Of a stretch of DNA of 64,000 bases, positions 1-64,000 are shown in pieces. Origin of the DNA: Halorussus gelatinilyticus (GTDB lineage Archaea > Halobacteriota > Halobacteria > Halobacteriales > Haladaptataceae). The notes beneath the pieces are model-generated. The model was not told where the DNA came from, did no database searches, and was given only the letters and a program-made list of their open reading frames with translations. The translations under genes and the position numbers were made by a program. Position 1 is the stretch's first letter; each line of letters opens with the position of its first letter. The stretch is taken from contig NZ_CP096658.1 in assembly GCF_023238445.1 (NCBI RefSeq), forward strand, positions 3,162,001 through 3,226,000. The letters run 5' to 3'.

Positions 1-417
1 CGTCGCCGACGCCGCGGAACTGGAAACGAAGGGCACGCCGAGCGATTCGGCGGCCCGCGCGCTGGCGAGTTCGCCGCCCTCGTGGATGATGGACTGGACG
101 CCGACGGGCGCGAGTAGGACCGGCACCGCTAACCCTCGCCCGCAGACCTCGACCGAGAGGTCGCGCTCGGCCACGTCCCGCAACATCCGCGGCACGATGC
201 GCCACCGCCGGAACGCCTCACGGTTCCGGTCGGCGGTGTCCTCGCCGCCCGCGCTCCCGACGACGTAGGCGCGGGCCTCCTCGGAGAGGGCCGCCATCGC
301 GGCTTCCTCCAACTCGTCGGGCGAGACGGGCATCTCTGGGCGCTGGTCGGCGAGCATCCCGCCGGCGTACACCTCGCGCTGGCGATTCGGGCCGTAGGCT
401 TCCGAAGGGTCGTCCAT
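1..417 (-). CDS. FMN-dependent alpha-hydroxy-acid oxidizing protein (lactate oxidase/monooxygenase family), partial
   Basis: Only the first 139 codons are in the window; the gene runs off the left edge. The N-terminus (MDDPSEAYGPNRQREVY) is followed by EEARAYVVGSAG, RWRIVPRMLRDV and LLAPVGVQSIIHEGGE. This is the order seen at the start of the FMN-binding TIM barrel of 2-hydroxy acid oxidases and lactate 2-monooxygenases. Members oxidise L-2-hydroxy acids such as lactate to 2-oxo acids in the cytosol with FMN. The catalytic His/Arg residues lie in the missing part, so the exact substrate cannot be judged. The ATG at 417 is the natural start, as the family begins close to it. The family call is firm, the substrate is not. 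Confidence 0.8.
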   Translation of the reverse strand, partial: MDDPSEAYGPNRQREVYAGGMLADQRPEMPVSPDELEEAAMAALSEEARAYVVGSAGGEDTADRNREAFRRWRIVPRMLRDVAERDLSVEVCGRGLAVPVLLAPVGVQSIIHEGGELASARAAESLGVPFVSSSAASAT

Positions 418-500
418 GCGCGGTCCGTCGTCCGGCGGGGTGTTATAAGTTGACGTGCCAGTCGTCGGCGTTTCTACCCCGTAGATTCGTCTGCTGCCGA

Positions 501-1640
501 CTACTCCGTCTCCGCCCCGCGGACGCGCGCCAGCACCGCCGACGCCGCGACGCCGGCGACGAACGCCGCGCCGACGTTCGTCGCCACGCCCAGCACGCCG
601 ACGCCCGCGGTCAGCGCGAGCGAGTCGGTGTCGAGGCTGGCTTTCCCCAACTCGACGGCGACGAGCGCGAGGACGACCCCGAGCGCGGACATCGGGAACG
701 CCGCGACCAACTCGGCCGCGCCGAGCGCCGCGACGACGTAGAGGCCGCCCAGAATCAGGTTCGCGCCGGCGGTCCGCGCGCCGAAGGCGTGCTTGCCCGC
801 GACGCCGCCGCTCCCGTGGCACATCGGGAGCGCGCCGAGCGGAACCGCCAGCAGGTTCATCGCGCCCATGCTCGTCGCCAGTTCGTCGGGCGAGACCTCG
901 GCGTCGAACAGGTCCCCGAGCAGGAGCGAGGTCGCGACCGCGGCGTTTCCCACCGTCATCGCCAGTTGCGCGCCGGTCGCCGCGAGCGCGTCGCCGGTGA
1001 GCGCGAAGGCGTCGCCGGTCGCCGCTCCGGCGGCGACCGCGACGCCGCTTTTCGGAAGCGTCTCGAACGCCGGGACCGCTACGCTCGGCGCGCCGGTCTC
1101 GGCCGCCGCGAGACCGAGACCGACCGCGAGGACGGACAGCGCGGCCGCGCGTCGGTAGCCGAGCGCGACCACCGCACCGCCCACGGCCGCGGCCGCGAGG
1201 GCCGTCGTCGGTGCGCCAGCGCCGAGTTCGAGACCGGTCCGCGCGAGGACGAGCGCCACCGCCAACTGGACGCCCCGAATCACCGCGAGGTCGATGCGGT
1301 CGGCGAGCGCACCGAGCGCGCCGACCGACCCGAGACCGAGGAGGACCGCGCCCGCGAGCGTGCCGGCGACCGCCAACTCCGGCACCGACAGCGACCCCGC
1401 GATGACCAGCGCGGCGAGCGCCTTCATCGGTTCCACGGAGACCGGCGCGCCGTAGCGGAGCCCCCAGACCACCTGAAACGCGCCGAACCAGAGCAGTAGA
1501 ACGGGGAGCCGTAGCTCCGTCAGCGCCGAGACGGCGACCACGACCGGCAGGACCGTCACCGAGTCGCCGACCGCGCCGGTCGCGTCGCCCCACTCGACGG
1601 CGAGCGTCCGGTCCCGGAGCGCGGCGGTCGAGAACTCCAT
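501..1640 (-). CDS. MOT1-type putative sulfate/molybdate permease
   Basis: A 379-residue, very hydrophobic protein with about ten or eleven membrane segments. It carries the two signatures of the MOT1 branch of the SulP-like transporters. The first is near the N-terminus (GAPVSVEPMKALAALVIAG) and the second in the C-terminal half (PMCHGSGGVAGKHAFGARTAG). Plant and algal relatives move molybdate or sulfate across membranes. In haloarchaea the substrate is not proven, so this is annotated as putative. The ATG at 1640 is preferred over one at 1709 because the extra 23 residues are basic and low-complexity and do not match the family start. It stands alone, reading away from the signal peptidase gene. 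Confidence 0.82.
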   Translation of the reverse strand: MEFSTAALRDRTLAVEWGDATGAVGDSVTVLPVVVAVSALTELRLPVLLLWFGAFQVVWGLRYGAPVSVEPMKALAALVIAGSLSVPELAVAGTLAGAVLLGLGSVGALGALADRIDLAVIRGVQLAVALVLARTGLELGAGAPTTALAAAAVGGAVVALGYRRAAALSVLAVGLGLAAAETGAPSVAVPAFETLPKSGVAVAAGAATGDAFALTGDALAATGAQLAMTVGNAAVATSLLLGDLFDAEVSPDELATSMGAMNLLAVPLGALPMCHGSGGVAGKHAFGARTAGANLILGGLYVVAALGAAELVAAFPMSALGVVLALVAVELGKASLDTDSLALTAGVGVLGVATNVGAAFVAGVAASAVLARVRGAETE

Positions 1641-1755
1641 CGTCGGCACGTCGGGCGTAACCGACTTAGATTTACTGAGAAACTGAAAGCGCGGACGACG
1701 ACGCACCATGTAACCGAAAGTGGTTACTTACCGGGCGCTCAGAACTTCGGTTGGG

Positions 1756-2466
1756 TCAGTTCCCGGAGACGGCGAGGCGGACGTGGCCGAGTTCCGGAAT
1801 CGTCAGCTCGGCGGTGCCGCGGACCCACGAGGGCCGGACCGGGCGACTGCGCCCGACGGCCTGGTCGTAGAGTTCGTTGTTGTCGCCCAGCGTGACGAAC
1901 CCCGCGTTCGGGGCCGGGCAGTGCGTGACCTCGGCGCAGTTGTCGCCCGCGAGGTACTTCGGATTCGCCTTCCGATACCAGTTCTCCGAGTCGTTCACCC
2001 AGAATCTGGCGCGGTGGATGATGGGCGTCGTTTCCTCCCTCCCGTCGGGTCGATAGACGATGACGTCGCCGTAGCTCCCCGACTTCCGGAAGCCCCGCTC
2101 CTTCCCGACGCGGTAGGTGACGACGCCGGTCTCGCCGGTCGCGTACGCCGGCGCGAGGCGACCTTCGTCCATCAGGAACACGAGGTCCCCGCGCTCCATG
2201 TGGGGTTCCATGCTTCCGCTCTCGACGGCGACCATCGGCGGCCAGACGCCGCTCGCTCCGAACAGGACGAGACCGACGACCGCGACCATGAGCGCGCTGC
2301 TCGCTACCTCGCGGGCGAAAACGACCGCGCCGTGGTCGGTGCGGCGGAGCCACGTCAGCCACTCGCGGATTCCCTCGGGAGACGAGTCGGGGGAGGAAGC
2401 GAGTGACGGGTCGGGAGACTCGCGGGAGGCGTCGGAAGACGGATCCGGCGGCGTGTCGTCGCTCAT
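1756..2466 (-). CDS. signal peptidase I (archaeal S26B type)
   Basis: A 236-residue membrane serine protease that would remove Sec signal peptides at the outer face of the membrane. After a Ser/Pro/Asp-rich cytosolic tail of about 45 residues comes one transmembrane helix (about 55-75). It is followed by the box B motif ESGSMEPHM with the nucleophile at Ser85, then the box D region with His151 (TPIIHRARF) in place of the bacterial Lys, and GDNN at about 194-198 with nearby Asp201. The Ser/His/Asp arrangement is the archaeal/ER form. Halophiles usually have more than one such peptidase, so this need not be the housekeeping copy. Confidence 0.9.
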   Translation of the reverse strand: MSDDTPPDPSSDASRESPDPSLASSPDSSPEGIREWLTWLRRTDHGAVVFAREVASSALMVAVVGLVLFGASGVWPPMVAVESGSMEPHMERGDLVFLMDEGRLAPAYATGETGVVTYRVGKERGFRKSGSYGDVIVYRPDGREETTPIIHRARFWVNDSENWYRKANPKYLAGDNCAEVTHCPAPNAGFVTLGDNNELYDQAVGRSRPVRPSWVRGTAELTIPELGHVRLAVSGN

Positions 2467-2546
2467 CGAGTCGGCGGTCTCCCGGCAGTCGTATCAATCT
2501 TCTGCTGAGTCCGCGCGAGGCGAGGCAGTTGGTCGGCCGAACGCCC

Positions 2547-2552
2547 AAAAAA
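2547..2552 (-). terminator. T6 tract downstream of the exported-protein gene
   Basis: On the minus strand a run of six T follows the stop codon at 2569 by about 17 bases. Short T runs are the usual archaeal termination signal. It would separate the exported-protein transcript from the signal peptidase gene. Confidence 0.5.
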
Positions 2553-2568
2553 GTGGAGTCGTCGGTCG

Positions 2569-2949
2569 CTACATCACGACGTTGACCGGGGCCAGACCGG
2601 GCCGCGGCGACCAACCGGTCACCCCGCTGGCGTCCCACGTGACTTCGATGAAGTACTCGCCGGACTCCGAGTCGTACACCTCGTCGGACTGGGTGGTTCC
2701 GTACGGCGGATTGGCCCCGCCGTCCACCATCTGGTCGAAGCCGTCGGCGTCGGGCGTGTTGAACACCGCGACCATGCCGTCGTCGGTACCGTCGGTGACG
2801 CGCTGGCCCTCGTGGAGTTGGGTGGTCACGTCTCCGGACGATTCGTCTACCTGCCGCGCGCTCGCCGGAACCGTCGCGGCGAGACCCGCGGTGACGAGAC
2901 CTGCGCTCTTCAGGAACTGTCGTCGGCTGGACGGGTTTTCTCTACTTAT
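2569..2949 (-). CDS. Tat-exported small protein with ATA where the start codon should be
   Basis: The reading frame encodes about 126 residues. It begins xSRENPSSRRQFLKSAG, a textbook haloarchaeal twin-arginine signal, then a hydrophobic stretch ending VPASARQ, a likely signal peptidase site. The mature domain of about 90 residues is rich in Asp, Gly and Tyr and was not recognised. The frame is open only back to a stop at 2968-2970, and between there and the signal peptide there is no ATG, GTG or TTG. The codon where Met should be (2947-2949) is ATA. The first normal start codon, GTG at 2829, would lose the whole signal. It is either translated from ATA or another weak start, or has lost its start by one base change. 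A T6 tract follows the stop. Confidence 0.6.
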   Translation of the reverse strand: MSRENPSSRRQFLKSAGLVTAGLAATVPASARQVDESSGDVTTQLHEGQRVTDGTDDGMVAVFNTPDADGFDQMVDGGANPPYGTTQSDEVYDSESGEYFIEVTWDASGVTGWSPRPGLAPVNVVM

Positions 2950-2989
2950 TACGAACCCAAAAATCAGTTAGAGGTTTAGCGTGATTTCC

Positions 2990-3003
2990 CTACCGATCGG
3001 TAG
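2990..3003. promoter_or_regulatory. perfect 14-bp palindrome, possible operator
   Basis: CTACCGATCGGTAG is a perfect inverted repeat without spacer. It lies about 40 bases upstream of the ATA start of the exported-protein gene and about 175 bases before the oxidoreductase gene on the other strand. The size and place suit a dimeric repressor site, but no regulator can be named from the sequence. Confidence 0.35.
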
Positions 3004-3178
3004 AATCACCGCACGATTGCGACTGGCGCGTATATTTTCTCCTTATCTTTAGTGGTATTTATCTAACTGGGCGGAAGAAGCGGCGCTCGGAGTCGGGAAA
3101 CGAATCCTCGGATAAACGGCGTTTCTCGCCTCGACGGTTGACGGGGGAACTATGGGGGACGCTTCCGTCGTCTCGCCC

Positions 3179-4183
3179 ATGACAGCGCGCACCATCCACC
3201 TGCCGGTCGCCGCGCGACCGAGCATCGCCGACATCGTCTCGCTCGCACAACTGGCCGAAGAACGCGGCTACCGCCGCGCGTGGCTCCCCGAGACGTGGGG
3301 CCGGGACGCCGCGACCGTCCTCTCGGCCATCGCCGAGCGCACCGACGACATCGGCATCGGTCCCTCGATTCTGAACGTTTACTCGCGGTCGCCCGCGCTC
3401 GTCGGCCAGACCGCCGCGTCGTTGCAGGAACTCTCGGACGGGCGTCTGCGTCTCGGCATCGGTCCCTCCGGTCCCGCGGTCATCGAAGGGTGGCACGGCC
3501 AGAGCTTCGAGCGACCGCTCCGTCGGACCCGCGAGTACGTCGAAATCGTCCGGCAGGTCCTCTCGGGCGAGACGGTCAACTACTCCGGGGACGTCTTCAC
3601 CGTCGGCGGGTTCCGACTGCGGAGCGACCCGCCCGAGGAACCGGTGTCCATCGACGCGGCCGGGATGGGACCGAAGTCGGTCGAACTCGCCGGACGCTTC
3701 GCCGACGGCTGGCACGCCCTGATGCTCACGCCCGACGGGATTCGGGACCGCCTCGAAGACCTCCGCAGAGGTGCGGAGTTGGGCGACCGCGACCCCGACG
3801 ACGTTCGAGTCACGCTCTCGACGACCTGCGCGGTCTCCGAGGACGGCGAGCGCGCCCGCCGACTCGCGCGCCAGCACCTCGCGTTCTACGTCGGCGCGAT
3901 GGGCACCTTCTACCGGGAAGCCCTCTCGCGGCAGGGCTACGAGGACACCGCCGAGGCGGTCGCGACCGCGTGGGGCAACGGTGACCAAGAGGGTGCAATC
4001 GAGGCCATCGGCGACGACCTGCTGGACGACCTCGGCGCGGTCGGGACCCCCGAGCGGGCCCGCGAGCAGGTCCGTAAGTTCGAGAACATCGAGGGCGTGG
4101 ACCGCGTGGCGGTGTCGTTCCCCCGCGGTGCCGAACAGGACGAGCTGGAGGCGACCATCGACGCGCTGGCTCCCGAGAACTGA
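3179..4183 (+). CDS. LLM-class coenzyme F420-dependent oxidoreductase
   Basis: A 334-residue TIM-barrel protein of the luciferase-like monooxygenase class, related to methylenetetrahydromethanopterin reductase (Mer). The start IHLPVAARPSIADIV, the motif WLPETWGRDA and the stretch IGIGPSILNVYSRSPAL match a haloarchaeal F420 group (the NP1902A-like family, as I recall it). Cofactor F420 carries hydride in such enzymes; the substrate is unknown. The ATG at 3179 is chosen because the nine residues from an upstream ATG at 3152 do not fit the family. A second LLM enzyme of a different subgroup lies at 44285-45250. Confidence 0.85.
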   Translation: MTARTIHLPVAARPSIADIVSLAQLAEERGYRRAWLPETWGRDAATVLSAIAERTDDIGIGPSILNVYSRSPALVGQTAASLQELSDGRLRLGIGPSGPAVIEGWHGQSFERPLRRTREYVEIVRQVLSGETVNYSGDVFTVGGFRLRSDPPEEPVSIDAAGMGPKSVELAGRFADGWHALMLTPDGIRDRLEDLRRGAELGDRDPDDVRVTLSTTCAVSEDGERARRLARQHLAFYVGAMGTFYREALSRQGYEDTAEAVATAWGNGDQEGAIEAIGDDLLDDLGAVGTPERAREQVRKFENIEGVDRVAVSFPRGAEQDELEATIDALAPEN

Positions 4184-4369
4184 GCGACGCGCTCGGTGGA
4201 ACGGTCCACCGGGACGCGCTCGACCGACCGGCCGACAGTAGCACGCCAACCGACCGGCCGCCGTGGACGGGGACTTCGGGAACCGCCGTCTCGTCCACTC
4301 CGTCGTCTCCACGCGACGACTCTCGTTCGCACCCAAGACCTATTCGGGTCGGACCCGCACTCGGGACCG

Positions 4370-4867
4370 ATGACCGACGATTCCGACTCGACCGACCCCG
4401 AACTGCCAGAAATCCGCGTGGACCACGTCGGCATCGCCGTCCACTCCGTAGACGACGCCGAACCACTCCTCGAACTCCTCGGCGCGGAGAAGTTGGTCCA
4501 CGAGGAGGACCCGACCGGCGCGTTCCGGTGGGCCTACTACCTGCTGGGCGACGCCTCCCGAATCGAACTCGTCGAACCCATCGAGGGCGAAGACTCGTTC
4601 CTGACCGAGTTCCTCGACGAGAACGGGCCGGGGATGCACCACGTCACGCTCGAAGTCGCCGAGATGGACGCCGCAATCGCGGCGCTGGAAGCCGAGGGCG
4701 TTCGGGTCGTGGACCGGACCGACTACGACGAGTGGCGCGAGGCGTTCGTCTCGCCGCGCAATCCCACGGGCGTCCTCTGGCAACTGATGGAGTACCGCGA
4801 GTCGTTCGCCGACGAACGGCCCGACCCCGACCGACTCTACATCGGCGGGAAGCGATTGGCGGAGTAG
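4370..4867 (+). CDS. methylmalonyl-CoA epimerase-like VOC protein
   Basis: A 165-residue vicinal-oxygen-chelate protein. The pattern RVDHVGIAVHSVDDAEPLLE, IELVEPIEG, MHHVTLEV and GVLWQLMEY gives the His and Glu metal ligands of the family and resembles methylmalonyl-CoA epimerase, which interconverts the (R) and (S) CoA esters in propionate metabolism. In haloarchaea the epimerase is often next to the mutase subunits; here it is not, so a related lyase or dioxygenase-like role is possible. The ATG at 4370 fits a short acidic N-terminus. Its last 31 bases overlap the 3' end of the opposite-strand gene at 4837-5175. Confidence 0.7.
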   Translation: MTDDSDSTDPELPEIRVDHVGIAVHSVDDAEPLLELLGAEKLVHEEDPTGAFRWAYYLLGDASRIELVEPIEGEDSFLTEFLDENGPGMHHVTLEVAEMDAAIAALEAEGVRVVDRTDYDEWREAFVSPRNPTGVLWQLMEYRESFADERPDPDRLYIGGKRLAE

Positions 4868-5175
4868 CGGTCCGGGTCGGGGGTGTCGTCGTCGCTCTCG
4901 TCGGCGGCGTCACCGGTCGTCTCGGCTTCGGTCGGTTCCTCCGTGAGTCCCGCCATTCGGCGTCCGGCCGTCCCGGCGTTCGCCGCCCGGCGTCGCCCGC
5001 CGTCGTCTCGGGAATCGTCGCTCGCCAGCAGACCGAGAAAGCAGAGCAGAAGCCCGAAAATCATGCCCCACGTCAGAATGCTCTCGGAGACGATACCGAG
5101 CGCCTGTCCGACGAGGAAGAAGCCGCTGAAGCAGATGAGTGCGATGCCCATGAGCATCGCTTTGAGACCGTTCAT
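4837..5175 (-). CDS. small membrane protein with acidic tail, hypothetical
   Basis: A 112-residue protein with two hydrophobic segments near the N-terminus (AMLMGIALICFSGFFLVG and ILTWGMIFGLLLCFLGLLA). These are followed by a long hydrophilic tail rich in Asp, Glu, Arg and Ala. This suggests a two-helix membrane anchor with a cytosolic tail. The start MNGLKAML at 5175 gives the clean membrane N-terminus; upstream in-frame sequence is unlike coding sequence. The gene converges on the epimerase-like gene and overlaps its end. I do not recognise a family. Confidence 0.6.
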   Translation of the reverse strand: MNGLKAMLMGIALICFSGFFLVGQALGIVSESILTWGMIFGLLLCFLGLLASDDSRDDGGRRRAANAGTAGRRMAGLTEEPTEAETTGDAADESDDDTPDPDRYSANRFPPM

Positions 5176-5277
5176 GGAATCGTAACCTCGCCAACAGCTC
5201 AAAACTGTTTCTCCCGAGACCCGGAAGAACTGACCACGGCATGAGAGTTTATCCGGCCGCGGGTCGAAGCGACGTCC

Positions 5278-6249
5278 ATGAAGCGAGTCGAAGTCACGGA
5301 GTTCGGCGGAAGCGACGCACTGGAAGTCACCGACGCGGAGAAACCGGAACCCGGCGAGGGCGAGGTCCGAATCGCGGTCGAGGCCGCGGGCATCAACTTC
5401 GCGGACATCATGCAACGCCGCGGCCACTACGTCGGCGGTCCGGAACCGACGTACGTGCCCGGAATGGAGGCCGCCGGAACTATCGACGCGGTGGGCGACG
5501 GCGTCGAGCGCGACGAGGGCGAGCGCGTCGTCGCCATGACGGGCCAGAACGCGTACGCCGAGTACGTCCTCGCCGACGCACAGTCACTTTTCGCGATGCC
5601 CGAAGAGATGTCGTTCGACGAGGCGGCGGGCTTCCCGGTCCAGTTCATGACCGCCCACGCGGTCCTCCACGAATGGGGCGAGTTGGAGGAGGGCGAACGC
5701 GTCCTCGTCCACGCCGCGGCGGGCGGGGTCGGAACTGCGGCGGTCCAGTTGGCCAGCGCGGCGGGCGCGGAGGTGTTCGGCACCGCCAGCACCGACGAGA
5801 AACTCCGACTCGCCGAACGGTTGGGCTGTGACCACCCCATCAACTACGAGGAGGAGGACTTCCGCGATGTCGTGGACGCGGAAACCGACGGCGAGGGCGT
5901 GGACCTCGTACTGGACGGCGTGGGCGGCGAGACGTTCGCCCGGAGCCTCGACGCCCTCTCGCACTTCGGGCGCGTCGTCGCCTACGGCGCGGCTAGCGGC
6001 GAACCCGGCGAGGTCGAGACGACGCGGCTCCTCTTCGAGAACAAGTCCGTCGAGGGGTTCCACCTCGGGAACGCGCTCCAGCGGGACCCACAGCGCGTGC
6101 TCGAGGCAGTGCCCGAACTCCAGCAGTTGCTCGCGGCGGGCGAGTTGGAGGTCGTAGTCGGCGAGCGGTTCCCGCTCGAAGACGCCGCCGCGGCCCACGA
6201 GGCAATCGAGAACCGCGAGACGACCGGGAAGGTCGTCCTGAACCCCTGA
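5278..6249 (+). CDS. NADPH:quinone oxidoreductase (zinc-free MDR family)
   Basis: A 323-residue medium-chain dehydrogenase/reductase. The GroES-like N-terminal half contains AGINFADIMQRRG and YVPGMEAAGT. The Rossmann half carries VHAAAGGVGTAAVQLA, the AAxGGVG nucleotide motif of zeta-crystallin and bacterial Qor. The structural zinc Cys cluster of alcohol dehydrogenases is absent. These enzymes reduce quinones or enones with NADPH in the cytosol. The ATG at 5278 gives a family-typical start (MKRVEVTEFGG). It is divergent from the small membrane protein gene and probably transcribed alone. Confidence 0.9.
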   Translation: MKRVEVTEFGGSDALEVTDAEKPEPGEGEVRIAVEAAGINFADIMQRRGHYVGGPEPTYVPGMEAAGTIDAVGDGVERDEGERVVAMTGQNAYAEYVLADAQSLFAMPEEMSFDEAAGFPVQFMTAHAVLHEWGELEEGERVLVHAAAGGVGTAAVQLASAAGAEVFGTASTDEKLRLAERLGCDHPINYEEEDFRDVVDAETDGEGVDLVLDGVGGETFARSLDALSHFGRVVAYGAASGEPGEVETTRLLFENKSVEGFHLGNALQRDPQRVLEAVPELQQLLAAGELEVVVGERFPLEDAAAAHEAIENRETTGKVVLNP

Positions 6250-6390
6250 CCCGGAACCACGCCTCACCTCCCATTCCGAACCCCCTTCGCAACTCCCGCC
6301 CGACTCGCCGGTACGTGCCCCGGACGCATCGACGACTGGACGCGCCGACGACCGGTCACGAGACGCCGTCGGTCGCTCGTCGGGTCGCGG

Positions 6391-6690
6391 TCAGTAGACT
6401 CGGACCGTTCCGCCGCTCTCGACGCACACCTTGCGGTCGCCGTACTCGAAGACGACGCGACCCTCGCGCTGGCGGGACGTGTCGCTCCGGACGGGTCTGA
6501 AGAGCGCGTCGAGTGCGTCGGGGTCGATGGCGTCGTAGAGCGGTCGTAGGTCGCTCTCGTCCGCGTCGGACGCCGAACTCACGGCGGTTACGATGGCTTC
6601 TGCGACTGACTCGCCGTCACGGACTTCGGAAGTCACGACGGGGTCCTGTGCTGTCTCGCTGTGAAGTGAAGTAGACTCGTCGCCGTACAT
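6391..6690 (-). CDS. HalOD1-domain protein
   Basis: A 99-residue acidic protein. After an N-terminal tail of about 20 residues comes a single domain with SVAEAIVTAVSSASDADESDL, LYDAIDPDALDALF and a closing strand pair (RVVFEYGDRKVCVESGGTVRVY). This order is the haloarchaeal HalOD1 output domain, found alone or fused to sensor modules and thought to act in signalling. A second single-domain member is at 57419-57706. An ATG at 6711 could add seven residues (MLLSVLT); MYGDE at 6690 looks more like the acidic start of this family. Confidence 0.75.
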   Translation of the reverse strand: MYGDESTSLHSETAQDPVVTSEVRDGESVAEAIVTAVSSASDADESDLRPLYDAIDPDALDALFRPVRSDTSRQREGRVVFEYGDRKVCVESGGTVRVY

Positions 6691-6815
6691 CGTTAAAACC
6701 GACAGCAACACTTGTGAACCGGGCCCCTAAGTCCCGGTGTGTGAATACTACCATTCTTTTAAGCCGGGCTCGCAGGTAGCGAGTCCTCGGACGCGGGTCG
6801 GCCGGGGACGTTCGG

Positions 6816-7469
6816 TCACTCGTCGTGGACGAGCGTGTTCGCCAGGAGGTTCCGGTTTCCCCGACGCAATCGCGCGGAGAGCGCGTTCCGGGAGATACCG
6901 AGGTCCTCGGCCAGTCCGGCCAGTTTCGCGCCCCGCGGCACGTCGAAGTAGCCCGCGTCGTAGGCGGCGATTAGCGCCTCGCGTTGCTCCTCGGTCACGC
7001 CGTAGGACCCGCTCTCCTCGGGATTCTCCGGTTGGTACACCCGGTCGAGTCGAAACGAAAACTCCCGTTCGAGACAGTAGTCGTGGAACGCCGAGAGCGC
7101 GTCCCGATCCGGGAACAGCACCTTGAGTTCCCACTGTTCGCCGCCATCGCTCACGGCCTCCAGAATCGTCGCCTTCGCGTCCGAAATGCCCGACATGAGG
7201 GTCTCCACGTCGGCCTGCCACGTCACTCGATAGAACCGCTCGTCGCCCTCCTGCTCCTCCAGCGTCAGGATGTCCCGAATCGTGCTGTCCTCGCGGAGCG
7301 CGTCCTCGAACCCCTCGAAGTCGCCGTTGGCCGCCCAGAAGTACGGCGTCACGTGTTCGGTGCCCGCGACGACGCGCTTGATCTCGATTCGCATGCCGGG
7401 AGCCTTCGTCAGGGTGTCCGCCAGTACGAACTCGCTCGCGGGAACGGTCATCTCGGCCATGACGCTCAT
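6816..7469 (-). CDS. HTH_10 (bacterio-opsin activator-type) transcription regulator
   Basis: A 217-residue protein with an N-terminal BAT-like sensor half (about 1-150: SEFVLADTL, TPYFWAANGDFEGFE, YRVTWQ) and a C-terminal HTH_10 domain (about 155-210). The HTH has TEEQREALIAAYDAGYFDVPRG followed by LAEDLGISRNALSARLRRG. Proteins of this build regulate transcription in haloarchaea; the ligand and target genes are unknown. No receiver or PAS part is present, unlike the larger relative at 50329-52437. The start at 7469 is the first ATG; MAEM at 7460 is also possible. Confidence 0.85.
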   Translation of the reverse strand: MSVMAEMTVPASEFVLADTLTKAPGMRIEIKRVVAGTEHVTPYFWAANGDFEGFEDALREDSTIRDILTLEEQEGDERFYRVTWQADVETLMSGISDAKATILEAVSDGGEQWELKVLFPDRDALSAFHDYCLEREFSFRLDRVYQPENPEESGSYGVTEEQREALIAAYDAGYFDVPRGAKLAGLAEDLGISRNALSARLRRGNRNLLANTLVHDE

Positions 7470-7498
7470 GGAAACTCGAATCGGCTAACGACCGCCTG

Positions 7499-8230
7499 CT
7501 ATAAACGCTCGTCGGCGACGTCGGTCGCGTCGAACGCCGCCTCGATTCGCTCTCGTCGGCCGTCCAACACGTCGAACCGCTCGTCGCGTCGGAGTTCCAA
7601 CCACCGGAGCAGGCGCTCGGCCCACGCCAGCTTCTTCGCCTTCACGGGGTCCACGTCGGGGTCGTCGAAGTCCCACCCGACGAACCGGAGTTCGGCCGCG
7701 CCGAGGTGGTCCGCGAGGAACGCCGCCCGGTCGCCGTCGGTGAACCCGCCGACGTTCCGGACGTGCGCGACCGGCCGGGACTGGGTCGTCGGCAGGACCC
7801 ACTCGTCGTCGAATCGGGGGACCCACTCCCGGACCGCGGGCACGTTGTCGCCGTGGGCGTGGACCGCGACCGGGGTGCCCTCTCGGGTCAACTCGCGGGC
7901 AGTTTCGGGGTTCTTGTCCACGTCCGTCACCATGCAATCGACGCCCACGCCGGCGTCTCGGAGGTGGTCGGCGGCGGTCGAAGCCGCGAAGACGGCGTCG
8001 GCGTCGCACGCGCGGTCGAGTTCGGCCGGGCGCTCGGGGTGGTCCGGGTCGGTCAGCGACGGGCCGGCACCCGCGATGGCGACCGTCTCGCCCGACGCGT
8101 CCAACTGGCCGAGGTCGAACGGCTCGGTCAGGTCGGCCAGCACGTCGCGGGCGCGTTCGTCGCTCTCGCGGTCGAAACCGAAATCGGCCAGAATCCGCTC
8201 GTAGACGGGACTCCACGTTTCGTAGTTCAT
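7499..8230 (-). CDS. mptE: 6-hydroxymethyl-7,8-dihydropterin pyrophosphokinase, MptE type
   Basis: A 243-residue protein of the archaeal MptE family (unrelated in fold to bacterial FolK). MNYETWSPVYERI is the usual start. The glycine-rich loop VAIAGAGPSLTD, the DADAVFAASTAADHL segment and the MVTDVDKN motif are the hallmarks. It would transfer pyrophosphate from ATP to 6-hydroxymethyldihydropterin, making the direct substrate of dihydropteroate synthase. The dihydropteroate synthase gene lies 105 bases upstream on the same strand, which supports the call. The start at 8230 is chosen over one at 8260 because the extra ten residues do not match the family. Confidence 0.88.
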   Translation of the reverse strand: MNYETWSPVYERILADFGFDRESDERARDVLADLTEPFDLGQLDASGETVAIAGAGPSLTDPDHPERPAELDRACDADAVFAASTAADHLRDAGVGVDCMVTDVDKNPETARELTREGTPVAVHAHGDNVPAVREWVPRFDDEWVLPTTQSRPVAHVRNVGGFTDGDRAAFLADHLGAAELRFVGWDFDDPDVDPVKAKKLAWAERLLRWLELRRDERFDVLDGRRERIEAAFDATDVADERL

Positions 8231-8335
8231 GACAGAATCGCTTGAGCCGGAAGTTCGCAAGCAAGTACCCCTACCCGCGAGCGCCCTTCCGGCTTCCCAA
8301 ACCCGGATTCTGTCTCCCCCGGCATAAGTTTTCTC

Positions 8336-9490
8336 TTACTGTTCCGCGTCGTTGACAGCATCGAGGGCTTCGACCAGTCGGTCGGAGGCCCCGTCCGCCT
8401 CGGATTCGTCGGCCACGCGCGAGCGCAGGCGACCGAACGCGGCCGGCGTTCCCGCGAGCAGGACGCCCGCGGTACCGGGCGCGACGGTGACGCCGGCGTC
8501 CACCGCGGTCGCGGCGAGCGTCTCGCGCTCGGCGTCCGAGAGGGCGGACAACTCGAACACGCGCGTCGCGGTCTCGGCGGCCGCCTCCGGGTCGGCCCCG
8601 ATTCGGTCGAGGTGACGGGCGGCCTCGCCCGCGTTGGTCACGTCCAACTCCTCGACGCCGAGGTCGCCGTCGCGGAGTCGGTCGCGGGCGAAGGCGTCGC
8701 CGATTTTCGCCGCATCGAGGGTCTCGGCCACGTCGTGGGTTCGAATCACGTGCGCGCCGCGTTCGACCGCCATCGAGGTCGCCGCGAGCGAGACCGGCAG
8801 GGCCTCCTCGGTGCTTCGGCCCGCGAGGTCTCGGAGGAAGTTCTTCCGGTTGATGGAGACCAGAATCGGCTGGCCGAGACCGCGGAACTCCCGGAGTCGC
8901 CGGAACGTCTCGCGGTCGTCGTGGAGGGTCTTGGCCTCCGACCAGCCGCCGAACGCGGGGTCCACGATGGTCTTCTCGGTCAGACCCTCGCGCTTCAGCG
9001 CGTCGTAGATGTCGTCCGGTTTCTCTATCGCGCCGGGGCGTTCGAGGTCGGGCGGACTCGCCATCTTGACCGCGGCGGCGTCGCGCTCTCGACACACGTC
9101 GGGCATCCGCGGGTCGGCGAAGCCGCAGATGTCGTTCACCATGTCGAACCCGCGCGAGAGTGCCTCGTCGGCGACCACTGCGTACCGAGTTTCGATGGAG
9201 AAGACGGCGTCACCCGACACGCTCTCGATGGCCTCGACCGCGGTGTCGAGGCGGTCGAGTTCCTGCTCGGCCGAGAGGACCTCGAAGCGCTTGTTCGCGG
9301 ATTCCAGCCCCACGTCCACGATGTCCGCGCCCTCGTCGATGAGTTCGGAATCGACGTACCTGGCGGCCTCGCCGGGGTCGTCGTAGACGCTCGGGTCGTA
9401 GGGCGACTCCTCGCTGACGTTCAGCACGCCCATGATTCGGGGCGGGTAGTCGTCGCCGATGCCCAAGCCCGCGGCGGTGACGTTCTGCAT
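8336..9490 (-). CDS. folP: dihydropteroate synthase
   Basis: A 384-residue protein. Residues about 1-270 form the pterin-binding TIM barrel: IMGVLNVSEESPYD, IVDVGLESANKRFE, MVNDICGFADP and ILVSINRKNFL correspond to the family's pterin and pABA sites. It joins a pABA-type amine to hydroxymethyldihydropterin pyrophosphate, the step after MptE, whose gene is next downstream. About 110 extra C-terminal residues (GVEELDVTNAGEAARHLD onward) have no counterpart in bacterial FolP. The usual FolP motif reads NxTPDSFSDGG; here it is NVSEESPYDPS, as in many archaeal forms. The ATG at 9490 is chosen because the upstream extension is hydrophobic and unrelated. Confidence 0.85.
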   Translation of the reverse strand: MQNVTAAGLGIGDDYPPRIMGVLNVSEESPYDPSVYDDPGEAARYVDSELIDEGADIVDVGLESANKRFEVLSAEQELDRLDTAVEAIESVSGDAVFSIETRYAVVADEALSRGFDMVNDICGFADPRMPDVCRERDAAAVKMASPPDLERPGAIEKPDDIYDALKREGLTEKTIVDPAFGGWSEAKTLHDDRETFRRLREFRGLGQPILVSINRKNFLRDLAGRSTEEALPVSLAATSMAVERGAHVIRTHDVAETLDAAKIGDAFARDRLRDGDLGVEELDVTNAGEAARHLDRIGADPEAAAETATRVFELSALSDAERETLAATAVDAGVTVAPGTAGVLLAGTPAAFGRLRSRVADESEADGASDRLVEALDAVNDAEQ

Positions 9491-9656
9491 GTCGGAAGCC
9501 GAGGCCGGGAGAAATAAAAAGGAGGCTGTTCCGGCGAGCGAAGTCCCCCGCACGTTTCCGTCGTCGCTACGCGGCGACCGACCCGACGGACCGACCGAAG
9601 CCCATTAATCGCCCGCCCGCCAATCGACGCGAGACGCGAACCGCTACTCGCCGAAC

Positions 9657-10265
9657 ATGTCCATCCTCGTCATCGACAACTACGACTCGTTCGTCCACAA
9701 CCTCGTCCAGTACGTCGGCGAGTTCGACCCCGAGGTCACGGTCCGGCGCAACGACGCCGTGACCCTGCCGGAAGTCCGGGACCTCGACCCGGACGGCATC
9801 GTCGTCTCGCCCGGTCCGGGCACCCCCGCGGACGCCGGCGTCTCGATTCCGCTGTTCGAGGAGACCGACTACCCGATTCTCGGCGTCTGTCTCGGCCATC
9901 AGGCGCTCTGCGCCGCCGAAGGCGCGACGGTGGGCCACGCGCCCGAGGTGGTCCACGGCAAGCCGTCGCCGGTGACCCACGACGGCGCGGGCGTCTTCGC
10001 GGGTCTTCCCGACCCCTTCGAGGTCGGGCGATACCACTCGCTGGCGGTCGAACGCGCCGAGATTCCCGACACGCTCGACGTCGCGGCGCGGACCGTCGAT
10101 ACCGAGTCCGCAGAAGAAGGAGGAGGAGGCGAAGAGGCGAGCGTCGTCATGGCGGTCCGCCACCGCGAGCGTCCCCACGTCGGCGTACAGTTCCACCCCG
10201 AGAGCATCCTGACCGACGCGGGGAAGCGACTGGTCGAGAACTTCTGTGCGTCCTGTCGGTCCTGA
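9657..10265 (+). CDS. glutamine amidotransferase, anthranilate/aminodeoxychorismate synthase component II
   Basis: A 202-residue class I glutamine amidotransferase. ILVIDNYDSFVHNLVQY is the classical TrpG/PabA start. GVCLGHQALC holds the catalytic Cys and HPESIL the His, with a Glu two residues on. It supplies ammonia to a TrpE or PabB partner. No such partner lies next to it; the divergent neighbour is dihydropteroate synthase, so a role in p-aminobenzoate supply for folate-type pterins is an attractive inference. A small Glu/Gly insertion (AEEGGGGEE) lies near residue 155. TrpG and PabA cannot be told apart from one sequence. Confidence 0.85.
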   Translation: MSILVIDNYDSFVHNLVQYVGEFDPEVTVRRNDAVTLPEVRDLDPDGIVVSPGPGTPADAGVSIPLFEETDYPILGVCLGHQALCAAEGATVGHAPEVVHGKPSPVTHDGAGVFAGLPDPFEVGRYHSLAVERAEIPDTLDVAARTVDTESAEEGGGGEEASVVMAVRHRERPHVGVQFHPESILTDAGKRLVENFCASCRS

Positions 10266-10280
10266 CGGGAAACCGAGCGC

Positions 10281-10724
10281 TCAGCGGACCTCTGCCTGTC
10301 GAACGTGGTCGAGCCACTCGTCCAGCCACTCGCGGCCGAGATACTCGACCGAGCGCTCGGTCGGGTCGTACCGCACGACGCCGTGAGACTCCAGTTTCGG
10401 CAGGTGGGCGTGGTGGAGTTCGACCGCTAGCGAGCGCGCTTCGGTCACGTCCTCGAAGGTCCGGTCGCCCGCGGCGTCCCACCGCTTCGACGCGACCGCC
10501 GCGGCGAGCGAGTCGAGCGAGAGGACGGTTTCGTCGCTCTCGGCGAGGCGGACGAGCGCGTCTCTGCGCAGCGGGTCGGCCAGCAGCGCGAACGCGGCGT
10601 CCAGTTTCTCGGACGATTCCTCGCCCGTCCGCAGGTCGGCTGTCGGGACCCGCGGGGTCCCGGAGGTGTTCGGACCCTCCTCCGAGGGCGGCGTCGCTCC
10701 GCCGTCGCTCCGGTCGTCCGGCAC
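10281..10724 (-). CDS. winged-helix type regulatory protein (DUF7344-like)
   Basis: About 147 residues. A disordered N-terminus of about 45 residues is followed by a domain beginning LDAAFALLADPLRRDALVRLAE and ending LHHAHLPKLESHGVVRYDPTERSVEYL. This is the layout of the haloarchaeal winged-helix proteins often called DUF7344: helix, HTH, then a beta wing. A similar protein is at 49802-50203. It probably binds DNA; its targets are unknown. The frame has no ATG near its start. GTG at 10724 or TTG at 10730 are the candidates, and GTG is preferred. Confidence 0.65.
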   Translation of the reverse strand: MPDDRSDGGATPPSEEGPNTSGTPRVPTADLRTGEESSEKLDAAFALLADPLRRDALVRLAESDETVLSLDSLAAAVASKRWDAAGDRTFEDVTEARSLAVELHHAHLPKLESHGVVRYDPTERSVEYLGREWLDEWLDHVRQAEVR

Positions 10725-10820
10725 GTTCAACTCCGCCCCCGAGTCGTCCGTCCCGCCTGGACGGACCGTCGCGGCCAGTCGGCACGTTGCAACGTTAGCA
10801 TGAGTCTCACTACGCCGGAG

Positions 10821-10843
10821 CCAAGCATAAACGGATTGCTTGG
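10821..10843. promoter_or_regulatory. 7-bp inverted repeat with 9-base spacer, possible operator
   Basis: CCAAGCA and TGCTTGG face each other across nine bases in the 179-bp divergent gap between the winged-helix gene and the aminotransferase gene. The half-site spacing fits one turn of DNA. An autoregulatory site of the adjacent winged-helix protein is a reasonable guess. Confidence 0.35.
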
Positions 10844-10874
10844 ACTGTCAACGTCGGATTCGTTTCCCCGAACG

Positions 10875-10880
10875 TTAATT
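10875..10880 (+). promoter_or_regulatory. TATA-like element for the aminotransferase gene
   Basis: TTAATT is centred about 27 bases before the GTG at 10904. That is the spacing expected between a haloarchaeal TATA box and the start of a leaderless transcript, and it decides the start codon chosen for that gene. Confidence 0.45.
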
Positions 10881-10903
10881 TCTCGGTGGTCCTACACCGG
10901 GAC

Positions 10904-12058
10904 GTGTTTCCCGACATCGCGTATCTCGACTGGATCACCGGGCGACCCGAGACCGCCGAGTACGACCTCGGGTCGTCGGACCTCCGGCGCGCGCCCGCCG
11001 GACCCGACGGGGTGGTGCCGCCGGCGCTCACGGGCGTCGTGGCCGGCGAAGCGACCCTGCGGGACCGTCTCGCCGAAATCTACGGCGTCGAATCCGAGAA
11101 CGTCCTCGTGACCGCAGGCGGGACCCACGCCAACTTCCTCGCGGCCGCGGCGGCCGTCACCGACGCGGAGGCCGCCGCGCGAGCGGCCGAGGAGTCCGGC
11201 GACGGCGGGAACGGCGGCGTGAGCGACGGCGAATCCACTGCGACCCCACGCGTATTGGTCGAGAAACCCGGCTACGAACCACTGCGCGCGACCCCGGACG
11301 CGGTCGGCGCGACCGTAGATCGGTTCCTCCGGACGCCCGACGACGGCTACCCGCTGGACCCCGGCCGCGTGGACGCCGCGCTCGTGGCGGACACCGCGCT
11401 CGTCACGGTGACGAACCGCCACAACCCGAGCGGTCGGCTGACCGACCGCGAGACGCTGGCCGAGACCGCCCGCGTCGTCGGCGACGGCGACGCGCGACTC
11501 CTCGTGGACGAGGTGTACGCCCCCTTCCGCGCCGAACCGGGCGAGGGTCCCTTCGGCGGTCCGACGGCGGCCGGACTCCCGAACACGGTCGTCACGAACT
11601 CGCTGACCAAGTTCTTCGGCTTCGGCGACGTCCGAATCGGCTGGCTCGTCGCCGACGCCGCGTTCGTCGAGCGCGCGCGTTCGGTCGCCCACCACGTCCC
11701 GGCGGTCGCGGAGCCGAGCCGCCGACTCGCTGGCCGGGCGCTCGCGGCCGCCGACCGCCTCGCCGAGGGGTCCCGCGAGCGCGTCCGGACAAACCGCGCG
11801 GCGCTGGCGGAGTTCGTCGCCTCGCGCGCGGACCTCTCGGGCCGCGTCGAACCGGGGTCGCCCTACGCGTTCCTCGCCCACGACGCGGCCGACGGCGACG
11901 ACGTGGCCGCGGCCGCGAGCGCGGCGGGCGTGCTGGTCGTGCCGGGGCGCTTCTTCGACGACGCCGAGCGCTTCCGCGTCGGCGCGTGTCAGGACCCCGA
12001 GCGCGTCCGGGCCGGGCTGGACCGCCTCGGCGGGGTGCTGGACTCGCTCGCGGAGTGA
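10904..12058 (+). CDS. PLP-dependent aminotransferase, class I/II
   Basis: A 384-residue fold-type I PLP enzyme. Recognisable parts are LVTAGGTHANFL (phosphate-binding region), VTNRHNPSGRLTD (the NPTG-like motif), RLLVDEVYAPF (Asp for the pyridine nitrogen) and TNSLTKFFGFGDVRIGW with the Schiff-base Lys at about residue 236. The substrate cannot be stated; the family includes broad amino acid and histidinol-phosphate-like aminotransferases. The protein starts FPDIAYLDWITGRPE after a GTG at 10904. An in-frame GTG six codons upstream (10886) is less likely given the TATA-like box spacing. An Asp/Gly-rich insertion follows residue 90. Confidence 0.8.
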   Translation: MFPDIAYLDWITGRPETAEYDLGSSDLRRAPAGPDGVVPPALTGVVAGEATLRDRLAEIYGVESENVLVTAGGTHANFLAAAAAVTDAEAAARAAEESGDGGNGGVSDGESTATPRVLVEKPGYEPLRATPDAVGATVDRFLRTPDDGYPLDPGRVDAALVADTALVTVTNRHNPSGRLTDRETLAETARVVGDGDARLLVDEVYAPFRAEPGEGPFGGPTAAGLPNTVVTNSLTKFFGFGDVRIGWLVADAAFVERARSVAHHVPAVAEPSRRLAGRALAAADRLAEGSRERVRTNRAALAEFVASRADLSGRVEPGSPYAFLAHDAADGDDVAAAASAAGVLVVPGRFFDDAERFRVGACQDPERVRAGLDRLGGVLDSLAE

Positions 12059-12178
12059 CGCCGCCGGATTCGACCGTCCGCGGAGCGACCCGACCCCGCG
12101 AGTCGGACAGTTCACCTCGTGGATGTTTTCGCTCACCTCTGCCAAAAGTTAAGACCCGCCCTCACATTCGTTGTCGAT

Positions 12179-12472
12179 ATGGACGGCACTCCGCAGGAGA
12201 TTACGAACCTCGTCGGACGGGAGGTGTACTCCAACAACGGCGTCTTCGTCGGGGAAGTCGAAGACGTGCGCCTGAACGTAGAGGCGTGTACCGTGACGGG
12301 AATCGCCCTCGGCGAACTCAACCGCGACCTGTTCGCCGACGTGGTCGGCAACGAGAACGGCGTGATGATTCCGTACCGCTGGGTACGCGCGGTCGGCGAC
12401 GTGGTTCTCATCAACGACACCATCGAGCGACTCCAGCAACCCGAGGCCGAAGACGAAGAAGTCGCGGTCTGA
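12179..12472 (+). CDS. PRC-barrel domain protein
   Basis: A 97-residue protein that is essentially one PRC-barrel. It has EITNLVGREVYSNNGVFVGEVEDVRLN, then GIALGELNRDLF, MIPYRWVRAVGDVVLI and an acidic tail. Such small beta-barrels occur in RNA metabolism (RimM-like) and in photosynthetic reaction centre H subunits. The free haloarchaeal forms are conserved but of unproven role. The ATG at 12179 gives a clean domain start, preceded by an AT-containing stretch (AAAAGTTAAG) about 30 bases upstream that could be a promoter. Confidence 0.8.
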   Translation: MDGTPQEITNLVGREVYSNNGVFVGEVEDVRLNVEACTVTGIALGELNRDLFADVVGNENGVMIPYRWVRAVGDVVLINDTIERLQQPEAEDEEVAV

Positions 12473-12899
12473 CCGCCGTTTTCGAGCCTCTTTTCGGTGG
12501 TGTGGCCGGGATTGGAGAACGGTTGGGATAGCCGAGGTCGGTATTGGCAATTTCCCCGAGACAGAGAAGCGATGGTCGAAATCTACGAGAAGCTAGCTTC
12601 AGGCTTGAGCCTATCATACCGCCAACCGCACCGCAACTGCCAGCATCGCCACCGCGCCCGCACAACATCGCCACCGCGACTGCACAACATCGCCACCGCA
12701 ACTGCACAGCACTGCAATCGCGGGCCTCACACCTCCCCAACCGCTTCCTTCGCTTCGCTCAGTCATCCCTCGCGCGGTCGGCGCGTCGTCTCGCGGTCCG
12801 CGAGACGACACGCCCGCACGCGCCAGTCCGGAATCCAATCGAGCGCGAGCAGAGTGCGAAAATCAGACCGAGAGCGCCAGGAACGTCGAAATCGTAGCG
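12473..12899. repeat. gene-free gap with short tandem repeats and palindromes
   Basis: Between the PRC-barrel gene and the end of the TrkA-N/DHH gene I see no convincing gene on either strand. The gap holds (a) AAGCTAGCTT and AGGCTTGAGCCT, two small palindromes near 12590-12612; (b) an imperfect tandem repeat at about 12639-12714 built on a 22-base unit (ACATCGCCACCGC core, two near-identical copies at 12661-12704 plus partial copies on each side); (c) a perfect 12-bp inverted repeat around one base at 12785-12809 (GTCGTCTCGCGG). The Cys-free, His/Arg-rich reading frames here are a by-product of the repeats. Confidence 0.6.
12785..12809. repeat. perfect 12-bp inverted repeat
   Basis: GTCGTCTCGCGG, one T, then the exact reverse complement. 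The stem is GC-rich and would be very stable. It sits 90 bases beyond the stop of the minus-strand TrkA-N/DHH gene, so it could help end that transcript, or it may be a REP-like repeat. Confidence 0.55.
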
Positions 12900-14351
12900 T
12901 CAGCTACCGTTACTGCCTTCGCCGCTCTCGACGCCCATCGCGTCGAAGAGCTTGCGCTTGACCGCTTCCTCGGTCAGCGAGAGCAGGGTGTCGCGGTTGT
13001 CGTCGGTCGTCTCGATGCCGGTGAAGATGCCGAGCGGAATCTCGACGCTGGCCTGCGTCGAGTGGCCCGCGGCCTCGCCGATGTCCGCGAAGGCGTCCTG
13101 TAGCACCTTGCCGATGTTCATCCGGATGTCCTTCGAGCGCGCGGCGAGATAGATGGTCTCCTCGGCGATGCCGAAGACGGCAGTGGTCGTGATGCCCTCC
13201 AGATTCAGCAGGTGGGAGGCGGCCTGAGTCAGCGCGTCGCGGTCGCGGATGAACCCCGCGTTGCTCACGAGGTGGCTCCCCTGCACCTCGCGGTTGGTGA
13301 TGGCCTCGGCCAGCACGTCCAGCGTCTCGGGCGACATGCTCGGCGACTCGACCTGTTCGAGCGTGTCGTGGTTGGCGAAGGGGTAGAGGTAGGCGGCCGC
13401 AGTCAGGTCCGCGGGCGTCGTGTCGCGCTTGAAGTCCAAGGTCTCGGCCCGGATGCCGTAGAGGAGCGCGGTGGCGACCTCCTCGCTGACGTTGAGGTCG
13501 AACTCCTGGATGTACTTCGTCATGATGGTGGAGGTCGAACTCACCGAGGGCCGGATGTCCACGAACTCGGCCTCGTACTCCTCGTCCGGTTCGAAGTGGT
13601 CGATGAAGATGTCCACCGGCTCGTCGAAGGTGGTCTCGGTCGCCTTCGCGTGGTCCACCAGCGCGATGGTGTCGTAGTCGTCCACGTCGGCGTCCGCGTA
13701 CGGGAGCAGTTCGATGCCCAGCAGATTGACGAACGCGCGGTTCTCCTGATGGCCGATGTCGCCGATGTAGAGGATATCGGCCTCGACGCCGAGCGTGTCG
13801 GCGACGGCTTGGAGCGCGACCGCGCTGGCGATGGAGTCGGGGTCGGGGTTGTCGTGGGTGACGATGGCGAGTCGGTCGTCGGTCGCTTCGATGACCTCCG
13901 CGAGCTGTTGGGCCTTGTACTCCAGTTCGCCGGTTTCGAGCGCCCGGAGCGCCGAGTCCGCGATGACCTCCGAGGGGTTGATGACCACGTCCGCGCCCAA
14001 CTCCGTCAACTCGTCCTCGGAGACGGGGTCGCTCGCGCGCACGACGACGAACTGCTCGCCGTCGTTCTCCCGAATCGTCCTGACGGCCTGCTTGTTGGCC
14101 TCCACGTCCGAGGACATGATGAGAACGACTTCGTTGTCCGCGATAGTATCGTAGAGGTCGTCCTCGCGGATGTCGGCGGTCTGGGCGTTGAGGTCTTGGT
14201 CGCGCAGGGCCTCGACGCGGTCGGCGTCCCGGTCGATGATGAGTACGTCCTTGCCCTGCTCCACCAGTTCCTCGGCGACCGCGTGCCCGACGCTACCACA
14301 GCCCAAGATAGCGTAGTCGGACATCGAGGAGATGGTAATCCCGGCGCTCAT
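12900..14351 (-). CDS. TrkA-N / DHH phosphoesterase fusion protein
   Basis: A 483-residue two-part protein. Residues about 12-125 form a RCK/TrkA-N Rossmann domain (YAILGCGSVGHAVAEELVEQG, then DVLIIDRDADRVEALRD), which in relatives binds NAD or a cyclic dinucleotide. Residues about 155-330 form a DHH domain (IVTHDNPDPDSIASAVAL, ALVDHAKATE, FIDHFEPDEE), followed by a DHHA1-like region ending near 465. DHH proteins cleave phosphodiester bonds in nanoRNA, ppGpp-like or cyclic dinucleotides. The fusion suggests a membrane-independent phosphodiesterase regulated by nucleotide binding. It is a common haloarchaeal gene. The ATG at 14351 adds ten residues before MSDYAILG (14321), which is an alternative start. 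Confidence 0.85.
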   Translation of the reverse strand: MSAGITISSMSDYAILGCGSVGHAVAEELVEQGKDVLIIDRDADRVEALRDQDLNAQTADIREDDLYDTIADNEVVLIMSSDVEANKQAVRTIRENDGEQFVVVRASDPVSEDELTELGADVVINPSEVIADSALRALETGELEYKAQQLAEVIEATDDRLAIVTHDNPDPDSIASAVALQAVADTLGVEADILYIGDIGHQENRAFVNLLGIELLPYADADVDDYDTIALVDHAKATETTFDEPVDIFIDHFEPDEEYEAEFVDIRPSVSSTSTIMTKYIQEFDLNVSEEVATALLYGIRAETLDFKRDTTPADLTAAAYLYPFANHDTLEQVESPSMSPETLDVLAEAITNREVQGSHLVSNAGFIRDRDALTQAASHLLNLEGITTTAVFGIAEETIYLAARSKDIRMNIGKVLQDAFADIGEAAGHSTQASVEIPLGIFTGIETTDDNRDTLLSLTEEAVKRKLFDAMGVESGEGSNGS

Positions 14352-14536
14352 GATACTGTGGCGTTGCTTCGGACCACACTTAACGTTCCCGGAGCCGTTA
14401 TTCGGGCAACCGAAACCGGAAATAAAATGCCGAGGGCCGGCCCGCCCTCGGCCGATTTCGAGCGAAATCGAAAGGGATACCAGTTCGGGTAAACGGAAAC
14501 GTATTTACGTCACACCCGGTAAGAATGGAATGCGTT

Positions 14537-14610
14537 GGGCCGGTAGCTCAGTTAGGGAGAGCGTCTGACTCTTAATCAGACGGTCAGGGGTTCAAATCCC
14601 TTCCGGCCCG
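14537..14610 (+). tRNA. tRNA-Lys (CTT anticodon)
   Basis: A 74-base cloverleaf. The acceptor stem GGGCCGG pairs with CCGGCCC (14603-14609), with G as discriminator base. The D-stem is GCTC/GAGC and the anticodon stem TCTGA/TCAGA encloses loop CTCTTAA with anticodon CTT. The T-arm contains TTCAAAT. No intron is present and CCA is not encoded. A T-rich TATTCTTTCC directly follows and probably ends transcription. Confidence 0.95.
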
Positions 14611-14774
14611 TATTCTTTCCGCGAGCAAATCGGCGAGCGGCGGTTCCGCCGCACGTATCTCCGTCAGTGGGAATCGGCCCGCAGGAAGGACTCGACGTTC
14701 CCACGGAGGCGAGCAGTTCGACACGTCCGAAACCCCGAACAGACTTATCCCCGACGGTACCGTAGCCCGGACCC

Positions 14775-15047
14775 GTGAGTTCCCCGAAACAAGACTTCCA
14801 GACGGCCGTCGACAAGGGGCCGAGTCGAGACGAGCGCGAGGACGCCATCGATAGTCTCACCGCCAGCGGAGCGTGCGACAAACTCGCCATCCTCGTTCAG
14901 ATGGGCGGACTCGACGGAGCGCTCAGGCGTCGCGCCCTGAACGGCATGGCCGACGCTGGCTGTGGGGACCTGCTCCGGACGCTCGCCGCCGACGGTGGCC
15001 TCGGCGAACCGCTCCAGTCGGACGCCGAGTCGCTCCTCGACGGATAG
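14775..15047 (+). CDS. small helical protein, hypothetical
   Basis: A 90-residue protein from a GTG start (MSSPKQDFQTAVDKGPS). It looks all-helical, with segments REDAIDSLTASGACDKLAILVQMGG and RRRALNGMADAGCGDLLRTLAADG. These read like two short HEAT- or ARM-like helical pairs. I recognise no named family. Its stop codon directly abuts the stop of the convergent kinase gene at 15048, leaving no bases between the two genes. Codon use is typical of the genome, so it is likely real. Confidence 0.65.
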   Translation: MSSPKQDFQTAVDKGPSRDEREDAIDSLTASGACDKLAILVQMGGLDGALRRRALNGMADAGCGDLLRTLAADGGLGEPLQSDAESLLDG

Positions 15048-15500
15048 TCATCTCTCGAACCACGTCAGTACGTACCGCTCTAACGCATCGACCGACTCCG
15101 TCACCGACAGTTCCTCCGTGTCCAGCCTCAGGTCCGACTGTCTCGGCCCCTCGAACTTGCCGTGCATCGCACGAACTCCCCGCTCGGGGATGGCATCCTC
15201 TCGCTCCCGGTTTCGCTCCAGCGCGGTGTCCAGACTCGCCGTCAGATAGACGAGGTATGCGTCGGGAAGACTGCGAAAGCGGTCCTGCCACTCGCGCCGG
15301 TAGAAGGTCCCGTCTACGAGCCAGTTCGTCTCCGGGCCGGCCGCCGTCACGCGCTCGTACAGTTTCCCGTAGGTGTCCCGCGAGAAGTCGTCGGAGTGGA
15401 GGACCCGGAAGTCGTTGCCCACCCTGCGGAGGCGGTCGAGCAGTCGCTCGGCGACGGTGGTCTTGCCGACGCCCGGCGGCCCGCAGAGCAGGAGCTTCAC
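15048..15500 (-). CDS. P-loop nucleoside/nucleotide kinase-like protein
   Basis: A 150-residue protein with a Walker A motif at the very start (LLLCGPPGVGKTT), an HSDDFSRDTYG segment and NWLVDGTFYRREWQDRF. This matches small P-loop kinases of the adenylylsulfate-kinase or seryl-tRNA-kinase type. The lid-like region RNREREDAIPERGV follows. The substrate is unknown; haloarchaea do not use the O-phosphoseryl-tRNA selenocysteine route, so a nucleoside or small-metabolite kinase is more likely. It lies 32 bases downstream of the GNAT gene on the same strand, so the two may be cotranscribed. Confidence 0.7.
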   Translation of the reverse strand: MKLLLCGPPGVGKTTVAERLLDRLRRVGNDFRVLHSDDFSRDTYGKLYERVTAAGPETNWLVDGTFYRREWQDRFRSLPDAYLVYLTASLDTALERNREREDAIPERGVRAMHGKFEGPRQSDLRLDTEELSVTESVDALERYVLTWFER

Positions 15501-15532
15501 TGGCGAATCGACGCCGAGGAAGGTGAAAAGCG

Positions 15533-16012
15533 CTACTCCAGCGACTTCGTCATCTCGACGTGCGGGATGCCGGCTTCCTCGAACTCGTCGCTGGTGGTGT
15601 CGTAGCCGAGGTCGCGGTAGAACCCCTCGACGGGTGTCTGGGCGTGCATGACGAGTTCCGAGAGGCCGCGCTCGGCGGCGGTCGCTTCGAGCGTTCGCAT
15701 GATCTCCCCGCCCACGCCCTCGCCGCGGTGGGGCTTCAGGACCGCGATACGTTCGACTTTGCCGACGCCCTCGCCGACCTCGCGCAGTCGGCCCGCGCCG
15801 ACCGGTCGGAGGCCGTCGGTGTCGGCGGCGTCGCGGCGCTCGGATTCGCCCTCGCCCTCCGCGTACGCGACGAAGTGAATCGATTCGTCGTCCTTCCCGT
15901 CCACTTCGAGGTCCTCCGGAACCCCCTGCTCCTCGACGAAGACCGACCGGCGGACTTCGAGGGCGTCCGCCCGCTCGGCGTCGGTCTCGGCGCGTCGGAC
16001 TTCGACGGTCAT
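15533..16012 (-). CDS. GNAT-family N-acetyltransferase
   Basis: A 159-residue GNAT enzyme. The start MTVEVRRAETDAERADAL, the stretch RSVFVEEQGVPEDLEVDGKD, and the acetyl-CoA-binding segment VERIAVLKPHRGEGVGGEIM place it with the ElaA/YitI-like predicted acetyltransferases. The pyrophosphate loop is HRGEGVGG. An insertion rich in Glu, Asp and Arg (about residues 55-70) is of the halophilic type. The acceptor substrate is unknown. The ATG at 16012 is preferred to a longer frame because the upstream sequence encodes basic, non-family residues. Confidence 0.82.
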   Translation of the reverse strand: MTVEVRRAETDAERADALEVRRSVFVEEQGVPEDLEVDGKDDESIHFVAYAEGEGESERRDAADTDGLRPVGAGRLREVGEGVGKVERIAVLKPHRGEGVGGEIMRTLEATAAERGLSELVMHAQTPVEGFYRDLGYDTTSDEFEEAGIPHVEMTKSLE

Positions 16013-16111
16013 CGGTCGGGCTTCCAGTCGGACCGCCCTGAGGGTTTCGGAACGCCCCGAACGGTTCGGAACGTGGAACTTTCCGGCGCGAGGACGCAAC
16101 TGTCGCCTGCG

Positions 16112-16228
16112 ATGTCGGGCTTCGAGACCTACACCTGCGAAAACTGCGGTGACGAGTTCGAAGCGCACGAGAGCGCGAACGCCGCGGAAGAATCGTACTG
16201 TAGTCCGAAGTGCCAGACGGCGGCGTAA
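16112..16228 (+). CDS. 38-residue zinc-finger microprotein
   Basis: A small gene reading MSGFETYTCENCG onward and ending CSPKCQTAA. Four cysteines in a CX2C-X17-CX3C arrangement (Cys9, 12, 30, 34) make a zinc ribbon-like knuckle; the spacing resembles archaeal L24e-type fingers. Haloarchaea encode many such zinc-finger microproteins, some tied to motility, biofilm or stress, but this one cannot be assigned. It is divergent from the GNAT gene and ends 25 bases before the end of the convergent guaB. A T5 run at 16247-16251 sits between them. Confidence 0.75.
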   Translation: MSGFETYTCENCGDEFEAHESANAAEESYCSPKCQTAA

Positions 16229-16253
16229 GCGGAACCGCCGCTCGTTTCGATTT

Positions 16254-17747
16254 TTATTCGGAGGGGCTGTAGTTCGGTGCCTCGTCAGTGATCATCACGT
16301 CGTGGGGGTGGCCCTCGGTCTGGCCGGCCGAGGAGACCCGGACGAACTCGCTGCGTTCCTTGAACTCCGGAATCGTCGCCGCGCCGACGTAGCCCATGCC
16401 CGACTGCATCCCGCCGACGAGTTGGTGGAGCTCGCTTTCGAGGCTCCCCTTGTACGGTTCGGCGGCCTCGACGCCCTCGGGGACGTACTCCTCGTCCTCC
16501 TCGGGTTCGTCCTTGAGGTAGCGGTCGCCGTCGCCCGACTGCATCGCTCCGACCGACCCCATGCCGCGGTACTGCTTGTACTTCTTGCCGTCCACGGTGA
16601 TGACGCGGCCGGGCGCTTCGTCGGTGCCCGCGAAGTACGACCCGAGCATCACCGCGTCCGCGCCCGCCGCGATGGCCTTGATGGCGTCGCCGGAGTAGCG
16701 GATGCCACCGTCGGCGATGACCGGCACGTCCTGCTCGGCGGCCACGTCCGCGACCTCCGCGACGGCCGTAATCTGGGGCATGCCCGCGCCGGAGACGACG
16801 CGCGTCGTACAGATGGAACCGGGACCGATACCCACCTTGATGCCGTCGGCGAAGTCCACCACGTCTTCGGCGGCCTCACGGGTCCCGACGTTGCCGACCA
16901 CCACGTCGGCTTCGACGGACTCCCGTATCTCGCGTGCGCCGTCGATGACGTTGAGGTTGTGCGCGTGCGCGCAGTCGATGAAGAGGACGTCCGCTCCGGC
17001 CTCGTCCACCGCGACAGCGCGGTCGGTCTCGAAGGGACCGACCGCGACGCCGACGCGCAGGTGGCCACCCTCGTCGCGCGCGGCGTTGCCGTACTCGCGG
17101 CGCTGGAGGATGCCCTGCATCGTGACCAGACCCGTGAGGCGGTCGTTCTCGTCAACGATGGGGACGCGCTCTATCTTGTGTTCGTACATCAGTTCGAGCG
17201 CCTCGCGGGCCGTGACCTCCTCGCTGGCGGTGACGACCTCGTCGGTCATCGCCTCGCGGACCTCGTCGCGGTCGCCGACTTCGAGGTAGGGTCGGATGTC
17301 GGTACCCGAGATGATGCCCAGCACCTCGCCCTCGTCGTCGGTGACGGGCGCGCCCGAGACGCCCTCGCGGTCCATCATCGCGTCCACCTCGCGGACGGTC
17401 TGGTCGGGGTCGGCGGTCACCACGTCGCGGATGACCAACTCGTCGGCGCGTTTGACGCGCTCGACCTCGGCGACGGCCTCTTCGACGTCCAGATTCCGGT
17501 GGAGGACGCCCAGACCGCCCTGTCGGGCCATGGCGATGGCCATCTGGCTCTCGGTCACGGTGTCCATCGCGGCCGACAGGATGGGGACGTTCACCTCGAC
17601 GTTACGCGAGACGCGGGTCGAGACGTCTGCCTCGTCGGGTTCGACGCGGCTCTCTTTCGGTCGCAGAAGCACGTCGTCGAAGGTCAGCGCCTCCGGTACG
17701 CGGAGTTTGTCCGTGAACTGCCCCGTTCGCTCAGAATTACTCTCCAT
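16254..17747 (-). CDS. guaB: IMP dehydrogenase
   Basis: A 497-residue enzyme making XMP from IMP with NAD, the committed step of GMP synthesis. The TIM barrel starts [11 protein letters not shown] and is interrupted at about residues 95-215 by a CBS pair ([32 protein letters not shown]). The catalytic loop [11 protein letters not shown] places the active Cys at about residue 313. It is followed by [15 protein letters not shown] and the flap with [14 protein letters not shown]. The C-terminal [12 protein letters not shown] is the potassium-site region. The ATG at 17747 gives the normal family length. No other purine gene is adjacent. Confidence 0.96.
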
Positions 17748-18012
17748 GTAAGGCGAAGGTAGCCCCCCGTGAAAAACGTTGCGAGATACTGCACGTTTAC
17801 CCGCCACAGGTGTCGCCGGTATACAAGGACGTGTAACGGCATCGGAGTTCCGTTCCGTCAACGAATCGAGAACAACCAAAAACGAATAGTAGAAATATAG
17901 CCGTCTAAATCGGCGTAATCGGATTTCATTTATAGGTCGAATCTATAATCTTATTTTGAATGTGGTTCTCTCTCACGCAACGTTTATGCTCGAAACTCGT
18001 TTTGTTACGAAT

Positions 18013-18222
18013 ATGGACTCTACCAGTCCCATCGCAGCACGCACTGCAGGCCAGACGACCGCTGTCTCCGGCAGCACCTGCAAACCGATTTTTGCGATGG
18101 GATTCCTTACACTGGTAGACAACCTATTCGTGGGACGGCGATGGGAACTCCAACTCGACGGCCATCGCAGGTACCGCGACTATCACCACCGCTCGGCCGA
18201 TGGACACGGCCACGCCAGCTGA
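18013..18222 (+). CDS. possible small gene upstream of the DUF5794-type gene
   Basis: A 69-residue reading frame (MDSTSPIAARTAG onward) with one mildly hydrophobic segment (CKPIFAMGFLTLVDNLFVG) and a His/Arg-rich tail. It ends six bases before the next start codon, as in an operon. TTTATG at 17982-17987 lies about 29 bases before the ATG, the right spacing for a leaderless transcript. GC at third positions is lower than in neighbouring genes, so it could instead be a long leader with a chance frame. I know of no family. Confidence 0.4.
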   Translation: MDSTSPIAARTAGQTTAVSGSTCKPIFAMGFLTLVDNLFVGRRWELQLDGHRRYRDYHHRSADGHGHAS

Positions 18223-18228
18223 GTTCCG

Positions 18229-19179
18229 ATGAGTAGTTCACAACATCCAGTCGCCCTTCGCTTGGAGCGACAGGTAGGTGGCGCGACGAAGCTACTGGCG
18301 ACCGTTATGGGGCTTCCCCTGTTAGACGGTATCTTCCCCGCGCTCGTCCTCGCGGGTGGCGTGAACAGCGTCGCGGGCATCCTACAGGTCGGTCTGCTGG
18401 TCTTCGGCGGGAGCGCCACCGTCGCGGTCATCCTCGCCGAAATGGACGGCACGCCCCGCGAACAGGCCGGAACCGTGCTGACGGTCGGCGTCGGTATCAT
18501 CGCGCTCGCGGCGGTCGAAGCCGCGTTCGCACCGACCATCGAGAGCGTCCTCGACACCGAGACGTTCAAGCGCTTCGCCGCGTTGGTCATGCTGGCCATC
18601 GCCGCGAAGACCGCGAGTTCCCGCCTCGGCGAGTACCTCCCCGGCCCGGGCGTCATCGTCGGTCTCGGGCTGATAGCCACCTTCCAGCCCGCGGGGTTCA
18701 ACGTGGAAATCGTGGACTACGAACTCGTCCTGCGGGCCACCGCCGCGGCGGCGACGGGCGTCACGTTCGCGCTCCTCGTCGCGCTGACCTCGCCGTGGCT
18801 GCGCGGCGTCGTGGATATCGACCGCTTCCGCTTCGGGAGTGCGGTCGCGCTGGGCGTCCTGCCGCTGAGCCTTCTCAATCTCGCGCCCGGCAACGCCCCG
18901 CTGGCCGTGCTGGCGGTCACCAGCCTGCTAGCATTCGACCCCAACGCGGACGCGCCCGACGCGGACTCGAACGACCAATCCGAGGGCGACGACCCGACCG
19001 CGGCCGCCGAGGCGATGCAGAGCGAGGCGACGGACGCGACCGGTTCCGCGACGACCCCCGGCACCGACCCCGACCCCGCGCAGGCCGTCGCCACCGACGG
19101 CTCGGGCGGGCCGGACTCCGACGCGGGCTACGGCTACCCCGGCGAGGAAGACGACGACGAACGCGAACCGTGGCTGTAG
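18229..19179 (+). CDS. DUF5794-type membrane protein
   Basis: A 316-residue protein with about six membrane segments in residues 15-225 (for example GIFPALVLAGGVNSVAGILQV, LTVGVGIIALAAVEAAFA, PGVIVGLGLIATFQPAG). A long acidic, disordered C-terminal tail follows, ending DDDEREPWL. From memory this matches a haloarchaea-restricted family (DUF5794) of unknown role. The gene at 19304 corresponds to the next family number (DUF5795), so the pair is probably conserved together. The tail is rich in Asp, Ala and Thr, suggesting a cytosolic or surface linker. Confidence 0.75.
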   Translation: MSSSQHPVALRLERQVGGATKLLATVMGLPLLDGIFPALVLAGGVNSVAGILQVGLLVFGGSATVAVILAEMDGTPREQAGTVLTVGVGIIALAAVEAAFAPTIESVLDTETFKRFAALVMLAIAAKTASSRLGEYLPGPGVIVGLGLIATFQPAGFNVEIVDYELVLRATAAAATGVTFALLVALTSPWLRGVVDIDRFRFGSAVALGVLPLSLLNLAPGNAPLAVLAVTSLLAFDPNADAPDADSNDQSEGDDPTAAAEAMQSEATDATGSATTPGTDPDPAQAVATDGSGGPDSDAGYGYPGEEDDDEREPWL

Positions 19180-19303
19180 GACGCGAGTAGTATCGCAGGT
19201 TTTGCGAGCCGTTCTCGTTTCGACGTGGCTCGATACCTATTTCTCTCGCGCTCGAGCGCTGGCGACGAGAAGGCTTACCCGCTCGGACCCGCTTTGGTCG
19301 GAC

Positions 19304-19531
19304 ATGGCCGACAACCGCGTCGTGCAGGGTCGCATGGTGACGCCCGAGGCCCTCGCGGAACTCATCGAAGGCGAGGACGTGATGGACGCCGAAGCTATCT
19401 CGGAGACCGACCGCGAGTGTCCCGACTGCGGCGGGGACGTACTCGAAGTCGGGTACATGCCGAGCGTGACGGAGTTCGTCACCGGGTGGAAATGCCAAGA
19501 CTGCGACTGGGCCGACACCGACCGCGACTGA
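19304..19531 (+). CDS. DUF5795-type zinc-ribbon protein
   Basis: A 75-residue protein starting MADNRVVQGRMVTPE. Its C-terminal half holds two zinc knuckles, CPDCGGD and CQDCDWADTD, joined by VLEVGYMPSVTEFVTGWK. A helical N-terminal half (ALAELIEGEDVMDAEAI) precedes them. It fits a small haloarchaeal zinc-ribbon family that I recall as DUF5795, next to the DUF5794-type membrane gene. The role is unknown; a nucleic-acid or protein contact is likely from the fold. Confidence 0.78.
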   Translation: MADNRVVQGRMVTPEALAELIEGEDVMDAEAISETDRECPDCGGDVLEVGYMPSVTEFVTGWKCQDCDWADTDRD

Positions 19532-19539
19532 GAAAAATC

Positions 19540-19553
19540 GAAACCCCTTTACA
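19540..19553 (+). promoter_or_regulatory. promoter of tRNA-Trp
   Basis: GAAACCCC (a BRE-like stretch) is followed by TTTACA at 19548-19553. This lies about 28 bases before the first base of the mature tRNA, the spacing of an archaeal TATA box. Confidence 0.5.
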
Positions 19554-19577
19554 GTGACTGGACCAACGGATTCCTGC

Positions 19578-19757
19578 GGGGTCGTGGCCAAGTCAGGGAT
19601 GGCGACTGACTCCAGAGGCAACGCGCCTGGGACGAAACTCCAGCTGATATACCGAGCGGCCGACTGATCATCGGTCCGCGACGACGACCCTCTGGAGTTC
19701 CGAGGCGCACACACCGGAGATATCAGTCGATCGGGGGTTCAAATCCCTCCGACCCCA
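19578..19757 (+). tRNA. tRNA-Trp (CCA anticodon) with a 106-nt intron
   Basis: The exons are 19578-19615 and 19722-19757. The acceptor stem GGGGTCG pairs with CGACCCC and A is the discriminator. The D-stem is GCCA/TGGC. The anticodon stem ACTGA/TCAGT closes the loop C-T-CCA-G-A, and the T-arm has TTCAAAT. The intron (19616-19721) lies after base 37, the usual archaeal place, where a bulge-helix-bulge is cut by the splicing endonuclease. Haloarchaeal tRNA-Trp introns are known box C/D guide RNAs for methylation of C34 and U39. Here intron bases 19690-19698 (CTCTGGAGT) are the exact complement of 19609-19617, which span the anticodon. Confidence 0.95.
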
Positions 19758-19797
19758 CTCCGTAAATAACTCTTTCGCAGGCTTTTACTGCCACTAA

Positions 19798-21143
19798 TCC
19801 GAGTTAAATCCGTTAGCGAGAATTACCGTCGAACAGGAGTCGGTGACGTCCGAAGAGATCGCTGAGATGCGGGATACAACGGAGCTTTCAGTTGAGGCCG
19901 AAGTAAAGTAGACAGTGGGGAAAGACGGCAGCCAAAACGCATTAATCACTCATGGTTCGTTCATCCTCGGCGTCAAAACCACCGACGACGGTGGAGACCT
20001 CGGTGCGGTGGACGAGACCGTCCAGATCAACAACCAGAAGTTGAGCGTTTCGACCTCGTTGACCGCGGGGCAGGCGCTCTCGGGTACGGTCGACCTGACG
20101 AGCAAGTTTACGGTTCAGAACAACGACGGGAACGAAATCGTCTACGAGTACAGCACCGACGGCGGTTCCTCGTGGTCGACGGTTAGCCCGCCGAGTCGTT
20201 CGACACGACGACCCTCGACGAGACGACGGTCGTCCTGAAAGCAAGTTCCAGTGACGCAGCGGGTAACACCGGTAATGCCCAGAAGTCGGTCACCGTCGAC
20301 AACGAAGACCCGACGCTGAAGAACGCTTGGATTACGAAGGCCGATAGCTCCGGTACCGAGGTGAAAATCACGTTCAACGAGCAGGTCGACATCTCCACCA
20401 TCAGCGCCTCGGACGTCCAAATCGCCGGTAGCACTGTCGATAGCATCGTTGCCGGAAACGCTGGCGGCTCGACGTCGCTCACGGTCAAGGTGAACAGCGA
20501 ACTTCAGACAGCTACGAAGCCAAAGGTCGCAATCAGTGGCGGCTACACTGAGACGACCGGCGACACGAAGGTCAGCGGTGACACGGTCGTTCACACGGCT
20601 CGGCTCGACCTGAGTCAGGGCGAGAACTTCGTGTCGGTACCCGCCGCGGCGGGCGCGCTCGACGTCAGCAACCTCGACTCCTCGAACATCGAGCAGATAA
20701 TCACGTACGAGAAGTCGGCAGATGGCAGTAACTGGCAGTTCCACAGCTTCGACGGAAACTCGAAGAACGACGACTTCGACTACCTCGAAGGCGGTCAGGG
20801 GTACATCTTCGTGATGAGTTCCGACGACACGGTCGACGTGAACGTCCAGAACGTGCCCGCGTCGGTGGCACCCGGCGAGGAATCCCTCGAAGAAGGGTGG
20901 AACTTGATCGGTCACTGGCAGGAAGGGAGCCAGAACGCGAACACGGCTCTCTCGTCGCTGAACTCCGGCACCATCGGTGACACGGTCCACCAGATGTACG
21001 AGCAGAGCGACGGCTCGAACGGCTTCAGCTACACGTCGGTCGACTTCAGCAGCTCGACGACGGACAAGCTGTCGCCCGGTGAAGCGTACTGGATCTTCGT
21101 CAAGGACGACGAGGTCTACACCGAGGCCGGATACGCCAGCTAA
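19798..21143 (+). pseudogene. decayed surface-protein gene with in-frame stop and frameshift
   Basis: One coding stretch can be followed through two lesions. The first part (ITVEQESVTSEEIAEMRD) runs into TAG at 19909-19911. The same frame continues after it (VGKDGSQNALITHGSF, TVDLTSKFTVQNNDGN) to about 20187. There the frame shifts by one missing base in a C run; reading SPAESFDTTTLDETTVVLK requires one more C. The rest (to 21143) has Ig-like domain features (KSVTVDNEDPTL, VKITFNEQVD) and a C-terminal module of haloarchaeal surface proteins (LDLSQGENFVSVPAAAGALD, YLEGGQGYIFV, EGWNLIGHW, YWIFVKDDEV). There is no signal peptide, and the 5' end begins 40 bases from tRNA-Trp. GC is lower than in neighbours. 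A sequencing error could explain the frameshift, but not also the stop and missing N-terminus. Confidence 0.7.
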
Positions 21144-21193
21144 CCGCAACCCAACTCCATCTCTACGCAGTATTTGGAGGTAAGTAATACGAA

Positions 21194-21967
21194 ATGACAA
21201 CACGTACGAAACAGAAGCGTACCGGTCTGCGGTTCCTGGCGGTCTGCCTCGCTGTCGCGGTAGCACTCGGGGCTGTAGGTGCCGTCGCTGGAACGCCACC
21301 GATGCCCCCGCATCAAGTGTCCGGGACGATCACCGACCAGAACGGAGACGCGGTAAGCGGTGTCTCCGTCGAGATCGTCTACGACGGGACGGTCATCAAC
21401 CAGACGACGACCGACAGCGACGGCTACTACGAGTTCAAGGTGCCGGACCCGAACGACGATAAATCGGGCGAAACGCTGTCGTTCGTCGTCGACGGTGACG
21501 ACACGGGCAAGCAGGTGACGTGGTCGTCCCCCGAATCGAGCCGAGTCGACTTCACCGTCGAGACGGACACTGGCGGCACCAGTACACCGGACGACGGCTC
21601 AGACGACGACTCGGATAACGACGACTCGAATAACCACGACTCGGACAACGACGGTTCCAGCGGGAGTCCGGGCGCCGGAAGCGGCGGCAACCAGAACGAC
21701 CAAAACGACAGCAGCGAGACGCAGGACACCGTAGACGAGGACCTGGACAGCACGACCGAAGGCGCGAAAAACGACGACGAATCGAGCGAGACGAAGACGG
21801 CAACCGTCGAACCCACCGAGGAGACGGCGGTAGACACGACGACCGACGAGCCGGCCTCGACTGAATCTACGACCACGACCGAAGGTGGCGATGGCGGCAT
21901 CCCCGGCTTCGGCATCGGCGTCGCGCTCGTCGCTGGTGCGCTCCTCGTCGTTCGCCGCAGCGCCTGA
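21194..21967 (+). CDS. PGF-CTERM surface protein with carboxypeptidase-regulatory-like domain
   Basis: A 257-residue secreted protein. It has a Sec signal peptide (RFLAVCLAVAVALGAVGAVAG), then one Ig-like carboxypeptidase-regulatory domain (SGTITDQNGDAVSGVSVEIVYDG). A long Asp/Ser/Asn/Thr-rich stalk follows, and the C-terminus is GIPGFGIGVALVAG then LLVVRRSA. PGF followed by a hydrophobic segment and RR is the PGF-CTERM signal, which archaeosortase A cleaves while the protein is lipid-anchored. The stalk is suited to O-glycosylation. It lies 50 bases after the decayed surface gene and may once have formed a pair with it. Confidence 0.85.
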   Translation: MTTRTKQKRTGLRFLAVCLAVAVALGAVGAVAGTPPMPPHQVSGTITDQNGDAVSGVSVEIVYDGTVINQTTTDSDGYYEFKVPDPNDDKSGETLSFVVDGDDTGKQVTWSSPESSRVDFTVETDTGGTSTPDDGSDDDSDNDDSNNHDSDNDGSSGSPGAGSGGNQNDQNDSSETQDTVDEDLDSTTEGAKNDDESSETKTATVEPTEETAVDTTTDEPASTESTTTTEGGDGGIPGFGIGVALVAGALLVVRRSA

Positions 21968-22196
21968 ACAGTTCGCTAACTACCGGACTCCCCGGTTCGA
22001 ATTTCGTTTTTTGGAAGAAGTGTCGAACTCGGTAGCGGTCCGTTCTGCTGGAGAGCATCACCGCGCCTCGACCGCGGTCAGTGTGATTCCAGTCGTCCTC
22101 GTTCTCCAGCACGTCGCCGAGACGTTCGGGGAAATCGTCGCGGTAGAGGAGGTAGGTTCCCCACTCCCGCAGGCCGCCTTCGGTTCGCGCCACCAT
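21867..22196 (-). CDS. hypothetical protein, overlapping the PGF-CTERM gene antisense
   Basis: The frame starts MVARTEGGLREWGTYLLYRD and continues DDFPERLGDVLENEDDWNHTD. Through about residue 70 (RYRVRHFFQKTKFE) its codon third positions and acidic content are typical of a true haloarchaeal gene. After that it runs 101 bases antisense into the PGF-CTERM gene and becomes Arg/His-rich, like a shadow frame. A plausible reading is a real gene whose natural 3' end was replaced when the surface-protein module arrived. The family is not recognised. Confidence 0.45.
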   Translation of the reverse strand: MVARTEGGLREWGTYLLYRDDFPERLGDVLENEDDWNHTDRGRGAVMLSSRTDRYRVRHFFQKTKFEPGSPVVSELFRRCGERRGAHQRRARRRCRSRGCRHRHLRSWS

Positions 22197-22232
22197 CTTG
22201 AAATACCTCCTCTACACACCCTGTCGTAACTC

Positions 22233-23417
22233 ATGCTCGACCTGCGGACGGTCGCCCTCGTCGCGCTCGTCCTCCTCGCGGGGTGTAGCGGCGGACTCGG
22301 AGGAACGACGACCCCCGACGCGACGACCTCGACCGCACCGACGGAGACTACCACGACACCGAACGCGACCGCTTCGCTGACCGAGACCACCGCCACGACC
22401 ACCACCACCGAAGCGACGACCGCCCCGGCTACATCGACGACGGCCTCCACAGAGACGCCGACGACGGCATCTACTGGGATGCCGACGGCCACCGACGAAC
22501 GGACCGACGTCGAGAACCCGTGGGGCAGGCGGAACGTGACGGTCGCGGTCCGGAACACGGCCAATCGGTCGCGGAACGTCGCGCCGTTGGTCGAGCGGAC
22601 GCTGGCCTACTGGAACGGTGAGGGAAGCGAGTACGCCCACTACGACGTGACCTTCGTGCCGACTTCGGAGGTCATCGAGGCCGACGTCGTCGTGGAGTTC
22701 GTCAAGCGAATCGAGTCCTGCAACGGGACCGACACCAACTCCACGGTCGGGTGCGCGCCGCTGCTCGACGGTCGGGCCGTGCCGAGCGACCCCGCGCGGG
22801 TCCAAGTCGTCGCGGGTTACTCCAACCAATCGACCGTCGAGATTCTGAAACACGAGTTCGGGCACGTCGTCGGCGTCGAACACGGCGAGGAGCCGATGCC
22901 GACGATGCAGGCGATGTCGGCGGTCACGCACCTGTCGCAGCCGGACCTGCGCGACCGGGCGGTGCCGTGGCACAACAGCACGCTCGCGGTCCACGTGGAC
23001 GTGTCGGCGCTCCCCGGCCACGAGCGCGAGGCGGCGCGCGAGCAGATTCGACACGCGCTCGACTACTACGAGTCGGGTGCCGACGGTACCGTACCGAGCA
23101 ACGTCTCGTTCGTGCGCACGTCGAACCGGTCGGCCGCGGACGTGCGGATTCAAATTCCGGACGAGGCGTTCGACTGCGGCGGCGAGCGCCTGCGGGAAGG
23201 CTCGTGTGGCGAATCGTGGGTCTACGACACCGACACCGACGACGCGCCGGAGTACTTCGCCAGCTACGACGTCCGCGTCCGGGGCATCGACACCGACGCT
23301 ATCGGCTGGCACGTCGGCTACTGGCTCTCGGACGCGATGGGCCTGACCGAGGCCGAACTTCCGTCACCGTTCGTGGACGCGGATTACGACGAGCGTCGGA
23401 GCGAGTGGTGGACGTGA
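22233..23417 (+). CDS. secreted metalloprotease-like lipoprotein (matrixin-type zinc site)
   Basis: A 394-residue lipoprotein. The signal peptide ends LVLLAGCSGG with the lipobox Cys. A Thr-rich linker of about 70 residues follows, likely glycosylated. The body contains EILKHEFGHVVGVEHGE at about residues 203-219. HEFGHVVGVEH is the HEXXHXXGXXH zinc motif of metzincins (His207, Glu208, His211, His217). The remainder has pairs of Cys (SCNGTD, GCAPL; DCGGE, GSCGE) that could form disulfides. It would act outside the cell on proteins or peptides. Its place just upstream of the lanthipeptide genes makes it a candidate leader protease, but nothing in the sequence proves a link. Confidence 0.8.
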   Translation: MLDLRTVALVALVLLAGCSGGLGGTTTPDATTSTAPTETTTTPNATASLTETTATTTTTEATTAPATSTTASTETPTTASTGMPTATDERTDVENPWGRRNVTVAVRNTANRSRNVAPLVERTLAYWNGEGSEYAHYDVTFVPTSEVIEADVVVEFVKRIESCNGTDTNSTVGCAPLLDGRAVPSDPARVQVVAGYSNQSTVEILKHEFGHVVGVEHGEEPMPTMQAMSAVTHLSQPDLRDRAVPWHNSTLAVHVDVSALPGHEREAAREQIRHALDYYESGADGTVPSNVSFVRTSNRSAADVRIQIPDEAFDCGGERLREGSCGESWVYDTDTDDAPEYFASYDVRVRGIDTDAIGWHVGYWLSDAMGLTEAELPSPFVDADYDERRSEWWT

Positions 23418-23522
23418 CGAGTGAATGGTGAGCCGGTAAAATTCGATTTTATCTATCTTATCTAAACCCCTCAACAGAGGATAACAACCCTTAACCTCTC
23501 GTCGTACGCCATCGTGGATAGA

Positions 23523-26500
23523 ATGACTGCCGTCTTCACCGACGAAGACCGCCGCGAACTCGCCGGGCGTGCGCGGACGCTCGCGGAACGTCTCGACGGC
23601 CCGGCCAACGTCGCCGAGTCGTCGCCGCCCATCGACCCCGAACGCGTCCTCGACGAGTGGAGAGCGACGTTCCCCGACGAGGAGGCGTTTCGGGCGCGAC
23701 TCGCGCGCGACGACCTCACCGAGGCGGCCGTCCGCGAGCAGGCGGCGGCGACGCGCTGGCCCGCCGACGAACCTCTGCCCGACTGGGTGGACCGACTCTC
23801 GGCGCTCGTCCGACGCGTCGAGGCGAGTACCGCGGACGACCGGGACGCCGGGGCGATACCCGACGAAACGCCGTTTCGGGAGTTGCTCGCGGCCGTCGTG
23901 AGCTTCGCCCGCGAGCGGGTGTCCGTCGAGGCGGTCCCGACGGAGACGCTCTCGTCGCTGGAGCGCCAACTCGCGGGGCGACTCGAATCGCTGTGCGTCC
24001 GGGCGCTGTACGTCGAGTTCAAGAGCTTCGTGGAGTACCACGACCCCGAACTGGCGGCGACGAGTCCCGACGACGTGGCCGAACCGCCCACCGACTACTA
24101 CGAGCGGTTCGTCGCGGCGATGTTCGACGGCGGTTTCGATAACCTGTGTCTGGAGTACCCGGTGCTGGCGCGCCAGTTGGTCTCGCTCGTGGACGACTGG
24201 CGGAACGCCGTCGAAGAACTCTGCCGGCGCGTGGCGGCCGACCGCGACGCCCTGCGCGAGCGGTTCGACGTTCGCGGAGACGTGACCGGCTTAGAAGCGC
24301 TCACCGAGGACGCCCACGCCGGCGGCCGGGTCCCGGTCCGCGTCGCCTTCGAAGAGGGCGCGGTCGTCTACAAGCCGCGGCCGGTGGGCGGCGAAATCGC
24401 GGTCTACGAGGTCCTCGACCGCTTGGACGACCACCTCTCGACGCCCGACTTCGAGACGCCGTCGCTGCTCGCGCGCGACTCGTACGGCTGGATGGAACTG
24501 TGCGAGTACCGCGACCTCCCGGACGCCGAGGCGGCCGACGACTACTACGAGCGGGCGGGGACCCTGCTGTGTCTCGCGTACGTCCTCAACTTCACCGACT
24601 GTCACTACGAGAACGTCGTCGCGGAGGGGGACCTGCCGACGATTCTCGACGGCGAGACGGTCTTCCACCCGCACGTCGAGTCCGAGGCCAAGCCCTTCGA
24701 GACCGAAGCCAGCGCCGCGGTGGACCGGTCGGTCCTGCTGTCGGTGCTGTTGCCGTTCTCGGTCGGCGACCCGCGCGCGGACCGCGGCGGCCGGTTCGCC
24801 GACAAGGTCGCCGGACTCGGGAGCGACGGCGAGGAGACGGCCCTCCCCGGAAAGTCCGAACCGACCATCGAGGCGGTCAATACGGACGTGATGTCGGTCG
24901 AGATGGACCCCGTGACGGTGGACCCGAATACCAACACCCCGTCCGCCGAGGGTTCGGACCGACCGCCCGAGGAGTACGTCGAGGCCCTGATTCGCGGGTT
25001 CGAGGAGACCTACGAGACGGTCCGGGACCTACGCGAGGCGAGCCGATTCCTGTCGGAAATCGCCGACCCCGAACTGGTCGCGGGCGTCGAGACGCGACTG
25101 CTCTACCGCTCGACGGGGCGCTACGCCGAAGTCCTCCGGTCGGCGGCGGCTCGGAATCCGCTCCGGGACGGCGCGCGACTGACCGTCGAGTTCGAGGAGT
25201 TGGCGGTGCCGTTCTTCGACGGGACCGTCGAGTCCGACCGGCTCTGGGAACTGTACGCCGCCGAGCGACGCTCGCTCCGGAGACTCGACGTGCCGCGGTT
25301 CGCGTCGCGCGCCGACGAGCGGACGCTGTTGCACCGCGGCGAGCGACTCGACGGGACGGTAGACGTGACGGGCTACGAGTTCGTCCGCCGGCGACTCGAC
25401 GCGATGAGCGACGAGGACCGGCGACGCCAGACGTGGCTGATTCGGCAAGCGGTCGGCGAGGTCACGACGGCGGAGGGGCCGCCGCCGTCGGGTAGCGAAG
25501 CGTCCGGTGGCGAGGCGGCCGGGGAAAAACCCCAGCAGGCGGACCGCTTCCGACGGGCGGCCATCGACTGCTTCGAGGGGGCGATGGACGCGCGGGTCGA
25601 AGTGGGCGACGACCCCGGTTGGGTGTCCATCGTCCCGGAGTCGGGTATCAACCTCTATCCGGCGGACGACTCGCTGTTCTGGGGCCGGGGCGGCGTCGCG
25701 CTGACCGCGGCGGCGCTGGCCGAGATGACGGGTCGAGAGCGCTACCGAGAGTTCGCCGCGGAGGCGCTGGCTCCGGTCGTCGAGCGCGTCTTCGACGGGA
25801 GCGTCGAGTTCGCCCACGGCGGGATGCAGGGAATCGGCTCGGTGGTTTACGTCCTCTCGGTCGCCGCCGAACTGCTCGGCGAGGACCGCTATCGGGAGGC
25901 CGCGTTGGCGGCGACCGAGACCGTGACGGGAGAGCGCGTCGCCGACGCCGACACGTTCGACGTGGTGGACGGCGTTGCGGGGACGCTACTCGGCCTGCTG
26001 GCGTACTACGAGCGGTACGGTGATGCCGAGGACGGCGGCGATGGCGGCAAGGGCGGCGGCGAAGACGGCGGTGAAGGCGGCGACGAGGTGCTGGCGCGCG
26101 CGGCCGACTGCGGCGACCGACTGCTCGACGCGCGGACCGACGTGGACGGCTACCGCGTCTGGGAGACGACGGGCGACGAGGTGCCCTACACCGGGTTCGC
26201 ACACGGGTCGAGCGGCATCGCGTACGCGCTCGCTCGCCTCGCGGCCGCGACCGACGACGACCGATACGCCGAGGCGACGCGGGAAGCGCTGGAGTTCGAG
26301 TCGTCGCTGTACTCGCCGTCGCGGACCAACTGGCGACAGGCCGCGACCCGCGAGTCGTATCAGGACCGCTGGTGTCACGGCCGGACGGGGATGGCGCTCG
26401 CTCGAATCGGCATCGGCGAGCGACTCGGCGACGACGCGCTCGTGGCCGACGCCGGCGACGCGCTGGCCGCAACCGGGACCGGCGAAGCGTCGAACCTCGA

Positions 26501-26759
26501 CAACCTCTGCTGTGGCAACTTCGGCCGGGTCGAAGCCCTGCTGGTCGGCGCGCGCCGCGCCGGATGCGACGACGCGCTCGCCGGCGAACTCGCGGCGCGG
26601 TGTCTCGCCCGCCGGGAGCGCGAGGGCGTCCTCTCGCTTCCGGCACACGACTCGTCGTTCGCGAATCCGACGCTCTTCGACGGCGTTGCCGGGCCGTCCT
26701 ACGCTCTCTCGCGCCTCCTGAACCCGGACGCGCTTCCCTGCGTCCTCCTGCTGGAGTGA
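23523..26759 (+). CDS. lanM: class II lanthipeptide synthetase LanM
   Basis: A 1078-residue bifunctional enzyme. The N-terminal dehydratase (to about residue 640) phosphorylates and eliminates Ser/Thr of a precursor peptide. It holds the kinase-like residues in order: VVYKPRP (Lys284), TDCHYEN (Asp359, His361, Asn364), and ILDGETVFHP (Asp376, Glu378). The C-terminal LanC-like domain (about 690-1078) joins Cys thiols to the dehydro residues on a zinc ion. It has FAHGSSGIAYAL, WCHGRTGMAL (Cys951) and NLCCGNFGRVEAL (Cys996/997). The second zinc motif is CCG, not the usual CHG, giving a three-Cys site as in ProcM-type synthetases. A Gly/Asp-rich insertion lies near 835-855. GTG at 23514 is an alternative start. 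The precursor gene follows 236 bases downstream. Confidence 0.95.
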   Translation: MTAVFTDEDRRELAGRARTLAERLDGPANVAESSPPIDPERVLDEWRATFPDEEAFRARLARDDLTEAAVREQAAATRWPADEPLPDWVDRLSALVRRVEASTADDRDAGAIPDETPFRELLAAVVSFARERVSVEAVPTETLSSLERQLAGRLESLCVRALYVEFKSFVEYHDPELAATSPDDVAEPPTDYYERFVAAMFDGGFDNLCLEYPVLARQLVSLVDDWRNAVEELCRRVAADRDALRERFDVRGDVTGLEALTEDAHAGGRVPVRVAFEEGAVVYKPRPVGGEIAVYEVLDRLDDHLSTPDFETPSLLARDSYGWMELCEYRDLPDAEAADDYYERAGTLLCLAYVLNFTDCHYENVVAEGDLPTILDGETVFHPHVESEAKPFETEASAAVDRSVLLSVLLPFSVGDPRADRGGRFADKVAGLGSDGEETALPGKSEPTIEAVNTDVMSVEMDPVTVDPNTNTPSAEGSDRPPEEYVEALIRGFEETYETVRDLREASRFLSEIADPELVAGVETRLLYRSTGRYAEVLRSAAARNPLRDGARLTVEFEELAVPFFDGTVESDRLWELYAAERRSLRRLDVPRFASRADERTLLHRGERLDGTVDVTGYEFVRRRLDAMSDEDRRRQTWLIRQAVGEVTTAEGPPPSGSEASGGEAAGEKPQQADRFRRAAIDCFEGAMDARVEVGDDPGWVSIVPESGINLYPADDSLFWGRGGVALTAAALAEMTGRERYREFAAEALAPVVERVFDGSVEFAHGGMQGIGSVVYVLSVAAELLGEDRYREAALAATETVTGERVADADTFDVVDGVAGTLLGLLAYYERYGDAEDGGDGGKGGGEDGGEGGDEVLARAADCGDRLLDARTDVDGYRVWETTGDEVPYTGFAHGSSGIAYALARLAAATDDDRYAEATREALEFESSLYSPSRTNWRQAATRESYQDRWCHGRTGMALARIGIGERLGDDALVADAGDALAATGTGEASNLDNLCCGNFGRVEALLVGARRAGCDDALAGELAARCLARREREGVLSLPAHDSSFANPTLFDGVAGPSYALSRLLNPDALPCVLLLE

Positions 26760-26962
26760 CTCGCGCTCGATCCGAGACCGCCGTTCCTCGACGCCGCCTG
26801 TGGGTGTCGTTTTCCGTCCGACGAAAACCGACGCGCAACCACGAGGTATAATATTACTTACTGTAACTGCGGTGATGACGTGAGATAGTGTAGTATTTCT
26901 CCCATCCTTCCAAAATATTTAGAGTCGGGAACAAGCTTAATATATTAAAATACACGAAAAGA

Positions 26963-26970
26963 TTTAATAT
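26963..26970 (+). promoter_or_regulatory. TATA box of the precursor-peptide gene
   Basis: TTTAATAT lies in a markedly AT-rich stretch (about 26848-26970), with its centre about 29 bases before the ATG at 26996. It predicts a separate, nearly leaderless transcript for the precursor, so the peptide could be made in excess over the synthetase. GGAGG at 26976-26980 is probably too far from the ATG (15 bases) to act as a ribosome site. Confidence 0.55.
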
Positions 26971-26995
26971 TTTCCGGAGGCACGAATAGCTTGCA

Positions 26996-27145
26996 ATGTC
27001 AGTTGCAATCGAAGCCGACGCTGGTAGCAAGGAACAGTACGACAGCGAGTTCACCGTCGAGACGTCCACCGAGGACGTGCCGGAGCAGGAAGTTGGCCAC
27101 CGCGACGGCTGTGGCTTCACGTGCAGTCCGTTCTCGACCTTCTAA
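26996..27145 (+). CDS. lanA: lanthipeptide precursor peptide
   Basis: A 49-residue peptide on the same strand as lanM. The leader (about 1-38) starts MSVAIEADAGSKEQ and is strongly acidic, ending EVGHRDG, without a GG or GA protease site. The proposed core is CGFTCSPFSTF: two Cys (39, 43) and four hydroxy residues (Thr42, Ser44, Ser47, Thr48), with all the peptide's Cys in the last eleven residues. This split between a charged leader and a Cys/Ser/Thr-rich C-terminus next to LanM is what a class II precursor should look like. Both Cys precede most Ser/Thr, so rings would run with Cys on the N-terminal side, as in cinnamycin. An exact cleavage site cannot be fixed. A T5 tract follows at 27172. 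Confidence 0.82.
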   Translation: MSVAIEADAGSKEQYDSEFTVETSTEDVPEQEVGHRDGCGFTCSPFSTF

Positions 27146-27171
27146 ACGGTCGATACAGGAATCGAGCTTCA

Positions 27172-27176
27172 TTTTT
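27172..27176 (+). terminator. T5 tract after the precursor gene
   Basis: TTTTT lies 26 bases after the precursor's stop codon, in the convergent gap before the lipoprotein gene, and probably ends the short precursor mRNA. Confidence 0.4.
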
Positions 27177-27289
27177 CGCGCGGCAGTCGAACCTCGCCAG
27201 TCGCGGGTCCGCGACGAGCGCCGCGTTCACTGAGACGACTCCTTTCGAGTAGCATCGTCGTCGCGCTCGGCCGTCGCGCCCGATTGGCG

Positions 27290-27757
27290 CTACGCCGACC
27301 TCGGTTCGTCGTAGAAATCCGGGGAGATGCCGAACGTCTCGTCGGACCGATAGAGAATCGCGTACTCGATGAACCGATAGTCGTGTATCGAGTCGTCCCA
27401 CCGGTCCAGAACGTCGGACAGCGTGACCGACATCGGTTCGCCCTCCGCGGGCACGACCTCGACGCCGTATCTCGACGGTTCGCTCATCCACGGTTTCTCG
27501 ATGAATTCGTAGTCCGCCTGACCGTCGCGTAACGCCGCGAGCCGAATCGTATCGCCGGATTTCACGGTCTCTCCGTCGATTACCTTCACCTCGAACTCGA
27601 CGGGCACGCTGGCGGCGTTCTCGACGAACACGTCGTCCAGCGCGTAGGTCACGCTTCGCTCCGAAAGGTCGGAGAGCGAACCGAGGCACCCGGCGGTGAG
27701 CGTCGCGCCCGCGACGGCGATTCCCCGAATCGCGCTCCGGCGCGTATGACGAGCCAC
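27290..27757 (-). CDS. Tat-type lipoprotein, hypothetical
   Basis: A 155-residue lipoprotein from a GTG start (MARHTRRSAIRG). The twin-Arg, a hydrophobic core and the lipobox LTAGC predict Tat export and lipid anchoring on the outer face. The mature part looks like a beta-sandwich: VFVENAASVPVEFEVKVIDGE, GDTIRLAAL, YGVEVVPAEGEPMSVTL. The family is not recognised. It converges on the lanthipeptide precursor, with 144 bases between. Small lipoproteins serve as immunity proteins in some bacterial lanthipeptide loci, so that role is possible but unsupported here. No ATG exists near the signal peptide; GTG at 27757 is the fitting start. Confidence 0.65.
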   Translation of the reverse strand: MARHTRRSAIRGIAVAGATLTAGCLGSLSDLSERSVTYALDDVFVENAASVPVEFEVKVIDGETVKSGDTIRLAALRDGQADYEFIEKPWMSEPSRYGVEVVPAEGEPMSVTLSDVLDRWDDSIHDYRFIEYAILYRSDETFGISPDFYDEPRSA

Positions 27758-27858
27758 GTCGAGCGTGTCCGGCGAGTCGATATCAGTTTTTCGACTGACA
27801 GCTCCGCCGGGCGTCACGAGACGGCGATAGCCGACGAACTCCGGGTCGGAACGCGGCC

Positions 27859-27902
27859 GGACAGCGGCCGGAACGCGACCGGACTGCGGCCGGAACGCGG
27901 TG
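27859..27902. repeat. 22-bp imperfect tandem repeat
   Basis: Two copies of a GGAC(A/T)GCGGCCGGAACGCG unit follow each other, with a further partial copy just before. They lie in the 250-bp divergent gap between the lipoprotein gene and the gene at 28008. No function is apparent. Confidence 0.5.
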
Positions 27903-28007
27903 ACGAGAGGGGCGACTCGACCGGGTCGACCCCTTCGCGGGAGGACCGAGCCTTCCCTCGAAATCAGCCACAACAGTAACCCGTCCGAGTCCACTATCAA
28001 ACACGGA

Positions 28008-28637
28008 ATGACCACCCACCACCTCGCCTCGTGGCTCGTGAAACACAGCGACATCCCGCTCACCGTCGTCAAGCCAGTCGCCACCAAACTCGGCGTCTCG
28101 ACCAACTACCTCGGCGCGGCGCTGTTCGCGGGCCAGATCGTCTACGAGAATCAGGGTGCCATCGTCAAGTACGCCGACCGGGGCGGCGTCAAGGTCGGCG
28201 AGTTCCTGCACCGCCGCGCGGTCGAGCGCTACGGCGAGGACCACGCGCTGACCCGGCACCTCGGCGAGAACGTGGCGGCGCTGGACGAGGCCTTCGAGGG
28301 GAGCGAGGAGGAGGCGGTCACGTTCGCGGAGTTCTACCGACAACTCCGGACGATAGACCGCGACACCCCGAGTCTCGCGCCCGCGGCACGACTCCCCAAC
28401 ACGGACCTGCCCGACGCGAATCTGCCGGAGGACGCGCTACCCGACGTGGATTTGTCCGACAAGCGCCTGCCGGACGTTGACCTGTCGGGCGTCGTCGGCG
28501 GTGCGACGGGTGCGGTCGCCGACCAGCGCGACCGCTTGGCCGACCTGCGAACCGAGTTCGGGTCCGACGGAGAGACCGACTCGGACTCCGAGTCCGAGAG
28601 CGAGAGCGTCGAGATTCCCGTCGTGGACGAGAAGTGA
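28008..28637 (+). CDS. hypothetical protein with LPD-type repeats
   Basis: A 209-residue protein starting MTTHHLASWLVKHSDIPLTV. Residues about 1-125 are a compact, mostly helical domain (TKLGVSTNYLGAALFAGQIVYE, VERYGEDHALTRHLGENVAALDEAF). Residues about 125-165 contain a short repeat of pattern LPDxxL (LPNTDLPDANLPEDALPDVDL). A tail rich in Ser, Asp and Glu follows. The sequence suggests a soluble protein or one peripherally attached through the amphipathic N-terminus. I do not recognise the family. A T5 tract lies 43 bases after its stop. Confidence 0.65.
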   Translation: MTTHHLASWLVKHSDIPLTVVKPVATKLGVSTNYLGAALFAGQIVYENQGAIVKYADRGGVKVGEFLHRRAVERYGEDHALTRHLGENVAALDEAFEGSEEEAVTFAEFYRQLRTIDRDTPSLAPAARLPNTDLPDANLPEDALPDVDLSDKRLPDVDLSGVVGGATGAVADQRDRLADLRTEFGSDGETDSDSESESESVEIPVVDEK

Positions 28638-28679
28638 CGAGTCGGTCGCTGGAACAGCGACGTCGCCGTCGAAGCGCTA

Positions 28680-28684
28680 TTTTT
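28680..28684 (+). terminator. T5 tract
   Basis: TTTTT followed by CGTTTT, 43 bases after the stop of the preceding gene and before the long hairpin at 28711; a likely transcription end. Confidence 0.4.
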
Positions 28685-28710
28685 CGTTTTCCACCCGACC
28701 GGAGAGCTAC

Positions 28711-28745
28711 GCTCGGGGAATCGGCCGTGAGCCGATTCCCCGAGC
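28711..28745. repeat. perfect 15-bp hairpin
   Basis: GCTCGGGGAATCGGC, loop CGTGA, then the exact reverse complement. It is in the 277-bp gap between the genes at 28008 and 28915. The same gap also has two imperfect copies of a roughly 27-base unit built on TCCCCCGAACGACC, at about 28850-28905. No T tract follows the hairpin on the plus strand. Confidence 0.7.
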
Positions 28746-28914
28746 GCGGTCGAACGGGGGAACTAAGTCCCGGAGACGCCATCCTCGGGACGATGACTCC
28801 CTCGCGCGACGAGCCTGTCGGCCGTTTCGACCGACCGACGACCGTCGATTCCCCCGAACGACCGGCGACCGCCGACTCCCCCGAACGACCACCGACCGGC
28901 GACGCACTGCGCCG

Positions 28915-29325
28915 ATGAAGTCGCCCGAACACGCCGCGCTCGGCACCGCGGCGTCGGTCCTGCTCGTCGCGGCGCTCCCCGTCCCGGTGCCCGTCGAGGC
29001 CGGACTACTGGTCGCGTACGGCGTCCTGCTGTCGGTCTTCGTGGACCTCGACCACTTCGTCGTCGCGCGCTACCTCGCGGGCGACTGGTCGCACCTCCGG
29101 CGGTGCGTCGGTGACCCCAAGTTCGCGTTCACCGAACAGGAGTCGGTCTTCGACGGCGTGGACACTCAGACCCTCGAAACGCTTCGCCTGCTGAGTCACC
29201 TGCTGTTGGGCGGCGCGTGGGTCGGCGTCCTCGCGCTGGTCCGGCCGGTCTACGCGCTGTTCACCGCCGGCGTCCTCTACGTCCACGTCGTCGCCGACCT
29301 GCTCCGGGACGCGGAGGTGGCCTGA
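28915..29325 (+). CDS. small membrane protein with DLDH motif
   Basis: A 136-residue protein with about three membrane segments (LGTAASVLLVAALPVPV, AGLLVAYGVLLSVF, LGGAWVGVLALVRPVYALFTAG). Between the second segment and a cytosolic loop it carries VDLDHFVVARYLAG. A DxDH motif next to the membrane also occurs in YdjM/DUF457-type predicted metal-dependent membrane hydrolases, though here the protein is shorter. Enzyme activity is unproven. The ATG at 28915 gives the start MKSPEHAALG, typical of that group. Confidence 0.65.
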   Translation: MKSPEHAALGTAASVLLVAALPVPVPVEAGLLVAYGVLLSVFVDLDHFVVARYLAGDWSHLRRCVGDPKFAFTEQESVFDGVDTQTLETLRLLSHLLLGGAWVGVLALVRPVYALFTAGVLYVHVVADLLRDAEVA

Positions 29326-29389
29326 GTTCGAGCGGCCGGCGGTCGGTCGAACTGAAGTTTTAACCCACCTCGCCGTCCATCCCCGACAG

Positions 29390-30889
29390 ATGACAGGCGG
29401 GTCGCGCTTGCCGGGGATGCCCGACGACGAGGAGGGAGACCCCATCGTCCTCCACGTCGACATGGATTGCTTCTACGCGGCGTGCGAGCGGCGGCGCGAA
29501 CCGCGACTGGAGGGCGAACCCGTCGTGGTCGGGATGGGCTACGAGGGCGGCGAGACCCACGGCGCGGTCGCCACCGCGAGCTACGAGGCCCGCGAGTACG
29601 GCGTGGACAGCGCCCAAGCCATCTCGACCGCGCTCGAACGCCTCCCGCGGATGGCCGACGCCGAGGACCCCGACAGCGACGCGGACCCCGACGACGCGGG
29701 CTACTACCGGCCGGTGGACATGGACTACTACGAGGCGGTCAGTTCGGAGGTCAAGGAGATCCTCCACGAATCGGCCGACGTCGTGCGGGAAGTCAGCATC
29801 GACGAGGCGTACCTCGACGTGACCGACCGAACCGCGTGGGAGGTCGCCGAGGGGTTCGCCCGCCACGTCAAACACCGCATCGACCGCGAGGTGGGCGTCA
29901 CCGCGAGCGTCGGCGTCGCGCCGAACATGTCCGCCGCCAAAATCGCCAGCGACCACGACAAGCCCGACGGTCTCGTGGTGGTCGAACCCGGCGAGGTCCG
30001 GGAGTTTCTGGCACCGCTCGACGTGGCCGAGTTGCACGGCGTCGGTCCGGTCACGGCCCGCGAGTTGCGCGAGATGGGCGTCGAGACGGCGGCGGACCTC
30101 ACGGACGCCGACCGCGCCGCGCTGGAAGACCGGTTCGGCGAGCGCGGGGCGGAGATGCACCGCCGGGCGCGCGGCGAGGACCAGCGCGAGGTCACGCCCA
30201 CGGGCCGGCCCAAGAGCCTCTCGCGGGAGTCGGCGTTCACCGAGGCGACCGACGACGACGAGCGGAAGCGCGACCAGATTCGCACCCTCGCGGAGGCGGT
30301 GGCCGACCGCGCCCGCCGGAAGGGCGCGATGTACCGGACCATCGGCATCAAGGCCGTGACGCCGCCCTACGACGTGAACACTCGCGCGAAGTCGCTCCCC
30401 GGCCCGGTGGACGACCCGGAACTGGTCGAGGAGGTCGCTCTCGACCTCTTCGCCGAGTTCGCCGGCGTCGAGGTCCGGAAGGTCGGCGTCCGGGTCTCGA
30501 ACCTCTCGTTCGCCGACGGCGAGCAGGCGAGTCTCGGCGACGGGTGGGAGTCGAGCGCGGACGAGCGGGACGGCGACGCCGAAGGCGACGGCTCGGACCC
30601 GGACACCGACGACGGACAGGTCTCGCTCGGTCGGCGGCGGGACGGCGATTCCGAGTCGCCCGATTCTCCCGAATCGGGCGACGGACGCGACGACGGGGGC
30701 GACGAGACGGCGCGAGACGACCCCGACGGACAGCTCTCGCTCGCCCGCGAGTGGGAGGGCGCGGACGGCGCGTCCGACCAATTGGCCGTGAGCGACCGTG
30801 AGGGCGAGAACTCCACGGACGACGGCGAGACGTCCGAGAGCGACGACTCGGACCCCGAGGGACAGGTCTCCCTCGGCGACTTCGGGTGA
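29390..30889 (+). CDS. dinB: DNA polymerase IV (Y family)
   Basis: A 499-residue translesion polymerase. The catalytic palm motifs are VLHVDMDCFYAACE and REVSIDEAYLDV (Asp-Glu). The thumb has HGVGPVTARELREMG, and the little-finger domain ends near residue 375. A halophilic insertion DAEDPDSDADPDDAG lies near residue 98. The C-terminal 125 residues are disordered and acidic and hold four copies of a QxSL motif. Only the last, QVSLGDF (492-498), is a proper PIP box for binding the PCNA clamp. MPDDEEGD at 29417 is an alternative start. Confidence 0.95.
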   Translation: MTGGSRLPGMPDDEEGDPIVLHVDMDCFYAACERRREPRLEGEPVVVGMGYEGGETHGAVATASYEAREYGVDSAQAISTALERLPRMADAEDPDSDADPDDAGYYRPVDMDYYEAVSSEVKEILHESADVVREVSIDEAYLDVTDRTAWEVAEGFARHVKHRIDREVGVTASVGVAPNMSAAKIASDHDKPDGLVVVEPGEVREFLAPLDVAELHGVGPVTARELREMGVETAADLTDADRAALEDRFGERGAEMHRRARGEDQREVTPTGRPKSLSRESAFTEATDDDERKRDQIRTLAEAVADRARRKGAMYRTIGIKAVTPPYDVNTRAKSLPGPVDDPELVEEVALDLFAEFAGVEVRKVGVRVSNLSFADGEQASLGDGWESSADERDGDAEGDGSDPDTDDGQVSLGRRRDGDSESPDSPESGDGRDDGGDETARDDPDGQLSLAREWEGADGASDQLAVSDREGENSTDDGETSESDDSDPEGQVSLGDFG

Positions 30890-30992
30890 CCCCCGGCGCG
30901 ACTCGCCCGCGCCCGCCCGCCCCGCTCCGGACGCCGCCCCGCGCCGAGGCCCCGACAGTTTATGAGGGCCGGGTGAGAGGTAGCGCGCAAGA

Positions 30993-32585
30993 ATGTCGCA
31001 GGAGACCATCGACGTGGCCGAGGTGAGCGCCGGGAAAGGGGGCACCGCCGGCGAGCCCGGCGACCCCGTGGAACTGCCCGTCGTGGAAGTGCTGACCGGG
31101 CGAGCGTTCATCACCGGCAAGTCGGGTTCGGGCAAGTCGAATACGATGAGCGTCGTGGCGGAGAAGCTGTTAGACGGCGGCTACCCGGTGATGCTCGTGG
31201 ACACGGACGGGGAGTACTACGGTCTCAAAGAGGAGTACGAACTCCTCCACGCCGGGGCCGACGAGGAGTGCGACATCCAAGTCAACCCCGAACACGCCGA
31301 GCGACTGGCCTCGCTCGCGCTGGAGGACAACGTCCCCATCATCCTCGACGTGTCGGGCTACCTGAACGAGGCGGACGGCAAGGAACTCCTCAAAGCGGTC
31401 GCCCAGCAGTTGTTCGCCAAGGAGAAGAAACTGAAGAAGCCGTTCCTGATGGTGGTCGAGGAGGTCCACGAGTACATCCCCGAGGGCGGCGGGATGGACG
31501 AGTGCGGCCGGATGCTCATCAAAATCGGCAAGCGCGGGCGCAAGCACGGACTCGGCATCGCGGGCATCAGCCAGCGCCCCGCCGACGTGAAGAAGGACTT
31601 CATCACGCAGTGCGACTGGCTGGTCTGGCACCGACTCACGTGGAACAACGACACCAACGTCGTCGGGCGCATCCTCGGCAACGACTACGCCGACGCCATC
31701 GAGGACATGGGCGACGGCGAGGCGTTCATGACGACCGACTGGTCCGAGGAGACCCGCCGGGTGAAGTTCCACCGTAAGCAGACGTTCGACGCCGGAGCCA
31801 CGCCGGGCCTCGACGACTTCGAGCGCCCGGACCTCAAGTCGGTCAGCGACGACCTGGTCTCGGACCTCCGGGAGATAAGCGAGGAGGAGAGCCAGCGCGA
31901 GGACCGCATCGAGGAACTGGAGCAGGAACTCCGCGAGAAGGAGAACCACATCGAGGACCTCGAACGCCAACTGGAGGAGGCCCGCGAGATGGAGGAGGTC
32001 GCCGACAAGTTCGCCAAGGCGATGCTCGACACCTCCCGGAACCGGCGCGCGAACCCCTACGTCGATACCGGCGGCGCGGCGATGCACGGCGGGAGCGGAC
32101 AGGTTCCGGGAGGTCAGCAGACCGGCGAGCAGGTACAGCAGGCCGACCTCGGCGGGTTCGAGCAGGCCGACGCGAAGGGCACCGAATCGTCGGACGCCGA
32201 CTCCCCGGACGGTGAATCGCCGGCGGCCGCGTCCGAGTCGGCCGACTCGGACGCGGCCGCCGACTCGACCCCCATCGACGCCATCCGGGCGAAACTCGAC
32301 GCCCTCGCGCCGGTCGAGCGCGCCATGTTGGCCCACTACCTCCGGCAGGGTCCCGCGACCCCCGTCGAGGCGCACGTCGTGGCGGGCGGCCCGGAGGACC
32401 GCGAACTCGCCTACAACCACAACCGGACGCTCCGCCAGCGCGGGTTCGTCCAGCACGCCGGGGGCGGCGAGTACGTCGCGGCCTTGCCGAGTCTGCTCGC
32501 GGCGCTGACCGACGGCGAGATGGACGACGACACCCGGAAGGAGGCGCTGGAGGCGGTCGCCGAGGAACTGCCGGACGCGGAGTGA
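30993..32585 (+). CDS. HerA/VirB4-like ATPase (DUF87 type) with coiled coil
   Basis: A 530-residue P-loop ATPase. The Walker A is AFITGKSGSGKSNTMSVVAE (about 40-58), Walker B is PFLMVVEEVHEYIP, and a Q/R-finger-like region GIAGISQRPADVKKDF follows. This is the HerA-helicase/DUF87 layout, a hexameric DNA- or protein-translocating motor. Residues about 290-335 form a coiled coil (EDRIEELEQELREKENHIED). After a disordered stretch, a winged-helix-like C-terminus starts PIDAIRAKLDALAPVERAML. It is not HerA of the NurA-Mre11-Rad50 repair set, since no partner is adjacent. Its client is unknown. It follows dinB by 104 bases. Confidence 0.8.
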   Translation: MSQETIDVAEVSAGKGGTAGEPGDPVELPVVEVLTGRAFITGKSGSGKSNTMSVVAEKLLDGGYPVMLVDTDGEYYGLKEEYELLHAGADEECDIQVNPEHAERLASLALEDNVPIILDVSGYLNEADGKELLKAVAQQLFAKEKKLKKPFLMVVEEVHEYIPEGGGMDECGRMLIKIGKRGRKHGLGIAGISQRPADVKKDFITQCDWLVWHRLTWNNDTNVVGRILGNDYADAIEDMGDGEAFMTTDWSEETRRVKFHRKQTFDAGATPGLDDFERPDLKSVSDDLVSDLREISEEESQREDRIEELEQELREKENHIEDLERQLEEAREMEEVADKFAKAMLDTSRNRRANPYVDTGGAAMHGGSGQVPGGQQTGEQVQQADLGGFEQADAKGTESSDADSPDGESPAAASESADSDAAADSTPIDAIRAKLDALAPVERAMLAHYLRQGPATPVEAHVVAGGPEDRELAYNHNRTLRQRGFVQHAGGGEYVAALPSLLAALTDGEMDDDTRKEALEAVAEELPDAE

Positions 32586-32682
32586 CGGTCGAAGCGTTCG
32601 CGAACTTCGGTCGGTAACGCAGACGCGATAGCGCAGACGGAGGGGAGCGCAGGGCGACAGTTCCGACCATCGAGACGTATCC

Positions 32683-33768
32683 TCAGGGCTCGCGCTGGGA
32701 GGGCCACTGCCACGCCTGCGATTCCACGATACCGAGGACTCGTCGGCGTCGGTCCGAGAGGTCCGCGAGCCTACCGTCGAACTCCTCGTCGGAGACGGTC
32801 GGGACGCCCTCTTCGCGGACGACATCGAGGTTCGGGGCCGACGGCGGTCGGTCGCTGGGCCGAATCGGGAGGCTGTAGACCGATTGAAGGTAGCTCTGCA
32901 CGCTCGACCGACCGGTTTCGAGCAGGGGCTCGTTCGGACGGTGTTCCGGGTCGACGCCGAAACGGAGCATCGTCAGCGCGTCGTCGAACACGCCGACGGC
33001 CATCGGCGTCGCCTGCTGTCGGCGACTGCTTCGGTAGTAGTGAAGTATCGGAAACGCCTTGTGCTGGGCCGCGACCGTGCTCAGTTTCGACGCGAACGTG
33101 TCCAGCGGAATGGCGTGTTCGTCGAAGTTCTCGCCGTCCCATCCCGTCCGGACGAACGCCTCGCTGCACTCGGCGATACCCTGAACGCTACTCGCGAACG
33201 AACGCGCGTTGACGACCGCCTGAAGGACGTTGATGAGGTACGTGACGCTCAGGGTGATCAGTATCATCCCGCTTCCGTTGGCGAGGGCGGTGACGATCTG
33301 CCAGACGCCGGACGTGGGGGAGAAGTCACCGTTACCCATCGTGAACATGGTGTAGGCGACGAAGTAGATCCGACCGATCCAGCTCACGGGCTCGGCACCG
33401 CGGGTGTAATTGAGCGCGTTCGTACCGCTGGCAAAGATGAACGTCCAGCCGGCCCAGAGGAGAACGACCCACATCGTGAGGGTCATCGCGAGTATCAGGG
33501 GCCCGGAGAGACTGAGTAGGCGAGACTGTCCCCGTCGGAGGCTCTGAAGTCCTCGCCACGTCCAGACCATCAGCGGCGTGGTAAGCGGACCCGCGCCGCC
33601 GTCGATCCAGAGCGTCGTCCAGAGGAGGTCCACGGCCCCGGCGACGGCGAGAGTGACACCGACGACGAGGTAGAACAGTTGTAGGTCACCTGCGAGTTGT
33701 AGTGGGGCGGGCGATACCTGATTCGCGGCGACGCTAACTGCCGAGACGGGCGAAGTGAGCGCGACCAT
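32683..33768 (-). CDS. potassium channel-like membrane protein
   Basis: A 361-residue protein. Four membrane segments are visible (LFYLVVGVTLAVAGAVDLLW; LILAMTLTMWVVLLWAGWTF; a pore-lining helix after the filter, MILITLSVTYLINVLQAVV; and a pore helix). The selectivity filter reads FTMGNGDFSP, a variant of the TxGxGD potassium filter. About 170 cytosolic residues follow without a recognised RCK domain (FDEHAIPLDTFASKLSTVA, YLQSVYSLPIRPSDRPPS). It may conduct potassium or related cations. The ATG at 33768 is chosen because the upstream frame is basic and unlike the family. Confidence 0.78.
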   Translation of the reverse strand: MVALTSPVSAVSVAANQVSPAPLQLAGDLQLFYLVVGVTLAVAGAVDLLWTTLWIDGGAGPLTTPLMVWTWRGLQSLRRGQSRLLSLSGPLILAMTLTMWVVLLWAGWTFIFASGTNALNYTRGAEPVSWIGRIYFVAYTMFTMGNGDFSPTSGVWQIVTALANGSGMILITLSVTYLINVLQAVVNARSFASSVQGIAECSEAFVRTGWDGENFDEHAIPLDTFASKLSTVAAQHKAFPILHYYRSSRRQQATPMAVGVFDDALTMLRFGVDPEHRPNEPLLETGRSSVQSYLQSVYSLPIRPSDRPPSAPNLDVVREEGVPTVSDEEFDGRLADLSDRRRRVLGIVESQAWQWPSQREP

Positions 33769-33871
33769 CGGGGTTCGGTTTTTGGGCAAGTACTCGGAAA
33801 TGCTGTTTGGCGGGCGCCTTCGGTCGGAGCGGAACGGATGAACTTTCACCGTCGCGGGACTACGCCCGCGC

Positions 33872-34150
33872 ATGAACACGCTGGCGCGAGCGGGCGACGC
33901 CGACGACCGGTGGCGACTCCCACGGCACGCCTACGTCGTGGTCTACGACGAGCGCGAGACCGAACTGCTGACCATCTACGACTGCGGCGCGGCCCAGAAA
34001 CCGCCCTCTGCCCGCCTCCTCGGCAACCTCGTCCGGGTGAAGGCCGACCACGAGTTGGAGAACACCGTCACGGGCTACGTCGTCCGGATGCGCGAGGAGT
34101 CGGTGCTGGAGAAGCAGGACGACGACCACTGGATTATCGTCGCCGAGTAG
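33872..34150 (+). CDS. conserved-looking hypothetical protein
   Basis: A 92-residue soluble protein with alternating strands (HAYVVVYDERETELLTIYDCG, LLGNLVRVKADHELENTVTGY, VVRMREESVLEKQDDDHWIIV). It has the look of a small beta-barrel. Codon use is typical. It is divergent from the channel gene and converges on the peptidase gene with 12 bases between. No family is recognised. Confidence 0.65.
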   Translation: MNTLARAGDADDRWRLPRHAYVVVYDERETELLTIYDCGAAQKPPSARLLGNLVRVKADHELENTVTGYVVRMREESVLEKQDDDHWIIVAE

Positions 34151-34162
34151 CGAACTCGGTCC

Positions 34163-35992
34163 TCACCGGACGTGTTCGTCCAGGAACGCCGCGATTCGCT
34201 CGAACATCTCGATTCGGTTGTCCAGTTTCGTGGTGTGATGGCCCTCGTCCTCGAAGATGAGCGTCTCGACCGGGACGCCCTGTTCTCGGACCTCCTCGGC
34301 GATTTGCCGGGCCTCGCCGACCGGGACGCGGGGGTCGTTCGCGCCGTGCTGGACGAAGAGGGGACACCGAATCTCGTCGGCCGAGTGGATGGGGCTGATG
34401 GATTCGAGGAACTCGCGGTCGTCGGCGAGCGACCCGTACTCGGCTTCGCGGTGCGAGCGCCGCCAGTCGCCCGTGTTCTCGAGGAAGGTCTCCCAGTTGG
34501 CGATGCCCACGAAGTCCACCGCCGCGGCCCAGAGGTCAGGGAACTCGGTGACGGCCGCCAGCACCATGAATCCGCCGTAGGACCGGCCGTAGGCGACCAC
34601 GCCGTCGGGGTCGATTTCGGGGCGGTCGCGGAGCCACTCGACGGCTTCGGCGATGTCACGGACCGAATCCATGCGCTTCTCCACGTCGTCGAGCGCGGCG
34701 TACTCCTTCCCGTAGCCCGACGACCCGCGGACGTTCGGCTCGAAGACGGCGTACCCGGCGTCCAGCAGGTACTGGCGAATGGGCCGGAACCACGGCCGAC
34801 GCTGGTGGTGCGGGCCGCCGTGGATGTCCACGACGACGGGGACCTCATCGGTCGCGGACCCTCCGTCTACACCGTCGGGGAGCGTGAAGTACGCAGGAAT
34901 CTGCCTGTCGTCGAACGTTTCGTAGCGCACGAGGTCGGGCGCGGCGTAAGCATCCAACTCGACGCCGCCGGGAGAGGGTCGGGTCCAGCGCTCGGTCGGG
35001 ACCGGACCGTCCTCGCTCGCCCCTCCCGCACTCAGGTCCGCGACGAAGACGGAGTGGTTCAGGTCCGGGGCCGAGACGGTCGCGGCGACGCGCTCGCCCG
35101 CCGGGCCGACAGTGAGGTCGTGGACGACGCCCTCGGGAACGTCGGCGTCGGCGAGCGTCGCGTCCGCGGCGTCGGTCAGCCGTCCGACTCGCAACTCCGC
35201 GTAGCCGTCCACGTTTCGGGTCAGCGCGAGGCGGCCCGAGTCGGCGTCGAGCGCGAACCGGTCGATGCTCCACTCCCCGCCGGAAACGACCGTCTCGGCG
35301 GTGAGCGAGTCGAGGTCGATTCGGACCAGTTCCTTCGCGTCGGCGTTGGCGTCGCTCAGGCAGTAGAGCGCGTCGCCGTCGGGACCGAACACTGGCTGGC
35401 GGTAGCGCACGTGACCGTCGTGGGGCGTGACGCGGCGGCGCTCGCCGGTCTCTCCGTCCACGACGAAGAGGTCGTCGTCGGAACTCGCCCGCGAGCGCCG
35501 GACGACGAGGCGGTCGCCGTCCCACGCCTCGACTTCCAGAAAGCCCTCCTCGTCGCTCTCGGCGAGGAGTTCCGGGTCGCCGCCGTCCGCGTCCATCGCG
35601 TACACGTCGAACCGCGCCGCGTCCTCCCGGTTGGCCGCGAACGCGATGCGGTCGCCGTCGGGGTGCCACGCGCCCCAACTGTGGATGGCGTCGGGGTCGT
35701 CGGTCAACTGCTCGACGGCGTTGGTCGCGGGGTCGAGTCGGAACAGTTGGTCGTGTTCGTCCGCGCCGGCGTCCTTCCCGAAGACGACAGCGCCGCCCGC
35801 GGGCGACCACGAGACGAACGAGACGCGCTCGTCGTAGAAGGTGCGCTGGCGGGGCCACGCGCCCGCCCCGTCGGTGGTCCAGACCTGCGCCGTGCCGGTC
35901 GTGTCGGCCAGAAACGCGAGGTCGCCGTCGGGCGAGAGCGTCGGCGCGACCGTCTGCCGTGCCGTGAAGTACCGCTTGACGTTCTCTGTCAC
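34163..35992 (-). CDS. S9-family prolyl oligopeptidase-like serine peptidase
   Basis: A 609-residue peptidase. Residues about 1-350 form a beta-propeller of TolB-like repeats (APTLSPDGDLAFLAD, VSWSPAGGAVVFG, GAWHPDGDRIAFAANR). Residues about 360-609 form an alpha/beta-hydrolase with oxyanion region VVVDIHGGPHH, nucleophile GRSYGGFMVL, Asp in HGANDPRVPVG and His in EDEGHHTTKLD. It belongs with acylaminoacyl peptidase/prolyl oligopeptidase enzymes that trim short peptides. No signal peptide is seen, so it is cytosolic. The start is a GTG at 35992 (MTENVKRYFTARQTV), the family-typical N-terminus; the 139 codons open upstream are not coding. Confidence 0.9.
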   Translation of the reverse strand: MTENVKRYFTARQTVAPTLSPDGDLAFLADTTGTAQVWTTDGAGAWPRQRTFYDERVSFVSWSPAGGAVVFGKDAGADEHDQLFRLDPATNAVEQLTDDPDAIHSWGAWHPDGDRIAFAANREDAARFDVYAMDADGGDPELLAESDEEGFLEVEAWDGDRLVVRRSRASSDDDLFVVDGETGERRRVTPHDGHVRYRQPVFGPDGDALYCLSDANADAKELVRIDLDSLTAETVVSGGEWSIDRFALDADSGRLALTRNVDGYAELRVGRLTDAADATLADADVPEGVVHDLTVGPAGERVAATVSAPDLNHSVFVADLSAGGASEDGPVPTERWTRPSPGGVELDAYAAPDLVRYETFDDRQIPAYFTLPDGVDGGSATDEVPVVVDIHGGPHHQRRPWFRPIRQYLLDAGYAVFEPNVRGSSGYGKEYAALDDVEKRMDSVRDIAEAVEWLRDRPEIDPDGVVAYGRSYGGFMVLAAVTEFPDLWAAAVDFVGIANWETFLENTGDWRRSHREAEYGSLADDREFLESISPIHSADEIRCPLFVQHGANDPRVPVGEARQIAEEVREQGVPVETLIFEDEGHHTTKLDNRIEMFERIAAFLDEHVR

Positions 35993-36445
35993 GCCTCCCG
36001 AGTCGCGGCGAGCCCAGTTCAACCTGTGGATTCCGGAAGGGGCGTCGGGTTCGGGCGGGCGCGGCCGGGTGAGTCGCCCGGCCGCGCACGGCGACGCATC
36101 CCACCGTGGACGCGCTCGGTGAATCAACCGCCAGCGAAGCGCTCGATTAACCAACCGCCGAGAATGCGTGCGGTGACGCGAACCACCGCAGACGCTCGCC
36201 GACACGTCCACCGTCGGGTGGGATAAAGGGGCCGCCCGCTCGCGTTTGCGTGGTCGTCTCTGCGGGCCACTATTCGACGCGCCGAACGAAGCGAGGCGCG
36301 AGAATATCCCGCAGAGCGACCGCGAGCGGGAGGGGGCTTTCGAGGCGGTCGTCGCAACGATTCTCGCGGTCAGTTCCCAATCGATATGCTCGTTGAAAGG
36401 AACAGCCACCCACTCCTAAGAAACAAAATTATTTCTGAAACCTGC
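35993..36445. other. gene-free gap with a large hairpin
   Basis: I find no convincing gene on either strand between the peptidase start and the tpiA stop. The main content is the 96-base imperfect hairpin at 36235-36330, entered separately. A weak internal repeat at about 36122-36163 has two AACCGCC ends around AGCGAAGCGCTCG. The stretch just before tpiA's stop (36416-36440) is AT-rich and likely holds its termination signal. Confidence 0.6.
36235..36330. ncRNA. 96-nt imperfect long hairpin, possible structured RNA or MITE-like repeat
   Basis: Outer arms CCCGCTCGCG and CGCGAGCGGG pair. Inside them GGTCG pairs with CGACC, CTGCGGG with CCCGCAG, ATTC with GAAT and CGCGCC with GGCGCG. The apical loop is GAACGAAGCGA. 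Left-arm extras (TTTGCGT, TCT, CCACT) form bulges. GATAAA at 36222-36227, eight bases before the hairpin, could be a weak promoter element. Whether it is transcribed cannot be told. Confidence 0.4.
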
Positions 36446-37090
36446 CTACAGCGGTGCCACCAAGTCCTCCAACGCTGCCTTCGGGTCGTCGGCCTTCGCC
36501 ACGCCGCTGGCCAGCAGGACGCCCTCCGCGCCCAACTCCTGCGCGGCGGTCAGGTCCTCGCCGGTCGAGATGCCCGCGCCGCAGTAGACCGCCACCGAGT
36601 CGTCGGCGTCCTCGGCGGCCGCGACGGCGTCGGTCACGATATCGGGGTCGGCCTTGCTGACCGGCGTGCCGGTGCCGATGAGTTCCGGCGGTTCGACCGC
36701 CACGGCGTCTGGACCGAGACCCGCCACGGCACCGATTTGGTCGGGGTTGTTCGCGCAGATACACGTTTCGAGGCCGACGCGCTCGGCGGCCGCGAGCGCG
36801 GTGTCGATGTCCGCGAGTTTGAGGCGGCGCTCGGAGTGGTTGAGCATCGTCCCGGTCGCGCCCGCCTCGGCCGCGGCCTCGGCGAGCGTCGAACCGGTGT
36901 GACTACCGTGTTCGACGGGGCTGACGTGCTGTGCCCACGTCTCGACGCCGGTCTCGGCGACGCGTTCGAGGTGCGCGGCCTGCGGCGCGACGGCGATGGG
37001 GACGCCGGACTCCTCGCTCACGTCGCGGGCGGCGGTGGCGACTTCGACCGAATCGCACGGGTACGCCTTGAGGTTGACGACGACTTTCAT
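36446..37090 (-). CDS. tpiA: triosephosphate isomerase
   Basis: A 214-residue enzyme of the short archaeal TIM class. It interconverts dihydroxyacetone phosphate and glyceraldehyde 3-phosphate. [11 protein letters not shown] holds the Asn/Lys of the active site, TMLNHSERR the catalytic His region, and [10 protein letters not shown] the catalytic Glu and loop 6. [11 protein letters not shown] and [12 protein letters not shown] complete the phosphate-binding site. The length fits the archaeal form, which lacks some helices of the bacterial one. It is probably monocistronic. Confidence 0.95.
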
Positions 37091-37365
37091 ACCCGGAACG
37101 TTCGTCGGGCCGGACTAATAGGTTGCGAGAACGGCTAGTAACGACCGTCGAAAAGCACACCGCGAGAACGACCGAAGCGAACTCGAAGGAGACCCCAATT
37201 TCTGCCGCCAGTACGACGACAGCGAGGAAAATGCGGTAGAAAGCTCCCAGACGGTCGGCTCCGGAGTCGAGAGCAGTTCCGTCGGTTGCGGGGTCGAGCG
37301 TCCGCGGAGGAGTGCGTCACCGAGCGCTCGCCGTGGGGTCGGTCGGCCGAGCGTTTGGATTGGTT

Positions 37366-37890
37366 TCAGTCCTTTCGCTTCACCACGTCGCCGAGGGTGT
37401 ACTCGCCGGTGGAACTGCCTCCGCTCCACTCCTCGTCGTCGTCGCCGGACCCGCCAGCGGTCAGCGAGATATCGAGTTCGCGTTCGAGTTTTGTCTGAAC
37501 CTCGTCGCTCGGGAGCACGTCGCCCCGTTCGAGCTTGCGGATGAGGCTGGCCTTCTCGTTGAGTTCGTCGGCGAGGTCCTCCTGACTCATCCCGGTGTTC
37601 TCGCGGGCGTTCCGGATACGGTCGTCGTAGTCTTGGGCGAGTTCGTCCATGTCGTCGAACATGTCCGAGCGCCGCGACTGCGAGGAACTCGAAGACGTAC
37701 TCGACGACGAGGAAGAGCTACTGGAAGACGACGAACTGGTCGAGTACTTGGTAGACGAAGACCCGGCGTCCTGCGTCTTGACCTCGGTCCCGAAGTCCGA
37801 GCAGTTGTCGCAGACGTCCAACTCGGCCCCCTCGACCTTGATGGTCTTGGGGGAACTCGTCTCGGCACCGCACATCTCACACTGAACCAT
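37366..37890 (-). CDS. multiprotein bridging factor aMBF1
   Basis: A 174-residue protein. An N-terminal zinc ribbon (MVQCEMCGAE, VCDNCSD) is followed by a linker that includes a run of 13 Ser and a further Ser run. A Cro/C1-type HTH comes next (IRNARENTGMSQEDLADELN, ASLIRKLERGDVLPSDEV), with an acidic C-terminal tail ending TLGDVVKRKD. This is the archaeal MBF1 layout; aMBF1 binds ribosomes or transcription machinery, and its role in archaea is still unclear. The poly-Ser linker is longer than I would expect. The gene at 37971 lies 80 bases upstream on the same strand. Confidence 0.92.
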   Translation of the reverse strand: MVQCEMCGAETSSPKTIKVEGAELDVCDNCSDFGTEVKTQDAGSSSTKYSTSSSSSSSSSSSSSTSSSSSQSRRSDMFDDMDELAQDYDDRIRNARENTGMSQEDLADELNEKASLIRKLERGDVLPSDEVQTKLERELDISLTAGGSGDDDEEWSGGSSTGEYTLGDVVKRKD

Positions 37891-37970
37891 AGGGTAGGGT
37901 AGTCTGTCGCCGCTCTTAAATTCCACGCCGTGAGAATCGCCGAGCGGCGGCGAGATTCGAGTCCGCCGTG

Positions 37971-38225
37971 CTACGGCACTCGGTCGTCGTCCTGCTTGTC
38001 GCGGAGGTAACCGAACCCCTGCTTGACCTCGCCGTCTCGCTCGAAGTACTTGAGAATCCGGCGACACCGCTCGCGCGAGAGGCGCGTCTCGCGACTCAAC
38101 TCGAACAGCGAGTCCACCTCCTCGGCCACTTCGAGGAACTCCTCCATGCTGATGTGGCTGTTCGCCGGTAGGATGTCCTCCAGTTCGACGTTGATACCCG
38201 ATTCGCCCGGCCGTTCGTCCGTCAT
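37971..38225 (-). CDS. small winged-helix-like protein
   Basis: An 84-residue acidic protein (MTDERPGESGINVELEDIL). Its C-terminal half EVDSLFELSRETRLSRERCRRILKYFERDG with QGFGYLRDK resembles a winged helix: an HTH followed by a strand. It is upstream of and codirectional with the aMBF1 gene. A DNA-binding or protein-interaction role is likely; the family is not named here. Confidence 0.65.
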   Translation of the reverse strand: MTDERPGESGINVELEDILPANSHISMEEFLEVAEEVDSLFELSRETRLSRERCRRILKYFERDGEVKQGFGYLRDKQDDDRVP

Positions 38226-38290
38226 TACACTTCGCTGCTCCGATTGATTTCAACACGGCGAGGGGTGAAAAAGGTAACTGAACGACGAGG

Positions 38291-38899
38291 TTACGCCAGC
38301 GCCCGCCACGAGTAGTAGAACCGCTGGAGGGCGGTGAAGTGGCCGACGACGGCGAAGACGACGAGCAACCACCCGACCACCGAGAGGCCCGCGGGCGTCG
38401 CCGTCACGAACGCCGCGAGCGCCCCCGTCACGCCGACGAGCGCGAGGCGGTCGGCCCGGCCGAGCAGGCCGCCGTACACCCGGTCCAGTCCGACGGCTTG
38501 GGCCTGCGTGCCCAGATACGAGGTCATCAGCACGCCGGTTACCGCGGCGAGGCCGAGCGCGTACCGGCCGAGTCCGGCCGCCAGCCCCGAAATGACCACG
38601 ATGTCGGCGTAGCGGTCCAGCACGTGGTCGAGCAGGTCGCCCGCCTTCGAGTCGGTGCCGAGTTCGCGCGCCAGCGCGCCGTCGAGCAGGTCGAGCCACC
38701 CGTTCAGGAACACTAACACCGCTCCGGCGAGATACCAGACCGGTTCGTCGCCCCCGAGGTAGAACGCGCCGCCGGCGCCGCCGGCCAGCACGAACGCGAC
38801 GACGCTGACCGCGTCGGGAGTCAGACCGAGCCTGGACGACAGCGTTACGAACGGGTCGAGTATCCGGTCGGCGACGTGGCGGAACTGGTCGAGCGTCAT
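38291..38899 (-). CDS. CDP-alcohol phosphatidyltransferase family protein
   Basis: A 202-residue integral membrane enzyme with about six membrane segments. It carries the family motif in WLDLLDGALAREL through KAGDLLDHVLDRYAD, that is, DGxxARx8GxxxDxxxD. It transfers a phospho-alcohol from a CDP-activated lipid (CDP-archaeol in archaea) to an alcohol such as glycerol phosphate, inositol phosphate or serine, so it acts in polar lipid head-group synthesis. The acceptor cannot be read from the sequence. Its ATG overlaps the stop of the upstream kinase gene (ATGA), indicating translational coupling. Confidence 0.88.
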   Translation of the reverse strand: MTLDQFRHVADRILDPFVTLSSRLGLTPDAVSVVAFVLAGGAGGAFYLGGDEPVWYLAGAVLVFLNGWLDLLDGALARELGTDSKAGDLLDHVLDRYADIVVISGLAAGLGRYALGLAAVTGVLMTSYLGTQAQAVGLDRVYGGLLGRADRLALVGVTGALAAFVTATPAGLSVVGWLLVVFAVVGHFTALQRFYYSWRALA

Positions 38900-39402
38900 A
38901 TGTACTCGATGTACGAGACGTCGCCCGCGCTTGGTTCTCGCTCGCCCGCGACGACGGCCCGAATCTCTTCGGCCACCTCGTCGGGGTCGCGGTCGGTCGT
39001 CTCGATCTCGTAGACGTTCTCAACGCCGTGGGCGTTCACCGCCTCCGAGAGAATCACGTCGAGGGCCTCGCTCTCGGCGTTTTCCTCCGCTTTCGCCTCG
39101 GACTCGCCGCGCTCGGTGAGCCGGCGCTCCAGTTCCTCGGGGTGACAGCGCAGGACGACCACACGGTCGGCGTCGAGGTGGTGCGCGAGGTGCGACTCCA
39201 CGAGGAGGTCCTCGCACCCGTCGAGTCGCTCCGCGATGGCGTCGAGGTCCGCCACGAGGCTGTCGCGCTCCTCGTCGCGCTCCTCCCAGAGGTCCTCGTC
39301 TCGAATCAGGTCGTTGAGGTGGACGACCTCCAGTTCAGTCTCCAGCGCCTCCACCGCCGACGTTTTCCCGGTACCGGGCGTCCCCGTCACTGCGACCCTC
39401 AC
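38896..39402 (-). CDS. adenylate kinase-like P-loop protein (Fap7/AK6 type)
   Basis: A 168-residue protein from a GTG start (MRVAVTGTPGTGKTSAVEAL). Walker A is GTPGTGKT. Next come VVHLNDLIRDEDLWEERDEERDS, then LLVESHLAHHLDADRVVVLRC and a lid-like ERRLTERGES. This is the Fap7/AK6 family, dual adenylate kinase/ATPase proteins that in eukaryotes and archaea assist final maturation of the small ribosomal subunit with uS11. Here it sits between hisC and the CDP-alcohol transferase with 4-base overlaps on both sides, as a translationally coupled operon. Confidence 0.88.
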   Translation of the reverse strand: MRVAVTGTPGTGKTSAVEALETELEVVHLNDLIRDEDLWEERDEERDSLVADLDAIAERLDGCEDLLVESHLAHHLDADRVVVLRCHPEELERRLTERGESEAKAEENAESEALDVILSEAVNAHGVENVYEIETTDRDPDEVAEEIRAVVAGEREPSAGDVSYIEYI

Positions 39403-40472
39403 GACGACAGCACCTCGTTGAGTTCCGAGACAGCGCGCCGAGTCTCGTCTTTCGTCCCGCAGGTGATGCGGACGCACTCGGGCAGGCCGAAACTCGTGCA
39501 GTCCCGGACGATGATTCCTCGGCGCTGGAGTTCGTCGGCGACGCCAGCGGCGTCGCCGACCTCCGCGAGGACGAAGTTGGCGTGGCTCTCCCACGTGTGG
39601 GCGTCCACGTCTTCGTACATGTATTCGCGCGACCACGCGGCGGTCTCGACGGTCCTCTCGGCGTGGTCGTCGTCGTCCAGCGCGGCGAGTCCGGCACGGC
39701 AGGCGACTTCGCTCGCGGCGAACGGGGTGTTCACGCGAGCGTAGGCGTCGGCCCACTCCTCGGGGACGACGCCGTAGCCGAGACGGACGCCCGCGAGTCC
39801 GTACACCTTCGAGAAGGTCCGGAGGACCGCCACGTCGTCGCGCGTTTCGAGGAGTTCGACCGCGCTCGGGCCGTCGTGGAACTCGCCGTAGGCCTCGTCC
39901 ACGAGGACGAGCGCGTCGTCGCCGGTCTCGTCGGCGATTTCCTCGATTGCGTCCAACTCGAAGCGCTTGCCGGTCGGGTTATGCGGACTCGTCAGATAGA
40001 CGATGCGCTGGCCGTCGTAGTCCGACAGGACGGTCTCGCTGTTCAGCGCGAAGTCGTCGTCCTTCGAGAGATGATACTCCGCGACCTCGCCGTGGTGGAA
40101 GCGCGCGCTCATCCCGTAGTAGGCGAAGCCCGGTTCGGGTACCAGCACCTCGTCGCCCGGTTCGAGCATCGCGCGGGCCAGATAGTCCAGCACGCCGTCG
40201 CCGCCGTTCCCGAGCCAGACCTGTTCGGGCGCGACGCCCCACTCGTCGGCCAGTTTCTCCGTGAGGTCGGCGTGGGAGGCCTTCGGATAGGAGTGGGCCG
40301 ACCCCGCGGCGTCCTCGATGGCCGCGACCGCGGCCGGACTCGGGCCGAACGGGTTCTCGTTCGACGCGAGTTTCACGAGGTCGTCGGGGTCCAACCCGAG
40401 TTCGCGGGCGACCTCCTCGATGCCCCGCCCGGCCTGATACACGGTGTGCGAAGAGAGGTCCCGTGGTTCCAT
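39399..40472 (-). CDS. hisC: histidinol-phosphate aminotransferase
   Basis: A 357-residue PLP aminotransferase. MEPRDLSSHTVYQAGRGIEEVAREL is the HisC start. VKLASNENPFGPSP, GNGGDGVLDYLARAML, LTSPHNPTGKRF, VLVDEAYGEF and RTFSKVYGLAGVRLGYG (Schiff-base Lys at about residue 221) follow in the normal order. It converts imidazole acetol phosphate to histidinol phosphate with glutamate. Its TGA overlaps the GTG of the adk-like gene by four bases. Other his genes are not nearby, as is common in haloarchaea. Confidence 0.95.
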   Translation of the reverse strand: MEPRDLSSHTVYQAGRGIEEVARELGLDPDDLVKLASNENPFGPSPAAVAAIEDAAGSAHSYPKASHADLTEKLADEWGVAPEQVWLGNGGDGVLDYLARAMLEPGDEVLVPEPGFAYYGMSARFHHGEVAEYHLSKDDDFALNSETVLSDYDGQRIVYLTSPHNPTGKRFELDAIEEIADETGDDALVLVDEAYGEFHDGPSAVELLETRDDVAVLRTFSKVYGLAGVRLGYGVVPEEWADAYARVNTPFAASEVACRAGLAALDDDDHAERTVETAAWSREYMYEDVDAHTWESHANFVLAEVGDAAGVADELQRRGIIVRDCTSFGLPECVRITCGTKDETRRAVSELNEVLSS

Positions 40473-40653
40473 GTGAGAGAGGTGTGGGCCGCTCGCCTTA
40501 AGACTGCTTACCTCCGGCGAACGACGAAGAGCCGAACCAGCGGCTCGGAGTGCCGAGAAATCGTTCCTCCCCGACGCCGGACGGTATTTTTGTCAAAATC
40601 CGCCCAGTACACATAAGGAAATTCCTGTGGTCGCTCCGGTGGGGAGAAACACC

Positions 40654-41796
40654 ATGTCACACGAAAACCGCAACCGTTGGGGAGACGCCGAGGAGCGCAG
40701 TCACGAACGCAGTTCGCAGGGCGAAGGTGACACGCGAGGCGACCGCTACTCGTCGGGCGGCCGGGAACGAAGCCAGTCCGGCGGACGACGGGGCTCCGAG
40801 CAGAACGTGCCCGGACAGCACCAGACGGGCCACGGCCACGAGTCCGGCCAGCACCAGCAGACGGGTCAACAGCAGTCGGGTCACCAGTTCGGTCAACACG
40901 GCCAATCCGGTCAGCATCAACAGACCGGTCAACGCGAGCAGTCCGGTCAGCATCAGTCCGGCCAGCACCAGCGGCAGTCCGGCAGTCAGCATGGCCAGCA
41001 GAGAAAGCGATACGGAAGTAATCGCCGACAGCAGAGCCAGCACCAGCAGACCGGCGAGCATCAGGAGGGTCGGCATCAGCAGACCGGCGAACATCAGACC
41101 GGTCGGCACCAGCAGACCAGTCAGCATCAGACTGGTCAGCATCAGCAGACCGGTCAGCACCAGACCAGTCAACATCAGCAGACCGGCGAACATCAGACGG
41201 GTCAGCACCAGATGGGTGGCCGGGACGTGCAGGAGCACGGCCACCACCAGCAAAGCGAAAGCCAGCAGGGGGGCAAGCGATACGGAAGCCGACGACAGCA
41301 GGGCGGCCAGTCCCAGCAGCGCGGCCAGCAGAGCGGTCAGCAACAGGGAAGTCAGCAGAGCGGTCAGCAACAGGGCGGTCGCCACCTGAGCAGCCAGCGC
41401 CACGAGGTCGGTCAGAATCAGGGGCGAGGTCAGCAGGACCGCCGTTCGGAGAGCGACGTTCACGAACTCAGCCAGCACGGCGGGAGCGGTGGGCAGTACA
41501 CCGGTCACGACCAGCAGTCCGGACAGCGAACGTCTCGACACGGCGGTCAGGAGACGGGCCGGACGAGCCACCAGTCCAGCCAACACCAGCGGCGCGGGAG
41601 CGACATCCAGAGCGGCCAGCAGTCGAGCCAACACGGCGGTCATCAGCAGTCCGACCGACAGCAGGGCCGACAGACCGGGCGCGAGCAGAGCCAGAACCAG
41701 TACGGCGGGAGTTCCGAGAGCGGATTCAGTCCCGTCCAGCAGACCATGATGCGCGGCGAGGAGCAGCACGACCAGCGCAACGAGTCGCGTCGATAG
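40654..41796 (+). CDS. Gln/His/Gly-rich repeat protein, intrinsically disordered
   Basis: A 380-residue protein made almost wholly of Gln, His, Gly, Ser, Thr and Arg. Residues about 60-205 repeat a 7- to 10-residue unit of type GQHQQTGEHQ. Two basic spacers, KRYGSNRRQQ and KRYGSRRQQ, divide the repeats. The N-terminus (MSHENRNRWGDAEERS) and the C-terminus (GFSPVQQTMMRGEEQ) are non-repetitive. It is basic and nearly free of hydrophobic residues, very unlike the acidic proteome. A Shine-Dalgarno-like GGGGAG lies upstream of the ATG. The antisense strand is also open (Leu/Ala-rich), but that is a mirror of the repeat. No family or function is recognised; condensate-forming or surface/nucleic-acid-coating roles are possible. 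Confidence 0.75.
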   Translation: MSHENRNRWGDAEERSHERSSQGEGDTRGDRYSSGGRERSQSGGRRGSEQNVPGQHQTGHGHESGQHQQTGQQQSGHQFGQHGQSGQHQQTGQREQSGQHQSGQHQRQSGSQHGQQRKRYGSNRRQQSQHQQTGEHQEGRHQQTGEHQTGRHQQTSQHQTGQHQQTGQHQTSQHQQTGEHQTGQHQMGGRDVQEHGHHQQSESQQGGKRYGSRRQQGGQSQQRGQQSGQQQGSQQSGQQQGGRHLSSQRHEVGQNQGRGQQDRRSESDVHELSQHGGSGGQYTGHDQQSGQRTSRHGGQETGRTSHQSSQHQRRGSDIQSGQQSSQHGGHQQSDRQQGRQTGREQSQNQYGGSSESGFSPVQQTMMRGEEQHDQRNESRR

Positions 41797-41854
41797 CCCG
41801 GTCTCCCGAGCACCACCAACGCCCGTAAAATCGCCTCAGGAGTTCGAAAGCGGC

Positions 41855-41860
41855 TTTTTT
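41855..41860 (+). terminator. T6 tract after the Gln-rich gene
   Basis: TTTTTT after GAAAGCGGC, 58 bases beyond the stop codon. It is followed at 41866-41886 by a perfect 7-bp hairpin (GTCTCTC / GAGAGAC). Confidence 0.55.
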
Positions 41861-41997
41861 CACCCGTCTCTCCGGAGGTGAGAGACGTTAGCACTATTGC
41901 CGTTCGGGGCCGACTTCACAGCGGGAATGGGAATGTTCACGTCACTTACTGCGACAGAGCGGCGAGCCGACGGCGACGGCGAGACGGGGTGGGCGCG

Positions 41998-43683
41998 ATG
42001 AGCGAAGCGCCCGAGCGCGACGCGTCCGGGACCGACGCCGATGTCGAAGCGCCGGCGAAACGCGGCGTCGATTACGACCGGCTCGAAGCCCTGCTCGGTG
42101 ACCACGTCATCGGGCGCGAGACCCATCTGAACGCCGAGGGGTTCGTCGTGCGCCCGGACGCCGTCGAGTCGGTCCTCCGGACGCTCAAGGACGAGGCCGG
42201 GTTCGACCACCTCTCGCTGTTGACCGCGCAGGACTACGAAGACCGCTACGAGAGCATCTATCACCTCACCAAGTACGACGATCGGACCCAGGAGGTCAGC
42301 GTCGTCGTCCCCACCGACCCCGAGAATCCGTGGAACGAGAGCGCGGCGTCGGTGTACAAGACCGCGGAGTGGCACGAGCGCGAGGCCTACGATTTGGTCG
42401 GCATCGAGTACGAGGGTCACCCGGACATGCGGCGCATCCTCCTACCCGAGACGTGGCAGGGCCACCCGCTGAGTTCCGACTACGCCCAGGACAAGCCCCA
42501 GGTCGTCGCCCTACAGGAACACGTCAACCCGCTCGCCGAGAGCCAAGAGGACAGCGACTCGGACACGATGTTCCTGAACATCGGGCCCCACCACCCCGCG
42601 ACTCACGGCGTCCTCCACCTGAAGACGGTGCTGGACGGCGAGCAAGTCGCGGACGTGGAACCCGACATCGGCTACCTCCACCGCTGCGAGGAACAGATGT
42701 GCCAGCAGGACAACTACCGCTACCAGATAATGCCGTACCCCGACCGGTGGGACTACACCGCGAACATGCCCAACGAGTGGGCCTACGCCCGCGTGGCCGA
42801 GGACCTCGCCGACATCGACGTGCCCGAGTACGCCCAGGTCATCCGGACGATGGTGACGGAACTCGGCCGCATCATGGGCCACATGCTGGCGCTCGGCACC
42901 TTCGCGCTCGACGTGTACGGCGACTTCACGGCGATCTTCATGTACACCATCCGGGACCGCGAAATCGTCCAGAACATTCTGGAGGACCTGACCGGCCAGC
43001 GCATGATGTTCAACTACTTCCGACTGGGCGGCGTGGTCTGGGACCTCCCGGAACCCCGCGAGGAGTTCTTCGACAAGATTCGGGACTTCCTCGACGGCCT
43101 GCCCCGGCGCATCGGGGAGTACCACGACATGATGACCGAGAACGAGATCTTCCAGAAGCGGACGGTCGATACCGGCGTCATCGACGCCGAGACCGCGAAA
43201 GACTACGGCTGTACGGGACCGGTCGCTCGCGGGTCGGGCGTCGATTACGACCTGCGGCGCGACGACCCCTACGGCTACTACGACGAACTCGACTGGAACG
43301 TCGTGACCGAACCCCACGGCGACAACTACTCGCGCGTGCTGGTCCGCATGCAGGAGGTCGAGGAGTCCGCGAAGATAATCGGCCAGTGCGTCGATATTCT
43401 GGAGGACTGGCCCGAGGACGAGCGCACGATTCAGTCGAACGTGCCCCGGACGCTCAAGCCCGAGCCCGACACGGAGGTCTACAAGGCGGTCGAGGCCGCG
43501 AAGGGCGAGATGGGCGTCTACATTCGTTCGGACGGGACCTCGAAGCCGGCCAGATTCAAGATTCGGAGTCCGTGTTTCAACAACCTGCACGCGCTCGGAG
43601 AGATGTCGATAGGCGAGTACGTGCCCGACCTCGTGGCCGCGCTCGGGAGTCTGGACATCGTGCTGGGGTCGGTGGACAGGTAG
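41998..43683 (+). CDS. NADH dehydrogenase-like complex I subunit NuoCD (fused)
   Basis: A 561-residue fusion. Residues about 1-185 are the 30-kDa NuoC part (EREAYDLVGIEYEGHPDMRRILLPETWQG, split here across two family blocks). Residues about 190-561 are the 49-kDa NuoD part (LNIGPHHPATHGVLHLKTV, GYLHRCEEQMCQQ, MPYPDRWDY, YGCTGPVARGSG, RFKIRSPCFNNL). The quinone-site His in PATHG and Tyr in MPYPDR are kept. Haloarchaeal complex I is normally encoded in one nuoA-N operon. Here there is no other complex I gene on either side, so it is a free-standing copy or an unusual gene location. The ATG at 41998 gives the acidic haloarchaeal N-terminus. Confidence 0.9.
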   Translation: MSEAPERDASGTDADVEAPAKRGVDYDRLEALLGDHVIGRETHLNAEGFVVRPDAVESVLRTLKDEAGFDHLSLLTAQDYEDRYESIYHLTKYDDRTQEVSVVVPTDPENPWNESAASVYKTAEWHEREAYDLVGIEYEGHPDMRRILLPETWQGHPLSSDYAQDKPQVVALQEHVNPLAESQEDSDSDTMFLNIGPHHPATHGVLHLKTVLDGEQVADVEPDIGYLHRCEEQMCQQDNYRYQIMPYPDRWDYTANMPNEWAYARVAEDLADIDVPEYAQVIRTMVTELGRIMGHMLALGTFALDVYGDFTAIFMYTIRDREIVQNILEDLTGQRMMFNYFRLGGVVWDLPEPREEFFDKIRDFLDGLPRRIGEYHDMMTENEIFQKRTVDTGVIDAETAKDYGCTGPVARGSGVDYDLRRDDPYGYYDELDWNVVTEPHGDNYSRVLVRMQEVEESAKIIGQCVDILEDWPEDERTIQSNVPRTLKPEPDTEVYKAVEAAKGEMGVYIRSDGTSKPARFKIRSPCFNNLHALGEMSIGEYVPDLVAALGSLDIVLGSVDR

Positions 43684-43688
43684 CGCCG

Positions 43689-44159
43689 CTACCGTCCAGC
43701 CGAGTCGAGTTCCGCGTCACGGGTCGCACGACGCCCGGCCGAACGCTCGACGGAATCGGCATCGGACCGGTCGGGCGCGTCGTCGGACGCCGCCATCAGG
43801 TCGTCGAGTCGCCGCTCGAACTCGTCTCGGTCAATCTCTCCCGCGGCGTACCGCCGCTTCAGCGTCTCGACCGGACGCTCGCCGCGCGAGTCGTCCGGTC
43901 GAGTCAGCCCCGAATCGGGAGCGAACACCGCGGTCGTTGCGACGACCGGAAGGAGCAGGGTCAGGGCCGCGAACAGGAGCGCGAGCAGGTTGTAGACGAT
44001 TCCGCTCTTCACTCCCGAGACGATAGCGAACACCGCGTAGAGCGAGAGCACGGCCCCGACCGCCGCCAGTCCGGCGACGCGTCGTCGCCACCGACGGCTA
44101 TCGGGCGTGTATCTGGCCAGCGGTCTCGGAAGACTGGAGGCATCGACGGGCGGGTTCAT
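43689..44159 (-). CDS. SHOCT-domain membrane protein
   Basis: A 156-residue protein with two membrane helices (VAGLAAVGAVLSLYAVFAIVSG and VYNLLALLFAALTLLLPVVA), then a SHOCT module PVETLKRRYAAGEIDRDEFERRL. Disordered charged residues follow. SHOCT domains are short C-terminal helices thought to mediate oligomerisation or complex assembly. It converges on the nuoCD gene, with five bases between stops. Confidence 0.75.
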   Translation of the reverse strand: MNPPVDASSLPRPLARYTPDSRRWRRRVAGLAAVGAVLSLYAVFAIVSGVKSGIVYNLLALLFAALTLLLPVVATTAVFAPDSGLTRPDDSRGERPVETLKRRYAAGEIDRDEFERRLDDLMAASDDAPDRSDADSVERSAGRRATRDAELDSAGR

Positions 44160-44284
44160 GTCAAACGATGCATCTCACAGCGGTTTGAAACGCTTTCCGG
44201 TAGGCGCGGGACGGGTCGAGACGAACGGTGGGCGTCCGGAATCGAGGCCACAATAGCCTTGCCCGACCTCGCCGTGGCACCTCT

Positions 44285-45250
44285 ATGGTCGAACTCGGCT
44301 ACACCCTCTCCAGCGAAGAACACGGCCCGACCGACCTCGTGAACCACGCGGTCCGCGCCGAAGAACTCGGCTTCGACTTCGCCTCCATCTCCGACCACTT
44401 CCACCCCTGGATAGGCCAGCAGGGGCACGCGCCCTTCGCGTGGTCCACGCTCGGCGGGGTCGCCGCGGCGACCGACGACTTGGACGTGGGCGTCGGCGTG
44501 ACCTGCCCGACGGTCCGCATCCATCCAGCGATTCTCGCGCAGGCCACGGCGACGATAGCGACGATGTTCGAGGAATCGGGCCAGCAGTTCTACTTCGGCG
44601 TCGGGACCGGCGAGAACCTGAACGAACACGTCTTGGGCGACCACTGGCCGCCCCACCACGTCCGCCTCGACATGCTCGAAGAGGCCGTCGAGGTGATTCG
44701 GAAGCTCTGGACCGGCGAGATGGTCAGTCACCACGGCGACCACTACACCGTCGAGAACGCGAAGCTGTTCACCCTGCCCGACGAGAATCCGCCGGTCTGC
44801 GTCTCGGCGTACGGCGACCAGACCGCGAGCCGCGCCGCGGACCTCGGCGACGGCTTCTGGTCGGTCGGCCCGCAGGACGTGGTCGAGACGTTCGAGGACG
44901 AGGGCGGTGAGGGACCGAAGTTCAGCCAGTTGACGGTCTGTTACGCCGACGACGAGGACGAGGCGGTCGAGACCGCCTACAAGTGGTGGCCCAACAGCGT
45001 CCTGCCGGGGCAACTCGCCACCGAACTCGCCACGCCGCAGTTCTTCGAGCAGGCCTGCCAGATGGTCGAGAAGGAGGACGTTCGCGAGGCCGACAGCATC
45101 GTGACCGACCCCGACCCGCAGGCCCACGTCGAGAGTATTCGGGAGTTCATCGACGCGGGGTACGACCACGTGTACGTCCACCAGGTCGGCCCGGAGCAGG
45201 AGAAGGCGATGGAGTTCTACGACGAGAACGTCCTGCCGGAGTTCCGGTGA
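44285..45250 (+). CDS. F420-dependent LLM-class oxidoreductase (G6PD-like subgroup)
   Basis: A 321-residue TIM-barrel enzyme. MVELGYTLSSEEHGPTDLV is the start of the F420-dependent glucose-6-phosphate dehydrogenase-like group. Key parts are SISDHFHPWIGQQGHAPFAW, VGVGVTCPTVRIHPA, GVGTGENLNEHVLGDHWP and CVSAYGDQTASRAADLGDGFW. Members use coenzyme F420 as hydride carrier; the substrate in haloarchaea is unknown. It is of a different subgroup from the enzyme at 3179-4183. Confidence 0.86.
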   Translation: MVELGYTLSSEEHGPTDLVNHAVRAEELGFDFASISDHFHPWIGQQGHAPFAWSTLGGVAAATDDLDVGVGVTCPTVRIHPAILAQATATIATMFEESGQQFYFGVGTGENLNEHVLGDHWPPHHVRLDMLEEAVEVIRKLWTGEMVSHHGDHYTVENAKLFTLPDENPPVCVSAYGDQTASRAADLGDGFWSVGPQDVVETFEDEGGEGPKFSQLTVCYADDEDEAVETAYKWWPNSVLPGQLATELATPQFFEQACQMVEKEDVREADSIVTDPDPQAHVESIREFIDAGYDHVYVHQVGPEQEKAMEFYDENVLPEFR

Positions 45251-45271
45251 GAGCGACCCGCGTTCGCGCCG

Positions 45272-45730
45272 TCACTCGGGGGCGACGACTTCGACCTTGA
45301 TTCCCTCCGGGCCCTCGCAGTAGAGCGCGTAGTAGCCGCCGGCGTAGGGGTGTCGCTCCTCGAAGAGCAGACTTGCGTCGTCGCGCTCGCGGACGCCCTC
45401 GGTGAGGGTATCGACCTGCTCGCGCGACGCGGCGTGAAAGGCGAGGTGGTTGAGTCCGGCGGCCCGCCGGTCGAAGGGGTGGTCGCGCTCGTCGGCCTGC
45501 ACGAGGACGACGTATGTCGGGTCGCGTATCCACGAGCGCCCGGCCGCCCAGTCGTTCTTCGGTTCGTAGCCGAGTTCGCCCAGTAACCAGTCCCAGAATC
45601 CGACGGAGGCGTCGAGGTCCGAGGCGTACAGTTCGACGTGGTGAAGCCGTCCGGCGCACTCGGGGTCGGCGTGGTCGGGGTCTGCGTGGTCATTGTCTGC
45701 CTGGTCAGTGTCTGCGTGGTCGTTGTTCAC
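45272..45730 (-). CDS. VOC (glyoxalase/dioxygenase superfamily) protein with Asp/His/Ala repeat
   Basis: A 152-residue protein. The domain starts GRLHHVELYASDLDASVGFWDW, with GLNHLAFHA and YALYCEGPEGIKVEVV supplying His/Glu metal ligands of the vicinal-oxygen-chelate fold. The substrate is unknown. Before the domain lies a repeat of DHAD-type units (DHADTDQADNDHADPDHAD) of about 20 residues, produced by a tandem 12- to 15-base DNA repeat at about 45665-45722. The GTG at 45730 is chosen because a TATA-like TAATTT lies about 28 bases before it. GTG at 45751 would add MVWAVVP. Confidence 0.75.
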   Translation of the reverse strand: MNNDHADTDQADNDHADPDHADPECAGRLHHVELYASDLDASVGFWDWLLGELGYEPKNDWAAGRSWIRDPTYVVLVQADERDHPFDRRAAGLNHLAFHAASREQVDTLTEGVRERDDASLLFEERHPYAGGYYALYCEGPEGIKVEVVAPE

Positions 45731-45856
45731 AGGGACAACTGCCCAGACCACTCACAAATTAGTTCGGTCGCCGGACGTCGCGCCGAAATCGGGCCGACTC
45801 TCCGCGCTCGCGGTCGTGAGGGTCAAACGCGCGTTTCACTCATCCGGAGGTTTACG

Positions 45857-46867
45857 ATGGTTGGATATGACAACCGGAATATGGCACGCGATAGCGAATC
45901 AGGTGGCGACGCGCGACGGTGGGCGCTCGCGCTGGCACTCGTCTCGCTGGTCGTCCTCGCGGGGTGTTCCGGCGGCGGCGGGAGCGACGCCGCGATGCAG
46001 GCCACCTCGGGGCAGAACCTCGACGTATCGAGCGACTCGAAGGCGACCCAGCGCGCGAGCGACGGCGGCGGGGGCGGGACGAACGCCCAGAGCGACGCAC
46101 TGGCGGCACAGAACCGGGCGCTGATTCGGACCGGCACGGTCGAGGTGACCGTCGAGAGCTACGACGAGGCCCGCCGGACCCTCACCCGCGAGACCGAACG
46201 ACTCGGCGGGTTCGTCAGCGACTCGGCCCAACAGGTCAACCGGCGCGACAACCGGACGTGGACGAACGGGAAACTCGTCCTCCGGGTCCCGAAGGAGAAC
46301 TTCTCGGCGCTCGTCGAGCGGGCCAAGGCGACCGGGGAGGTCCGCGAGGCCAGCACAAGCACGAAAGACGTGACCAAGAAGCTGGTAGACATCGAGGCGC
46401 GACTGGCGAACCTGAAGGCCCAGCGCGAGAAGTTGCGCGACCTCTACGCCGAGGCCAACGACACCGAGAACGTCCTCGAAGTCCAAAAGCGCCTCTCGGA
46501 GGTCCAGTCGGAAATCGAGCGACTCCAAGCCGAGCGCAAGTCCCTCCGGCGACAGGTCGCCTACTCGACGCTGACGGTCCGCCTGCACGAGCGCCCGCCC
46601 GAGCGGAACTCGGACCCGAACGCCGCGTGGTACGACACCGGTCTGCTCTCGGCGTTCGTCTCGTCGGCAGGCGGCGTCGTGGTCGTCGCGCGCGGACTGG
46701 CGGTCGGTGCGGCCTACGCGCTCCCGTACCTCCTCGCGTTCGGGGTCCCGGTCGTCGGGGCGGTCGCGCTCTGGCGACGGCGGCGCGCGGGCGACTCGTC
46801 GGGCGCGGACCCCCCCGACGCTCCCGAGTCGCCGGACGGCGGCGAATCGGGCGAAGACGACGACTGA
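45857..46867 (+). CDS. DUF4349 lipoprotein
   Basis: A 336-residue lipoprotein. The signal peptide carries the lipobox VLAGC, followed by a Gly/Ser/Asp-rich linker. The DUF4349 body starts ALIRTGTVEVTVESYDEARRTL, continues LGGFVSDSAQQVN and KLVLRVPKENFSALV, and contains a coiled-coil-like stretch (DIEARLANLKAQREKLRDLY). A C-terminal membrane helix (YALPYLLAFGVPVVGAVALW) and acidic tail close it. The fold is a periplasmic-type alpha/beta domain of unknown function, found in bacteria and haloarchaea. An ATG at 45881 (MARDSE) is an alternative start. Confidence 0.85.
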   Translation: MVGYDNRNMARDSESGGDARRWALALALVSLVVLAGCSGGGGSDAAMQATSGQNLDVSSDSKATQRASDGGGGGTNAQSDALAAQNRALIRTGTVEVTVESYDEARRTLTRETERLGGFVSDSAQQVNRRDNRTWTNGKLVLRVPKENFSALVERAKATGEVREASTSTKDVTKKLVDIEARLANLKAQREKLRDLYAEANDTENVLEVQKRLSEVQSEIERLQAERKSLRRQVAYSTLTVRLHERPPERNSDPNAAWYDTGLLSAFVSSAGGVVVVARGLAVGAAYALPYLLAFGVPVVGAVALWRRRRAGDSSGADPPDAPESPDGGESGEDDD

Positions 46868-46987
46868 CGGGGTCTCCGGAGCGACGAATCCACCCGTCTC
46901 CGTCCGGTCGTTTCTCCCGGTCGGTCAATCCCGGCAGTTTTTATTACCAGGGAGCGTAAAGCCCGCATAGACCGATAGCTTGGAGAC

Positions 46988-47130
46988 GTGGCCTCGCCAC
47001 CGCGCGGTCCCACCGACGGCTGCAAGACGCCGCGGCCGGGACCGTGACGCTCCGAGCAGGTTTACGTACGTACGACGTCGTCGGCGTGGCTTTGCCACGA
47101 AAACACGGAAGACAGCGTGGCTTTGCCACG
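46988..47130. repeat. three short GTGGC-N3-GCCAC hairpins upstream of the RNase J gene
   Basis: GTGGC-CTC-GCCAC at 46988-47000, CGTGGC-TTT-GCCACG at 47085-47099 and the same 15 bases again at 47116-47130. The last two lie in direct copies of a roughly 18-base unit (GCGTGGCTTTGCCACGAA), 31 bases apart and ending 31 bases before the ATG. They could fold in the mRNA leader of RNase J. An AGGTGA ribosome-site-like motif precedes the ATG by six bases, so this mRNA may not be leaderless. Confidence 0.6.
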
Positions 47131-47161
47131 AACGGCGGCTTTGCGTACAAAAGGTGAAACT

Positions 47162-48514
47162 ATGGAAATCGAAATTGCAACCATCGGCGGTTACGAAGAA
47201 GTCGGACGGCAGTGTACTGCCGTGCGCGCAGGCGACGACGTTGTCATCTTCGACATGGGGCTGAACCTCTCGAAGGTGCTGCTCCACGACAACGTCGAGA
47301 CCGAGAAACTGCACAGCTTGGACCTCATCGACATGGGGGCCATCCCGGACGACCGCGTGATGTCGGACCTCGAAGGCGACGTGCAAGCCATCGTGCCGAC
47401 CCACGGTCACTTGGACCACATCGGCGCCATCTCGAAGCTGGCCCACCGGTACAACGCACCGGTCGTCGCCACGCCCTACACCATCGAGCTGGTCAAACAG
47501 CAGATTCAGGGCGAGGAGAAGTTCGGTGTCGAGAACGACCTCGTGAAGATGGAAGCCGGTTCGACGATGTCCATCGGGGACTCCGGGAAGGTCGAGTTGG
47601 AGTTCGTCAACGTGACCCACTCCATCATCGACGCTATCAACCCCGTCCTCCACACGCCGGAGGGCGCGGTCGTCTACGGTCTCGACAAGCGCATGGACCA
47701 CACCCCGGTCCTCGGCGACCCCATCGACATGAAGCGCTTCCGCGAGATCGGTCGCGAGGGCGAGGGCGTGCTGGCCTACATCGAGGACTGTACCAACGCA
47801 GGCCGGAAGGGTCGGACGCCGAGCGAGTCGGTCGCTCGCCGCCACCTGAAGGACGTGATGACCTCCGTCGAGGACTACGACGGCGGCATCGTGGCGACGA
47901 CGTTCTCCAGCCACATCGCCCGCGTCAAGAGCCTCGTGGAGTACGCCCACGACATCGGCCGCGAGCCGGTTCTCCTCGGGCGCTCGATGGAGAAGTACTC
48001 CGGCACCGCGGAGCGACTCGACTTCGTAGACTTCCCCGAGGACATGGGGATGTTCGGCCACCGCAAGTCCGTGGACCGAACGTTCAAGCGAATCATGAAG
48101 GAGGGCAAGGAGAACTACCTCCCCATCGTCACGGGCCATCAGGGCGAGCCGCGTGCGATGCTCACCCGGATGGGTCGCGGCGAGACGCCCTACGAACTGG
48201 AGAACGGCGACAAGGTCATCTTCTCGGCCCGCGTCATCCCGGAGCCGACCAACGAGGGCCAGCGCTACCAGTCCGAGCGCCTCCTGAAGATGCAGGGCGC
48301 GCGCATCTACGACGACATCCACGTGTCGGGCCACCTCCGAGAGGAAGGCCACTACACGATGATAGACGCGCTCCAGCCTCAGAACATCATCCCGGCCCAC
48401 CAGGACATGAAAGGGTTCGCGCCCTACGTGAGCCTCTGCGAGAGTCAGGGCTACAAACTCGGCCGGGACCTCCACGTGACGAGCAACGGGAACCTCATCC
48501 AACTCGCCGAGTAA
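47162..48514 (+). CDS. ribonuclease J (archaeal beta-CASP RNase)
   Basis: A 450-residue metallo-beta-lactamase/beta-CASP nuclease. [11 protein letters not shown] at about residues 79-89 is the HxHxDH zinc motif. [13 protein letters not shown] and the beta-CASP part ([48 protein letters not shown]) follow. It is a 5'-to-3' exoribonuclease of mRNA turnover. The prenyl-synthase gene starts one base past its stop codon, a pairing seen in many haloarchaea, where mevalonate kinase and isopentenyl phosphate kinase usually precede. Here those two are missing and a DUF4349 gene precedes instead. Confidence 0.93.
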
Positions 48515-48515
48515 C

Positions 48516-49577
48516 ATGAGTGACGCGAGCGCCGAGACAATGGAAGAGCAGGTGCTTGGGGCGGTCGAACAGCGGCGCGAAATCGTCAACGCCGCCATCG
48601 AGGAGGACCTCCCAGTAGACGAACCGCGGCGTCTCTACGAGGCGGTCAGATACCTGCTCGACGCGGGCGGCAAGCGCCTGCGGCCGACCGTGCTGTTGCT
48701 CGTCGCAGAGGCGTTCGCGGACGTAGACGCCGACCCCGGAAGCATCGACTATCGCGCCTTCCCCGACCGGGACGGCGACAGCGTGGACCTAATGGCCGCC
48801 GCGGTCAGCATCGAGGTCATCCAGTCGTTCACGCTCATCCACGACGACATCATGGACGACGACGACCTGCGCCGGGGCGTCCCCGCGGTCCACCGGGAGT
48901 ACGACACCGAGACCGCGATTCTAGCGGGTGACACGCTCTACTCGAAGGCGTTCGAGATACTGGTGGAAGCCGACGCCGACCCCGAGCGCGTCGTGGAGGC
49001 GACGGACGTGTTGGCGACGACGTGTACCAACATCTGCGAAGGTCAGGCCCGCGACATCGCCTTCGAGGGGCGACTCGACGTCCTCCCCGACGAGTATCTG
49101 GAGATGATAAAGGACAAGACCGCGGTGCTGTACGGCGCGGCGGCGACTATCCCGGCCATCCTGCTCGGCGCGGACGACGAGACCGTCGAAGAGTTGTACC
49201 AGTACGGCATCGACGTGGGCCGGGCGTTCCAGATTCAGGACGACGTGCTCGACCTGACGGTCCCCAGCGAGAAGCTCGGCAAACAGCGCGGGAGCGACCT
49301 CGTGGAGAACAAACAGACCATCATCACGCTCCACGCCCGCGAGCAGGGCGTGGACGTGGACTCGCTGGTCGAGACCGACGATGTCGAGTCGGTCACGGAG
49401 GCCGAAATCGACGAGGCGGTCGCCCGACTCGAAGACGCCGGAAGCATCGACTACGCCAAGCAGAAGGCCCAAGAGCTTGTCACGCGCGGCAAGGACCGGC
49501 TCACGGTCCTGCCGGAGAACGAGTCGCGCGAACTGCTCGAAGGCATCGCCGACTACCTCATCGAGCGCGGGTACTGA
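48516..49577 (+). CDS. idsA: geranylgeranyl/farnesyl diphosphate synthase
   Basis: A 353-residue trans-prenyltransferase. The first aspartate-rich motif is LIHDDIMDDDDLRRG (from about residue 107) and the second is FQIQDDVLDLTV (from about 239). GGKRLRPTVLLL and KTAVLYGAAATIPAILLG are further family blocks. It builds C15/C20 isoprenoid diphosphates for archaeal membrane lipids, in the cytosol. It starts one base after the RNase J stop and is cotranscribed with it. Confidence 0.94.
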   Translation: MSDASAETMEEQVLGAVEQRREIVNAAIEEDLPVDEPRRLYEAVRYLLDAGGKRLRPTVLLLVAEAFADVDADPGSIDYRAFPDRDGDSVDLMAAAVSIEVIQSFTLIHDDIMDDDDLRRGVPAVHREYDTETAILAGDTLYSKAFEILVEADADPERVVEATDVLATTCTNICEGQARDIAFEGRLDVLPDEYLEMIKDKTAVLYGAAATIPAILLGADDETVEELYQYGIDVGRAFQIQDDVLDLTVPSEKLGKQRGSDLVENKQTIITLHAREQGVDVDSLVETDDVESVTEAEIDEAVARLEDAGSIDYAKQKAQELVTRGKDRLTVLPENESRELLEGIADYLIERGY

Positions 49578-49636
49578 CGCGCTCGTCGAGATTTTTCTTC
49601 GCACGCTGTCGGTCGGCGAGCGCGAGGTAAAAACGA

Positions 49637-49716
49637 AGGGTGCGTCAGCAGGGACCGACGGAGGTGACGGGAAGCCTATGGGAGGGTGCGTCAGCGGGAC
49701 CGACGGCGGTCACAGG
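49637..49716. repeat. 46-bp-period tandem duplication
   Basis: AGGGTGCGTCAGC followed by GGGACCGACGG recurs at 49637 and 49683 with small differences. It is in the 224-bp convergent gap between the prenyl synthase and the winged-helix gene. No gene is seen in the gap. Confidence 0.55.
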
Positions 49717-49801
49717 CGGGCGGGCTTCTCGGCAGTCATCTCCGACGGCGGGCGTCACTCGATACGAGTCGGAAGGAGGGCACCGGTGAGACGGAGCGCG
49801 G

Positions 49802-50203
49802 TCATTCGTCCGGGAACTCCTTGTAGTGGGTGTGTTCGAGATACTCTTCGAGCGTCGGCTGTCGCCAGTAGCGAACGACGTCGCTACGCTCGTCGTACTC
49901 CACGATGTCGGCGTCGGCGAGACGGGGGAGATGAGTCTCGCGTAGCTCCTCGACGATGGTCTCGTGGAGGGAGTCCGTAATCGGCTCGTCGCCGGTCCGG
50001 GCCTCCCACATGGCCACTTCGTCGGCCAGTTTCTCGACTTCGGCGAGACCGTCCTCGGTTCCGATAAGCGTGTAGAGTGCGTATCGGCGGCGGCTCTCCG
50101 CGAGGAGGTCGAAGAGCTCGTCGAACGAGGGCGTCGTGACTGCGCGACCGTTCTGGAGGGCGTGGTCGCCCCCGGTACCCGAGCGGATAGAGTCGTGATT
50201 CAT
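49802..50203 (-). CDS. winged-helix regulatory protein (DUF7344-like)
   Basis: A 133-residue protein. A short N-terminal tail is followed by FDELFDLLAESRRRYALYTLI, EVEKLADEVAMWEA and LRETHLPRLADADIVEYDERSDVVRYW, the haloarchaeal winged-helix layout also seen at 10281-10724. It lies downstream of and codirectional with the large sensor-regulator gene at 50329-52437, with 125 bases between. The ATG at 50203 (MNHDSIRS) is chosen over a frame running further upstream with basic residues. Confidence 0.72.
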   Translation of the reverse strand: MNHDSIRSGTGGDHALQNGRAVTTPSFDELFDLLAESRRRYALYTLIGTEDGLAEVEKLADEVAMWEARTGDEPITDSLHETIVEELRETHLPRLADADIVEYDERSDVVRYWRQPTLEEYLEHTHYKEFPDE

Positions 50204-50328
50204 GGCGGGTGACCTCCACCCGAGAGTTGCGCCAGAGGGGACAACAAACCTATGCCTCAATACTGAGGTACGGTCGGTAGAGAGTGTCAAACGCCGAATA
50301 TCAACCGTTTTAGAAGTCGAACGAACGT

Positions 50329-52437
50329 TCACTCACCCGACGTTTGGAGGTCCAGAAAGGTGCCGACGAGTTTCTTCTGTGCGGCCTGTAGGTGTTGGTG
50401 GAGCGTCGGCGAGGAGACGTCCAGCGACTCGGCGACCTCCGCACCGGTACTCTCGCGGGGGTACTCGTAGTAGCCCGCGAAGTACGCCGCCTGAAGCGCG
50501 GTCCGCTGTTTCTCGGTCAGGTTCTCGGCGAGCGTCTGGCGGAACTCCTGAGTCGTGTGGACCGGCCTGTCTACCTCTTGCTTGCTCACGAGTTCCGCGT
50601 CGGGGTAGGTCGTCCGGAAGTCCTCGACGACGTTCCGGACGCTCACGTCCGAGGAGGCCTCGGCGACGCACCGGACGACGCCGCCCTCGGCAGTCGCGGA
50701 CGTGACGACGGTTCCGGCCTCGACCAGTTGGGTGACGCCCGACTGCGCGGAGCGAATTTCGAACAGACAGACGTCGTCGTCGTCGGTCACGAGTCGGTAC
50801 TCGTCCACGGTCGGGCAGTCGTCGAGTCGGTCGGTGAGGGCGTCGGCCGACGCGCCTTCGACCGAGACGTATTCGAGCAGTTGGTCGTCCGACAGGCCGA
50901 CGAGACCCTCCAGCGAGAACCGACAGTCGAGTTCGGCCGAGATACGTCCGAACCCTCGCTCGGGGTTCTCGACGCGGAACTCCAGTTCGACCGCGGTGTC
51001 CGACAGGAGCAGGTTGCGGTTCTTGACCGCGTTGATGGCGAACCCGACGATTTCGCCGAGCGTCTCCAGCGCGGTCAGTTCCCGGTCGCCGAAGGTGCCG
51101 GTGCAGGCTCCGCTGATGCCGAGGACGCCGTAGTTCGTCGTACCGTACGTCAGCGGCACGAGTACCGCCGATGACATCTCCAACTCCTCCATGAGTTCGC
51201 GCTCGCGCTCGGAGATGATGTCGGAGTCGGCCACGTCACCGACGACGACCGACTCGTCGTCACTGACGACCCGCGAGAAGGCGTTCTCGGCGTCGGTCTG
51301 GGCGCTGGTCGCCTCCACGAGTCGCTCGATCGCCTCGGGTTCGACGCCCGCCACGGCGCTCGGGGCCATCTGCTCGTCTTTCACCCACGGGCCGCCGACC
51401 CACGCGAACTGGTAGAACTCCGAGTTGGCCAGTTCCTCGCAGACGACGCGCTCTATCTCCTCACGGGTCGCGGACCCGACCAGCGACTTGAGCGTGTCGT
51501 TGATGAGGTCGTTGATGCGGGTGAGTCGCGTGAGTTCGTCGCGGCTCTCGGCGAGTCGGCGCTCGTTCTCTCGGCGCTCGGTCACGTCGCGGGCGACCCA
51601 GACGACCGCCTCGCGGCCGTCGATGGTGTCGCCGAGCGGCGCGGTCCGGCCCTCGTACCAGCGTTCGCCCCGGTCGGTCTCGGCGCAGTACTCGATGGTC
51701 TCGACGCCGCCGGTGTCGAGCGTCCGGTGGATGAGTTCGAGGAACCGGTCGGCCTGCTCGGTCGGGAAGGCGTCGTGGAGGCGCTTGCCGACCAGCCGCT
51801 CCTGTTCGACTGTCCGGAGGTCTCTGGTGGCGGGTCCCGACAGCACCTCCAGATACCGGCCGTTCTCGTCCAGCACGAAGGCCTCGTCGGGGAAAGCGTT
51901 GGTCAGTTCCCGGAGTCGGTCGCCGGTGACGCCCGACTCGGTCTCGACGCTGGCCGAGGCGACGGCGCGCTCGACGCGCTCGCGGAGCGTCTCGCCGTCG
52001 GTGTCCTTCGGCAGGTAGTCGGTCGCGCCGACGCCGAACGCCTCGCTGGCGACCGCCTCGCTCCCCGACCCGGTGTAGAAGACGAACGGGAGGTTCGGGT
52101 GGTCGTCCCGGACCGCTTCGAGCAGCGCCAGTCCGTCGTCGTCGGGCAGCGCGTACTCGCTGACGACGCAATCGACGTCGCCGTCGGACGCGAGGGCCTC
52201 GCGCGCGGCCGAGGCGGTCGGGACGGCCGACAGCGAGACCGCCTCGGCCTCCGAGAGCGCGGACGGCGGGTCGGCGTCGTCCACGTAGAGGATTCGGACG
52301 GTCCGGACCGCGGTCTGGCCGGGTCGGTCGTCGGATGCTTGCAGGTCGTCGGCGGGCCGCCCGTCGGACGCTCGCGCCTCCTCGGCGCTCCGCTCGGGGG
52401 AGTCGTCCGCCGCCCGTCCCGTCTGCTTGGATGTCAC
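50329..52437 (-). CDS. receiver-PAS-GAF-BAT-HTH_10 transcription regulator with degenerate receiver
   Basis: A 702-residue multi-domain regulator from a GTG start. Receiver about 47-160: ILYVDDADPP, then DCVVSEYALPDDDG, with the conserved Lys in YLPKD. The usual phospho-acceptor Asp is replaced by Glu94. PAS is about 170-295 (LTNAFPDEAFVLDENGRYLEV, WYEGRTAPLGDTIDGREAVV). GAF is about 315-460 (RVVCEELANSEFYQFAWVG). BAT is about 470-640 and HTH_10 about 645-695 (NLTEKQRTALQAAYFAGYYE, VAESLDVSSPTLHQHLQAA). It probably senses a signal through PAS/GAF and controls genes directly. No partner kinase is adjacent. Confidence 0.9.
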   Translation of the reverse strand: MTSKQTGRAADDSPERSAEEARASDGRPADDLQASDDRPGQTAVRTVRILYVDDADPPSALSEAEAVSLSAVPTASAAREALASDGDVDCVVSEYALPDDDGLALLEAVRDDHPNLPFVFYTGSGSEAVASEAFGVGATDYLPKDTDGETLRERVERAVASASVETESGVTGDRLRELTNAFPDEAFVLDENGRYLEVLSGPATRDLRTVEQERLVGKRLHDAFPTEQADRFLELIHRTLDTGGVETIEYCAETDRGERWYEGRTAPLGDTIDGREAVVWVARDVTERRENERRLAESRDELTRLTRINDLINDTLKSLVGSATREEIERVVCEELANSEFYQFAWVGGPWVKDEQMAPSAVAGVEPEAIERLVEATSAQTDAENAFSRVVSDDESVVVGDVADSDIISERERELMEELEMSSAVLVPLTYGTTNYGVLGISGACTGTFGDRELTALETLGEIVGFAINAVKNRNLLLSDTAVELEFRVENPERGFGRISAELDCRFSLEGLVGLSDDQLLEYVSVEGASADALTDRLDDCPTVDEYRLVTDDDDVCLFEIRSAQSGVTQLVEAGTVVTSATAEGGVVRCVAEASSDVSVRNVVEDFRTTYPDAELVSKQEVDRPVHTTQEFRQTLAENLTEKQRTALQAAYFAGYYEYPRESTGAEVAESLDVSSPTLHQHLQAAQKKLVGTFLDLQTSGE

Positions 52438-52632
52438 GTTCTTACAGGAGCTACGCCTCCGCGAAGGTAAGGGTCTTGGTCATCTGGTTGACTCGTCGGG
52501 GCGGCCCGGAACGTCCCGACGAGCGCGGGCGAGCACGGCCGAGCGTAGTCGAACGCGAGGCGGGAGACCGTTGACGCTCCGACCCGAGCGAATCCGGACG
52601 AGTTTTCCCGCAGACGGTCCAACTCCCCGCCA

Positions 52633-54363
52633 ATGGACGACGAACTCCGCGAGCGAATCGAGACGGAGGCAGAGAAGCACGCGCTCGTCAACGCGGTCAA
52701 ACACGAGAGCGAGGCCGACGTGGGTGCCGTGATGGGGCCGCTGATGGGCGAGAACCCCGACTTCCGCCAGCACGGCGACGAGATTCCCGGCGTCATCGGA
52801 CCGGTGGTCTCGCGGGTCAACGAGTCGAGCGTCGAGGAGCGCCGCGAGCGACTCGCCGAACTCGCCCCCGACTGGTTGGAGGAAATCGAGAGCGAGGACG
52901 AAGAGGACGACCAGATTCTCCCCGACCTGCCGAACGCGGACGACTACGACCAGATTCGGATGCGCTGTGCGCCCAATCCGAACGGCCCGTGGCACATCGG
53001 CCACGCCCGGATGCCCGCGGTCATCGGCACCTACGCCGAGGAGTACGACGGCGAGTTCATTCTGCGATTCGACGACACCAACCCCGAGGCCGGAGTCGGT
53101 CGCCCGATGCTGTGGGCCTACGACGAGATTCTGGACGAAATCGACTACCTCGGATTCGAACCCGCGGAGGTCTACCGGGCGAGCGACCGCCTCGAAACCT
53201 ACTACGACCACGCCCGCGACCTCATCGAGAAGGGCGGCGCGTACACCTGCTCGTGTTCCGGCGAGGAGTTCTCGGACATGAAGAACTCCGCGGAGGCCTG
53301 CCCGCACCGCGACAAGGACCCCGAGACGACCATGGCGGAGTTCGAGGCGATGGTGGACGGCGAGTACGAGTCCGGCGAGATGGTCCTCCGGGTCAAGACC
53401 GACATCGAACACAAGAACCCGGCCCTGCGCGACTGGGTGGGCTTCCGCATCATCGACACGCCACACCCCCGCGAGGAGGCCGAGGAGTACCGCTGTTGGC
53501 CGATGCTCGACTTCCAGTCGGGCGTGGACGACCACCTCACGGGCGTCACCCACATCATCCGGGGCATCGACCTGCAGGACTCGGCGAAGCGCCAGCAGTT
53601 CGTCTACGACTACTTCGACTGGGAGTACCCAGAGGTCATCCACTGGGGTCACGTGCAGGTGGACGCCTACGACGTGAAGATGTCCACCTCCACGATTCGG
53701 GAACTCATCGAGGACGGCGAGTTGGACGGCTGGGACGACCCGCGCGCCCCCACGATTCCGAGCGTCCGGCGTCGCGGGATTCGGGGCGAGGCCATCGTGG
53801 ACGCGATGGTCGAACTCGGCACCTCGACCAGCAACGTGGACTTGGCGATGAGTACGGTCTACTCGAACAACCGCGAGCGCATCGACGACGACGCGAACCG
53901 CTACTTCTTCGTCCGGGAGGACCACGCCGACTTCACGCTCGCGGGCGACCACCCCGAGACGGCACACCCGCCGGTCCACCCCGAACACGAGGACCGCGGC
54001 ACCCGAGACATCGACGCTGGAACGCGCGTCCGCGTCGAGGAACCGGACGCGCCCGACGACGGCGAGCGTATCTGGCTCAAGGGCTTCGGCTGCTTCCGCC
54101 GCGAGGACGACGAACTGACCTACGTCGGCGACGACATCGCCGCGGTCCGCGAGGAAGGCGTGGACGTCATCCACTGGGTCCCGGCCGACACCGCGGTCCT
54201 GACCCGGATGCGAACGCCCGACGGCGACGTGACGGGCTACGCCGAACCGGGCTTCCGGGAGACCGACGAGGACGAGATGGTGCAGTTCGAGCGCGTCGGC
54301 TTCGTCCGCGTGGACGACCACGAGGAACACGACGAGAGCGTGGCGTACTTCGCTCACGAGTAG
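52633..54363 (+). CDS. gltX: glutamyl-tRNA synthetase (archaeal class)
   Basis: A 576-residue class I synthetase. The HIGH motif is NGPWHIGHARMPA (about 115-127), with RFDDTNPE following. The KMSKS equivalent is YDVKMSTSTIREL (about 348-355). An N-terminal helical extension of about 100 residues and a beta-barrel C-terminal anticodon-binding part show the archaeal/eukaryotic type. It charges tRNA-Glu, and in archaea Gln-tRNA is made from Glu-tRNA by GatDE. In many haloarchaea it follows idsA; here two regulators are inserted. A 6-bp hairpin (CTCGAA/TTCGAG) lies at 54367-54384 just after the stop. Confidence 0.96.
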   Translation: MDDELRERIETEAEKHALVNAVKHESEADVGAVMGPLMGENPDFRQHGDEIPGVIGPVVSRVNESSVEERRERLAELAPDWLEEIESEDEEDDQILPDLPNADDYDQIRMRCAPNPNGPWHIGHARMPAVIGTYAEEYDGEFILRFDDTNPEAGVGRPMLWAYDEILDEIDYLGFEPAEVYRASDRLETYYDHARDLIEKGGAYTCSCSGEEFSDMKNSAEACPHRDKDPETTMAEFEAMVDGEYESGEMVLRVKTDIEHKNPALRDWVGFRIIDTPHPREEAEEYRCWPMLDFQSGVDDHLTGVTHIIRGIDLQDSAKRQQFVYDYFDWEYPEVIHWGHVQVDAYDVKMSTSTIRELIEDGELDGWDDPRAPTIPSVRRRGIRGEAIVDAMVELGTSTSNVDLAMSTVYSNNRERIDDDANRYFFVREDHADFTLAGDHPETAHPPVHPEHEDRGTRDIDAGTRVRVEEPDAPDDGERIWLKGFGCFRREDDELTYVGDDIAAVREEGVDVIHWVPADTAVLTRMRTPDGDVTGYAEPGFRETDEDEMVQFERVGFVRVDDHEEHDESVAYFAHE

Positions 54364-54546
54364 TCTCTCGAATCTTCTTTCGAGGTTCTCGATTCACTGC
54401 GAGGCGTTCGACGCCACTGATACTCGACTGCAACCGAGACCCGACCGCCATCGAGACCCGACCACCACGAGAACCCCGAGCGACCCACACCGACCGAGCG
54501 ACGGGGAAACAGAAAGCTCACGTAGTTCTACGGAAACGGCCCGTTC

Positions 54547-55026
54547 ATGCGCCGCGCCCTCCTCGCCCTCGCGCTCGCCGCGCTCCTCGCGTCCGCTGGC
54601 TGTTCGTCGCTCGCGTCGCAGTCCGACGCCCCCGCCACTCCCGACGAGCCGTCGGTCTTCCGGAGCGTCAGCGTGAACAATTACGACAATCAGAGCCACA
54701 CCGTCGAGGTGGTCGTCCTGCACGAGGGCACCGTCGTCCACTGGACGACGCGCCACGTCGCGGGCAAGACCGAGAACGAGACGCTCGGGACCGTGGTCCA
54801 CGGCGCGGACGTTCACCCGCCCGAAATCGAGAACACCACGCGCCGGTACACAGTCCTCGTGCGCCTCGATAACCGAAGCTCCGGCGAGCGGTACCGCCTC
54901 TCGGCCGACCAGCTATCGGAGTGCTACAGCGTCGGCGCGGCGATTCGGGACGGCGAACTCGACGGGCCGGTCGTCCACCACTGGAACGACGACCTGTACG
55001 ATTACTGTGCGGACCCCGAGGCGTAG
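54547..55026 (+). CDS. small lipoprotein, hypothetical
   Basis: A 159-residue lipoprotein. The signal peptide MRRALLALALAALLASAGC ends in a lipobox Cys. The mature part has alternating strands (FRSVSVNNYDNQSHTVEVVVL, VVHWTTRHVAG, RYTVLVRLDNRSSG), a beta-sandwich-like pattern similar to other haloarchaeal surface lipoproteins. Four potential N-glycosylation sites (NQS, NET, NTT, NRS) are visible. Function is unknown. Confidence 0.78.
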   Translation: MRRALLALALAALLASAGCSSLASQSDAPATPDEPSVFRSVSVNNYDNQSHTVEVVVLHEGTVVHWTTRHVAGKTENETLGTVVHGADVHPPEIENTTRRYTVLVRLDNRSSGERYRLSADQLSECYSVGAAIRDGELDGPVVHHWNDDLYDYCADPEA

Positions 55027-55116
55027 CCGACCCGGCGTAGCCGTCTTACAGACTGCCGTGGCGTCGAATCGCCGTGCGTCCACAAGACTCACCCGGTCCT
55101 GTCGGTTCTCCGTCGT

Positions 55117-55794
55117 ATGGGCCGACTCGTCGTGAATCTCGCCGCCCTCGTCGTCTCCCCAGCGCTGGTCGTCACCGGCTTCGTCGCCGGGATTCGTCGC
55201 CTACTCCGCGGGCGACTCGCCGAGCGAACGAGTCCCGGCGACCGGACCGCCCTCCTCGTCATCGCGCTCGGACTCTACTTCCTCGGCCATCCGCTCTATC
55301 CCGCGCTGGTCCCGCTCATCAGGGCGTCTACCCCGTGGTTGTTCGCCGTCGGCGGCGCGTACTTCACCCTCGGCGCGGTGGCGTTCGTCGCCGCCCGCGC
55401 CCGGCGGTTCTCCGCGTTCGGGGCGCACGTCGCCGCCCTGCTCGCCGTCGTCGTCGCCGTCCTCGCCGCGAACGGAACGGACGTCGGCGCGGTCGTCCGT
55501 CTCGCCGGCGCGAACGACCTCGGTCCGTCGCTGTACGTGTCGATTTCGATGGCACTGCTGTTCGCGTTCGGGTACGACGACCGCGACGACCGCGACGACC
55601 GGGCGTCCGTCCGGCTACTGATTGTCGCCTTCGCGTCGTTCGCGTTGGTCTTCGCCAACTCGATTCCGCTGACCGAGCGCGTCCTCGGCCCGGTCGGTCT
55701 GTTCTTCGTCGTCTTCGGGTTCATCGGCGTCCTGCTCGGGATACCGACCTACCTCCTCGGGCGCGCTATCGGGGCCGCCGTCGAGGAGTCGTGA
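55117..55794 (+). CDS. multi-pass membrane protein, hypothetical
   Basis: A 225-residue protein with about six or seven membrane segments (for example ALLVIALGLYFLGHPLYPALV, AALLAVVVAVLAANGTDV, LLIVAFASFALVFANSI, LFFVVFGFIGVLLGIPTYLL). A short charged loop DDRDDRDDRAS lies between. No transporter motif is visible and the family is not recognised. It converges on the PQQ-propeller gene with 12 bases between. Confidence 0.72.
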   Translation: MGRLVVNLAALVVSPALVVTGFVAGIRRLLRGRLAERTSPGDRTALLVIALGLYFLGHPLYPALVPLIRASTPWLFAVGGAYFTLGAVAFVAARARRFSAFGAHVAALLAVVVAVLAANGTDVGAVVRLAGANDLGPSLYVSISMALLFAFGYDDRDDRDDRASVRLLIVAFASFALVFANSIPLTERVLGPVGLFFVVFGFIGVLLGIPTYLLGRAIGAAVEES

Positions 55795-55806
55795 CCGACG
55801 CCGACG

Positions 55807-57090
55807 CTACGACCGACCGATAGCGTACACCGAGTCGCCGACTGGCGTGTACAGGCGGCCATCGACCGCGAGTGGTGCCACGCCGACCAGTCCGTCGTCG
55901 TAGGGACCGAGCCGAAACCGCTCCTCGCCGGTGACCGCGTCGAGCGCGAGCAGCGTCACCTGTTCGGGCACGACGAGGGTGTCCCCGACCAGAATCGGGT
56001 ACCGCTGGGGGTCCTCGAACGGGATTCGGGCCTCGTCGTAGCGCCACCGCTCCGCGCCGGTCGCGGCGTCGAGCGCGACCGCGGTCGAGAGGTTGGCGAG
56101 GTACACCGTGTCGTCGTCCACGACCGGCGCGTGGCCGGTGTCGGTGTTCCCTCCTTCGAGCGAGTGCGACCAGCGGACGGTCCCGTCGGCGGCGTCGAGA
56201 GCGTACAGTTCGTGGGGTCCCGTTCCGAAGTACACCCGGCCGTCCGCGGCAGTCAGGTTGGGTTCGCCGCCGCCCAAGCCGAAGAAGCGCGCGAGGCGGC
56301 CGCCCGTGCCGACGCCGTAGCCGGTCACGCCGCGCTTCCAGCGGCGCTCGCCGCCGTCGGCGTCGAACGCTTGGAGGAACCACGTGCCGGTGAACGACTC
56401 CTGCTCGTCCCGGTAGCGACCGGAGAACAGGGTGCCGTCGGCGTACGCCAGCGGCGGATTCCCCGCCAGCGCGACGGGCCGTCGCCACCGCGTTCGGCCC
56501 GTCGCGGCGTCGAGCGCGACCAGTCGTTGACCCTCGGGGAGCGTCGCCACGACGTAGAGCCTATCTTCGACCGGCAGGACCGCGCCGAGGTTCGTGTTGG
56601 TCTCGAACTCCCAGCGGGCCTCGCCGCCGTCCGCGGGGTAGGCGGCCAGCACGTCGTTCGCGTCGTCGCGGTCCCACGCGACGAACGCGCAGTCGCCGTC
56701 GGTGACGACTCTGCCGACGCGGAAGGGCACCTCCTCGCCGTCGGCGTTCGTAGTCGTCCTGCTTCGGGTCCACACCACCGACCCCTCCTCGGCGTCGATG
56801 GCGTACAGCTCCGTCTCGCTCGGCACGAACAGCGTGCCGTCCGCGAACACCGGTCGTCGGCGGAACAGGCCGTCGATGTCGGTTTCGAGGTCCCACCCGG
56901 AGACGAGGCCGACGTCCGAGAGCGTGCCGTCGGGGAGATAACCGGTGTGGCCGGGGTCTCGCTGAACCGTCGCCCACGCCGTCGCGCCGTCGCCGCCGAT
57001 GCCGAGGGCCGCGCCGCATCCGCCGAGGGGCGTCGCGCCGCAGACCGCGAGAAACTGTCGTCTCGACGTTCGGGGACCGCGTTCGCTCAT
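55807..57090 (-). CDS. PQQ-like beta-propeller Tat lipoprotein
   Basis: A 427-residue protein. The signal SRRQFLAVCGATPLGGCG is twin-arginine and ends in a lipobox. The body is an eight-bladed propeller of PQQ-type repeats: LYAIDAEEGSVVWTRS, VALDAATGRTRWRRP, LYALDAADGTVRWSHS, VALDAATGAERWRYD, LLALDAVTGEERF. Bacterial BamB and alcohol dehydrogenases share this repeat. Haloarchaeal copies are outer-face lipoproteins of unknown partner. The ATG at 57090 (MSERGPRTSRR) fits the Tat pattern. Confidence 0.88.
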   Translation of the reverse strand: MSERGPRTSRRQFLAVCGATPLGGCGAALGIGGDGATAWATVQRDPGHTGYLPDGTLSDVGLVSGWDLETDIDGLFRRRPVFADGTLFVPSETELYAIDAEEGSVVWTRSRTTTNADGEEVPFRVGRVVTDGDCAFVAWDRDDANDVLAAYPADGGEARWEFETNTNLGAVLPVEDRLYVVATLPEGQRLVALDAATGRTRWRRPVALAGNPPLAYADGTLFSGRYRDEQESFTGTWFLQAFDADGGERRWKRGVTGYGVGTGGRLARFFGLGGGEPNLTAADGRVYFGTGPHELYALDAADGTVRWSHSLEGGNTDTGHAPVVDDDTVYLANLSTAVALDAATGAERWRYDEARIPFEDPQRYPILVGDTLVVPEQVTLLALDAVTGEERFRLGPYDDGLVGVAPLAVDGRLYTPVGDSVYAIGRS

Positions 57091-57160
57091 GTGGTAGCCA
57101 CGACGACACGTCAGATAACGGTTATGCCGGGGCCTTGGACGACCGTCCCCGTCCGAGCGC

Positions 57161-57319
57161 TCACGGCCAGTCGTCGCCGTCCTCGATGGGGTCGGCGACC
57201 ACGCCGTCCCGCCGGCCCAGCACGCGGGCGTGGGCCGCACAGACCACGCGGTCGTCCGCCCACGGGACGTGGAGCCTGACGGCCGCGGTGTTCCCGCAGT
57301 CGGACTCGGTACACTCCAT
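57161..57319 (-). CDS. 52-residue zinc-finger microprotein
   Basis: The gene reads MECTESDCGNTAAVRLHVP and, further on, DDRVVCAAHARVLGRRDG. Cys3, Cys8, Cys27 and His30 form a CX4C-X18-CX2H zinc site. It is acidic with strongly GC third positions. It lies upstream of and codirectional with the PQQ lipoprotein gene (70 bases away) and is divergent from the HalOD1 gene. It belongs to the large set of haloarchaeal zinc microproteins; role unknown. Confidence 0.75.
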   Translation of the reverse strand: MECTESDCGNTAAVRLHVPWADDRVVCAAHARVLGRRDGVVADPIEDGDDWP

Positions 57320-57418
57320 CGGTGACACGTACGGGACTAGTTCACAAACATCTGTCCCCGTTAAAAATGACTCAGTGGTGAACCACGCGACTCACTTCCC
57401 GGTGTAGAGTAGTACTAC

Positions 57419-57706
57419 GTGAACGACCCCGACGCCACGTACACCAGCGAGAGCGCATGGCGGCACCGCACCACCGAGCGAACACCGAGCGAAGCGGTCG
57501 TGCTGGCCGTCGCGGACGCCCGGAACTGTGACCCCGTCGAACTCCCGCCGCTGAACGACACGCTCGACCCCGACGCCCTCGACGCGCTGTTCGCCGAGAC
57601 GGTCGCGGGCCGTCCGCGCACCGGCGGTCGCATCACCTTCGAGTACGACGACTGCACCGTCGCCGTGTTCGGGTCCGGCGAGGTACTCGTGAAGGTGGAC
57701 GACTGA
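57419..57706 (+). CDS. HalOD1-domain protein
   Basis: A 95-residue protein from a GTG start (MNDPDATYTSESAWRHRTTE). The domain is the same as in 6391-6690: TPSEAVVLAVADARNCDPVEL, PPLNDTLDPDALDALFAE, RITFEYDDCTVAVFGSGEVLV. It is a haloarchaeal single-domain signalling protein of unknown output. It converges on tmcA, 21 bases away. Confidence 0.75.
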   Translation: MNDPDATYTSESAWRHRTTERTPSEAVVLAVADARNCDPVELPPLNDTLDPDALDALFAETVAGRPRTGGRITFEYDDCTVAVFGSGEVLVKVDD

Positions 57707-57727
57707 GCAGTTGGGATTCGCTACTCG

Positions 57728-60226
57728 CTACTCTCGTTCCGCGTAGCGTCGCTTCTCCTCCATCGCCGCGTCGTCGCCGTAGCGGTCCACCAGCGGTTCG
57801 TAGGCGTCGCCGAGCGCACGCATGCACTGGCCCGCCGAGTGGAACCCCAGTTCGTCGGCCACTCTAGGCCACGGGTGGCCCTGCAACACCTTCCGGACGA
57901 GGAGGCGCTCCTCGCGGGCCGAGAGCGAATCCGCGTCGTCGCCCGCGTCCACGAAGTACCGGAGCGCGACCCGGCGGAAGGGCCGCGGCGCGGCGTCGTA
58001 GAGCCCGGGCCCGTACGCGCTGGCCGCGACCGCCCGCCAGTCCCACGCCGAGAGGTCGAGTTCGACCCGCGCATCGACCGACCGGAGGAGTTCGCGGACC
58101 ACGTCGGGGTCGGCGTCCCGGAGCGGGTCGGCCAGCATCGAGGCGACTCGGGAGGCGAACCACGCGGCGTGGCGGTCGTGGAGGTCCGCCCCGTCCTCGC
58201 TCAGCGGGTCGAGCATGAGCGCGGAGTACTCGCCGCTAGTGTCGTTTCTGGTGGTCGAGAGCTGAACGGTCCGGTAGCCGTTCGCGCGCCAGAACCGCAG
58301 GAGGTCGGGAGTCGCGCCGTAGCCGACGCCGAGCCAGTCGAGTTCGCCCTCGAACTCCCGGCGAATCTCCCCGAGGAGCCGCGAGCCGAGACCCCGCGAC
58401 CGGACGGCGTGGTGGGTGGCGATGCGCATGACGCGCCGCCCGACCGGAATTCCGGCAGCCTCGTCGCGGAGTTGGGAGGTCAGCACGTCGGGGAGCATGT
58501 TGCCCCGCACGCGACCGCCTTCGTACATGTGTTCGCGCACGTCCGCGGGCAGACCGCCCTCGCGCGCGAGCAGGGCGACCGCGACGACGTGGTTTCGACC
58601 GGTCTCGTCGTCGGTGTGGCCGGTTCCCTCGCAGGTCTGCCCGGTCTCCTCGTCGGTTCGCCCGGTCGCACCGCCCTCCCGCACGAGCGCCCGAACCGTC
58701 AGGTTCGGCGCGTCCAGCAGTCGCGCGAGGTCGTCTGGTTCGGTCCGATAGTGGGCCAGCACGAGCAGGCCGAACACCTCCCGGAGCAGGGTCTCGTCGG
58801 CGAGCAGGTCCTCGGCCGAGAGGGTGCGATAGGCGACCGACTCGGGGTCCGCGTCGGCGACCGCCGCGTCCACGGGCGGCCGGGCGTCGAGCAGGAGCGC
58901 GCGGAAGGCCCAGACCTCCACGGGGTCGCCCGCGGCGTAGCGGATGGGGTCGGCGAGACTCGCCTCCACGACCTCGTGGTCGCTCTCGGCGAGGCGGTCG
59001 CGGAATCGGACCGAGAACCCCCGGCCCGCGCCCTCGTAGCCGTGAATCGTCGTCGTGAACGCGACCTTTGAGGCGGCCAAGAAGCGTTCGAGCAGTCGGA
59101 CCGAGAGCGCGGCCGCCTCGTCCACGAACACGGCGTCCGGGGAACGGGAGGCGTCCGGGGTAGTCGGCGATTCCGGCGTGCCGGAATCGCCGGCTAGCGA
59201 ATTCGCGGCCTCGGTCGGGGGCGCGAACCGGACTCGGCCGCCGCTCGGGCGGTCGGCGTCTTCGCGCTCGCCCGACTCGCCCACGACTCGAACCTCGCGC
59301 GGCGGGTCGCGGTCGGTCTCGATTTCGACCCCGAGCGTCTCGAGCAGCGCGGCCGCGCGGACGAACACCTCCCGACAGCTCCGGTACTCCGGGGCCGTGA
59401 CCAGCACGTCCGCGCCCTCGGCCGCCAGACTCCCGGCCGCGATGCCCGCCGCGCTGGACTTGCCGCGGCCGCGGTCGGCCTCCACGACGACCGCGGTCTG
59501 CTCCGGGTCGGCGCGCTGGTCGCCGGGGTCGCCTCCCGCGCCACCGTCTCGAAGCGCCTCCAACTCCCGAACCACGTTCATCTGGTCGCCGGTGAGACAG
59601 GCGTCGTAGGCCGCGTCGGGGAAGTCGCGGTCGGCGGGCGGGTCGCCCCGTCCGTCGTCCGCGGTCGCGAGCCTCGGCGCGGGGTGGGTCAGTCCGTCGC
59701 GCTCGACACGGACGCCGAGTTCGGCGTCCACCCCGGTCCCGTGGTCGGTCACTTCGACCACCGCGATACCGGGGTGGTCGCGCAGGGTCTCGGCGAAGCG
59801 CCGCCGGAAGTTGCCCGTCACGTCCGCCACCTCGTCGGGCGGAACCGCCAGCGTCCGGTCGAAGTCGGTCCGCTGGTCGGGCCACGAGTCAAGTGACGGC
59901 GCGAGCAGGACGAGCAGGCCGCCGCCGTCCACCGCGCCCACGACCCGGCCGAGCGCGTTCGGCCGAAAGTCGGCGTGCGCGTCGAACACCACGCAGTCGC
60001 GGGTGGTCCCGAGCAGGCGGTCGGCGCGTTCGGGGCCGACCCGCTCGCATCCGAGACTGCCCGTGCCGACAAGCGTCGTCGCCTCGCGGTCGATTCCGGC
60101 CGCGTCGAGCGCGGCGTCCGCGGCCGCGTAGCAGGCGTCGCGGTCGCCCGTGAGGACGAGCAGTCGGCGTTCGTCGGTCGCGCGGGCCTCCTCGCGGAGC
60201 GCGGCGGCGACCGATTCGAGAGTCAT
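57728..60226 (-). CDS. tmcA: tRNA(Met) cytidine acetyltransferase TmcA
   Basis: An 832-residue enzyme that makes N4-acetylcytidine in RNA. The N-terminal DUF1726-like part (LLVLTGDRDACYAAADAAL) is followed by a RecD-like helicase domain with Walker A EADRGRGKSSAAG at about residues 245-257. The GNAT domain near 600 (MRIATHHAVRSRGLGSRLLGEI) binds acetyl-CoA. The C-terminal tRNA-binding part ends with VADELGFHSAGQCMRALGDAY. The length is near the family norm, with halophilic insertions (GATGRTDEETGQTCEG). The ATG at 60226 is chosen because the 59 codons open upstream are not family-like. Confidence 0.93.
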   Translation of the reverse strand: MTLESVAAALREEARATDERRLLVLTGDRDACYAAADAALDAAGIDREATTLVGTGSLGCERVGPERADRLLGTTRDCVVFDAHADFRPNALGRVVGAVDGGGLLVLLAPSLDSWPDQRTDFDRTLAVPPDEVADVTGNFRRRFAETLRDHPGIAVVEVTDHGTGVDAELGVRVERDGLTHPAPRLATADDGRGDPPADRDFPDAAYDACLTGDQMNVVRELEALRDGGAGGDPGDQRADPEQTAVVVEADRGRGKSSAAGIAAGSLAAEGADVLVTAPEYRSCREVFVRAAALLETLGVEIETDRDPPREVRVVGESGEREDADRPSGGRVRFAPPTEAANSLAGDSGTPESPTTPDASRSPDAVFVDEAAALSVRLLERFLAASKVAFTTTIHGYEGAGRGFSVRFRDRLAESDHEVVEASLADPIRYAAGDPVEVWAFRALLLDARPPVDAAVADADPESVAYRTLSAEDLLADETLLREVFGLLVLAHYRTEPDDLARLLDAPNLTVRALVREGGATGRTDEETGQTCEGTGHTDDETGRNHVVAVALLAREGGLPADVREHMYEGGRVRGNMLPDVLTSQLRDEAAGIPVGRRVMRIATHHAVRSRGLGSRLLGEIRREFEGELDWLGVGYGATPDLLRFWRANGYRTVQLSTTRNDTSGEYSALMLDPLSEDGADLHDRHAAWFASRVASMLADPLRDADPDVVRELLRSVDARVELDLSAWDWRAVAASAYGPGLYDAAPRPFRRVALRYFVDAGDDADSLSAREERLLVRKVLQGHPWPRVADELGFHSAGQCMRALGDAYEPLVDRYGDDAAMEEKRRYAERE

Positions 60227-60337
60227 GTCCGAGCGTTGGCGCGAGTCGGGTAAGGGAATTTCGCACCGCGCTCCGACCGCCGTCTGCTCGGAGTTGCGTG
60301 TGTTCGTTTCGCACGCCGTCGCCGCATTTGAAAGCGC

Positions 60338-60343
60338 TTTTAA
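60338..60343 (+). promoter_or_regulatory. promoter (TATA box) of the ribosomal operon
   Basis: TTTTAA is preceded by GAAAGCGC, a BRE-like stretch. It predicts transcription start near 60367, which leaves a leader of about 90 bases before the rpl7ae ATG. That is unusually long for a haloarchaeal mRNA. Confidence 0.5.
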
Positions 60344-60379
60344 GGGGTGACGAACTACGCAAGGATACGACCTGCGCGC

Positions 60380-60432
60380 GGTTGATGATGCTCCTAGCCG
60401 CACAGGATACGCCCGGCAGGGGAGCCTGAGCC
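60380..60432 (+). promoter_or_regulatory. possible kink-turn / box C/D-like motif in the rpl7ae leader
   Basis: GGT (60380-60382), TGATGAT (60383-60389, a C-box-like element), GCTCC (60390-60394), a loop, then GGAGC (60421-60425), CTGA (60426-60429, a D-box-like element) and GCC (60430-60432). The two stems and facing UGAUGA/CUGA elements are what L7Ae binds in C/D RNAs and kink-turns. Their place in the leader of the L7Ae gene itself suggests feedback control; this is an inference from pairing seen by eye. Confidence 0.4.
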
Positions 60433-60441
60433 GACGTGCAG

Positions 60442-60449
60442 GGAGGTGA
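60442..60449 (+). promoter_or_regulatory. strong Shine-Dalgarno site of rpl7ae
   Basis: GGAGGTGA lies seven bases before the ATG at 60457, one of very few canonical ribosome sites in the window. It confirms a leadered transcript and the start codon. Confidence 0.75.
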
Positions 60450-60456
60450 ACAACCT

Positions 60457-60819
60457 ATGCCAGTGTACGTAAACTTCGACGTCCCAGCCGACCTCCAAGA
60501 CCGCGCCGTCGAGGCGCTCGAGGTCGCACGAGACACCGGAACCGTCAAGAAAGGAACCAACGAGACGACCAAGGCGGTCGAGCGCGGTAACGCCGACCTC
60601 GTCTACATCGCCGAAGACGTCCAGCCGGAGGAGATCGTCATGCACCTGCCGGAACTCGCCGACGAGAAGGGCATCCCCTTCATCTTCGTCGAGACGCAGG
60701 ACGACATCGGTCACGCCGCCGGACTCGAAGTCGGGAGCGCCGCCGCGGCGGTCACCGACGCCGGCGAGGCCGAAGACGACGTCGAGGACATCGCCGACAA
60801 GGTCGAGGAACTTCGCTGA
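60457..60819 (+). CDS. rpl7ae: ribosomal protein L7Ae
   Basis: A 120-residue RNA-binding protein that recognises kink-turns in 23S rRNA, box C/D and H/ACA guide RNAs and RNase [26 protein letters not shown] and [27 protein letters not shown] are the conserved L7Ae/L30e blocks. It heads an operon with rps28e (12 bases later), rpl24e and ndk, the usual archaeal order. Its own leader may contain an L7Ae-type site. Confidence 0.97.
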
Positions 60820-60831
60820 GGTGGTTGAGTC

Positions 60832-61059
60832 ATGAGCGCAGAGGAATCCGAAGAAGAAGGCTCCACGCCCGCCGAAGTGATAGAGATCGTCGGCAAGACG
60901 GGGATGCACGGCGAGGCCATGCAGGTCAAGTGCCGCATCCGAGAGGGCGAGAATCAGGGCCGCATCATCACGCGGAACTGCCTCGGCCCCGTCCGCGAGG
61001 GCGACGTCTTGCAACTGCGCGAGACCGCACGCGAAGCCGACTCCATCGGAGGTCAGTAA
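60832..61059 (+). CDS. rps28e: ribosomal protein S28e
   Basis: A 75-residue small-subunit protein. [25 protein letters not shown] and [20 protein letters not shown] form the S28e OB-like fold, ending in [14 protein letters not shown]. An acidic N-terminal extension ([10 protein letters not shown]) is the halophilic addition. It is in the rpl7ae operon, with a GAGGTGG ribosome site upstream. Confidence 0.97.
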
Positions 61060-61062
61060 CCA

Positions 61063-61257
61063 ATGCCCCAATCCCGAGTCTGTGACTTCTGTGGCGACGA
61101 CATCGAGCCCGGCACGGGCACGATGTTCGTCCGCACGGACGGCAGTACGGTCCACTTCTGCTCGGCGAAGTGCGAGAAGAACGCCGACCTCGGCCGCGAA
61201 CCCCGCGACCTCGAATGGACCGAGGACGGCAACGCCGCAGAGGGGACCGAAGAATGA
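61063..61257 (+). CDS. rpl24e: ribosomal protein L24e
   Basis: A 64-residue large-subunit protein. A zinc site is formed by CDFCGDDI and [14 protein letters not shown] (CX2C...CX3C), with the L24e core [16 protein letters not shown]. An acidic tail ([11 protein letters not shown]) follows. It starts three bases after the rps28e stop; its TGA overlaps the ndk ATG. Confidence 0.97.
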
Positions 61258-61721
61258 GCGACGAGACCGAACGCACCTTCGTGATGGTCAAGCCCGACGG
61301 GGTCCAGCGCGGCCTCATCGGGGAGATCGTCTCCCGATTCGAGGAGCGCGGCCTGAAGATGGTCGCCGGGAAGTTCATGCAGATGAGCGAGGACCTCGCT
61401 CACGAACACTACGGCGAGCACGAGGGCAAGCCGTTCTTCGAGGGTCTCGTGGATTTCATCACGTCCGGTCCCGTCTTCGCCATGGTCTGGGAAGGCCAGG
61501 ACGCGACCCGACAGGTCCGCAAGATGATGGGCGAAACCGACCCGGCCGAGTCCGCGCCCGGCACCATCCGCGGCGACTACGGTCTCGACCTCGGTCGCAA
61601 CGTCATCCACGGCTCCGACCACGAGGACGAAGGCGCGAACGAGCGCGAAATCGACCTGTTCTTCGACGAGGAGGAACTGGTCGATTACGAGCGCATCGAC
61701 GAGACGTGGCTGTACGAGTAA
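61254..61721 (+). CDS. ndk: nucleoside diphosphate kinase
   Basis: A 155-residue enzyme exchanging the gamma-phosphate between nucleoside di- and triphosphates. [18 protein letters not shown] is the family start. The catalytic His119 lies in RNVIHGSD, and [10 protein letters not shown] precedes it. The start overlaps rpl24e by ATGA, so translation is coupled. The last gene of the ribosomal operon, as in many archaea. Confidence 0.97.
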
Positions 61722-61870
61722 CGACGTAACGCGGCCCGTTCGGTTCGTTTTCTTTCGTTACTTCTCCGACTCCGAAGTGGCGACGCCGGCGTCTCCGGCG
61801 CGAGTAGTCCGGGTCTCGACGACGCCGACTAGCCGCCAGTCCCTTTTCCGTCCGGAACGAACCACCCGAC

Positions 61871-62524
61871 GTGCAGATAACTGCCCACCGAGGGTTCGGC
61901 GACCAGCATCCCGAGAACACCGTCTGTGCCGCCCGGCGTGCCTCGCGGTTCGCCGACGCGGTGGAAATCGACGTCCAGCGGTGCGGGACGGGCGAACTCG
62001 TCGTCTCCCACTGGAACGAGGTCGAACTCGTCACGGACGGCCACGGCGAGGTCGGCGACCTGTCGGCGACCGAACTCGCCGACCTCCACGTCGAGGACTC
62101 GGACTGCGGTATCCCCTTGCTGACCGAGGTGCTGGCCGCGGTGCCGTCGGACGTGGACCTCAATATCGAAATCAAGGAGACCGGCGTGGTCGCGGACCTG
62201 CTCGCCGCGCTGGAGGGCGTCGAAAACGACGTGGTGATCTCCTCGCTTCACCCCGACCCGCTCTGGCGCACCCGGATGTTGGACGAGGAGATGCCGCTGG
62301 CGTTCAACTTCGACGTGCGTCCCGAGGCCAACTTCGAGACCGCCGCGACGCTCGACTGCGAGTACGCCAACCCCCACTGGACGCTCTGTTTCGCCACCGA
62401 CGTCGTGGAGCGCGCCCACGACGCCGGTATGGAGGTCCACGCGTGGCCGGTCGGGTCGCAGGCGCTCGCGTGGGCGCTCGTGCGCCGCGGCGTGGACGGG
62501 CTGATTCTGACGAAACCGCTCTGA
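61871..62524 (+). CDS. glycerophosphodiester phosphodiesterase
   Basis: A 217-residue TIM-barrel enzyme from a GTG start. The conserved blocks are ITAHRGFGDQHPENTV, VEIDVQRCGTGELVVSHW and LNIEIKETG, giving the two His and acidic metal ligands. The barrel ends MEVHAWPVGS then GVDGLILTKPL. It would release glycerol phosphate from glycerophosphodiesters, perhaps from lipid turnover. No signal peptide is present. Confidence 0.92.
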   Translation: MQITAHRGFGDQHPENTVCAARRASRFADAVEIDVQRCGTGELVVSHWNEVELVTDGHGEVGDLSATELADLHVEDSDCGIPLLTEVLAAVPSDVDLNIEIKETGVVADLLAALEGVENDVVISSLHPDPLWRTRMLDEEMPLAFNFDVRPEANFETAATLDCEYANPHWTLCFATDVVERAHDAGMEVHAWPVGSQALAWALVRRGVDGLILTKPL

Positions 62525-62849
62525 ACCGAGAAGACAGTTTAGAACGCTCCTGCCGACTCGATATCGAGTCACTTTCTCGTGAGAACGACCGACGAGACCA
62601 CCCGAAAGACCGTGTAGAAAGCCCCCACGCGCTCGCGTAACCGCGAGCGCGCGGCCCCTTTCAGTCCACCCAGACAGTGGTCTGTGGCGGGTAGCGTTCG
62701 CTGGTGGTCTGCGTCATCGAGCGCCTCCGTGCCGAGTGGTCGGCTACTGCCCTCTACACGTTCGATTTCGAAGCTTCGGACCGCAACAACGCCCAACAAC
62801 TCACGTCGCGTGGAACAGCGATTTTATGTGCGAACCGCCACACCCCGGT
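62525..62849. repeat. gene-free gap with a 10-bp palindrome and degenerate repeat-like sequence
   Basis: No gene is supported here. At 62628-62651 CGCGCTCGCG and its exact reverse complement face each other across TAAC, 100 bases after the phosphodiesterase stop. On the minus strand, GGGGCTTTCTACACGGTCTTTC (split here: GGGGCTTTCTACAC, then GGTCTTTC) resembles GGAGCTTTCTACCGC in the tpiA-aMBF1 gap (about 37232-37246). Both follow a G(G/A)TGACGCA stretch by about 75-90 bases. It may be a degenerate dispersed repeat. Confidence 0.45.
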
Positions 62850-64000
62850 ATGGATATCGATACCACGCGGCGCGCGCTCGTCGCCGCCATCGTCGGTGGC
62901 GGCGCGGTCGGCGGGTCGCTCTCGCCCGTCAGGGGGTATCTCGACAGGTTCGCGCCCTTCTCCGGGTCGGCGTGGCGGGACGCGACCGACCGGACGAACC
63001 GGCGCGTCGAGAGTCCCTACGGCCCGGCCACGGTGCGCTACGACGACTACGGGACCGCGCACGTCGAAACCGGGGACGGTGGCTCCTCGGGCGAGAAGGC
63101 CCTCTACTTCGCGGTCGGCTACGCGCAGGCCGCCGACCGACTCTTCCAGATGGACCTCCAGCGCCGGGTCATGCGCGGGGACCTCTCGGAAGTGGTCGGC
63201 GAGCGCGCGCTCGACTCCGACGAGTTCCACGTGAAGATGGACTTCGTGGGCGGCGCGGAAGCGAACCTCGAACTGCTCGACGGGACCCCGACCGGCGAGG
63301 CGGTCGAAGCGTTCGCCGAGGGCGTCAACGCCTGCCGCGAGCGGGAGGCCCTGCCGCTCGAATTCGGCCTGCTGGACTACGAACCCGACCCGTGGACTCC
63401 GACCGACACGATGCTGATGGAACAGCAGATTTCGTGGGGACTGACCGGGAGTTTCTGGACCCTCCGGCGCGAGCGACTGGCCCGGAAACTGAGCGAGGAC
63501 GCCGTAGACGAACTCTACCCCTTCCGAATGGACCACGACTCGCCCATCGTCAGGTCGGACTCTGACGGTGCGAACGACGGCGGAACCGACGCCGCGCAGA
63601 CCCGCGAGTCTCGCCGGACGGTCACGCCGTCGGGCGAATTCGAGGGCGGCGACCTCCTCGACTGGCTCTCGGCGTTCGAGTCGCCGCCCGGTGTCGGGTC
63701 GAACAGTTGGGTCGTCTCGGGCGGCCAGACCGCCAGCGGGTCGCCCATCGTCGCCAACGACCCGCACCTCTCGCTGATGGCACCGCCGGTCTGGTACGAG
63801 ATGAACCTCCGGACCGACGACGTGAGCGTCCGAGGCGTGACGTTTCCGGGCGTCCCGTTCGTCGTCATCGGTGAGAACGACTCGGGCGCGTGGGGGTTCA
63901 CCAACAGCGGGGCCGACGTCATCGACTTCTACAGCTACGAGACCGACGAGTCGGGCGACCGGTACCGCTACGAGGGCGAGTGGCGCGAGTTCGAGACCGA
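62850..64000 (+). CDS. penicillin acylase-family (Ntn hydrolase) protein, partial
   Basis: The first 383 codons; the gene runs off the right edge. An N-terminal hydrophobic segment (RRALVAAIVGGGAVGG) predicts a membrane anchor or export signal. ESPYGPATVRYDDYGTAHV and ALYFAVGYAQAADRLFQMDL belong to the alpha chain. GVGSNSWVVSGGQTASGSPIVANDPHL marks the beta-chain start, where the Ser after Gly (about residue 284) would be the nucleophile after self-cleavage. VPFVVIGENDSGAWGFTNSGAD follows. Such enzymes hydrolyse amides, including acyl-homoserine lactones in some species; the substrate here is unknown. Confidence 0.9.
   Translation, partial: MDIDTTRRALVAAIVGGGAVGGSLSPVRGYLDRFAPFSGSAWRDATDRTNRRVESPYGPATVRYDDYGTAHVETGDGGSSGEKALYFAVGYAQAADRLFQMDLQRRVMRGDLSEVVGERALDSDEFHVKMDFVGGAEANLELLDGTPTGEAVEAFAEGVNACREREALPLEFGLLDYEPDPWTPTDTMLMEQQISWGLTGSFWTLRRERLARKLSEDAVDELYPFRMDHDSPIVRSDSDGANDGGTDAAQTRESRRTVTPSGEFEGGDLLDWLSAFESPPGVGSNSWVVSGGQTASGSPIVANDPHLSLMAPPVWYEMNLRTDDVSVRGVTFPGVPFVVIGENDSGAWGFTNSGADVIDFYSYETDESGDRYRYEGEWREFET

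Follow-up and report, generated by a model that had tools for sequence, protein, structure and literature searches.

A haloarchaeal lanM–lanA locus predicted to encode a close analogue of archalan α

Introduction

The best described relative of the locus reported here is archalan α, the first structurally defined archaeal lantibiotic, whose source is Halorussus salinus YJ-37-H and whose core is GCGFTCSPFSSW (Liang et al., Microbiome 2023, PMC10105419). Its two rings, a methyllanthionine (MeLan) between C2 and T5 and a lanthionine (Lan) between C6 and S10, were assigned by MS/MS and NMR; Ser11, next to the ring-closing Ser10, stays unmodified, and the peptide inhibits related haloarchaea (PMC10105419). 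The alnα and medb clusters both give products when expressed in Haloferax volcanii (Angew 2025, PMC12144867), that of medb being medlan B, an analogue of archalan α (PMC12144867). Medlan B, of Haloferax mediterranei, is described as having a pair of thioether rings and as acting on a similar range of haloarchaea (PMC12144867). Activity against haloarchaea has been published for archalan α, archalan α2 and medlan B, and the trimming of archaeal lanthipeptides has been attributed in the literature to generic host proteases.

We analysed a lanthipeptide locus in a 64,000-nt stretch of haloarchaeal DNA, called the window throughout; coordinates are window positions, and all locus features lie on the + strand. 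A preliminary description had recognized here a class II lanthipeptide locus consisting of a LanM and a 49-codon precursor, which is right, but had also thought that the pairing and the core looked new, which they are not: the core, GCGFTCSPFSTF, is identical to that of archalan α at 10 of 12 positions, with both changes (S11T and W12F) outside the rings, and the LanM–LanA pair belongs to the known alnα/medb family. Judged by its sequence, the locus is real and of the already known archalan α type, not new in kind. We put at roughly 0.93 the probability that it makes a close analogue of that peptide, [T11,F12]-archalan α.

Results and discussion

The LanM enzyme

The lanM gene (23523..26759, from an ATG, with a GTG at 23514 as a possible alternative start) encodes a class II lanthipeptide synthetase of 1078 aa, recognized by Pfam and NCBIfam matches. 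An N-terminal DUF4135-type dehydratase domain (residues 212-595; Pfam DUF4135, 1.9e-88) is joined to a LanC-like cyclase domain (residues 713-1076; Pfam LANC_like, 3.4e-48), and the score against the NCBIfam LanM model TIGR03897, 631 bits, is about twice its cut-off of 304 bits. All six dehydratase residues stand at exactly the positions that the preliminary description gave when it called the enzyme complete: Lys284 (codon 24372..24374, counted from the ATG at 23523), Asp359, His361 and Asn364 within DCHYEN (24597..24614, aligned with LicM2), and Asp376 and Glu378 within DGE (24648..24656). The cyclase zinc site, likewise called intact, does hold three ligands, although in the Cys-Cys-Cys (CCG) form instead of the classic Cys-Cys-His: alignment places them at Cys951 in WCHG (26373..26375) and at Cys996-Cys997 in the CCG motif (26508..26513), so that the third ligand is Cys997, not a His. 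The same three cysteines occur in 25 of the 26 haloarchaeal LanMs that we aligned.

The CCG motif is described in the literature for promiscuous LanMs and for Halorussus LanMs. The ProcM-type CCG LanMs of cyanobacteria share the three cysteine ligands with the window enzyme, whereas at our locus a single precursor was found, whose leader is not of the Nif11 type, and nothing pointed to a large substrate set. This LanM is the single LanC-domain protein of its own genome, in which no second LanM or other LanC-domain protein was found.

Two departures from the usual residues were seen among the haloarchaeal LanMs compared. At the position of His361 nearly half of them have Gln or Ser (L031, L032, L039, L043, L044, L045 and others), the other dehydratase residues being kept. 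One full-length LanM (L016; G002 contig 12, 1501-4617) has F, R and G in place of all three zinc cysteines, and is possibly a dehydratase-only enzyme.

The precursor gene

Downstream of lanM lies lanA (26996..27145, ATG to stop), which encodes an archalan α-type precursor of 49 aa, MSVAIEADAGSKEQYDSEFTVETSTEDVPEQEVGHRDGCGFTCSPFSTF, assigned by its homologues. The leader (residues 1-37, 26996..27106) carries a KExYDxEF recognition-type motif and ends in HRD, the cleavage site being taken from the published archalan α core; the core (residues 38-49, 27107..27142) has predicted rings C2-T5 and C6-S10. The leader fits the haloarchaeal pattern Kx(Y/F)(D/E)xx(F/Y), with an additional residue separating K from Y in the window form, KEQYDSEF; the other three members found below share this feature.

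When 392 genomes of the order were searched in translation, the precursor was strongly matched in three other genomes, G024 (1.2e-25), G019 (8.5e-22) and G079 (3.0e-14), in each of which the homologue runs from M to stop beside a homologous LanM. Identities to the window precursor are 94, 73 and 59%, the first being that of G024 over the whole length. Over the four precursors 29 positions are invariant, HRDGCGFTCSPFS among them. Codon changes between the window and G024 number 0, 3 and 8 at the first, second and third positions, and across the four genomes lanA substitutions fall mainly at third positions, with dN/dS <1 in all pairs. Because the frame is conserved beside LanM, with this third-position bias and low dN/dS, lanA is by comparative evidence a real gene under purifying selection; four-genome conservation and third-position bias also rule out a chance open frame. 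The 49-codon precursor thus stands as it had been described, and so does the pairing of the small frame with LanM, which is kept in G024, G019 and G079.

The proposal that lanA has an AT-rich promoter of its own also gains support. A TATA-like element, TTTAATA (26963..26969), lies about 27-30 nt upstream of the ATG and has a counterpart at similar distance in 4 of 4 genomes, the remaining upstream DNA having diverged in the alignment; its promoter function is presumed. A sigma-70 style promoter scan of the locus was disregarded as not applicable to archaea.

Conservation of the pair and relation to archalan α

LanM identity to the window enzyme is 81% in G024, 73% in G019 and 69% in G079, and each of these LanMs adjoins a GCGFTCSPFS precursor. 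The four enzymes beside such precursors form one clade in the tree (support 100/100), and the pair is thereby found in two congeners (G024 and G019) and one genome of another family (G079). Among 391 genomes of the class, a sample drawn without G024, the exact core pattern was matched in three (the window's own, G019 and G079), and a scan of genome contigs for LanM gave just two further, more distant enzymes (53-54%), with other cores. Two further cores in G024, those of archalan β and sallan, are known from the H. salinus strain and mark this genome as H. salinus or a very near relative; G019 also carries the pellan core and can therefore be regarded as H. pelagicus-like. By the same token, the genus of the window is very probably Halorussus.

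The window locus and the alnα cluster of H. salinus are alike in their class II LanM, their leader motifs, the HRD|G junction and core positions 1-10, and the alnα cluster occupies the same genomic position in G024 as the pair does in the window. They differ in that the archalan α precursor has 48 aa and a core ending in SW, whereas the window core ends in TF, its leader is one residue longer and its LanM is 81% identical; moreover, a substrate-binding lipoprotein gene and an MCP-type transducer gene that separate a matrixin-like gene from lanM in G024 are both absent at the window locus. The G019 and G079 precursors, whose core is GCGFTCSPFSSW, also agree with the window core up to position 10. 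The gene order differs in G079, where lanA precedes lanM and adjoins an ABC ATPase-permease pair; in the window lanA follows lanM. The exact core GCGFTCSPFSTF did not come up in a literature search of full texts, though it may be present in supplementary lists.

Elsewhere, the L043 locus (G006, 7913-12740 in reverse complement) has four different precursors around one LanM, with MS(V/I)... leaders, a YD(A/S)(E/Q)F motif and differing Cys-rich cores.

Genomic surroundings and exporter

The archalan α pair lies in a hotspot of variable gene content that is common to the genus. The hotspot is bounded by a gene for 75 aa (19304-19531, beside a DUF5794 gene) and by the gene at 28008-28637, and lies upstream of a Y-family DNA polymerase-like gene at 29390. 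The interval (19532-28007) measures 8.5 kb in the window, and about 8.5-9.6 kb over the window and G024, against about 1.2-2.3 kb in four congeners without a LanM there (G012, G026, G021 and G023). The same interval in another genome (G016, locus L088) is likewise free of LanM; it encodes a LivK-like substrate-binding lipoprotein together with an MCP transducer.

Neither an exporter nor an immunity determinant was identified at the window locus. Outside the genus an ABC ATPase-permease pair stands beside lanA/lanM in G079, Haloferax gibbonsii and Halocatena salina, and two homologues of the G079 permease are encoded elsewhere in the window's genome.

Leader removal

The preliminary description had noted that the leader lacks a GG site and that its maturation cannot follow the LanT route, and both statements are correct. 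The leader ends in HRD, not in the GG or GA that, together with a C39-peptidase ABC transporter, marks LanT-matured lantibiotics, and no Peptidase_C39 domain (LanT) was matched in the window's own genome. This state is normal for the archalan α family and not peculiar to our locus, because in published archalan α the core likewise starts at the D|G junction, and generic proteases are invoked for its kind. As the genome is without a C39-type LanT, non-dedicated host proteases would most likely cut the leader, between Asp37 and Gly38.

A more specific candidate lies next to lanM: a matrixin-like lipoprotein gene (22233-23417) with a Peptidase_M10 match, a metalloprotease motif (HEFGHVVGVEH) and, close to the N-terminus of its product, a lipobox-like LAGC. 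We consider it improbable that this is the dedicated leader peptidase of the cluster, even though the gene is adjacent to lanM both here and in G019, and near it in G024, while its orthologue is found elsewhere in LanM-less congeners. A relative occurs in 18 of 18 genomes of the genus, LanM-less ones included, so the lipoprotein is not lanthipeptide-specific; the 19 kb of sequence surrounding the G079 pair yielded none; and products form in H. volcanii from both the alnα and the medb cluster, with generic peptidases invoked for archaeal lanthipeptides. The fuller claim, that it is a dedicated extracellular protease cutting Asp|Gly and travelling with the archalan α genes in Halorussus, is more doubtful still. 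We know of no leader protease yet assigned to an archaeal lanthipeptide, and this one, if the assignment were true, would be the first.

The proposed product

For [Thr11,Phe12]-archalan α, the reading that we prefer, the ring pattern, cleavage site and activity are inferred from the published homologue. All ring-forming residues (C2, T5, C6 and S10) and the D|G site are the same as in archalan α; because positions 1-10 are unchanged, Thr5 and Ser10 would by analogy be dehydrated, and Cys2 and Cys6 would then add to them. In the proposed pathway lanA, lying downstream of lanM, would be transcribed from a TATA promoter of its own, and LanM would bind the acidic leader via the conserved KExYDxEF, phosphorylate Thr5 and Ser10 of the core, and then eliminate them. 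The zinc (Cys3) cyclase domain would join Cys2 to Dhb5 and Cys6 to Dha10, closing two rings that do not overlap, and the mature peptide, once freed of its leader, would probably inhibit related haloarchaea.

Potency could be altered by the two substituted residues, and Thr11 might itself undergo dehydration or rival Ser10 as the partner of Cys6. It is very unlikely, in our estimate, that S11T redirects the chemistry so far as to give a distinct lanthipeptide, through a third dehydration (Dhb11) or a second ring closed at 11 instead of 10. Thr11 does adjoin the ring-closing Ser10, where the other three precursors have Ser, and the CCG zinc site is associated with tolerant LanMs; against this, the neighbouring Ser11 of archalan α escapes modification, residues inside the rings are all invariant, and the LanM is close to that of G024. 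Least probable of all is that the pair is silent or a decayed remnant, as the missing exporter pair might suggest, given intact catalytic residues, a precursor under purifying selection and a conserved promoter-like element.

Taken as [Thr11,Phe12]-archalan α, the product would open no new principle; the locus adds a natural two-residue variant of archalan α, with which the part played by the C-terminal SW in activity can be probed. With the two predicted dehydrations, the calculated [M+2H]2+ of the window peptide is 609.241, against 627.252 for the unmodified form and 600.236 for one dehydrated three times; as a check on the masses, the calculated value for archalan α is 621.739 against a published 621.738.
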